Positions 1 through 37,827 of a DNA stretch of 37,827 nt are shown here, piece after piece (position 1 is the first letter of the stretch; each line of letters begins with the position of its first letter). The notes beneath the pieces were generated by a model, which did not search any database, had not been told where the DNA came from, and worked only from the letters and a program-made list of their open reading frames with translations. This stretch comes from Spartobacteria bacterium (GTDB lineage Bacteria > Verrucomicrobiota > Verrucomicrobiia > Chthoniobacterales > UBA6821), in contig CANKJN010000009.1 in NCBI GenBank assembly GCA_947482345.1, positions 1-37,827 of the forward strand, given 5' to 3'. A program made the translations under genes and the position numbers.

Positions 1-112
1 CCACCCGTTATGCGAAAAATGCCTCCTCCTTCCTGGCTGCTATCCAAATACGCTGCATCGCTCTCTGGGCTCTTATCTCGTGACTACACTATCTAGCGAA
101 CCTGAGGACTTA

Positions 113-143
113 CATTCCAACATTCCAACATTCCAACATTCCA
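113..143. repeat. short tandem repeat, unit CATTCCAA x ~3.9
   Basis: Read directly: cattccaa cattccaa cattccaa cattcca. Confidence 0.9.
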
Positions 144-222
144 GGTCCTCCCGATCAGAACTTGCGCTCCAAAGGGATGAACCCGTTGCGGGCGGACGGC
201 GGCCTAACAGCCTTGGCCCTGG

Positions 223-2598
223 TCAGCATGTGTTTCGTCCAGGATGCAACTGGTATGTACGTCCGTGGATCCTCAATGTGCCGGAGATTCCATCTGGCAG
301 GACGATCACAGCCGGCTGATTACGGGCGATCCGGCATTTGATCGTGCCGCGTGGATGCGGAACGTCCGCCTCGACCCATTCGAGATCTCCGAGATCGGGA
401 TGGACCTCCACCGCCTCGAATCCCCAGGCCGCTGGCCTGACGCCAAGCACCGAGGCGATGGCGTGGTGCGCAGGGTGCGCGCTCCAGCCATGGCAGTCGC
501 TGCGCGTCGGCTCCTCATGCTCGATCACTGTCGAGAGTCCGTCCGCCTGCATCCGTCGCCAAGGACCCAACCGGGTCAGGCCGGCCCCACCATGCCCCAA
601 CCGGGCCAGGGCCTCCCACACATGATGGAGGGAGGCTAAGGATGCGTTCGGCCGCAGGGTGCCCGCGGCAAGGGCCTTGGCTGCGTACTGCCGACCGGCT
701 TCCGGTAGCCCGTCAGCGCAGACCGCCCAGGCGACGGCATGTTCGCCACCAGGCGGGCCGCCAGGGGCATCGGAGAAGGCCGTGCCCAGCCAACGCTGTC
801 GCGTCAGCTCTGCACTGATCGCAGTGGCATGACGGCGCCAGCGGGTTGCCGGTTCCGCTTCACCGAGATGGTCCTCAAGCGCAGCCAGTCGGCGCAGCGC
901 CCATACCACCTGCCAGCACCACACCGTGCCTGGTCCGGGATCGGCCCCTGTCGGGATGCCATTGCCCCATTCCGGCACCCAATCGACGAACTGCCAGCCC
1001 TCCGGCGGGACCGGCAGGCCATCGGCATCCAGACGCTGCAGACAGAGATCGAGGATACCACGGGCGATGGGCAGCAGCCGGCGGATGCGCACGGCATCCC
1101 CGCGCCACCAGGCGTGGTCGTGTAGCATGACGATCCAGTGCAGGGCGAAGCCGGGGATGATCTGGGTGATGCGGGATGGAAACCGCGACGGGATCAGGCC
1201 GTCGGCCCGGCGGCCGAGTCCGATCAGTTCCAGGTTGGCCATCGTCAGGTCGGCATCAGCCCAGGTGGTATAGGCGGCCAGCGCCTGCAGATGGGCATCG
1301 GCAACGTACTGCAACTGCTCGTAGTAGGGGCAGTCCATCCAGGTCTCGTGGGCGCAGAGCCGCAGCGTCGTCCGGCTGGCGGTAATAATCGCGTCCAGGA
1401 CCGGATCGGAGCTCCTCCAAGCGGGATCCGCAGGGAACGGATAGCCGGTCTCCCGCAAGACCAAGCCGTGCAGGGTCAGCGGATCGTCGGCCGACTCCAC
1501 CGCCAGTTCGACATAGCGGCCGGCCGACCACCAGGGTGGAGTCCAGCTCCGGGCGGGGCCGCCGTCGCAGACCAGCCGGTCACCGAGACCGTCGAACCAG
1601 CGGCCGGAGACGCCGTTGCGGTCGCCCTTGCGCAGGGCTCCGGTTCCGGGCGGATCGAGCAGCAGGGCTTCGCACCACGACAGGCTGAGGCGGGACCCCG
1701 AGCCCCCCGACCAGGAGATGGTGGGATAGGCGCAGTGGTAGCAGCCAAGGTCGATGATGGCGCGGCGACGGGTACGTGGCGGCAGGATCAGGTCCTGTCC
1801 CGTCAACAAGCCTTGCCATTCGGTGGCTTCGTCGGGTCGATGCTCCTCTGCCGCGATCGGGCCTGCGCCGGCGACTCGGCTATCGAGATGACGCAGGACT
1901 CCGGGCGGGATGGGCGTTTCGTGCTGTTGCGGCAGTCGGGCTGGTGCCAATGCATGCCACAACGGTGGATGTTCGCTGGCGAAGGTCTCATCGACCCCCG
2001 GGTGAAGCACGGTCGGCGCGGACCAACCCTCATCACCATCGTCACCATCCTGCCACCCCCACGGGTGAGTGGTAGCGTCACAGCTCGCCCGGGCACCCGC
2101 GCCGAAGGCCGTTCCCGACGGGAGGTTGCCGAGTCCGGGCAGTAAACGGCAGAGCCAGGGGGCTCGGCCGGTGTCGATAACGGCCCCATGTAGGCCTTCG
2201 GCCGCACACAGGAAGCCCGGTGCAAGTCCTAACTGGGCCCAGGGCGCCGGACCGTCAGGACCAAGCCAGCGCACCTGCGCCGCCAGCACGTGGTCGCCAG
2301 CTGCCAGCTGCAGCCGCCAGCTATCGACCGGCCAGGCGCGCGGATCTCCCCGCTGCGGGCCGCGCCCGAGGAGCCGGCCATCGAGCCAGAGTTCGTAGCG
2401 CTCGTCGGCGGTGGCATGCAGCAGCACCTCGCTAGCGCAGGTCAGCGGCAGGCGCAGGCGGCAGGCGAAGGCCACCGGCCTCCCCGGTGTCAGGTCGGCC
2501 GGTGCGATCCACGAGGCCTGCCACCGACCACGCTCCGTAAAGGGTCTAGTGCGGTCGATGAAGGGCAGATGGTCGAGTCGGAGGCTAGTGGCGGACAT
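223..2598 (-). CDS. alpha-L-rhamnosidase-like protein (GH78 type)
   Basis: ORF 223..2757; start probably ATG at 2598 (MSATSLRLDHLPF) preceded by GAGGAA. Motif WMDCPYYEQLQYVADA, W-rich alpha/alpha-barrel region and C-terminal beta domain resemble bacterial alpha-L-rhamnosidases. Confidence 0.8.
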   Translation of the reverse strand: MSATSLRLDHLPFIDRTRPFTERGRWQASWIAPADLTPGRPVAFACRLRLPLTCASEVLLHATADERYELWLDGRLLGRGPQRGDPRAWPVDSWRLQLAAGDHVLAAQVRWLGPDGPAPWAQLGLAPGFLCAAEGLHGAVIDTGRAPWLCRLLPGLGNLPSGTAFGAGARASCDATTHPWGWQDGDDGDEGWSAPTVLHPGVDETFASEHPPLWHALAPARLPQQHETPIPPGVLRHLDSRVAGAGPIAAEEHRPDEATEWQGLLTGQDLILPPRTRRRAIIDLGCYHCAYPTISWSGGSGSRLSLSWCEALLLDPPGTGALRKGDRNGVSGRWFDGLGDRLVCDGGPARSWTPPWWSAGRYVELAVESADDPLTLHGLVLRETGYPFPADPAWRSSDPVLDAIITASRTTLRLCAHETWMDCPYYEQLQYVADAHLQALAAYTTWADADLTMANLELIGLGRRADGLIPSRFPSRITQIIPGFALHWIVMLHDHAWWRGDAVRIRRLLPIARGILDLCLQRLDADGLPVPPEGWQFVDWVPEWGNGIPTGADPGPGTVWCWQVVWALRRLAALEDHLGEAEPATRWRRHATAISAELTRQRWLGTAFSDAPGGPPGGEHAVAWAVCADGLPEAGRQYAAKALAAGTLRPNASLASLHHVWEALARLGHGGAGLTRLGPWRRMQADGLSTVIEHEEPTRSDCHGWSAHPAHHAIASVLGVRPAAWGFEAVEVHPDLGDLEWVEADVPHPRGTIKCRIARNQPAVIVLPDGISGTLRIHGRTYQLHPGRNTC

Positions 2599-2958
2599 GG
2601 CCGATTCCTCAGAGAGGGGAATTTGAAGCATATGTGGACATGCACGAGTTATAGATCCCATATATTCCTGTACCCCTTGGGCTGAGAACACACGCAGGAC
2701 CAAAAGAAAAAGGTCGAGCGGCCTGCGCTGCCAACCCCGGGACGCCCAATACGCCAATCATGAGTTTCCGATTGTTCATAAGCAGTGCAACCAAGCCTCT
2801 AAGCTGGCAACCAGTCAAGCCATAACCCCCCCATCATGGCGTAGTCCTGGCGGAGTCCGCAGAGATCGTTGGCGTGGCGGCGGCATCACGGCTTCGGCCG
2901 CAATCAGTAATGGAGTCGCCTTGGAATAGAATGGTGCTGTTGCTTGGTATCATGGTCT

Positions 2959-4089
2959 TTATTTTTGAAAGAGTTCTCCCGGGTTGTCCTTGATGAGCGC
3001 GCCCGGCCCGTGGCCACCTCGGTCGAGGATGAGTTCCCTGAGCGCTCCGGAATCCATGACGTTGTCCTTGATCACCACATTGCGCAGGCCCTGCGCCACA
3101 ACGCCGTAATCGGGCGACCAGTTCTCTTCTTTGCTGAAGCCGGTGCTCCCCTCGTTGTTCTCGTCATCGAGTCCGGCGACCATGGTGTTGGCGGTGACCG
3201 TCACACCTCGGGCGCCGACGAGCACGATGTGGGCGCTGCAATCCTCGCCCGGGCGGTTCCAGATGGGACGACCGCTGCGGTAGATCATGTTGCCGGTGAT
3301 GCTCGTGTAGCCGACGCGACCGACGATGCGGTTGGTCACGACCGGATTGTCGGTCGTGGCGGAAAAGAGGATCCCCGGGCCGCAGCGGTCGATATAGTTT
3401 CCGGTGATGTTGTAGTGGGAGCCGTTGAGGATGCGTAGGCCGCCGAGTTGGTTCCACTCGATCCGGTTGCCGGTGATGGTGACGGCGTTGTTCTCGCCGA
3501 TGCTCGCGTAGCCGGCTCCGCCATTGAGCGAGAGCCAGTTGTCGAGGACGAACCCGTCCCAACCGCGCACGGAGAGGCCATGGCCCTTGTTCTCTGAAAA
3601 CATGTTACCCCTCACCCGGAAGCACCAGATCCGGCTCAGGCGCACTCCGTCGCCGCTGAAGCGCGAAACCTTGCACCCCTCGATGAGGGGACTGTCCTCG
3701 GTGGTGCCGTAGTCCGGCTTGTCCACCAGGATGCCGTGCACGCCGTCGCCGAGATACTGCCCGTCGAGGCAGAGGCCGTTGACGCGGGCGCCGATGGCGA
3801 GCGTGAGATCGAGCAGGCAGGAGGCGGCGGGGTCGATCAGCTTGAGCGTGGATCCTCCGTTGCCCTTCCATGCGTAGGCGGGCGAGCCGGTGATGCCGGT
3901 GTGGGAGTGCATCTTTAATCTGCCGACGCAATAGGTTCCCGGCGGAACCTCGACGGTCGCCTGGCTTTCCGCGGCGAGATCAAGAAGCTTCTGGAAAACG
4001 GCTGTGTCGTCGGTCTTGCCATCGCCGGTGGCGCCGGCGTGTTTGACATTGAATTTGGAATCGTAGGACTTAGGAATCGTCAGCATCAT
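2959..4089 (-). CDS. right-handed parallel beta-helix protein (pectate-lyase-3 / polygalacturonase-like)
   Basis: N-term HAGATGDGKTDDTAVFQKLLD plus repeated N-x-I/T-x-G-N beta-helix rungs (ITGNRIEWN, ITGNYIDRCG, ITGNMIYRSG, VTANTMV). Confidence 0.75.
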   Translation of the reverse strand: MMLTIPKSYDSKFNVKHAGATGDGKTDDTAVFQKLLDLAAESQATVEVPPGTYCVGRLKMHSHTGITGSPAYAWKGNGGSTLKLIDPAASCLLDLTLAIGARVNGLCLDGQYLGDGVHGILVDKPDYGTTEDSPLIEGCKVSRFSGDGVRLSRIWCFRVRGNMFSENKGHGLSVRGWDGFVLDNWLSLNGGAGYASIGENNAVTITGNRIEWNQLGGLRILNGSHYNITGNYIDRCGPGILFSATTDNPVVTNRIVGRVGYTSITGNMIYRSGRPIWNRPGEDCSAHIVLVGARGVTVTANTMVAGLDDENNEGSTGFSKEENWSPDYGVVAQGLRNVVIKDNVMDSGALRELILDRGGHGPGALIKDNPGELFQK

Positions 4090-5138
4090 TTGTTGTTTAG
4101 GGGAGGAAAGTAAATCCAGAGGTGCCCGTTGCGATCATCCTCGGCGGCAAGGATCTCGCCGTCGTTTCCCTCCAGCAGATCCGCGAACTGCAGGCCGTAC
4201 CGTCGTGCGGTGAGGGTGGAGACGGGAACTCCCAGGTCGCGGGCCCATCCCCTCTCCTCTTCCGCGCCGATCAGATACCAGTGGGCGATCTCCGGGCCCG
4301 CGGAGCCGAAGATCCTGCCGTCAGGCAGGCGGCAAAACGCGTGAACCGGCAGTAGCGGGATCCGACCCCTCTCCCGCAGGGCACCAGACCGCCACTCGAA
4401 GATCCGCCCCTCGCTGTCTGCATAAACGAACCCTCCGGGGAAGAGGCGCAATGCCTGAGGAGAGGGCTCATGGATCGGGAGTTTCTCCGGCGATCCAATA
4501 TCAAGGCTATCCCAGAGGAGCGGGAAGGCTTTCCATTCGTTGCTCAGCAGGCGGGTGCCGCCGTCCGCTTCCATGGCTGCAAGGATGCCCGGAAGCTGGA
4601 GAGATTTTTCCAGCACAAGTCCATTTTCCCGCGTTGTCAGGAAAAATCCAGTTCCCCCGCCCCACGCGAAGATGCGCTCGCCCACCCCAACCATTCCCTC
4701 GATCACTTCAACCGGAAGATCCAGCATCTTTTCATACGGGGCGCAATCCACGTACCATTCTTGGATGCCCTGCCCCATGGTGGCCGTCAGACAACGATGA
4801 ATCGAGGCTCCCCCACGGCCCGAGCAGGCAAGATAAACGATCTCTCGGCAGGTCGAGGCGCGGGAAAGCAGCGCCGTGATCTCGGAGGCTCCCGCCGGTG
4901 CTCCTAGATCCAGCGCGTAACCATGGGTTCCCTTGGGCCGGAACTGCAGGAGATGGGGCACCGGCCCGCGGGTGGCGGCAAAGACGTCCCTGCCGGAGAC
5001 CGACTGGAAAAGACGCCGGAGTCTGGTCTCGTCGGCCGGCGGTGGCAGGGAGACGCCGGGAAAGCAGGGCGGCATGGCGAGGAAGGTCCCCTCGGTGACA
5101 AAGTCCCCATTGACGGGAGGTGCGGTTTCTATCCCCAT
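4086..5138 (-). CDS. beta-propeller-like protein of unknown function
   Basis: 350-aa ORF with repeated short beta-blade-like segments; 4-bp overlap with downstream CDS (ATGA) suggests translational coupling. Confidence 0.55.
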   Translation of the reverse strand: MGIETAPPVNGDFVTEGTFLAMPPCFPGVSLPPPADETRLRRLFQSVSGRDVFAATRGPVPHLLQFRPKGTHGYALDLGAPAGASEITALLSRASTCREIVYLACSGRGGASIHRCLTATMGQGIQEWYVDCAPYEKMLDLPVEVIEGMVGVGERIFAWGGGTGFFLTTRENGLVLEKSLQLPGILAAMEADGGTRLLSNEWKAFPLLWDSLDIGSPEKLPIHEPSPQALRLFPGGFVYADSEGRIFEWRSGALRERGRIPLLPVHAFCRLPDGRIFGSAGPEIAHWYLIGAEEERGWARDLGVPVSTLTARRYGLQFADLLEGNDGEILAAEDDRNGHLWIYFPPLNNK

Positions 5139-6343
5139 AATCGTAGATACTGGTCGGGACGCATGTCGCGCGGGTGGTCGGGCAGAGTGACACGGTAGGC
5201 GCCGGCGGGTTTGGCCATGATTTTCCCAAAGACCATGTTCCCGCGCGCACTGAGTGCGCCCCGTGATACGTAGTGGTTGGCCCCATTCCCACCGAAGAGC
5301 GCACCGAGTCGTTCCCAGGTATTCTTTTCGGGATCAAGACGCATGAGCATCGAGGAAGTAGTCTCCCCGGAGCAGCCTGTGCTTTTTCCGCTCCACTCGG
5401 CCTTCACCAGATAAAGCCTGTCGTCGGCTCCCCAGACGAGGCCGCCGACATGGTCGAGGTTGACCGACATGACCTCCCTCGGGTCGCGATCCTGGGTGAT
5501 CGGGCCGAGGTCTTCCAACCTTCCCACCGGCCCCTCCATCGGCCAGAAGCGGGCCAGATGGGCGTGGGCTTTCCACGGAAGCATGTAGATGGCACCGCTT
5601 CGCGGATCGGCCACAGCGTCATAGAGCACGCCATGCCATGCGGATTGGTAGACCTCGTGGGGGTAAAAATGAGGGAGCTCCTCAAGGCGCTGGCGCTCAG
5701 GATCAAACCGCAGCATCCGCCCCGAGTCGTCGAACAGATAGGCACGTCCGATCGCATCCAGAAAAATGCACTGGGTATTGACCGAACCGATGCGGTCGTG
5801 GTCGGTGAGACGGCCGGAGGCTAGGTCGTAGGAGACGAAGTGGTCGCGCGGGTAGGTGATGGCGTAGAGGACGCGGCGGCGCTCATCAAGGGCAAGACAA
5901 CGGCATCCCTCCTTGGGAATCATGAGCCGTGACTCCGTGACAACATTGGCGGATGTGTCGTAGCTGATGAGGTAGGCGCCCCGGAAAGCGCGGACCGGAT
6001 CGTTCCACGAGGCCCAGGGGTTGTAGTGTTTCTCTCCCTTCGGCGGGCCGCTAAGGTGGGTGGCGGCATGGAGCAGGCCCTTCTCACGGTCGGGGACGAA
6101 GCTGTAGTGGATCTTGCACTGCGTGGCCCGGCCGCTATCGCGCAGGTCTCCGGTCACCTCGTCCAGGTCGAACAGGTATTCGAGCGTGTCGGTAGTTTCG
6201 TCCAACCGGAGGACGGTGGCCGTCTCACCCCCCGTATGCTCGGTGCAACTGGCGATGTAGACCCTGCCGTCCGGCCCCGTCTGGACGCTCCAGCAGGAGT
6301 CCGAGAGCGGGCGCTCGGAAAATTCGTGGTATTTAAAGTTCAT
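5129..6343 (-). CDS. beta-propeller-like (SMP-30/NHL-like) protein of unknown function
   Basis: 404-aa ORF; blades such as GPDGRVYIASC, DERRRVLYAITYPRDHFVSYDLASG, DAIGRAYLFDDSGRMLRFDPE, GADDRLYLVKAEW; overlaps neighbours on both sides. Confidence 0.6.
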   Translation of the reverse strand: MNFKYHEFSERPLSDSCWSVQTGPDGRVYIASCTEHTGGETATVLRLDETTDTLEYLFDLDEVTGDLRDSGRATQCKIHYSFVPDREKGLLHAATHLSGPPKGEKHYNPWASWNDPVRAFRGAYLISYDTSANVVTESRLMIPKEGCRCLALDERRRVLYAITYPRDHFVSYDLASGRLTDHDRIGSVNTQCIFLDAIGRAYLFDDSGRMLRFDPERQRLEELPHFYPHEVYQSAWHGVLYDAVADPRSGAIYMLPWKAHAHLARFWPMEGPVGRLEDLGPITQDRDPREVMSVNLDHVGGLVWGADDRLYLVKAEWSGKSTGCSGETTSSMLMRLDPEKNTWERLGALFGGNGANHYVSRGALSARGNMVFGKIMAKPAGAYRVTLPDHPRDMRPDQYLRLWG

Positions 6344-8130
6344 GAAATGACTTCCCCGTTCTGGGCATCGAGCAGGTCGCGGAAGGGACCGGGCTTCGAC
6401 ACGAGTTCGGAGTAGGTCCCGTCCTGAACGATCGTGCCATGGTCGAATACCACCACACGGTCGCAGAAACGGACGGTCGAGAGCCGGTGGGCAATGACGA
6501 AAGCGGTATTGTCCTTCATCGCATGGGTGAGAGTCTCGGTGATCAGGCTCTCCGATGCCGTATCCAAGGCCGACGTCGCCTCGTCGAAGATGAAAATTGC
6601 AGGCTGCTGCGCCAGGGCGCGGGCGATGCCAATCCGCTGGCGCTGACCGCCCGAGAGCGTCGCCCCCCCCTCGCCCAGGATGGTGTGGATTGTGTCGGGT
6701 AATTCCCGGACAAACTCCCAGGCGTTCGCCCGTTCGAGTGCCGCCACGATTTCCTCATCAGTGGCATCCGGATTCGCGAGGAGGATGTTTTCCCTCACGC
6801 TTGCGTGGAAGAGGAAGGTCTCCTGCGGGACGACTCCGAACTGCCTCCTCACGGTCTGCAGCGACACATCGCGCAGGTCGATGCCCCCGAGCAGGATCTC
6901 CCCCTTTCCCGGGTCGTAGAGGCGTAGCATCAGCGAGACGATCGTGCTTTTCCCGCACCCCGAGTGGCCGACAAAAGCGACCTTCTGTCCGTAGGGAACC
7001 TTCAGCGAGATGCCGTGAATGACCGGGCTACCCTGATAAGCGAAGACAATATCCCTTAGCTCCACGATAGGCCGTTCCGGAATTTCAACTTCCGTGGCGG
7101 GCGCCTCGGGCGTGGAAGTCCTGTGGGCCAGGACCGACTCGATCCGGTTGAGGCCCGCATGGGCGACGCCCAGTGCAAGCGCGCATTGGAAAAGTTGACC
7201 GATGAGTGGTTGAATGCTGGCGTAGGAGGCAAGAGTGGCCACGATCTCTCCCAACTGCACCCGCCCCTGCACAAAAAGGATGGTTCCGGCCACGGCCAGG
7301 ACGGAGAAAACGACCACTTGGATGGTCTCGGACTTCAACCCCAGGAGGTGGCTCCGCACCTGGACTTCGTAGGACTTGCTGCCGATGTCGGTCGCATCCT
7401 GCCGGAAACGCTCGACCACGCTCTCCTCGGCCCCGAGGATCTTGACCGCCTTCTGGCCCCGAAGCAGCTCGGAGGCGCGCCCGGAGACGGAGCTTTCGAG
7501 CCTTTGGAAGGATTGGTTGAGTTCCCGGATTTGCTTCGTGGCTCCGGGGGAGACCCAGGCATTGAGCAAAAGCCCCATGAGGAGGATGCCAGCCAGGATG
7601 GGATTCCAGGAGAAAACCAGCGCCAGCGTCGAAAGCAGGGTGAACATCACGAAGGGAACGATCAGGATGAACTGGAACAGAAACTGTTGAACTCCCCCCA
7701 GCGGACTACCGAAGAGGTAGCTCAGCAATTCTCCCGAGGGTTTCTGTTCATGGAACCGCAGGCAGAGAAAATTGACGTGCTCGAAGAAGTCGATGCGGAT
7801 GTGAACGAGCGCCCTCGTGCAGGCACGGGTGAAGAGCCTCAGGCTGAGGTGCCAGCAGATCATCCTGCCGACGAGAGCGACGAACAGGTAAAACGCCATG
7901 AGCAGAATGGCCCCCTTGATCTTGGAAGCGGGGGAAAGATCGGCCAGAAGCACCGAGTCGGTGAGATACTTGGGGACGGCATTCTGTGCCGTAATGGCAA
8001 TGCCGCAGATCATGTTCAGCCCGAGCGCGCCGAGAATGAGCCCGTGCGAGTTTCGGAAATAGCGCCAGAGCGTTTTCCAGAACGGATACGTCTTCTCCTC
8101 AAACCGGAAGGAGTTCGTCGGCTTATTCAT
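6340..8130 (-). CDS. ABC transporter, fused permease/ATPase half-transporter (exporter fold, MsbA-like)
   Basis: N-terminal TM segments; Walker A GHSGCGKST, signature LSGGQRQRIGIARAL, Walker B IFIFDEATSALD, H-loop IAHRLSTV. Confidence 0.93.
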   Translation of the reverse strand: MNKPTNSFRFEEKTYPFWKTLWRYFRNSHGLILGALGLNMICGIAITAQNAVPKYLTDSVLLADLSPASKIKGAILLMAFYLFVALVGRMICWHLSLRLFTRACTRALVHIRIDFFEHVNFLCLRFHEQKPSGELLSYLFGSPLGGVQQFLFQFILIVPFVMFTLLSTLALVFSWNPILAGILLMGLLLNAWVSPGATKQIRELNQSFQRLESSVSGRASELLRGQKAVKILGAEESVVERFRQDATDIGSKSYEVQVRSHLLGLKSETIQVVVFSVLAVAGTILFVQGRVQLGEIVATLASYASIQPLIGQLFQCALALGVAHAGLNRIESVLAHRTSTPEAPATEVEIPERPIVELRDIVFAYQGSPVIHGISLKVPYGQKVAFVGHSGCGKSTIVSLMLRLYDPGKGEILLGGIDLRDVSLQTVRRQFGVVPQETFLFHASVRENILLANPDATDEEIVAALERANAWEFVRELPDTIHTILGEGGATLSGGQRQRIGIARALAQQPAIFIFDEATSALDTASESLITETLTHAMKDNTAFVIAHRLSTVRFCDRVVVFDHGTIVQDGTYSELVSKPGPFRDLLDAQNGEVIS

Positions 8131-8157
8131 TGGGTGTGATAAAATCGTAATTCAGGG

Positions 8158-10467
8158 CTACTCGAGAGAGCGGGCTTTCCTCAATTTGAGGTAGGCAAAC
8201 AGAGGCCAGGCGTGGGCGTGCGAGCAGAAGGCGGGAAATTCAGGCCAAATGCTTTGCTGATCTGGCAAGCCGACAGTGGGAAGCAGGGATGAGTCGAAGT
8301 TATCGGGGGCGGTCCAGATCCCCGGCCAGTAGTCGGGAAATCTTCTGGCGTGGGCCGCCAGAGTCATGGATTGAAACAAGCGCTCTGCGACCTTCCGGTC
8401 AACCTCCGCCGCGTGAACGATCGCCGGACCGATGAGAGCAAACCAGACTCCACCGTTCTCACGCCCTCCCGTCTTGAAGGGAGGAATTTCAACGGGGGTC
8501 TCCTGCTGCCGCATGCCCCAGGGTTCGGAAAGGCGGCGTTGCATTTCGCGGAGCAGGACACGCCGCTTGGCCAAGGGGGCATCTTTGATTCCCAGCGCAA
8601 AAACCTGGGGTTCCATCCACATCTGGTCGGCGCCAAGGCACCCGGCAGGAGTATGGGCCCGGGCTAAGAAAGATCGTCCCTTCCATTCTTTCATGAGGGC
8701 CGCATGCAATTCCGCACGGTAGCATCGGATCATTTTGGAAAGAATCAGAGCACGCGGGGCAATGGACTTGGAAAGCAACCGGGCCGATCTCTTCAGCGCG
8801 ATCCCAAGTTGCTCCAAAACCACGCAGGCCTGGGCTGTATTGAGATGGCTCTCCGACTGCAGAAACATGTCGGCATAGGGAACAGCGGTGGAGGCGCAGT
8901 AGATCCCGTCGTTCCAGTCGGAATTCATCAGGCGGACCAGGCCGTGGCTGCCGCGCCCGACCTCGTCCCGTAGAAAACGGAAGGCGCGTTCGGCATGCTC
9001 CAAAACGGTCACGGGTCGGCAATGCCCATCGGGAGGCCAAGGGGCGAGCTTTGTTCCCAGAAAGGCGGCATCCCCGCTGGTATCCAGATATTCGGCGAGC
9101 AATCCGAAAAAGTACAACTGCTGGTCGCTGGTCGCAAAAAAAGCCGTTGTCGTTGACCCGGGGCCGTTCTCCATGAGCCTGATTTCACCGTTGGGGGTCA
9201 TTTTCCTGCAAGCATGCCGGAGGGTATCGCTGGCGAGCCATGGCATGAGTTGGCAGAGAGGCAGGGCATGCTGAAGGTGATCCCGCGCGGAGCAGGTGAT
9301 GCCAAAGTCATACTCATAGGAGGGGCCCTGCGGTATGAATCGCACCCCGTAAACGGAACTCCACGTGGCCAGCGACAGCAGCATGGCGGAATGCCAGCGC
9401 ATCTCACGACGCAGCGGGGCGTCGCTTTCGTTCGGAAAATCGGGAACGGCGCGGGCCCAGGCCCGCCGCCATCCGGAGACAACGGCAAGGGTGGGTGCAA
9501 CGGCAAGGCGCTCTCCTCCATACAAAGCACTCCAGACCCATGCGAAGCTGCGGGTTTCGCCCGGCTCCAATCGAACCCCGGCAGAGATCCCTACCGTGCA
9601 GGCATTGCCGGAGAGGCGTGTTTGCAAACTGGGGATTTCGCGACCGAAACTTTCGCAACGGATGGCCGGGGGATGCCATTCAATCGGCGAGGAGGTGGCA
9701 GGATCCAACGATTCATAGGCACCACTGGAGGGCATCGCAGCGAAGGGAATTTCGACTGAACGCTTCGAGCATCGCGAAGTCCCTGGCTTGTATACAACGG
9801 GGTGCTTGGCTGCTGGAACATGCTGCAGGGTGATGGGGCCGTAACGCATCCCCAACTCCCTGACAAACGAGCATTCCATCGGTGCCGAACTCTCGTTTCG
9901 CAGGGAAATCGTCTCGATCCATTGGTTCGGTCTCGGGGCTTTCTCCACCGAGGGCGGACACTCGATCCGGTGCTCGAGCACAAGACCTTTGGCAGTGCGA
10001 TAGCGCCACCGGGCAAACCCGCAGCCGAAAAGGCGTTCGACCGAGGAGGCTGAGGGACTTCCCCCTATGAAGCTCCGCTTGGACGATCCTTCAAACGCTC
10101 TCAGACTACCGGCTGAGCCGTTTCGTTTCCCATTCCAGTTGAGCCGCGCCCATTCTCGAACTCCCGACAACCATTGAACGCTGCCGCTGGCATGGACGAA
10201 AAGTTTTGTCCCGTCATTGCCCACAAGGAACCACGGATCATCCGGCACTCTTGCCGGAAAACCGTCCGGCAACCGGGTGCTGACAGGCAGCCGTGCATCA
10301 AAACGAAACGCAGGCAAGCCTTGATCATCTTGAATCCAGGTACCGAAGCTTCCTCCATCGCCGCCGTTTGTTTGACCCGGTTGACTTTGGGAAGAGGCTT
10401 TTCGTTTAGAAATCTGACTCAAACGGGTCTGAGCGGTTTTCGAATTCAGGTGCAAAGTGTCATCCAT
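8158..10467 (-). CDS. GH94/GH36-type glycoside phosphorylase-like protein (divergent)
   Basis: ORF 8158..10485 (TTG start possible at 10485, ATG at 10467); contains SDWNDG and alpha/alpha-barrel segments shared with the GH94 family. Confidence 0.65.
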   Translation of the reverse strand: MDDTLHLNSKTAQTRLSQISKRKASSQSQPGQTNGGDGGSFGTWIQDDQGLPAFRFDARLPVSTRLPDGFPARVPDDPWFLVGNDGTKLFVHASGSVQWLSGVREWARLNWNGKRNGSAGSLRAFEGSSKRSFIGGSPSASSVERLFGCGFARWRYRTAKGLVLEHRIECPPSVEKAPRPNQWIETISLRNESSAPMECSFVRELGMRYGPITLQHVPAAKHPVVYKPGTSRCSKRSVEIPFAAMPSSGAYESLDPATSSPIEWHPPAIRCESFGREIPSLQTRLSGNACTVGISAGVRLEPGETRSFAWVWSALYGGERLAVAPTLAVVSGWRRAWARAVPDFPNESDAPLRREMRWHSAMLLSLATWSSVYGVRFIPQGPSYEYDFGITCSARDHLQHALPLCQLMPWLASDTLRHACRKMTPNGEIRLMENGPGSTTTAFFATSDQQLYFFGLLAEYLDTSGDAAFLGTKLAPWPPDGHCRPVTVLEHAERAFRFLRDEVGRGSHGLVRLMNSDWNDGIYCASTAVPYADMFLQSESHLNTAQACVVLEQLGIALKRSARLLSKSIAPRALILSKMIRCYRAELHAALMKEWKGRSFLARAHTPAGCLGADQMWMEPQVFALGIKDAPLAKRRVLLREMQRRLSEPWGMRQQETPVEIPPFKTGGRENGGVWFALIGPAIVHAAEVDRKVAERLFQSMTLAAHARRFPDYWPGIWTAPDNFDSSLLPTVGLPDQQSIWPEFPAFCSHAHAWPLFAYLKLRKARSLE

Positions 10468-10513
10468 GGTGATTGGGAGGATCAAACCGTCTCACGGAAG
10501 CCACAGGCGGGGA

Positions 10514-12799
10514 TCAATCGATGCTAACCTCTCCCGTGGCGTTGTTGATTTCGATGCGGTAGGTCTTGCCACGGAGGCGGCGGCTGACCTTCACCCCGGT
10601 CCAATGCGAAGGAAGGCACGGCTTGACCTCCAATCCCTCGAACGTCGGCTGGATGCCGAGCAGGTGCTGGGTGGCGGCGATGTAGGCCCAGCTTGCCGTC
10701 CCGGTCAGCCAGCTGATGCCAGCCTTTCCGAAATCACCCTCCTGTGCAGGCCCGATGACCGAGGAGGTGAAGACATAGGGTTCCCTGCCCCAGTGCTCGA
10801 AGCCCTCTTCCTCCGCGGCGATGGAGGGAAGGAGCTTGCGGTAGTACTCGAAGGCGCGGTCACCATTCCCCAGCATGCACTCGGCAATGATGGCCCATGT
10901 CATGGCATGGCAGAAGATGCTGCCGTTTTCGCCAGTGCCGGGAACATTGCTCGTGAGCGGATCCTCGGGATTCGGGATGCCTGTGTAGGGCGGGGTGTGG
11001 ATCATCAGCCCGCGCCGAGTATTCAGAAGCCTGTTGGCGGCATCCATGGCCATCCCTCCACGGCCGTCGCTACCGACTCCGGAGATCACGGACCAGACCT
11101 GCGGCTCCAGATAGATCTTTCCCTGGGGGCGGCTCTTGCTTCCGATTTTCATCCCGTTGGAGAGCAGGAGGCGGCAATACCACTCGCCGTCCCAAACCGG
11201 CTCCGCGTTGAGCTTTTCGGTGAGCTCCGCGCTCACGGCATCGCACCAGTCAGCATCCTCCCTCCGCCCAAGGCGGATGGCGACATCACGCAGGAGATTG
11301 GCCGCATGGACGAGTTGCATCCCTAACATGACGCTCTCGGCATTCTCATCATGGAAGACGGCCAGGCCGTCATTCCAATCGGCATGCGCCAGCAAGGGAA
11401 GTCCGTGCGGGCCGCGGCGCGCATGGATGTATTGCAGTCCAAGCAGGATGTGGTCGTAAACGCTGGCCTCCCCGCCGTCGCGGAAGGGGATCACTTCCCC
11501 AAGGAAGGAGAGGTCACCAGTTTCGTTGATCAGATTGGTCACGGTCATGGTCGGCCAGACGGTGTTGTCGGAGCGGCGCGGCTCTTCGTTGATGCGCTGC
11601 TTCGGGGCGTAGGGATAGAAGGAGAAGCAACCGGATCCATCCTTGCCCTGGGCGGCGAAAATCAACCGGATCCGCTCCTTGGCAAATTCAGGGTCGATGC
11701 TGGTCATCGCCAGAGCATCCTGCATGGTGTCGCGGTAGCGCATGCCGTCGAGACCCGTGTGGTCGGTGGAGATGTCGCGGGTGCGCTCGAGGGTGATCTG
11801 GCAGTTGAGGGGGTTCCAGACATTGATGAACCGGTCGACATGGGCGTCGCCCGTCTCCGCCTGAAAGAGCGACGTCTTGCGATTCCACTCCCCCTGAAGC
11901 GATGCAAAGGCGTTGTCGACGGCTTCCATGCGGGAGTATTTCTTCCTGAGCACGGAGGCGAGTGCCCATTCATCGGCCACGCCCAGCATGTAGGCGAAGC
12001 GTTCCGTCGCACCGGGAGCGAGTTCCAGATCCACCCCCATGACCCCGCAGCCGTGACCACCGGCGGGAATCTGCGATCCGGAGAAGCCGTCACCCAACAA
12101 TGCTTTGGGACGCTCGAGCGATCCGCCCCGACCGCAGAAGGCGGCACGCGAGGTTTCAAATCCGTCCGCTTGACGGGTGCAGGAGAAAAACATGGCGGGC
12201 GCGTAGGGCGCCTGGAAGACGTGGTAGTCGTATTTGATCCAGTTCTCGCGAGCATCATACGTGAAGCCGATCTGGTTCTTGAGGTAGCACCAGAAGGACT
12301 CGCGGGCTGACTCCAGGAGGCCAAATTCCAGGTAGCTCGAGAGGGTGAGTTTTTTTGACTCCTTGGCTCGGTTGGTCACCGAGACATCCCAGAGCATCAC
12401 CTCGTCATCAGGCGGGACGAAGAGTCTCAGGGAGACCTCCAGGCCGTCGCGGGATGAGACGAACATGGTGTATCCGAGTCCGTGGCGGCACTCGTAGGAA
12501 TCAAGCGGTGTCGAGGTCGGTCCGAAGTGGGGATTCCAGAGAGCGCCGGTCGCGTGGTCCTTCACGTAGAGGTAGAAGCCGGGCTGATCCTGCGCCGCCG
12601 GCATGTAATGGTAGCGGGAGATGCGGCGCGCATGGGGCTCCTTGTAAAAGACCAGACCGCCCGCCTGCTGGCTGACGAAAGCTGTCAGGCGCGTATTGCC
12701 GAGGTAGTTGATCCATGGCGAGGGAGTCAGCGGATCGGTGATCACGTACTCCCGGGAGGGATCGTCGAAATGTCCGTAGCTGGTTTTCAAGGTGGTCAT
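10514..12799 (-). CDS. GH94-family glycoside phosphorylase (cellobiose/chitobiose phosphorylase-like)
   Basis: YGHFDDPSREYVITDPLTPSPWINYLGN start, RYRDTMQDALA, LAHADWNDG, GENGSIFCHAMTWAIIAECMLGNGDRAFEYYRKLLPS are characteristic. Confidence 0.88.
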   Translation of the reverse strand: MTTLKTSYGHFDDPSREYVITDPLTPSPWINYLGNTRLTAFVSQQAGGLVFYKEPHARRISRYHYMPAAQDQPGFYLYVKDHATGALWNPHFGPTSTPLDSYECRHGLGYTMFVSSRDGLEVSLRLFVPPDDEVMLWDVSVTNRAKESKKLTLSSYLEFGLLESARESFWCYLKNQIGFTYDARENWIKYDYHVFQAPYAPAMFFSCTRQADGFETSRAAFCGRGGSLERPKALLGDGFSGSQIPAGGHGCGVMGVDLELAPGATERFAYMLGVADEWALASVLRKKYSRMEAVDNAFASLQGEWNRKTSLFQAETGDAHVDRFINVWNPLNCQITLERTRDISTDHTGLDGMRYRDTMQDALAMTSIDPEFAKERIRLIFAAQGKDGSGCFSFYPYAPKQRINEEPRRSDNTVWPTMTVTNLINETGDLSFLGEVIPFRDGGEASVYDHILLGLQYIHARRGPHGLPLLAHADWNDGLAVFHDENAESVMLGMQLVHAANLLRDVAIRLGRREDADWCDAVSAELTEKLNAEPVWDGEWYCRLLLSNGMKIGSKSRPQGKIYLEPQVWSVISGVGSDGRGGMAMDAANRLLNTRRGLMIHTPPYTGIPNPEDPLTSNVPGTGENGSIFCHAMTWAIIAECMLGNGDRAFEYYRKLLPSIAAEEEGFEHWGREPYVFTSSVIGPAQEGDFGKAGISWLTGTASWAYIAATQHLLGIQPTFEGLEVKPCLPSHWTGVKVSRRLRGKTYRIEINNATGEVSID

Positions 12800-12962
12800 G
12801 GTTTTGAGGATGTTGAGAGCGTTGGGAAGGGTGGTTTCTTACGGGCGCTTGTTCCCGAGCCAATCTTCCAGAGGTCGGATGCCGTTCATTGGCACACTCC
12901 CTTTGACGGATGCTCTCCCACGGGACTCAAGCGCGATGTCTAAAAAAATAGGCAATCTTCAA

Positions 12963-15140
12963 CTAGGCCGGCAACTCCACGCGGAACACTTCTCCCGCCT
13001 TGCGGTCGATATCGACCAGGCAGACTCCATCCACGACGGGGATTTCCTCGCCGGTGACCAGGTTCTTGAGCAGGAGCGGACGGATGGTGTTGAAGACAAC
13101 GCGCATCTCGGCAGGTTCCGGGTAATGATTGAGCACGAAGAGGACCGGAAATCCGCCGCCGCTTTGCAGGACGGCTGAGGCCAGGATGCGGCTCTCTTCG
13201 GTGCGCTGGATCCGATCGAGGGCTGATCCTCCCAGCTTGCCGCCCGCGTTGGTGACGCCGCTGTCTTCCCCCCAGGCTTCCCAGACGACGGGCGAGGGCA
13301 ATTCCAGGGCCACATGCCAGCTTCCCGCCGAGCGAACGCGTTCCCGCACCCAGGCGATGGCTTCGAGTGATTCCTTCTCGGCATCCTCCATCCCCAGTGT
13401 AGCTCGGTGGATGACGATACCACTGCCGATCTGCGTCTCTTCGGAAGCGGGCTTCCCGATCCCCAAAAAGGTGAGCGGACGCCCCAACTCGTTGAGGGAG
13501 GGCCATGGTCCGCTGACGACCAAGGTGCCTCCAGCTGCGACCCACTCGCGCATCTCGGCCGAACCGGCCGCCGAGGCGATGGGGGATCCTGGATAAAAGG
13601 CCAGCTTGACCTTGGAAAGACGCTCCGGCCTCGCCTCGATATCCACGGCCAAGGGCTGATGTCCCGCCGCTTCCGTCACGCGGTGCAGTCCGTAGTATTC
13701 CTGACTGGCTAACCCGGCAAGGCTTTCCCTGATGACGGGGGCGCCCACGTGCGATTTGCCATCGTTGCAGGGGGAAACATCCCCGATGGAGGTGTGCCGG
13801 TGATGGACCACGTCGTAGATCACGGCGCAATCCCCCTCGACCTGAAGCTGGTCCCAGTGCGGGATTGACTGGGTGCAGAGAGCGTACGTCTCGCGCAGCA
13901 CCTCCCAACTCGGACGCCGGTGGCCGTGGGGACTGACCGGGCAGTCGCCCCAGACGCGGCGGTCATGGAACATGAACCACGAAAGGGCCTTGCAACCTTG
14001 CGCAAGCGCCGACCGCGCCATGAATCGCATGTGATCGTCGGAGACACGCGTGGACAGGACCTTTTCCCACGTCCCGCTCATGAATTCCGGAGACCAGGTG
14101 TAATCGAGGCTGGCGTTCATCAACCTCAGCACGCGGGCCATGGAGCTGTAGCCCGACCAGCTCAGGAATGTGCCTCGGTAGAAGTCGTATCCCACGATTC
14201 CCCTCCCCTTGTCCTTGCCCTTCACCGCTTGCTCGAAACTCGGCATGCGCGTCGGCACCCCTTCCGGAAGATGAGGGTTGAAGTTGGTCATGAAGGTGAC
14301 GTCCTCCACGCCATTGGCCACGTGCATGGCCCGTAATTCCGCCAAGTACCGCGACATGCACCACTCCTTGAACTCCACCCAATCGAGATACCACGCCGCG
14401 TCGGCGGTGATGTCCACAGGGACTTCGCGAGGCGGCTGCACCTCTTCGATGGCCGCATGCTTCACGGGGTACGGCAAGGCGCCCGCCGTCCCGTATTTTT
14501 CCCGAAGGAACTGGTGATAATAGCCCCCGGGGCGCACGTTCACGGGATTATAATCACTCGAGAGCATCCCATCTTGGACGATGTAGCTCACCTCGTTATC
14601 GAGGTTAATCATCGTGATGAACCCGCCGTTGGATTTCAGGCGGGGCTTGATGATCTTGTCCACCTCGTTGATCCACTTACGGCACCAGTCGAGATAGTCC
14701 GGATGGAGGTAGCTCGGCTGGGAACCTTCCTTGCGCGTGGTCCAGTATCCCTGGGTCGTGCGGTTCTGGTGATCCCACACCATCATGGAGGGGTCGCCGC
14801 AGACCAACCACTTCGGATAACCGCCGAATTCCATTTCGTTGCAGCAAAACGGGCCGCTCCGGAAGTTGAGTTCGAGTCCCATCTCCTGAATGAGATCGAG
14901 GAAATGGTAGAGGTTGAGATTCGGATTCGTCCGGCCCTCGAAATCAAGCTCGCCGGCGGGATGTTCGGCGCTCGGCGGTCCGACCAGGTGCGTTCCCCAC
15001 TGGACGTAGGTGGTGACGTTCTTGAGTCCGGTCTCCTTGAATTGCTGAAGGATCGGCTTCCAGAAGCGTTTCTCAAGGCGGAAGTATTGGATCTCGCCGC
15101 CGAATATGTCGGCGCTGTTGATGGACGGATTTTCTTTCAT
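12963..15140 (-). CDS. beta-galactosidase-like glycoside hydrolase (GH35/GH42, clan GH-A)
   Basis: Start MKENPSINSADIFGGEIQYFRLEKRFWKPILQQFKETGLKNVTTYVQWGTH; NE motif MINLDNEVSY and SPEFMSGTWE nucleophile-like region. Confidence 0.78.
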   Translation of the reverse strand: MKENPSINSADIFGGEIQYFRLEKRFWKPILQQFKETGLKNVTTYVQWGTHLVGPPSAEHPAGELDFEGRTNPNLNLYHFLDLIQEMGLELNFRSGPFCCNEMEFGGYPKWLVCGDPSMMVWDHQNRTTQGYWTTRKEGSQPSYLHPDYLDWCRKWINEVDKIIKPRLKSNGGFITMINLDNEVSYIVQDGMLSSDYNPVNVRPGGYYHQFLREKYGTAGALPYPVKHAAIEEVQPPREVPVDITADAAWYLDWVEFKEWCMSRYLAELRAMHVANGVEDVTFMTNFNPHLPEGVPTRMPSFEQAVKGKDKGRGIVGYDFYRGTFLSWSGYSSMARVLRLMNASLDYTWSPEFMSGTWEKVLSTRVSDDHMRFMARSALAQGCKALSWFMFHDRRVWGDCPVSPHGHRRPSWEVLRETYALCTQSIPHWDQLQVEGDCAVIYDVVHHRHTSIGDVSPCNDGKSHVGAPVIRESLAGLASQEYYGLHRVTEAAGHQPLAVDIEARPERLSKVKLAFYPGSPIASAAGSAEMREWVAAGGTLVVSGPWPSLNELGRPLTFLGIGKPASEETQIGSGIVIHRATLGMEDAEKESLEAIAWVRERVRSAGSWHVALELPSPVVWEAWGEDSGVTNAGGKLGGSALDRIQRTEESRILASAVLQSGGGFPVLFVLNHYPEPAEMRVVFNTIRPLLLKNLVTGEEIPVVDGVCLVDIDRKAGEVFRVELPA

Positions 15141-15183
15141 GGTTGGTGTGTGATGAGGTGAGTTGAGGTGTTTTGTGCGAGAT

Positions 15184-16455
15184 TCAATGCGCGATGTCCG
15201 AAGGGCACGGGTCGTAGTGCGGGTGAGGTACTTTCGGGATGCGGAGGCCGCCGCTCTGGTAGACCACGGGTTCGCCATCGCACTCGATCCGGATCGCGGG
15301 CCAGAGGCCGGTCTCGTCGGTGTTGGGGACATTGTCGATCCGCAGGCGCGTTCCGCTCTGGGTGAAAGGCAGCGCCTCGCCGTTGTCGAGGCGGCTCACG
15401 GAGAGAACCTTGTTCTGCAGTCCGCCGAGGGTGGCCTTGTCGCCGGGTGAACGCCGCAGCAGCCAGAAGAGGGAGTGTCCCTTCGCTGTCATTGGGCCGT
15501 GGAAATTCCAGTCGCCGCGATGGGCTCCGCGCTCCTGCAGGTTGTAGGTGAAGAGTTCGGTCCCGTAGATCGCCTCGCCGTTTTTGCGAAGCCATTCGCC
15601 GACGCGGTGCAGCACACGGGTGCAGGGCTCGGGGACGACGCCGTCGGGGGAGGGGCCGACATTGAACAGGAGATTGCCGTTCCCCTGTGCGCAACGGGCG
15701 AGCATGTCGAGGACTTGCGACTCGGTTTTCCATTCGTGGTCGCCGGCATGGAAGCTCCAGCTTTCATTCATCGTCACGCAGGCTTCCCATGGGCGCCACG
15801 GATTCGGCGCGCTGAGGTGCTGCTCGGGCGTGGCGAAGTCGCCCGGCAGGCCATTGCGGCCGTTGAAGAGAATGTGCGGCTGGATCTCGCGGACCATGGC
15901 GTTCATCTTTTCGGCCTCCCATCCCCCGGCGTTGAACGGCCACCAGCCGTCATACCAGAGGATGTCGATCGGATTGTAGCGGGTGACCAGCTCCCGGATG
16001 CGCTCGTGGGTCGCCTTGATGAAAGCATCGTAGGCGACGGGATTCTCCAGCGCGGCGACGGAATCGGGCTGATCATACCAGTTGTTGAGACTGTGGTAGA
16101 GGCCGACCTTGAGTCCGTGCTTCCGTGCGGCGGCAATGATCTCGGCAACCAGATCGCGCCCTGCGGCACCGCTGTTGCCGATATGGAAATCGGAAAGCTC
16201 CGTCGGATAGAGGCGGAATCCCTCATGGTGCATTGTCGTGAGCACTACATATCGCATGCCGGCATCCACCGCCATGCGGCAGAGCCTGTCGGCGTCGAAA
16301 TCCTTCGCGGTGAACCGGGCGGCGAGTTGCTTGTATTCCTCAAGGGGGATTTCCTCCCGGTTCCAAACCCACTCCGCGCGCTCTAGCAGGGAATAGAGAC
16401 CATAATGGATGAAGAGACCGTAGCGGGCCTCGGTGAACCAGTTGTTTGTTGTCAT
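15184..16455 (-). CDS. alpha-L-fucosidase (GH29)
   Basis: WFTEARYGLFIHYGLYSLLERAEWVWNREEIP, YDAFIKATHERIRELVTRYNPIDILWYDGWWP, LLFNVGPSPDGVVP; alternative start at 16476. Confidence 0.92.
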   Translation of the reverse strand: MTTNNWFTEARYGLFIHYGLYSLLERAEWVWNREEIPLEEYKQLAARFTAKDFDADRLCRMAVDAGMRYVVLTTMHHEGFRLYPTELSDFHIGNSGAAGRDLVAEIIAAARKHGLKVGLYHSLNNWYDQPDSVAALENPVAYDAFIKATHERIRELVTRYNPIDILWYDGWWPFNAGGWEAEKMNAMVREIQPHILFNGRNGLPGDFATPEQHLSAPNPWRPWEACVTMNESWSFHAGDHEWKTESQVLDMLARCAQGNGNLLFNVGPSPDGVVPEPCTRVLHRVGEWLRKNGEAIYGTELFTYNLQERGAHRGDWNFHGPMTAKGHSLFWLLRRSPGDKATLGGLQNKVLSVSRLDNGEALPFTQSGTRLRIDNVPNTDETGLWPAIRIECDGEPVVYQSGGLRIPKVPHPHYDPCPSDIAH

Positions 16456-16477
16456 GACGGGATCGGTTGTGATCATT

Positions 16478-18118
16478 TTATTTTGATGCTTCTTGGGAAA
16501 ACTGCGGTGCGGAACGCGGCCAGCGCGGCATGCCGGGGCGTAAAAGCGCGGCATCCAGATCGCCCTCCGGAACCAAACGGCGCAGGAAGGGGAGTGCGTG
16601 CTTGATCCGCCTGAGGCTTTCCGCATAAAGGGCCTTGCATTGCGTGAAATGCGAGCCATGGCCACCGAGATTGAGATCGACATCCTCGTCAACCATCTGC
16701 ATGTAGCTTTTCAAGATGCCGCTTTGCCCGTCGGGGATGCTGTGGTTGGAAATCGCGCCGAAGTTGATCCCATCCGAATCACCGTGGCTTTGGATGGTAT
16801 CGCCAGTGACAGCCAGTCGAAGGCCGTTGAAAGACAGAAGATAGGCGGCGTGAACATAGCAATGCCCTGGCAGGTGGATGGTGCTAATGGCTGTGCCGTG
16901 CCAGAAAAAAGGCTCCCCCACGCGAAGAACATCGTCCACGGCGACATGATCGACTCCCACATTATACCAGGGAAGAAGAGCGGGATACGGGTAGTCCCAT
17001 GGCGCCTCCATGACACGGGCAACAAGGTCCCAAGCGGCCACGCGACAGCGCGGGTAGCGCCTCTTCAGATCAGGCGTCATGTCGTAATGGTCGCCGTGAA
17101 AATGAGTAATGATCGCCAGATCGATCTCGCGCAACCCGCATTCCCTCTCCAGCAGCGCAAGGTCGTTCTGGAAGCTCTCTCGCCGCGTCGGCGACTCGTA
17201 ATCGCAGGGCCCTGGATCGAACATCAAACCGCGCCCCTCGTCATCAATGAGCACGATGCAGTTGCCTAAGTTATCCAATTGGTAAACCCCCTTGTGGAGC
17301 CTCAGGTAGCGGCCGACACGCGGATAGTCGGGCTGCGGTGCCGGGGAGAAGAGGCCGCTTTGCCAAGCAATGGCCTGGTGGTAGGCATCGATGGCATCGG
17401 CGAGAGCGAGGGCCTGATCCGGACCGTCGTTGATCACCGGACCTGTCGAGGAAAAGTAGGTCCTCACCGGACGGGCCGCCAGTCTGCGGAGTACGGCGGG
17501 AAGATCAAGCAGCGCGGTTCCGCCGTAATTCACCTCTAGATCGTAAAGGTTCACCAACCGGGCACCGTCGCACATAAGATCGCCGGTGAAGATCGCCAGG
17601 GGTACCCCCGCAAGCTCCAGAACGAATCCGACATGATGCCGGCCGTGACCGGGAAGAGGAATCACCTCGAACACGAGATCCTGCCATTCAATCCGCTCCC
17701 CCTCAAGGAACGTTCCCGCGACATTGAGCGGGTATTGGGGAGGAAATTCGGTGATGCTTCCCGCCACGCCATACTCCTCCCGGCCGAGCGTGAGCCCCCA
17801 TTCCTCGGGGCGCTCCCAACGCGTGCGAGTCGCCCTCTCGTAGCCGGCCCGGTCGCAGGCAAGCTCAACGGCCTCCTCATGCACCAGGATACGGGCCTCC
17901 GGGAAGCGGTCGGCCTCGCGGCATTTGCCGGGCTCGACATGCGTGTGGAGGATGATTTCAGGCGATGGCAGCCCCTGGTGCTCCAGCCAGCGCCCGAACT
18001 GCGGCGAGTGACAATTGACCAAAAGGCTACTTCCTCCACGGACCACCAGATGACTCGTGGATTCACCGACGAGGGAATGGATTTCCAAATCCGGGGCCAA
18101 TTCATGAACATTTTTCAT
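16478..18118 (-). CDS. tandem metallo-beta-lactamase-fold hydrolase (N-terminal domain degenerate)
   Basis: C-terminal domain THFHGDHYD, LPGHCYVHAAYLL, GDTIQSHGD, GGHGSHF; N-terminal domain HTHVEPGKCREAD, LPGHGRHHVGF, TGDLMCDG. Start MKNVHELAPDL at 18118. Confidence 0.85.
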   Translation of the reverse strand: MKNVHELAPDLEIHSLVGESTSHLVVRGGSSLLVNCHSPQFGRWLEHQGLPSPEIILHTHVEPGKCREADRFPEARILVHEEAVELACDRAGYERATRTRWERPEEWGLTLGREEYGVAGSITEFPPQYPLNVAGTFLEGERIEWQDLVFEVIPLPGHGRHHVGFVLELAGVPLAIFTGDLMCDGARLVNLYDLEVNYGGTALLDLPAVLRRLAARPVRTYFSSTGPVINDGPDQALALADAIDAYHQAIAWQSGLFSPAPQPDYPRVGRYLRLHKGVYQLDNLGNCIVLIDDEGRGLMFDPGPCDYESPTRRESFQNDLALLERECGLREIDLAIITHFHGDHYDMTPDLKRRYPRCRVAAWDLVARVMEAPWDYPYPALLPWYNVGVDHVAVDDVLRVGEPFFWHGTAISTIHLPGHCYVHAAYLLSFNGLRLAVTGDTIQSHGDSDGINFGAISNHSIPDGQSGILKSYMQMVDEDVDLNLGGHGSHFTQCKALYAESLRRIKHALPFLRRLVPEGDLDAALLRPGMPRWPRSAPQFSQEASK

Positions 18119-18128
18119 CTGAGGGTAA

Positions 18129-18314
18129 TCATGAAAGGCAGAGCCTGTCGGCGTCGAAATCTTTCGCTGTGAAGCGGTCGGCGAGTTGCTTGTATTCCTC
18201 AAGGAGGATCTCTTCCCGGTTCCAGACCCACTTGCCCCTTTCGAGCAGGGAGTAAAGACCATAGTGAATGAAGAGACCGTAGCGGGCCTCGGTGAACCAG
18301 TTGTTTGTTGTCAT
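18129..18314 (-). pseudogene. 5'-truncated-copy remnant of the GH29 fucosidase gene (N-terminal ~60 codons only)
   Basis: MTTNNWFTEARYGLFIHYGLYSLLERGKWVWNREEILLEEYKQLADRFTAKDFDADRLC is near-identical to the start of the GH29 CDS, then the ORF stops at TGA. Confidence 0.9.
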
Positions 18315-18436
18315 GTGAGGAAAGTTCGGATCGCAGTCAGCAGATTGTGTCAAATCGCCGTGCTGAGCTTCGGAGTTCGGGGTTAGATGCTGCTTCAGTG
18401 CGATCGGCCTGATGTCCGCCCCCCATCAATCAGACA

Positions 18437-19345
18437 TCACAATCCCATCGACTCGATGGGATTGAAATCCGAGGCGTGGTACGAGCTCCTCACCAGCGGA
18501 CCGCTCGCCACATGGGTGAATCCCTTCTTGCGAGCGATCTCCCCGTAGAAGTCGAAGGTCTCGGGGGTGATGTATTCGACAACCGGGAGGTGCTGGGGGC
18601 TGGGACGCAGGTACTGACCCATGGTCAGGACTCCGACATTCGACTCGCGCAGATCATCCATGGCCTGGAAGATCTCGTTCTCCGCCTCACCGAGACCAAG
18701 CATGATGCCGCTCTTGGTGACCATCTTCTGACCCTTGGACTCCGCGAGATCGCGGGCGCGCTTGAGGAAGTCGAGGGAGAGCCTGTACTTCGCACGGGAG
18801 CGGACCATCGGGGTGAGGCGCTCGACGGTCTCGAGGTTGTGGTTGAAGATATGGGGCGCCGCATCGACGACGGTCTGAAGCGAGGAGTCCTTGCCGTTGA
18901 AGTCGGGTGTCAGGATCTCGATGATGATCGAGGCATCCATGTCACGGATCGCCTGAATGGTGCGCGCGAAGTGCTCGGCGCCGCCATCGGGGATGTCATC
19001 GCGCGCGACGGCGGTGATCACGACGTGCTTGAGCTTCATGCGGCGCACGGCCTCGGCGACGCGCTCGGGCTCATCGTGCTCGAGAGGGAAGGGCTTGGCC
19101 GTGTCGACGGCGCAGAATCCGCAGGCACGGGTGCAGCGGTCGCCCGCGATCATCATGGTGGCGGTTCCGCCGCTCCAGCACTCCCAACGGTTCGGGCACT
19201 GGGCGCTTTCGCAGACAGTGTGGAGGCGAAGATCGGAGATCATCGCCTTGGTGGAGAAGAAAACGGGGTTCGACGGCAGACGGACCTTGATCCAGTCGGG
19301 CTTGCGCTCCTGGTGGAGTGCGGGGTCGATCTTGGGAGTGGCCAT
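18437..19345 (-). CDS. lipA: lipoyl synthase
   Basis: Radical SAM CTRACGFCAV, N-terminal cysteines CESAQCPNRWEC, C-terminal PLVRSSYHASD; start MATPKIDP at 19345. Confidence 0.95.
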   Translation of the reverse strand: MATPKIDPALHQERKPDWIKVRLPSNPVFFSTKAMISDLRLHTVCESAQCPNRWECWSGGTATMMIAGDRCTRACGFCAVDTAKPFPLEHDEPERVAEAVRRMKLKHVVITAVARDDIPDGGAEHFARTIQAIRDMDASIIIEILTPDFNGKDSSLQTVVDAAPHIFNHNLETVERLTPMVRSRAKYRLSLDFLKRARDLAESKGQKMVTKSGIMLGLGEAENEIFQAMDDLRESNVGVLTMGQYLRPSPQHLPVVEYITPETFDFYGEIARKKGFTHVASGPLVRSSYHASDFNPIESMGL

Positions 19346-19406
19346 GGGTGAGGAGATTAAAGGAGTGGGAACGGTTAAAAAGTCAAAACGGACAAAAGAT
19401 GAATTT

Positions 19407-19970
19407 TTACGGGAGGGAACGCGGGAGCAAGGGTTGCGCGGCGATTTTCGCCACCTCGGCGGGAATTCCCTGCCCCTCAATCAACCCTCTCGCTGCGTAA
19501 AAGTCCGCCCGGTCAAATGACTTCGAACAGACAGCCTTCCATTGATGGAGGAGGGTACGATCCAACTTGTCGATCAGGGGGCGGATTTCACCCTGCAGGT
19601 CTTTCGGCGGTGTGGCGGGCCGGGGGAGACCGCTTACCCACCCCATGATCATCTCCTCCTGAAGCCGGCAGGAGGCCGCTATCTGGGGCTTGAAAAAGCA
19701 GGAAACCTCCTCGGGAGTCAACCCGATCTTCCTCCCCTCTTGCTTGAGATCAGCCAATAATTTGGCCTCGCGTGCCAGATCACGAACCTTGGCATGATTG
19801 CAGTACTTGGTCCAAGCCACCTCACGGGAGAGCAGCAACCGTGCGACGATGGAGTTCACCAACTCCTCCTCCGGTCTGGCCAAAGCGGCGGCCTCGTCCC
19901 ACCGAAAGGCTTGAGACCAGACGGGGCCCGCAAGCAGGAGGAAGAACACTATCAGTGGGAAAATCCGCAT
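19407..19970 (-). CDS. secreted gamma-class (AroQ-gamma type) chorismate mutase-like protein
   Basis: Signal peptide MRIFPLIVFFLLLAGPVWSQA; LLLSREVAWTKYCNHAKVRDLAREAKLLADL, GLTPEEVSCFFKPQIAASCRLQ fits the gamma AroQ pattern. Confidence 0.75.
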   Translation of the reverse strand: MRIFPLIVFFLLLAGPVWSQAFRWDEAAALARPEEELVNSIVARLLLSREVAWTKYCNHAKVRDLAREAKLLADLKQEGRKIGLTPEEVSCFFKPQIAASCRLQEEMIMGWVSGLPRPATPPKDLQGEIRPLIDKLDRTLLHQWKAVCSKSFDRADFYAARGLIEGQGIPAEVAKIAAQPLLPRSLP

Positions 19971-19993
19971 GGCGATTGCTCCATCCGGCACGT

Positions 19994-20617
19994 TCAGCGT
20001 TGGCCGGGGACATTCCCGTAGGAACCGCGATTAGCCAGGGCGCGGTGCAGGGTGATCTGGTCGGCCTGCTCCACGCCTCCGCCGGCGGGAAGCCCCTGGG
20101 CGATGCGGGTCACATGGACCCCTGTCGGTGCCAGCATCTCGGCAAGATAATGGGAGGTCGCCTCCCCCTCCACGTCGGCACCGAGAGCCAGGATCACCTC
20201 GGAGGGGCGCTCTTCACCGACGCGTTCGATCAGTTCGGCGATCCGAAGCTGCTCCGGACCAACTCCGTCAAGCGGTGAAAGTTTACCTCCGAGCGCATGG
20301 TAGCGGCCCCGGAAGACACCGGTCCGCTCGAGCGGCAGGATGTCGGTGGCCGTCTCGACGATGCAGAGTTCGCGCCCAGCACGGGCCTCGTCGCGGCAGA
20401 GGGTGCACTCCTCCGCCTCGGTGAAGAATCCGCAGAGTGGGCAGGTCCTCAGCGTCTCGCGGGCCGTGGTGACGGCGGAGACCAACTGGTCGGGCTTGGC
20501 GTCCGGGGATCGGAGCATCCAGAGAGCGATGCGCTCGGCACTGCGGGGCCCGATCCCGGGAAGCCGTCGGAACTGCCGCACCAGCTCACGGAAAGAATCG
20601 GGGTAGTCGAGGGGCAC
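19994..20617 (-). CDS. recR: recombination mediator RecR
   Basis: RQFRRLPGIGPRSAERIALWML, zinc finger CPLCGFFTEAEECTLC, Toprim ETATDILPLERTGVFRGRYHALGGKLSPLDGVGPE. Confidence 0.96.
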   Translation of the reverse strand: MPLDYPDSFRELVRQFRRLPGIGPRSAERIALWMLRSPDAKPDQLVSAVTTARETLRTCPLCGFFTEAEECTLCRDEARAGRELCIVETATDILPLERTGVFRGRYHALGGKLSPLDGVGPEQLRIAELIERVGEERPSEVILALGADVEGEATSHYLAEMLAPTGVHVTRIAQGLPAGGGVEQADQITLHRALANRGSYGNVPGQR

Positions 20618-20760
20618 GGGAATTGGGAGGCTGTTAGCGGTTTAGGCTGAAGGCTGTTAGGTCAGAGTCAAAGCGGAAACAGGCTGCTGTTTTTAAAAGG
20701 GCTCTGGCTGTCTCTTTAGCCTAACAGTCTAAAAGTCTTCAGCCTAACAACCTTCTTCTT

Positions 20761-22029
20761 CTAGACCGCCTCCGCAAGCAGCGCCTGCTCGGGGGTGGGC
20801 TCGTCCTCGCCGCGGCGGGCGCGTTCGACACGCTCCAGATAATGGTCGAGCGCCCTGTCGGGAATGCCGGCGATGCGTGCCGAGGCGAAGGCCTTGATGG
20901 CCTCCTCCCACTTGCGCTCACGGAAGAGGATGACTCCCTTCCAGAACTGGTCCCGGCTCCTTTCCCGCTCGGGGGAGAGGGTGTGCTTGGGGGCCAGAAA
21001 CTCGTAGAGCTCGACGCGGCGGCGGCTGCCGGCCCTCTGCAGGAGATCAATCGGGCGTCCCTCGAAGGTCTCCGAGGCCATCTCGTAGGTGAGAGGGCCG
21101 CTGAGTATGCGGCACCCGTACTGGGCGCATGCGGCGGAGAGATGGCGGGCAAACTCGACGACGGGGCCCGAGACGCTGTAGCGGCCGACAAGCGCGCCGC
21201 CGAAGGCGGCCGCGACCATGGAACCGGAGTTCACGCCGATGCGGAAATCGAGGCGCTTCTGCCAGCGCCTGTCGCACTCGCGATTGAGTTCCTCAAGCCG
21301 GGAGACGAGGTCGACCGCCGCGCGGGCCGCCTTGGAGGCATGATTGGGCGCTCCTTCGGCGGGCAGCGGCGCGCCGAAGACGACACGGATGCTCTCGCCG
21401 GAGCACTCGTCGAGGTAGCCTCCCACATCGACCAGGAAATCCGAGGCGACACGGAGGTAGAGATTCATAAGTGCCACGTAATCCGCGGGCCGGAGCACCT
21501 CCATGAGCTCGACGTGGTTGTGAACGGTGCAGACGAGCACCGAGGCCTCGTGCAGTTCACCGGGAAAATCGACAGGCATCGAGCCATCGACCAGGCAGCG
21601 GAAGATCTCGGACCGGAGGCGCTGTCCGAAGAGCCGCCTCAAGACAGGCTCGCGCGAACCGGCATGCGTTTGACGGAAGATCACGATCGCCGTAAAACCG
21701 AGAAAGAGTGCGGCGATTCCGGAGGCGGGATTCAGGTAGGCACCAAAGAGCGAGGCAACGAGGGAGGCCCCCAGCATGAGCAGCGCTGAACAGAGCGAGA
21801 TAAGCGAGAGCTCGCGCAGGCTCGAGCGAAGCGCGACCCACACGATGCCAAGAGCGAGAAAGAGCGTCGCCAGGATCGGCACATAGGCGGCGGTGAGAGA
21901 AAGTGCCCCTCCCCGAATCAGGTTCCTCCAAGGGGCCCCTGCGGCCTCGTAGGCTCCGGCGAGGCCGAGCAGACCCAGCACAAGGAGGGTCGGCACCACG
22001 AGCAGGAGGTAGTATTTGAGCTGCCTCAT
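20761..22029 (-). CDS. membrane protein with degenerate class III adenylate/guanylate cyclase domain
   Basis: N-terminal TM segments (MRQLKYYLLLVVPTLLVLGLLG...), cyclase-like ASVLVCTVHNHVELMEVL...GGYLDECSGESIRVVFGAPLP...RIGVNSGSMVAAAFGG...YSVSGPVVEFARHL. Confidence 0.8.
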   Translation of the reverse strand: MRQLKYYLLLVVPTLLVLGLLGLAGAYEAAGAPWRNLIRGGALSLTAAYVPILATLFLALGIVWVALRSSLRELSLISLCSALLMLGASLVASLFGAYLNPASGIAALFLGFTAIVIFRQTHAGSREPVLRRLFGQRLRSEIFRCLVDGSMPVDFPGELHEASVLVCTVHNHVELMEVLRPADYVALMNLYLRVASDFLVDVGGYLDECSGESIRVVFGAPLPAEGAPNHASKAARAAVDLVSRLEELNRECDRRWQKRLDFRIGVNSGSMVAAAFGGALVGRYSVSGPVVEFARHLSAACAQYGCRILSGPLTYEMASETFEGRPIDLLQRAGSRRRVELYEFLAPKHTLSPERERSRDQFWKGVILFRERKWEEAIKAFASARIAGIPDRALDHYLERVERARRGEDEPTPEQALLAEAV

Positions 22030-22170
22030 TCGAGAGCGGAAGTTGCGTGATTGGGGAAAATTGGAAGCCGGTTCTGGATCACGGAATGCAAGGTTTCCAC
22101 CAAGGGTATCGGTAATCAAGCTTCCCCTGCGAAGGAGGCACACTGAATGAGGAGTCGCTGCGGCGGTTCG

Positions 22171-23196
22171 TTACCGTCGTGATGGTCCGGGCCGGGGTCC
22201 CGACCTGGATTTGAGGAGGTTGCCTGCAAGCTTGAAAAGCCCCATGCCGAATCCGCCCGATCCGGCACCCGAATCGAGGGCGGAGAGGATCCCGGCCTCC
22301 ACTTCCCCGAGTGAACGGAACCGCCTCGCGGGATCGGGATCGAGCATCCGGATGACGAGCCGTTTTGCGGCGGGTGAGAAGGGGCCTTCGGGGAAGCGGG
22401 CCGGCTTTGCCTTAAGGCGGCGAAGTTCCTGAATGGAAAGCCCCTCCGTGGCGTAGGGAGCGACTCCCGTCATGGAATGGAAGAGGCACCCTCCGAGACT
22501 GTAGATGTCGCTCCGTTCATCACCGCGGAATCCCGCGAGCATTTCGGGAGCCACGTAATCGGGCGTGGCGAGCAGATGGGGCTGGGCGACGGGCATTGCC
22601 ACGGTGCTAAGGGCGAGGCCGAAGTCGCTGAGTTTAGCGCCGCCAGTGGCGGAGAGGAGGATGTTTGCCGGCTTGAGATCGCGATGGATGATCCCCTTGG
22701 CATGGGCCGCCGCAAGTCCCTTGAGGACTTCAAGCACGATGCGCAGGGCATGCTCCTCGCCAAGTTTCTCCCGATCGCCGATGAGATCGTGCAGTGATCC
22801 TCCCTCCATGAGTTCCATGACCAGCCTGACCCCCTCCCCGTCCCTCTCGATTCCGAGAACCCTGACAATGCGGGGATGAGAGACCATGCCGGCGGAGGCG
22901 GCCTCGTTGCGCAGTAACTCCAGATGACCGTCGAAATCGGGCATGCCCTTTTCGAGGACCTTCAGGGCGACATCCTGCTCTTCACTCTCCGCACGTGCGC
23001 GGAAGACCCGTCCGCTACCTCCCTGTCCCAGCACCTCCAGGAGAAGATAACAGCCCGATTTTCTACGGATCCTGACTTCGGAGCCGCACCCGGGACAGCG
23101 GACCTTCGAAAAAAGAGGGGCCCCGTCCACTATCAGCATCACGCCGCATTCGGGGCAGGGCTCCGCATCCTGAGGTGGCTGTGACTGCGACATCAT
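22171..23196 (-). CDS. serine/threonine protein kinase with N-terminal zinc-ribbon
   Basis: GQGGSGRVFRAR, VALKVLEKG, IIHRDLKPANILL, LSDFGLAL, YVAPEML; CPECG...CPGCG. Confidence 0.93.
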   Translation of the reverse strand: MMSQSQPPQDAEPCPECGVMLIVDGAPLFSKVRCPGCGSEVRIRRKSGCYLLLEVLGQGGSGRVFRARAESEEQDVALKVLEKGMPDFDGHLELLRNEAASAGMVSHPRIVRVLGIERDGEGVRLVMELMEGGSLHDLIGDREKLGEEHALRIVLEVLKGLAAAHAKGIIHRDLKPANILLSATGGAKLSDFGLALSTVAMPVAQPHLLATPDYVAPEMLAGFRGDERSDIYSLGGCLFHSMTGVAPYATEGLSIQELRRLKAKPARFPEGPFSPAAKRLVIRMLDPDPARRFRSLGEVEAGILSALDSGAGSGGFGMGLFKLAGNLLKSRSGPRPGPSRR

Positions 23197-23260
23197 TTGA
23201 CCCTAGCCACGGTAATCTCCATTCTTCAAGCGGCCCGCCGCAAGCGGCGCAAAAAAAATC

Positions 23261-24193
23261 ATGACCGAACCCGCCATCCACGAAATCACCGCCACCCCCG
23301 AGGATGCCCGACAGAGGCTCGATATGGTCCTTGTCCGCCATCTGCCCCACCTCTCGCGCTCCAAGATCCAGGCGCTCGTCAAGTCGGGTCGCGTCACCCT
23401 GCGCGGAGAGGCCGTGCGCAACAACGACGAAGTCCACGACGGGGATCTCTTCCGGATCGAGGAGGAGCCGCCGAAGCCACCCGCGGGCGCCCGGCCGGAG
23501 GACATCCCGCTCGAGATCCTGCATGAGGATGCCGACCTCCTTGTCGTCAACAAGCCGGCCGGCATGGTCGTCCACATCGGCGCGGGCCACGAGGAGGGAA
23601 CCCTGGTCAATGCACTCCTCCATCACGGGGCCGGTCTCTCCAGCGGCTCGGAGGAGCACCGGCCCGGCATCGTCCACCGCCTCGACAAGGAAACCAGCGG
23701 ATGCATCGTCGTCGCCAAGAACGACCGGACCCACGCCGCCCTCTCGGCCCAGTTCGCCGACCGTCAGGTGAAGAAAACCTACCTGGCCATCATCCGTGGG
23801 GTTCCCCGCCACACCAAGGGAACCATCGACCTGGCCATCGGCCGCCACCCGGTCCAGCGCCAGAAGATGACGCCCCGCCGCGCGCCCTCCGGACGCGATG
23901 CCGTGACCGATTACGAACTTCTTGCCACGCGTGACGGCTGGGCCCTCGTCGCCTGCATGCCTCGCACCGGACGCACCCACCAGATCCGCGTCCATCTCCA
24001 GCATCTCGGCCATCCGATCGCCGGGGATCCGCTCTACGGGAAGAGGAGTGACTTCGCCCGGCACCTGCTCCACGCTTGGAGACTGGAGTTCGCCCACCCC
24101 TCCACCGGGGAGACCATCCGGTGCGAGGCGCCGCTGCCGGAGGATTTTGGGCTCGTTCCCCTCCCCTCCGGGAAGGCAACATCGCGCGCATGA
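23261..24193 (+). CDS. RluA/RluD-family 23S rRNA pseudouridine synthase
   Basis: S4-like N-terminus, GIVHRLDKETSGCIVVAKND, RTGRTHQIRVHLQHLGHPIAGDPLYG. Confidence 0.93.
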   Translation: MTEPAIHEITATPEDARQRLDMVLVRHLPHLSRSKIQALVKSGRVTLRGEAVRNNDEVHDGDLFRIEEEPPKPPAGARPEDIPLEILHEDADLLVVNKPAGMVVHIGAGHEEGTLVNALLHHGAGLSSGSEEHRPGIVHRLDKETSGCIVVAKNDRTHAALSAQFADRQVKKTYLAIIRGVPRHTKGTIDLAIGRHPVQRQKMTPRRAPSGRDAVTDYELLATRDGWALVACMPRTGRTHQIRVHLQHLGHPIAGDPLYGKRSDFARHLLHAWRLEFAHPSTGETIRCEAPLPEDFGLVPLPSGKATSRA

Positions 24194-25014
24194 GTCAGGA
24201 ACAAGCAGGATTTCAGGAAGCGCTGGATGCAGCCCTCCCCATCCTCCAAGGCATGAAGAAGAGTCTCCGCAAACAACCCTCGGCCACCCATGCCAGCCTC
24301 GAGCGGCTCAGCGCGGTCGATCCGGTGAAATATCCCCCGGCGCCCGCCATACCGGCCGCTCCACGCATCCTCTCCACGCCGACCGACGACGGACGCCTTG
24401 CCAAGCTCGAGGAGCTCAAGGGCAGGATCCTCGCCTGCACCCGCTGTCCCAACCTCGTCGCCAGCCGCACCCAGGTGGTCTACGGCGTCGGCAACCCCTT
24501 CGCGGAACTGCTCTTCGTCGGCGAGGCGCCGGGAGAGGAGGAGGATCTGCGGGGAGAGCCTTTCATCGGGAAGGCGGGCCAACTGCTCACCAAGATCATC
24601 GGGGCGATGGAATTCAGCCGCGAGGAGATCTTCATCGCCAATGTGCTCAAGTGCCGTCCCGACATGCCTGCCGGTGAATCGGGTAACCGTAAGCCGAAGC
24701 CCGCGGAAATGGCCACCTGCCTGCCATGGCTCACGGAGCAGATCGGGCTGATCAAGCCCAAGGTCATCGTCGCCCTCGGCCTGACCGCCGTCGAGGGACT
24801 CCTGGGAGAGCCCCGCACCATGCGCGATGTCCGCGGCAAGTGGCTCGACTACCACGGCGTACCGCTGATGCCGACCTATCACCCAGCCTACCTGCTCCGC
24901 AACCAGACTCTCGCCGAGAAGCGCAAGGTCTGGGAAGACATGCTGCTGGTGCTGGAGAAGCTCGGGCGACCGATCAGCGCCAAGCAGCGGGGCTACTTCC
25001 TTGAGAAAGCTTAA
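24190..25014 (+). CDS. uracil-DNA glycosylase family 4 (Fe-S type)
   Basis: CTRCPNLVASRTQVVYGVGNPFAELLFVGEAPGEEEDLRGEPFIGKAGQLLTKII; ATGA overlap with upstream gene; start MSQEQAG at 24190. Confidence 0.93.
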   Translation: MSQEQAGFQEALDAALPILQGMKKSLRKQPSATHASLERLSAVDPVKYPPAPAIPAAPRILSTPTDDGRLAKLEELKGRILACTRCPNLVASRTQVVYGVGNPFAELLFVGEAPGEEEDLRGEPFIGKAGQLLTKIIGAMEFSREEIFIANVLKCRPDMPAGESGNRKPKPAEMATCLPWLTEQIGLIKPKVIVALGLTAVEGLLGEPRTMRDVRGKWLDYHGVPLMPTYHPAYLLRNQTLAEKRKVWEDMLLVLEKLGRPISAKQRGYFLEKA

Positions 25015-25100
25015 TGCTGGGGATGCGTCGCCATACCAAAAAATGCATTTGGTCCGCAGGAAAAAATACGAACGACACGAAAGAACACGAACACTCTAAG

Positions 25101-25373
25101 GAAGCGCTGATTAAATCCCATGAAGGCCGCTGAATGCCATTTGCTGATTTTTGAAGGCGTGAGTGCTGGGCGATACCCGCAGCGGTCTCGCCCGAGCGAG
25201 CAACGCCACAAAAATCGACAAATGGTCTCAGCCCTGCGGGTTGCGGAGATAACCGGCCGTGGGCTGCGTTGGCTTGGCACTTACAGCCCGCTGCGGGGAT
25301 GCTCGTGCCAAGCCGCCTTGCCCGCGGCCATTTCTTTCCGCAACGGCCTCTATGCGATTTAATCAGCGCTTCC
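25101..25373 (+). mobile_element. MITE copy 1 (IS5-subgroup-like termini), flanked by CTAA target duplications (25097-25100, 25374-25377)
   Basis: Termini GGAAGCGCTGATTAAATC / GATTTAATCAGCGCTTCC; near-identical inverted copy at 35991..36264; no transposase ORF. Confidence 0.93.
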
Positions 25374-25448
25374 CTAATGGGCAATCAGAGGAAAGACCTC
25401 CCTATCGGAATGCCCATTTGTTGAACCATACCCAATCATGTTTTTCCC

Positions 25449-25484
25449 TTTTCGTGCTTTTCGTGCTTTTCGTGGTTTTCATGG
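25449..25484. repeat. 9-bp tandem repeat TTTTCGTGC x4 (last copies degenerate)
   Basis: ttttcgtgc ttttcgtgc ttttcgtgg ttttcatgg. Confidence 0.9.
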
Positions 25485-25506
25485 TTAAGGCTTTCACTTC
25501 ATTGGC

Positions 25507-26256
25507 ATGACGGGCCCAACATCTCCCCGACAGCACTCCTGCGGACAGCTCCCTGAGCGGATGCTCCGCACCGCCTTCCACTGGCTGGTGATCAAGGGAT
25601 GCTGGCTGCTCTTCACCGTGACCTGCCGGGTACGCGTCGTGATCCTCTCCCCCGTTCCGAAGCACGGGGCCCTGATCATGGCCTCCAACCACATCAGCCA
25701 CTTCGACCCGCCGATCCTCAGCGGCTTCTTTCCGAGGAGGCTCGACTGGCTTGCCATGGAGGAACTCTTCCGCTCCCCCTCGGGAAAGCGGATCTTCACC
25801 TGGCTGAACTGCATCCCCGTCGAGCGCGGCGGAACAGACAGAACCTCGCTGCGCCAAGCCCTCCAGCGCCTCGCCGACGGACGGGTCATCGGCATCTTCC
25901 CGGAGGGGGGCATCCGGGCCGGCGAGTGGTCGATCCTGAACGGCGCGGAGATGAAGCCGGGACTTCCCGCGCTGAGCATCCACTCGGGGGCGGCGATCAT
26001 TCCCTGCGCCCTCATCGGGAGCGACCGGCTTTACAAGCCTTCCAACTGGCTCCGCCGAACCACGCTCCACCTTGTGATCGGCGAGGCGATCGAACCGCCT
26101 GCGAAGGATGCAAAGCAGCAGGGCGCCAGGGAGCGCTTCTCTGCGGAGCTCTCGAAGGCCTTTACCTCCATGCGCGACGAGGCGGTCGCCCGCTTCGCGC
26201 TCGCTCCGGAGGATCTTCCGCAGACGCCGCAGGCCAGAAAAGGAGAGCACCCTTGA
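25507..26256 (+). CDS. 1-acyl-glycerol-3-phosphate acyltransferase-like (PlsC family)
   Basis: ASNHISHFDPPILSGFF (NHxxxxD box) and IGIFPEGGIRAG; internal ATG at 25561 also possible. Confidence 0.88.
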   Translation: MTGPTSPRQHSCGQLPERMLRTAFHWLVIKGCWLLFTVTCRVRVVILSPVPKHGALIMASNHISHFDPPILSGFFPRRLDWLAMEELFRSPSGKRIFTWLNCIPVERGGTDRTSLRQALQRLADGRVIGIFPEGGIRAGEWSILNGAEMKPGLPALSIHSGAAIIPCALIGSDRLYKPSNWLRRTTLHLVIGEAIEPPAKDAKQQGARERFSAELSKAFTSMRDEAVARFALAPEDLPQTPQARKGEHP

Positions 26257-27218
26257 TCTCACGGACCCTGCACGGAGCCATGGACGCCGTCATGTGTGCC
26301 ATGATGAACACCGCCCAGTGGCGCCTACGCCGCCATGCCGTGACGCGCGACCGACTCGAGTCCTATCTCGCGGCATGCGACGGACTCGATCACCGCGGCT
26401 ATTACGGGCTTCCCGAGGAATTGAGAAATGTCCCCGCGACCGTCTGGAAGCGTGACGGACATCACCTCTCCTGGACTTCTCCCGTGCCGGGAGAGCATCC
26501 CGAGAACAACGTGGCCCGCGCCTTCCTCCATGAGACGGATTCGTCAGGCAAGGCTCCGACGCTGATCCTGATGCATGCCCTGATGTCGGCCAACGACTTC
26601 GGATACCGAAGGATTGCGGCGCGGTTCAACAAACAGGGTTGGAACGTGCTCTTCCCCCACCTTCCCTACCACTACAGCCGGAAGCCGAAGGGATATACCA
26701 ACGGAGCCCTCACCATCACCTCGGACCTTGTCCGCAATGCCGAAACCCTCCGCCAGTCCGTCATCGAACTACGGCAACTCATCCGCTGGGCCCGGCGCCG
26801 CGGCTCAAGCCGGGTCGCCGTCTTGGCAACCAGTTACGGGGCCTGGGTCACCGCCCTCACTCTCCCGCTTGAGGAAACCGACTTCTCCATCCTGCTGCAG
26901 CCCGTGGCCGATGTCGGTCACGCCACCTTCGGCAGCCCGGCCAGCCGCATGATGGCGGGACTGCTCCGGAAGAACGGCATTCACAGAGATGCCATCGACC
27001 GGCACGCCCATCTCAGCTCGCCAGAGCGACTCCGCCCCATCACCCGACCCGACCGGATCACCGTGATCGGCGGCACCCACGACCGGCTCTCCGCACCGGA
27101 GTCCTTGAAGTCCCTCTGCGCGTCGTGGGGAGGCGCCCGTTATCTGGAAGTGAACCAAGGGCACTTCGGCTACGGCGCGATGCGATGCGCCCTTGCCGAG
27201 GCCGATCGCTACCTGTGA
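26253..27218 (+). CDS. alpha/beta-hydrolase-like protein
   Basis: In-frame TTG start at 26253 with AGGAG upstream and overlapping the previous stop; LILMHALMSANDFGYRRIAARFNKQGWNVLFPHLPYHYS, VAVLATSYGAWVTAL, VNQGHFGYG. Confidence 0.75.
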   Translation: MISRTLHGAMDAVMCAMMNTAQWRLRRHAVTRDRLESYLAACDGLDHRGYYGLPEELRNVPATVWKRDGHHLSWTSPVPGEHPENNVARAFLHETDSSGKAPTLILMHALMSANDFGYRRIAARFNKQGWNVLFPHLPYHYSRKPKGYTNGALTITSDLVRNAETLRQSVIELRQLIRWARRRGSSRVAVLATSYGAWVTALTLPLEETDFSILLQPVADVGHATFGSPASRMMAGLLRKNGIHRDAIDRHAHLSSPERLRPITRPDRITVIGGTHDRLSAPESLKSLCASWGGARYLEVNQGHFGYGAMRCALAEADRYL

Positions 27219-27295
27219 GGGTGGGATGGAGCGGGGGGAAATGAAAAATGATGAATGATGAATGAAAAAACGGGGAAGAGCTGCACCTTCTTTCC

Positions 27296-27366
27296 CCTTC
27301 AGCCTTCAGCCTTCAGCCTTCAGCCTTCAGCCTTCAGCCTTCAGCCTTCAGCCTTTAGCTTTTAGC
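27296..27366. repeat. heptanucleotide tandem repeat CCTTCAG: 8 perfect copies plus 2 degenerate
   Basis: Read directly 27296-27351, followed by cctttag cttttag. Confidence 0.95.
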
Positions 27367-27394
27367 CTTTCCCACTCATCCTTCCCCTTCCCAA

Positions 27395-28021
27395 ATGACC
27401 ATCCTTGTCACCATCGGCCCGACCCAGGAACCGCTTGATGCGATGCGCCTGATTAGCAACCGCTCCACTGGCGAACTCGGGACCCGGCTCTCCGCCGAAC
27501 TTGCGAAGCAGGGACACACGGTCATCGCCCTGCGCGGCACCGGGGCGACCGCCCCTTCCACCCCCTTGGAACGGGACAACGTCCGCGTCCTCCCCTTCAC
27601 CACCACGGAGGATCTCCGAGACCAGCTCGAAAAGCTTGGCGCGGAAGAAAGAATCGGTGCCATCTTCCATGCGGCGGCGGTGAGCGATTTTTATCTCCCC
27701 GGCGCAGGCACCGGAAAAATCCCCACCTCCGGCGGAGCCCTGACCCTGACCTTGGAGCCAACCCCGAAACTTCTGCCACTCATGCGCGGATGGTTTCCAG
27801 CCGCCCGGATCACAGGTTGGAAATTCGAGGCCTCGGGCAACCGGGATGCCGCCGTCGCCATGGGGCGTGCTCAGATCACCGCATGCCATACCGATGCCTG
27901 CGTCGTGAACGGCCCCTCCTACGGCGAGGGATTCGGAGTGCTCTCGAAAGCCGGCGAACTCACTCCCCTCCCCGACAAGCCGACACTCTGCGCACATCTG
28001 GCATGGCGGCTGGGCAACTGA
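27395..28021 (+). CDS. phosphopantothenoylcysteine synthetase (CoaB)-like, stand-alone domain
   Basis: TILVTIGPTQEPLDAMRLISNRSTGELGTRLSAELAKQGHTV; HAAAVSDFYLPG; GKIPTSGGALTLTLEPTPKLL. Confidence 0.8.
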   Translation: MTILVTIGPTQEPLDAMRLISNRSTGELGTRLSAELAKQGHTVIALRGTGATAPSTPLERDNVRVLPFTTTEDLRDQLEKLGAEERIGAIFHAAAVSDFYLPGAGTGKIPTSGGALTLTLEPTPKLLPLMRGWFPAARITGWKFEASGNRDAAVAMGRAQITACHTDACVVNGPSYGEGFGVLSKAGELTPLPDKPTLCAHLAWRLGN

Positions 28022-28038
28022 GTGACTGAATCATTTCG

Positions 28039-28086
28039 CAAGAAACTCGTTTCTTGACGGCACTTGCCTCCCGGCAAGCGGTGCCG
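28039..28086 (+). other. two adjacent hairpins downstream of the CoaB-like gene (possible termination region)
   Basis: caagaaac-tc-gtttcttg (28039-28056) and cggcac ttgcc tccc ggcaa gcg gtgccg (28058-28086). Confidence 0.5.
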
Positions 28087-28090
28087 CCCT

Positions 28091-28252
28091 TATACCATTT
28101 CCATGATTAGTCTGGTGGAATTAGCGAAGGGATTTTGGTGATGGGCTAGGCGGAAGACCAAGGGCTATCTGAAGATAACCCGAGGAATGACAACAACGCC
28201 CATCGCCGAAAGAACCAGCTGATTTCACCGGAATAAGAGTGGAGATGGTATT
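28091..28252. repeat. ~160-bp imperfect palindrome (MITE-like or structured RNA)
   Basis: taccatttccatgattagtctggtggaattagc versus reverse complement of the 3' end, taccatctccactcttattccggtgaaatcagc (26/33 matches); inner ggtgatgggc/gcccatcgcc; apex gggctatctgaagataaccc. Confidence 0.8.
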
Positions 28253-28347
28253 ACAGGGCTGCGACTTCGTCGCAGTCTTACGCGCGCTTTCCCACGCGCT
28301 TGTTTCTCCTTCTCCTGCAGGCAGCATCTCTTTAGAGTGGAGGCTTC

Positions 28348-31555
<3,208 letters not shown>

Positions 31556-31567
31556 AAGGCTGAACTG

Positions 31568-31921
31568 ATGTCAGGTAACCGCATCCACACGACCAACTCG
31601 GCCAACACGCGCCGCGCTCAGGCAAATTACCTGCCTGTGGCGATGCGTGTGATGTGGGCGTTGATCGTGGGAAGCGCCTTGCTGACCCTTGGATTCACCT
31701 TCTACCCGGAGTGGATCCGCCTCTCCGACATGAAGCGTGACGTCGCGGAGCAGAAAACCCGTCTCGCCGAACTCCGCAAGACCGCCACGGATCGTGAACT
31801 CGAGGTCAAACTGCTCCAGACCGACCGCGAGTACCTCGAGATGATCGCCCGCGACAAGCTCGACCTCATGAAGGACGGCGAGACCATCTTCAGGCTCGGG
31901 AACAGTCATCATAAGTCCTGA
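31568..31921 (+). CDS. septum formation initiator family protein (FtsB/DivIC-like)
   Basis: Single TM then coiled coil (KRDVAEQKTRLAELRKTATDRELEVKLLQTDREYLEMIARDKLDLMKDGETIFRL); 13 bp after eno. Confidence 0.8.
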   Translation: MSGNRIHTTNSANTRRAQANYLPVAMRVMWALIVGSALLTLGFTFYPEWIRLSDMKRDVAEQKTRLAELRKTATDRELEVKLLQTDREYLEMIARDKLDLMKDGETIFRLGNSHHKS

Positions 31922-31982
31922 ACTGCAGTCGGCACAGCCGATATGGCGCGAGGATTTGAGGTGAGCCTTCCCTAGGGTCTAT

Positions 31983-32237
31983 TTAAGCCCCAACTCCGAA
32001 GTTGAAACTGATGTGATGGGGTAAGATGCTGGACGATTGGAGTAGCGGAGATTTTAAGTGGTCTATCGCCTGATCCAGGCGAGAATCGAGACCCCATGAC
32101 CGGGGGAAAGGGCTGGTGAGCCTGTACGTAGTACAGCCCATAAGGGCGAGACGAGCGGGCGCGAGCGAGGCAAATTTTTCTTTGCGGTAAATAGATATTG
32201 TAAAAATCACTCTACTCAACTTCGGAGTTCGGGTTAA
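31983..32237. repeat. ~255-bp structured element bounded by 22-23 bp inverted repeats
   Basis: ttaagccccaactccgaagttga (31983-32005) versus tcaacttcggagttcgggttaa (32216-32237); internal hairpins ggtctatcgcctg-atc-caggcgagaatcgagacc and ctgtac-gta-gtacag. Confidence 0.75.
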
Positions 32238-32319
32238 TGGCATTGAACAGATAGTATTTTAGCCCAAGGTGCGACTTCAGCTTGCCGGCTATCACCAGTT
32301 CGTATTATACGAGTCGTCT

Positions 32320-33012
32320 ATGAAGCGTCTCTTATCAGCTATCTTTTGCCTACTGATCGTGTTTGCGCGAATACTTCAGGGCGAAGAGTTCACCACACTT
32401 GATGGCGAGCATTACGCAGGAGCAACATTGAGGCGTGTGGAGCCTGATGGAGTCGTGATTGCCTACTCAGACGGCGTTAAAAAGCTCCAGTTTCAGAAAC
32501 TGCCTCCAGAAGTCTGCGCTAAATACGGCTACAATCCGGAAACTGAAGCGAGATATATCGCTCAGCGCCAGTCGAATGAAATCGCCACCTATCAGGCTTT
32601 GTTACCGGCGCCCCATAAAGAGCGCCCTCCACTTCAAAATAATGCCGATTCACAGCGCGCACTGATTTCCTCAATCCGTCGTCGGGTCGAAACAGCAACA
32701 TGGAATTGTAATATAATTAAAAACCGAATTAGCGCGACGGAAGCAGAACTTAGTTCCGGCGTTAGCGTCAGTGCCAAAGCACTTATATGGCAAGAACTGG
32801 AAAAGAAAAAATCTCAACTTATTACAGCGCAAAAACTATTAGCTGACGCTCAAGCTGAACTAGTTCCAAAACCCACACCAAAACCTACACCAACACCCAC
32901 ACCTAGCTACTTCGCGAGAGTGAAGCTGTGGATATCAAGTTTTCTCTCTCCTGCCCCCGCCTGCACTCCGACAATAGGAACTCCAACACCTTCCGATAAG
33001 AAGGTTCCGTAA
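32320..33012 (+). CDS. secreted protein of unknown function with Pro/Thr linker
   Basis: Signal peptide MKRLLSAIFCLLIVFARILQG; FTTLDGEHYAGATLRRVEPDGVVIAYSDGVKKLQFQKLPPEVCAKYGYNPE; PKPTPKPTPTPTPS. Confidence 0.75.
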   Translation: MKRLLSAIFCLLIVFARILQGEEFTTLDGEHYAGATLRRVEPDGVVIAYSDGVKKLQFQKLPPEVCAKYGYNPETEARYIAQRQSNEIATYQALLPAPHKERPPLQNNADSQRALISSIRRRVETATWNCNIIKNRISATEAELSSGVSVSAKALIWQELEKKKSQLITAQKLLADAQAELVPKPTPKPTPTPTPSYFARVKLWISSFLSPAPACTPTIGTPTPSDKKVP

Positions 33013-33152
33013 TCAGATCGCATGCATCTCCTTCCCTGTCTTGGCCGTCCCAGCCTTTGCTGCGAATCGGTTGCAACTGATTTACTACTGTGTCTACCAA
33101 CTTGAAACTGAGAGAAAGCCGAATAGAGGCACAGTTTACTGATTTGCAATAA

Positions 33153-34172
33153 TTACACACCCGTAGTTTTGGTGCTGAGAACCGAGACTTCCCTGCTGAT
33201 CAGTTCCCTTACTGCTGAGAATGCAAGATGCTTACTGGCGCGTTCCAAGGCAGAGTCGACCTGTTCGTTCCAGAACGTATCCTCGGTGATGAGGCGCGAG
33301 GCAACCTCGGAGGGATTCTCCGACGGAGCGCCAAACGCCAGGCGATCGACGGCCCCGTTCCCGCCGAGACACGGCATCCGGCAAAGAAGCGCATCACCCG
33401 CCACCTGTCCCGGAACCGCGCTGCCGTCCAACTGCAGGACGATCCGGTGTCGCGCCATCATCCGCAGATACTCCGGGTAGGGCATGCGCCCCTCGATGAT
33501 GCGCAGATCCACGGCCGGGCTCTGGAATCCCTCGAGCAGTTTCCTGCCGTGACGCCCCTCACTGTTCACGACGGTCATCGGGATCCGATGCCTGGCGGCA
33601 AGGGATACGGCAAGAGCCACTACGTGCCAGTGGTTGCGCGACGGGACGCGGAATTCGCGCGTGCCGACAAAGATCCCGGAACGCTCGGAAAGAGGGATGT
33701 TGAAATCCCACGCCTGATCCTCCATCGGATAGGGAGTCGGGGAGAAAAATCCGCCACGGCAACCGGCAGACCGGTAGAGGGAGACCAGTTCAGGGGTGCT
33801 GGAGAGGAAGCCATCAGCCGTGGTGGAGATCCGGCGGAAGAGTAATGCCCGTCCTGTGTCATTGAGAAAATCGGCGACCTGATGGGATCCCGATTCCTTC
33901 AGCGAGATCAGGGAGGTCACCCCCCGGGTCTTCAACTCCGCCAAGGTCTTCAGAACGGCTCGCAGATTACGCTTCCGAAGAAGTACGAGGGCGGCCCCGG
34001 TCGTCGTCGGGAGATCTCCGACACGCCGGAGAAATGACCCGGAATGACAGGCCGCATAGGCATGATAATTGACCGGCGGATGGCCGGCGTCACCCGGTGA
34101 ACCGGCCCCGGAGGAGAAGTGCCGGATGTCGTCGCGTCCCTCCGGGTTGATGACACAGAAGCCCGCCGTCAT
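33153..34172 (-). CDS. hypothetical protein, possibly GT-B glycosyltransferase-like
   Basis: 339-aa ORF with IFVGTREFRVPSRNHWHVVALAVSLAARHRIPMTVV...YPEYLRMMARHRIVLQLDGSAVPGQVAGDALLCRMPCLGGNG; overlaps the mazG stop. Confidence 0.6.
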   Translation of the reverse strand: MTAGFCVINPEGRDDIRHFSSGAGSPGDAGHPPVNYHAYAACHSGSFLRRVGDLPTTTGAALVLLRKRNLRAVLKTLAELKTRGVTSLISLKESGSHQVADFLNDTGRALLFRRISTTADGFLSSTPELVSLYRSAGCRGGFFSPTPYPMEDQAWDFNIPLSERSGIFVGTREFRVPSRNHWHVVALAVSLAARHRIPMTVVNSEGRHGRKLLEGFQSPAVDLRIIEGRMPYPEYLRMMARHRIVLQLDGSAVPGQVAGDALLCRMPCLGGNGAVDRLAFGAPSENPSEVASRLITEDTFWNEQVDSALERASKHLAFSAVRELISREVSVLSTKTTGV

Positions 34173-34999
34173 GATTGCTTCTCCCTCTTTTTGGCCTGCT
34201 CCCAGAGCGCATTCATCCGCTCCATGGGGAGATCGGCGAAGCTCTCCCCGGCGGGAACCTGACTCTCCATGTCACGGAAGCGGGTCTCGAACTTGCCGGT
34301 CGCGGCATGGAGTGCCGACTCCGCATCCAGCCCCAATGAACGGGCGAGATTAACCACGGCGAAGAGAAGGTCTCCCACCTCTTCCGCAAGCCTGGCTTTT
34401 GTTTCGGGATTGTTCCCTGCCTGGTGATACAGGGGGATCTCCGCCTCGACCTCGTCGATCTCTTCGCGGACTTTTGCCGCCACATCCTCGGGACACTCCC
34501 AGTCAAATCCCGCCTTCGCTGCTTTTTTCTGGATCTTCTGGGCGCGGACAAGCGCGGGAAATGCACGCGCCACACCATCAAGAAGCGACTCGGGGAGAGC
34601 TGCCCGGGTCATGCCGGCATTCTTTGCGGCGCGCTCCGCTTTCTTGATCTCCTCCCACTGGGTCAGGACCGCTTCACTGCTTGACGCGCCGGAATCACCA
34701 AAGACATGGGGGTGCCGACGCACCAGTTTCTCGGAGGCAACCAAGGCAATGCTCTCGAGGTTGAAGGAATTGCTCTCTGCGGCGATCTCCGCCTGCATGA
34801 GAATGTTGATGAGCAGATCGCCGAGCTCTTCCTCAAGATCTGGTGAGTGGTTGCGCTCGATCGCATCGGCCACTTCGTAGGCCTCTTCGAGGAGGGAAGG
34901 AGCCAGCGAACCGGATGTCTGCTCGCGATCCCAGGGACAACCGCCCGGAGCCCTCAGGCGCGCGATGATGCGACGGAGTTCCTCGACCGCGTGGTTCAT
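34169..34999 (-). CDS. mazG: nucleoside triphosphate pyrophosphohydrolase MazG
   Basis: RRIIARLRAPGGCPWDREQTSGSLAPSLLEEAYEVADAIE, EELGDLLINILMQAEIA, EEVGDLLFAVVNLARSLGLDAESAL. Confidence 0.95.
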   Translation of the reverse strand: MNHAVEELRRIIARLRAPGGCPWDREQTSGSLAPSLLEEAYEVADAIERNHSPDLEEELGDLLINILMQAEIAAESNSFNLESIALVASEKLVRRHPHVFGDSGASSSEAVLTQWEEIKKAERAAKNAGMTRAALPESLLDGVARAFPALVRAQKIQKKAAKAGFDWECPEDVAAKVREEIDEVEAEIPLYHQAGNNPETKARLAEEVGDLLFAVVNLARSLGLDAESALHAATGKFETRFRDMESQVPAGESFADLPMERMNALWEQAKKREKQS

Positions 35000-35019
35000 C
35001 GCATTCCCGGGTATGGGGT

Positions 35020-35931
35020 TCAGCGGTTGGATTCCCCGCCCCTCTGAAGGATGGCCCGGCGTGCCCGCTCGAGAGCGGCGCGCTCTGTAGCATCCAGACT
35101 TCCGATCCCGGTCCGACTGATTTTCTCAAGAAGGCGATCCATCTCCTGCTCCGGATCGGGAGCGGAAGCGGCGCTAGAGTTTTTTCCGCCTGATTGTTCC
35201 TTTGATTGGGTTGCTCCTGCAGTTGATGCGGAGAGCCCTCCGTTCATCACGGAAAAGCCGTGGCGCTTCCACTTCATTCCCGGAATCGACCAACTGAATC
35301 GATGTCCGAGCAACGGCTCCTCATACCCGGCCCGCCGCATCAGGAGGATGGCAAGAAGACTGGAACAAAGCAGCACGACAACCTCCGCAGGCTTGTGAGC
35401 GGCGAGCCTCTGGAGTGAGGAGATGGCAAGAAGGCCGAGGAACACCCATCGAGCCGCCACACCGAAAAAGAACTGGGCCCCCGGGTGCATCGCGACGAAA
35501 GCTGCGAAGATGGCGAAATTCACTTCCTGTGCCCCGGCAAAGGTCTGCGGGATTCCAGCATAGCCGAAGGCCTGAAGCAGCAGTGGTCCCAGAACGATCA
35601 GGCCCGCATAGAGAATGGCGAATCGCTTCCAACCCAGACCATTCTCCACCTCACGGCCGAAGTACCAGAGCATCAACATCTCGAAGAGGAACCAGACCGA
35701 GGGAACCGCCACGAAGGCATAGGTGACGATCCGCCAGATCTGGCCGTGCGCCACTGCACTGCTGTTATAAATCAGGAGATCGATCCAGCCGGCATGACCC
35801 GATGCCATCACCAGGGAGACGGCGATCATCGCGGCGCTGTGCAACGCAACCAGAAGGGTGATCAGGCGGACAGGAATCTCACCGAGATGAAATAGGGGTT
35901 CCTCCTCGCTGGCTCGGATGACGGCGGACAT
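35020..35931 (-). CDS. rhomboid-like membrane protein, apparently lacking the catalytic Ser motif
   Basis: Multi-TM; YNSSAVAHGQIWRIVTYAFV and WYFGREVENGLGWKRFAILY rhomboid-like; GAQEVNFAIFAAF where GxSG is expected. Confidence 0.7.
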   Translation of the reverse strand: MSAVIRASEEEPLFHLGEIPVRLITLLVALHSAAMIAVSLVMASGHAGWIDLLIYNSSAVAHGQIWRIVTYAFVAVPSVWFLFEMLMLWYFGREVENGLGWKRFAILYAGLIVLGPLLLQAFGYAGIPQTFAGAQEVNFAIFAAFVAMHPGAQFFFGVAARWVFLGLLAISSLQRLAAHKPAEVVVLLCSSLLAILLMRRAGYEEPLLGHRFSWSIPGMKWKRHGFSVMNGGLSASTAGATQSKEQSGGKNSSAASAPDPEQEMDRLLEKISRTGIGSLDATERAALERARRAILQRGGESNR

Positions 35932-35990
35932 GGTTAAAATCTAAAGGCGCTACCCGATGACAACAAGGTGGAAGCTGGACAAAGAACTAA

Positions 35991-36264
35991 GGAAGCGCTG
36001 ATTAAATCGCATAGAGGCCGTTGCGGAAAGAAATGGCCGCGGGCAAGGCGGCTTCGCGGGCGCATCCCCGCAGCGGGCTGTAACCGCGAAGCCAACAAAG
36101 CCCCCGGCCGGTTATCTCTGCAACCCGAAGGGCTGAAGCCATTTGTCGATTTTTGCGGCGTTGCTCGCTCGGGCGAGACCGCTGCGGGTATCGCCCAGCA
36201 CTCGCGCCTTCAAAAATCAGCAAATGGCATTCAGCGGCCTTCATGGGATTTAATCAGCGCTTCC
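35991..36264 (-). mobile_element. MITE copy 2 (inverted relative to copy 1), flanked by CTAA duplications (35987-35990, 36265-36268)
   Basis: Same termini and ~92% similar to 25101..25373 by manual alignment. Confidence 0.93.
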
Positions 36265-36711
36265 CTAACGAACATGGCGCGACACTTCTACCCGAAGTGC
36301 CTTGAGTGAGAGAAAAACGTCGACAAGCAGAAAGGCGACCGATCCCATAAGAACCAGAAGGTTCAGGAAGAAAGATATGACCAGAGCCATCTCCGCGTGC
36401 ATTCCCCCGAAACCCTTGAGAAAGAGCAGTAGGATCATGAGGCAGGAGAGGAAGATGCTCCCCACCAGCATACAGACTGAAGTCCGGAGAAAACCGGCTC
36501 GCCGGAGCAGGATGTGAAGTTGTTCGAGTTGTTCCTCCCGGCGAATTCCCTCTGCATGGTCCAATTCCTTCACGCAGACCCGGGAGCGGTCGATGGAGCG
36601 GGCAAGTCGGTTCGTGACCGAGAGCAGGAGCAGACCGACCCCGGAGATCAATACCGCAGGAGAAACCGAAAGCTGCATGAGCTTGGAAAACGACTCTACG
36701 TTGAAGGATTC
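36265..36711 (-). CDS. DUF2721-like membrane protein
   Basis: MESFNVESFSKLMQLSVSPAVLISGVGLLLLSVTNRLARSIDRSR...; TM hairpin; ORF 36265..36780 with start at MISRIHKS or MESFNVES. Confidence 0.7.
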   Translation of the reverse strand, partial: ESFNVESFSKLMQLSVSPAVLISGVGLLLLSVTNRLARSIDRSRVCVKELDHAEGIRREEQLEQLHILLRRAGFLRTSVCMLVGSIFLSCLMILLLFLKGFGGMHAEMALVISFFLNLLVLMGSVAFLLVDVFLSLKALRVEVSRHVR

Positions 36712-36751
36712 CATGGGAATGCTCTTATGAATTCGGGAAATCATGAAATAG

Positions 36752-36776
36752 CCAAGAACCAAAAAAGGACGGCCCC
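36752..36776. repeat. 25-bp direct repeat copy A (ccaagaaccaaaaaaggacggcccc)
   Basis: Identical to 37061..37085. Confidence 0.95.
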
Positions 36777-36884
36777 CCATTTTTCACGTTGGAAAACTCA
36801 TGAGAAAATAAAAAAACAGGATGTAACGGATGCGAAGCAACGGTCAGGCAAGCAAAACAGGGATAGAGATGCATGAAGGTTTTT

Positions 36885-37007
36885 ACAGGGATGAAGGGGA
36901 TAAAAGGGATGCACACCTCAAAGTCTTTGTCCCAAGGACTACCCGAGGCTGAGTTCAGGACTTCTGCCATGCCTTCTTACAATCCCGTTCATCCCCTTCA
37001 TCCCTGT
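36885..37007. repeat. 24-bp inverted repeat pair (acagggatgaaggggat[a/g]aa[a/c]ggg) with ~75-bp loop
   Basis: 36885-36908 versus reverse complement of 36984-37007, 22/24 matches. Confidence 0.9.
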
Positions 37008-37068
37008 GCCCAATCCTTTTACTGCGTCTCGTAGATTGCTCTCCCAGCAGCGCCGAAGAACCAAGAAC

Positions 37069-37113
37069 CAAAAAAGGACGGCCCCGATCGGATTTCTCCA
37101 ATCGGGGCCGTTA
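37069..37113 (-). terminator. Rho-independent terminator of the rRNA operon
   Basis: Minus strand: cggccccgattggagaaatccgatcggggccgtcctttttt, strong stem followed by a T-run immediately after 5S. Confidence 0.9.
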
Positions 37114-37115
37114 AA

Positions 37116-37232
37116 CCTGGCGACGTCCTACTCTCGCACAACCTATAGATGCACTACCATCGGGGCTGCAGCGTTTCACTTCCGTGTTCGGGATGGGAAC
37201 GGGTGGGTCCACCGCGCTATGATCACCAGAGG
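37116..37232 (-). rRNA. rrf: 5S ribosomal RNA
   Basis: Minus strand: ...tggtgatcatagcgcggtggacccacccgttcccatcccgaacacggaagtgaaacgctgcagccccgatggtag...gagagtaggacgtcgccagg. Confidence 0.96.
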
Positions 37233-37445
37233 ACGAAACCGATAAGAATACTCTTAGGATTTCGGGTCTCTGGAGACCCAGCATAGCCATTGTCGTTTGT
37301 CAGGTTTTCAAGGAACAACCGCCGATTGGGATCTTGCGATCACAACCATCGGAATTCACTGACATCTGCAGATAGTAGTAAAAAATACCAAACATTTATG
37401 AGTCTGAGTCATGAAGGATTTACTGCTTAAGGTAAATCCAAAATG

Positions 37446-37827
<382 letters not shown>

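Follow-up and report, generated by a model that had tools for sequence, protein, structure and literature searches.

A cytosolic-looking fucosidase and phosphorylase operon of a Spartobacteria genome with an exporter-fold ABC half-transporter and a pair of propeller proteins

The means by which Verrucomicrobiota import and break down glycans in the absence of SusCD have been called an open question in the field (PMC8857213). The fucosidase loci (GH29/GH95) of marine members lack SusCD, and some of them carry putative sugar transporters (PMC8857213); in the CUT loci of freshwater Verrucomicrobia, most glycoside hydrolases are predicted to be extracellular or outer-membrane proteins and a TonB receptor is clustered with them (PMC5615132). 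An operon in a Spartobacteria genome resembles the marine loci in that a fucosidase is co-localised with other glycoside hydrolases and SusCD is missing. It differs from the freshwater loci in that its enzymes look cytosolic and are accompanied by neither a sulfatase nor a TonB receptor, and from both types of locus in that it encodes an exporter-type ABC transporter and two new propeller proteins. The ABC gene and the two propeller genes recur as a unit beside varied, apparently cytosolic glycosidases and offer a concrete handle on SusCD-free glycan use, and the two propellers form a family, distributed across the phylum, that is amenable to straightforward enzyme assays.

The window, that is the whole stretch of DNA analysed, is the entire contig C9 (37,827 bp) of a genome of 2.36 Mb that is 93% complete. 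The operon spans positions 2959-18118, with all genes tightly packed on the minus strand in the order MBL-fold, GH29, GH35-like, GH94, GH94-like, ABC half-transporter, propeller 1 (prop1), propeller 2 (prop2), and beta-helix (Table 1); families were assigned with Pfam and NCBIfam profiles. The open reading frames and strands given in an earlier note on this DNA were confirmed, and the gene overlaps that it reported (4086/4089, 5129/5138, and 6340/6343) are exact. The MBL-fold gene is separated from the GH29 gene by a gap of 1 bp and is therefore counted into the operon, which begins one gene earlier than had been described. At the other end, both the operon membership and the location of the GH78-like protein are doubtful, since a 360-bp gap separates its gene from the operon, its GC content is 68% as against about 61%, and an alternative TTG start at position 2757 yields a signal-like N terminus (hydropathy 2.34); the gene may lie outside the operon and was kept out of the core. 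Scans for promoters and terminators gave no useful excess over shuffles, and searches for plasmid DNA and viral contigs returned no matches.

Table 1. Features of the operon and its flanks, with likely start positions and the evidence for each assignment.
Feature	Position	Strand	Likely start	Evidence
MBL-fold (metallo-beta-lactamase superfamily) hydrolase, likely operon gene 1	16478..18118	-	18118	Lactamase_B 1.8e-14
GH29 alpha-L-fucosidase, 430 aa, without signal peptide, WYDG nucleophile motif	15184..16476	-	16476	PF01120 2.2e-78
GH35-like retaining glycosidase (P0007), 725 aa, LDNE motif	12963..15140	-	15140	PF01301 7.8e-29
GH94 disaccharide phosphorylase (P0006)	10514..12799	-	12799	PF17167 1.2e-104, PF06165 1.9e-60
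Divergent GH94-superfamily protein (P0005)	8158..10467	-	10467	27.3 bits vs cut-off 27
ABC exporter-fold half-transporter (TMD+NBD)	6340..8130	-	8130	PF00664 ABC_membrane 1.1e-24, PF00005 ABC_tran 6.2e-33
Propeller 1 (prop1), 404 aa	5129..6343	-	6343	Phylum-wide family, residue conservation, propeller model
Propeller 2 (prop2), 350 aa	4086..5138	-	5138	Homologous to prop1
Parallel beta-helix protein, N-terminal part Pect-lyase_RHGA_epim	2959..4089	-	4089	Pfam ~1e-13
GH78-like alpha-L-rhamnosidase, operon membership doubtful	223..2598	-		PF17389 5.8e-13
Truncated duplicate of GH29 5' end	18137..18315	-		~180 bp, 89% identical

Signal peptides were assessed as the best 11-residue hydropathy score near the N terminus, taken over all in-frame starts. 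The soluble operon enzymes score about 1.5 or less at any in-frame start, compared with 3.2 for a nearby gene with a clear signal peptide (CM2, start 19991). By this measure none has a signal-like N terminus, alternative starts included, in agreement with the earlier proposal that these enzymes lack signal peptides, and this supports intracellular processing; judged by their N termini, the enzymes look cytosolic.

The GH29 enzyme matches its family profile, retains the catalytic Asp motif, and has 6gn6 as its closest solved structure (9.5e-68). Two GH94 enzymes had been proposed, of which only P0006 is convincing. Its alignment with cellobiose, lactose, and chitobiose phosphorylases covers the whole length (1.8e-135 for cellobiose phosphorylase); it matches both the supersandwich and the catalytic domain, which places it in GH94, and keeps the acid of DWND (474), the phosphate-site His of FCH (629), and SWLTGT (696). 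The homology of P0006 to the phosphorylases 3qde, 3s4c, and 1v7v is likewise full-length, with the DWND and phosphate motifs shared, and it reads FCHAMTW where 3qde has FCHNNAW. P0005, in contrast, is distant from these phosphorylases and marginal as a family member: DWND is kept, but the region of the phosphate-site His is replaced (NGGVWFALIGP in the alignment to 2cqs) and no Pfam match to the supersandwich domain was found, so that it is not classed as a GH94 phosphorylase.

The best solved relatives of the GH35-like P0007 are structures of the archaeal GH35 exo-beta-D-glucosaminidase GlmA (5gsl and 6jow, 3.9e-38). In GlmA, Asp178, directly before the acid/base Glu, recognises glucosamine (PMC6566704); P0007 has LDNE at 244 and keeps the acid/base Glu but carries Asn at the Asp178 position, so that glucosaminidase activity is not expected. 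A GlmA-type chitobiose pathway (GH35, PIG-L, and GH94), prompted by locus L117, was rejected on this substitution and on the lack of PIG-L in the window operon. The beta-helix protein shows weak similarity to alginate epimerases and glucanases; the depolymerase role once given to it is at most putative, and by its sequence it may be a lyase, a hydrolase, or an epimerase. Direct evidence for the rhamnose and galactose that the substrate had been proposed to contain was not found. An N-glycan is a possible substrate, given the combination of GH38, GH29, and GH94 across the sister loci.

Searched against Pfam, prop1 and prop2 have no match above cut-off and none at an E value of 0.1, and a fold search with prop1 returned generic propellers only, so that the earlier idea of PL11 or PL22 lyases gained no support. 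A profile search across the phylum found relatives in 71 of 388 genomes, and the pair was followed by iterated searches on fetched loci. In 8 further genomes (G264, G251, G290, G495, G307, G572, G343, and G556) prop1 and prop2 are adjacent but separate genes, and in two (G231 and G272) they are fused in one chain, with a third candidate (G299) ending at a contig edge; a looser group of single proteins of ~700 aa is also among the relatives. A non-exhaustive search of the open-licence literature found no description of the pair, which is old, of phylum-wide distribution, and apparently undescribed.

The two propellers are homologous to each other (hhalign 99%). Residues D15, E35, K77, H79, H96, H168, D181, R184, D278, and Y311 of prop1 are invariant in 14 of 14 aligned sequences; in prop2, glycines and other structural positions account for most of the conserved residues, and this protein evolves faster, at 66-68% identity to the sister loci versus 88-89% for prop1. 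On sequence grounds, prop1 is the putative catalytic member and prop2 its putative supporting partner. AlphaFold models prop1 as a propeller (pTM 0.73, mean pLDDT 62), with 13 of 18 invariant polar residues on one face, an enrichment that is not significant (Fisher p = 0.065) in a model of this confidence; the prop2 model, built from an alignment of three close sequences, is too poor for use (pLDDT 54). With PL24, PL25, and PL42 (BNR_4), prop1 shares the propeller and two conserved His, and its H168-R184 spacing of 16 matches the Tyr-Arg spacing of PL25 and PL42. Unlike these families, it has no detectable homology to them and no signal peptide, and its His-His spacing is 17 rather than 20; despite the inviting residue spacing, membership in them was rejected (hhalign 3.4%, out of register).

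The ABC protein has its TMD fused to an NBD with intact Walker A/B, LSGGQ, and H-loop motifs, as in half-transporters of the MsbA/HepA/PglK type, and PADLOC returned ATPase-type matches only. The ABC, prop1, and prop2 genes recur as a block in two further loci of Chthoniobacterales (L016 and L017), again overlapping by 4 bp and 10 bp; these loci belong to G057, of the same genus (93/89/68% identity for ABC/prop1/prop2), and G033, of another family (86/88/66%). The flanks differ: in G057 the upstream gene encodes a 900-aa GH38 alpha-mannosidase, and downstream are two esterase genes, one for a SASA-type acetylesterase and the other for a BD-FAE esterase; in G033 a GH35-like gene, a GDSL esterase, an MFS gene, and a GH29 gene (91% identity) lie upstream. 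Because the block recurs with the same junctions beside different enzymes, an unrelated insertion of the ABC gene is rejected, and the earlier view that it is integral to the operon is upheld. Identities of 86-91% across families are suggestive of horizontal transfer of the block to G033, where it lies on a 14.7-kb MAG contig that is possibly misbinned. Of the 197 genomes sampled from the order, 3 carry prop1 at high identity, as does 1 of 26 in the family of G033; the nearest relative of the operon that bears a name is a MAG labelled Chthoniobacter flavus, of the same order but another family, and a contig search with P0003 as the sole query matched one locus.

The reading preferred here, with a probability of roughly 0.5, is that of an accessory operon for the cytosolic catabolism of an imported fucosylated oligosaccharide. 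The oligosaccharide would cross the outer membrane via a porin or the single TonB receptor of the genome (one TonB barrel is encoded outside the window) and the inner membrane via a permease encoded elsewhere. GH29 would then take off fucose, the GH35-like enzyme the next residue, and GH94 would phosphorolyse the beta-disaccharide. As catalytic subunit of a complex in which prop2 is the partner, prop1 would act on a residue that glycosidases cannot cleave, with a K/H/H/R centre carrying out elimination, epimerisation, or hydrolysis. The ABC protein, as a homodimer produced together with the propellers, would move a substrate or product of the prop1 step, most simply outward; export is the default reading of this protein and import the alternative.

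Sugar catabolism is supported by the neighbours of homologous pairs. Upstream of the pair in G290 and G495, or divergent from it, lies a GntR regulator whose sugar-binding domain is of the LacI type (Peripla_BP_3); in G290 the pair is followed by an NAD-dependent epimerase and, further on, by a GH95 fucosidase. Gfo/Idh oxidoreductases lie near the pair in G343 and G272, and MFS genes are next to prop1 in G290 and G540; G139 has an MFS-GH29-GH94 arrangement. Such regulators and permeases stand beside some pairs only, and the ABC gene accompanies the pair in the three Chthoniobacterales loci alone. The oxidoreductase neighbours invite speculation about a pathway via oxidised (3-keto) glycosides. 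Since the operon has no glycosyltransferase and GntR, MFS, and GH95 genes lie near homologous pairs elsewhere, a catabolic role is favoured over a biosynthetic one; of the earlier suggestion that an imported or self-made oligosaccharide is processed, the cytosolic part is supported and the rhamnose and galactose part is not.

It is rather unlikely that the operon instead serves to remodel or recycle a glycan or glycolipid made by the cell itself, with the ABC protein as an MsbA/PglK/HepA-like flippase and the enzymes trimming before or after flipping. Among the listed NCBIfam matches of the ABC protein, all of them below cut-off, the best do include HepA, MsbA, and glucan exporters, but against the curated MsbA and HepA equivalogs it reaches 340 and 344 bits where 602 and 725 are needed, about half, and unlike those of such exporters its gene is linked to a pair of propeller genes. 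Synthetic activity is possible for phosphorylases and for a GH35 glucosyltransferase relative (7vkw), and PIG-L and DegT genes come before the pair in G264; however, neither a glycosyltransferase nor a lipid-carrier enzyme is present in the operon, none was recognised in the partially annotated sister loci, and the sugar-responsive GntR regulators, the GH95 gene, and the patchy, accessory distribution all count against a biosynthetic setting.

Still less likely is that the exporter-fold ABC protein is itself the oligosaccharide importer, in place of the MFS permease of related propeller operons. The place directly upstream of prop1 is taken by an MFS gene in G290 and G540 and by the ABC gene in the three Chthoniobacterales loci, no other transporter and no sugar importer was recognised in the window operon, and the operon-linked MFS that G033 and G139 possess has no homologue in this genome or in G057. 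In G033, however, an MFS and an ABC gene share one locus, so that the ABC protein need not replace a permease, and beyond the window this genome has nine matches each to MFS and BPD_transp_1 that could serve. Moreover, most exporter-fold ABC transporters export, and those that import instead, mycobacterial Rv1819c and IrtAB, transport small molecules or siderophores. The related loci put an MFS gene beside GH29, so that the lack of an importer is confined to this locus, and the earlier observation that SusC/D, a TonB receptor, and a classical importer are missing stands for the operon with its last item being local. Among the genes scanned in the locus there is no SusC/SusD and no TonB receptor, and it is therefore not a PUL of the SusC/D or TonB type.

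Equally improbable is an ordinary multidrug or peptide exporter carried along beside propellers that form a non-enzymatic scaffold or lectin, for although the ABC fold is akin to the P-glycoprotein and Sav1866 types, propellers are often scaffolds, and only three ABC-linked loci are known, the same overlap and order are kept in those loci despite different flanks and the K/H/H/H/R/E invariants of prop1 hold down to 26% identity. The least probable claim is the combined one that the pair is a new two-subunit (or fused) family of cytosolic carbohydrate-active propeller enzymes across Verrucomicrobiota, wired in Chthoniobacterales to a glycan-importing exporter-fold ABC protein that replaces MFS.

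The accessory character of the operon is apparent at its insertion site. Eight genus mates have, after lipA, a same-strand gene reading MNLTxRQxEILSFIR, taken from this motif to be lexA, with an extra gene between them in one mate. In the window genome, lipA is followed by the truncated copy of the GH29 5' end and then by the operon, which is therefore regarded as an accessory insertion after lipA with a recombination scar. The far end of the insertion is lost at the contig edge. In G057, lipA-lexA lies on contig C27 and the ABC-propeller block on C12.

Eight genus mates (loci L135-L142) have a lexA-like gene after lipA. In the Spartobacteria contig the operon occupies that same point, which makes it an accessory insertion. 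A stretch of ~180 bp between lipA and the first operon gene repeats the GH29 5' end in truncated form (89% identical) and is a duplication or recombination scar. The product of that first gene contains two MBL-fold regions, and its match to GloB is weak.

Relatives of the window GH29 and GH94 genes at locus L117 (G139:C359) stand in an amino-sugar context, in the order MFS, GH29, GH94, a 190-aa protein and PIG-L, after which a possible glucosamine-phosphate deaminase gene begins. Looser relatives of the paired propeller proteins (L009, L010 and L060-L064) carry both propeller regions in one chain of ~700 aa, and prepilin-like genes adjoin some of them. The GH78-like gene, downstream of the operon, has an alternative TTG start that gives a hydrophobic, signal-like N terminus.

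Features in the window
Feature	Position	Strand	Remark
Alternative TTG start, GH78-like gene	2598-2757	-	
MBL-fold gene	16478-18118	-	first operon gene
Truncated GH29 5'-end copy	18137-18315	-	
Point after lipA	18437		
5S rRNA and 3' part of 23S rRNA	37115-37827	-	right contig end
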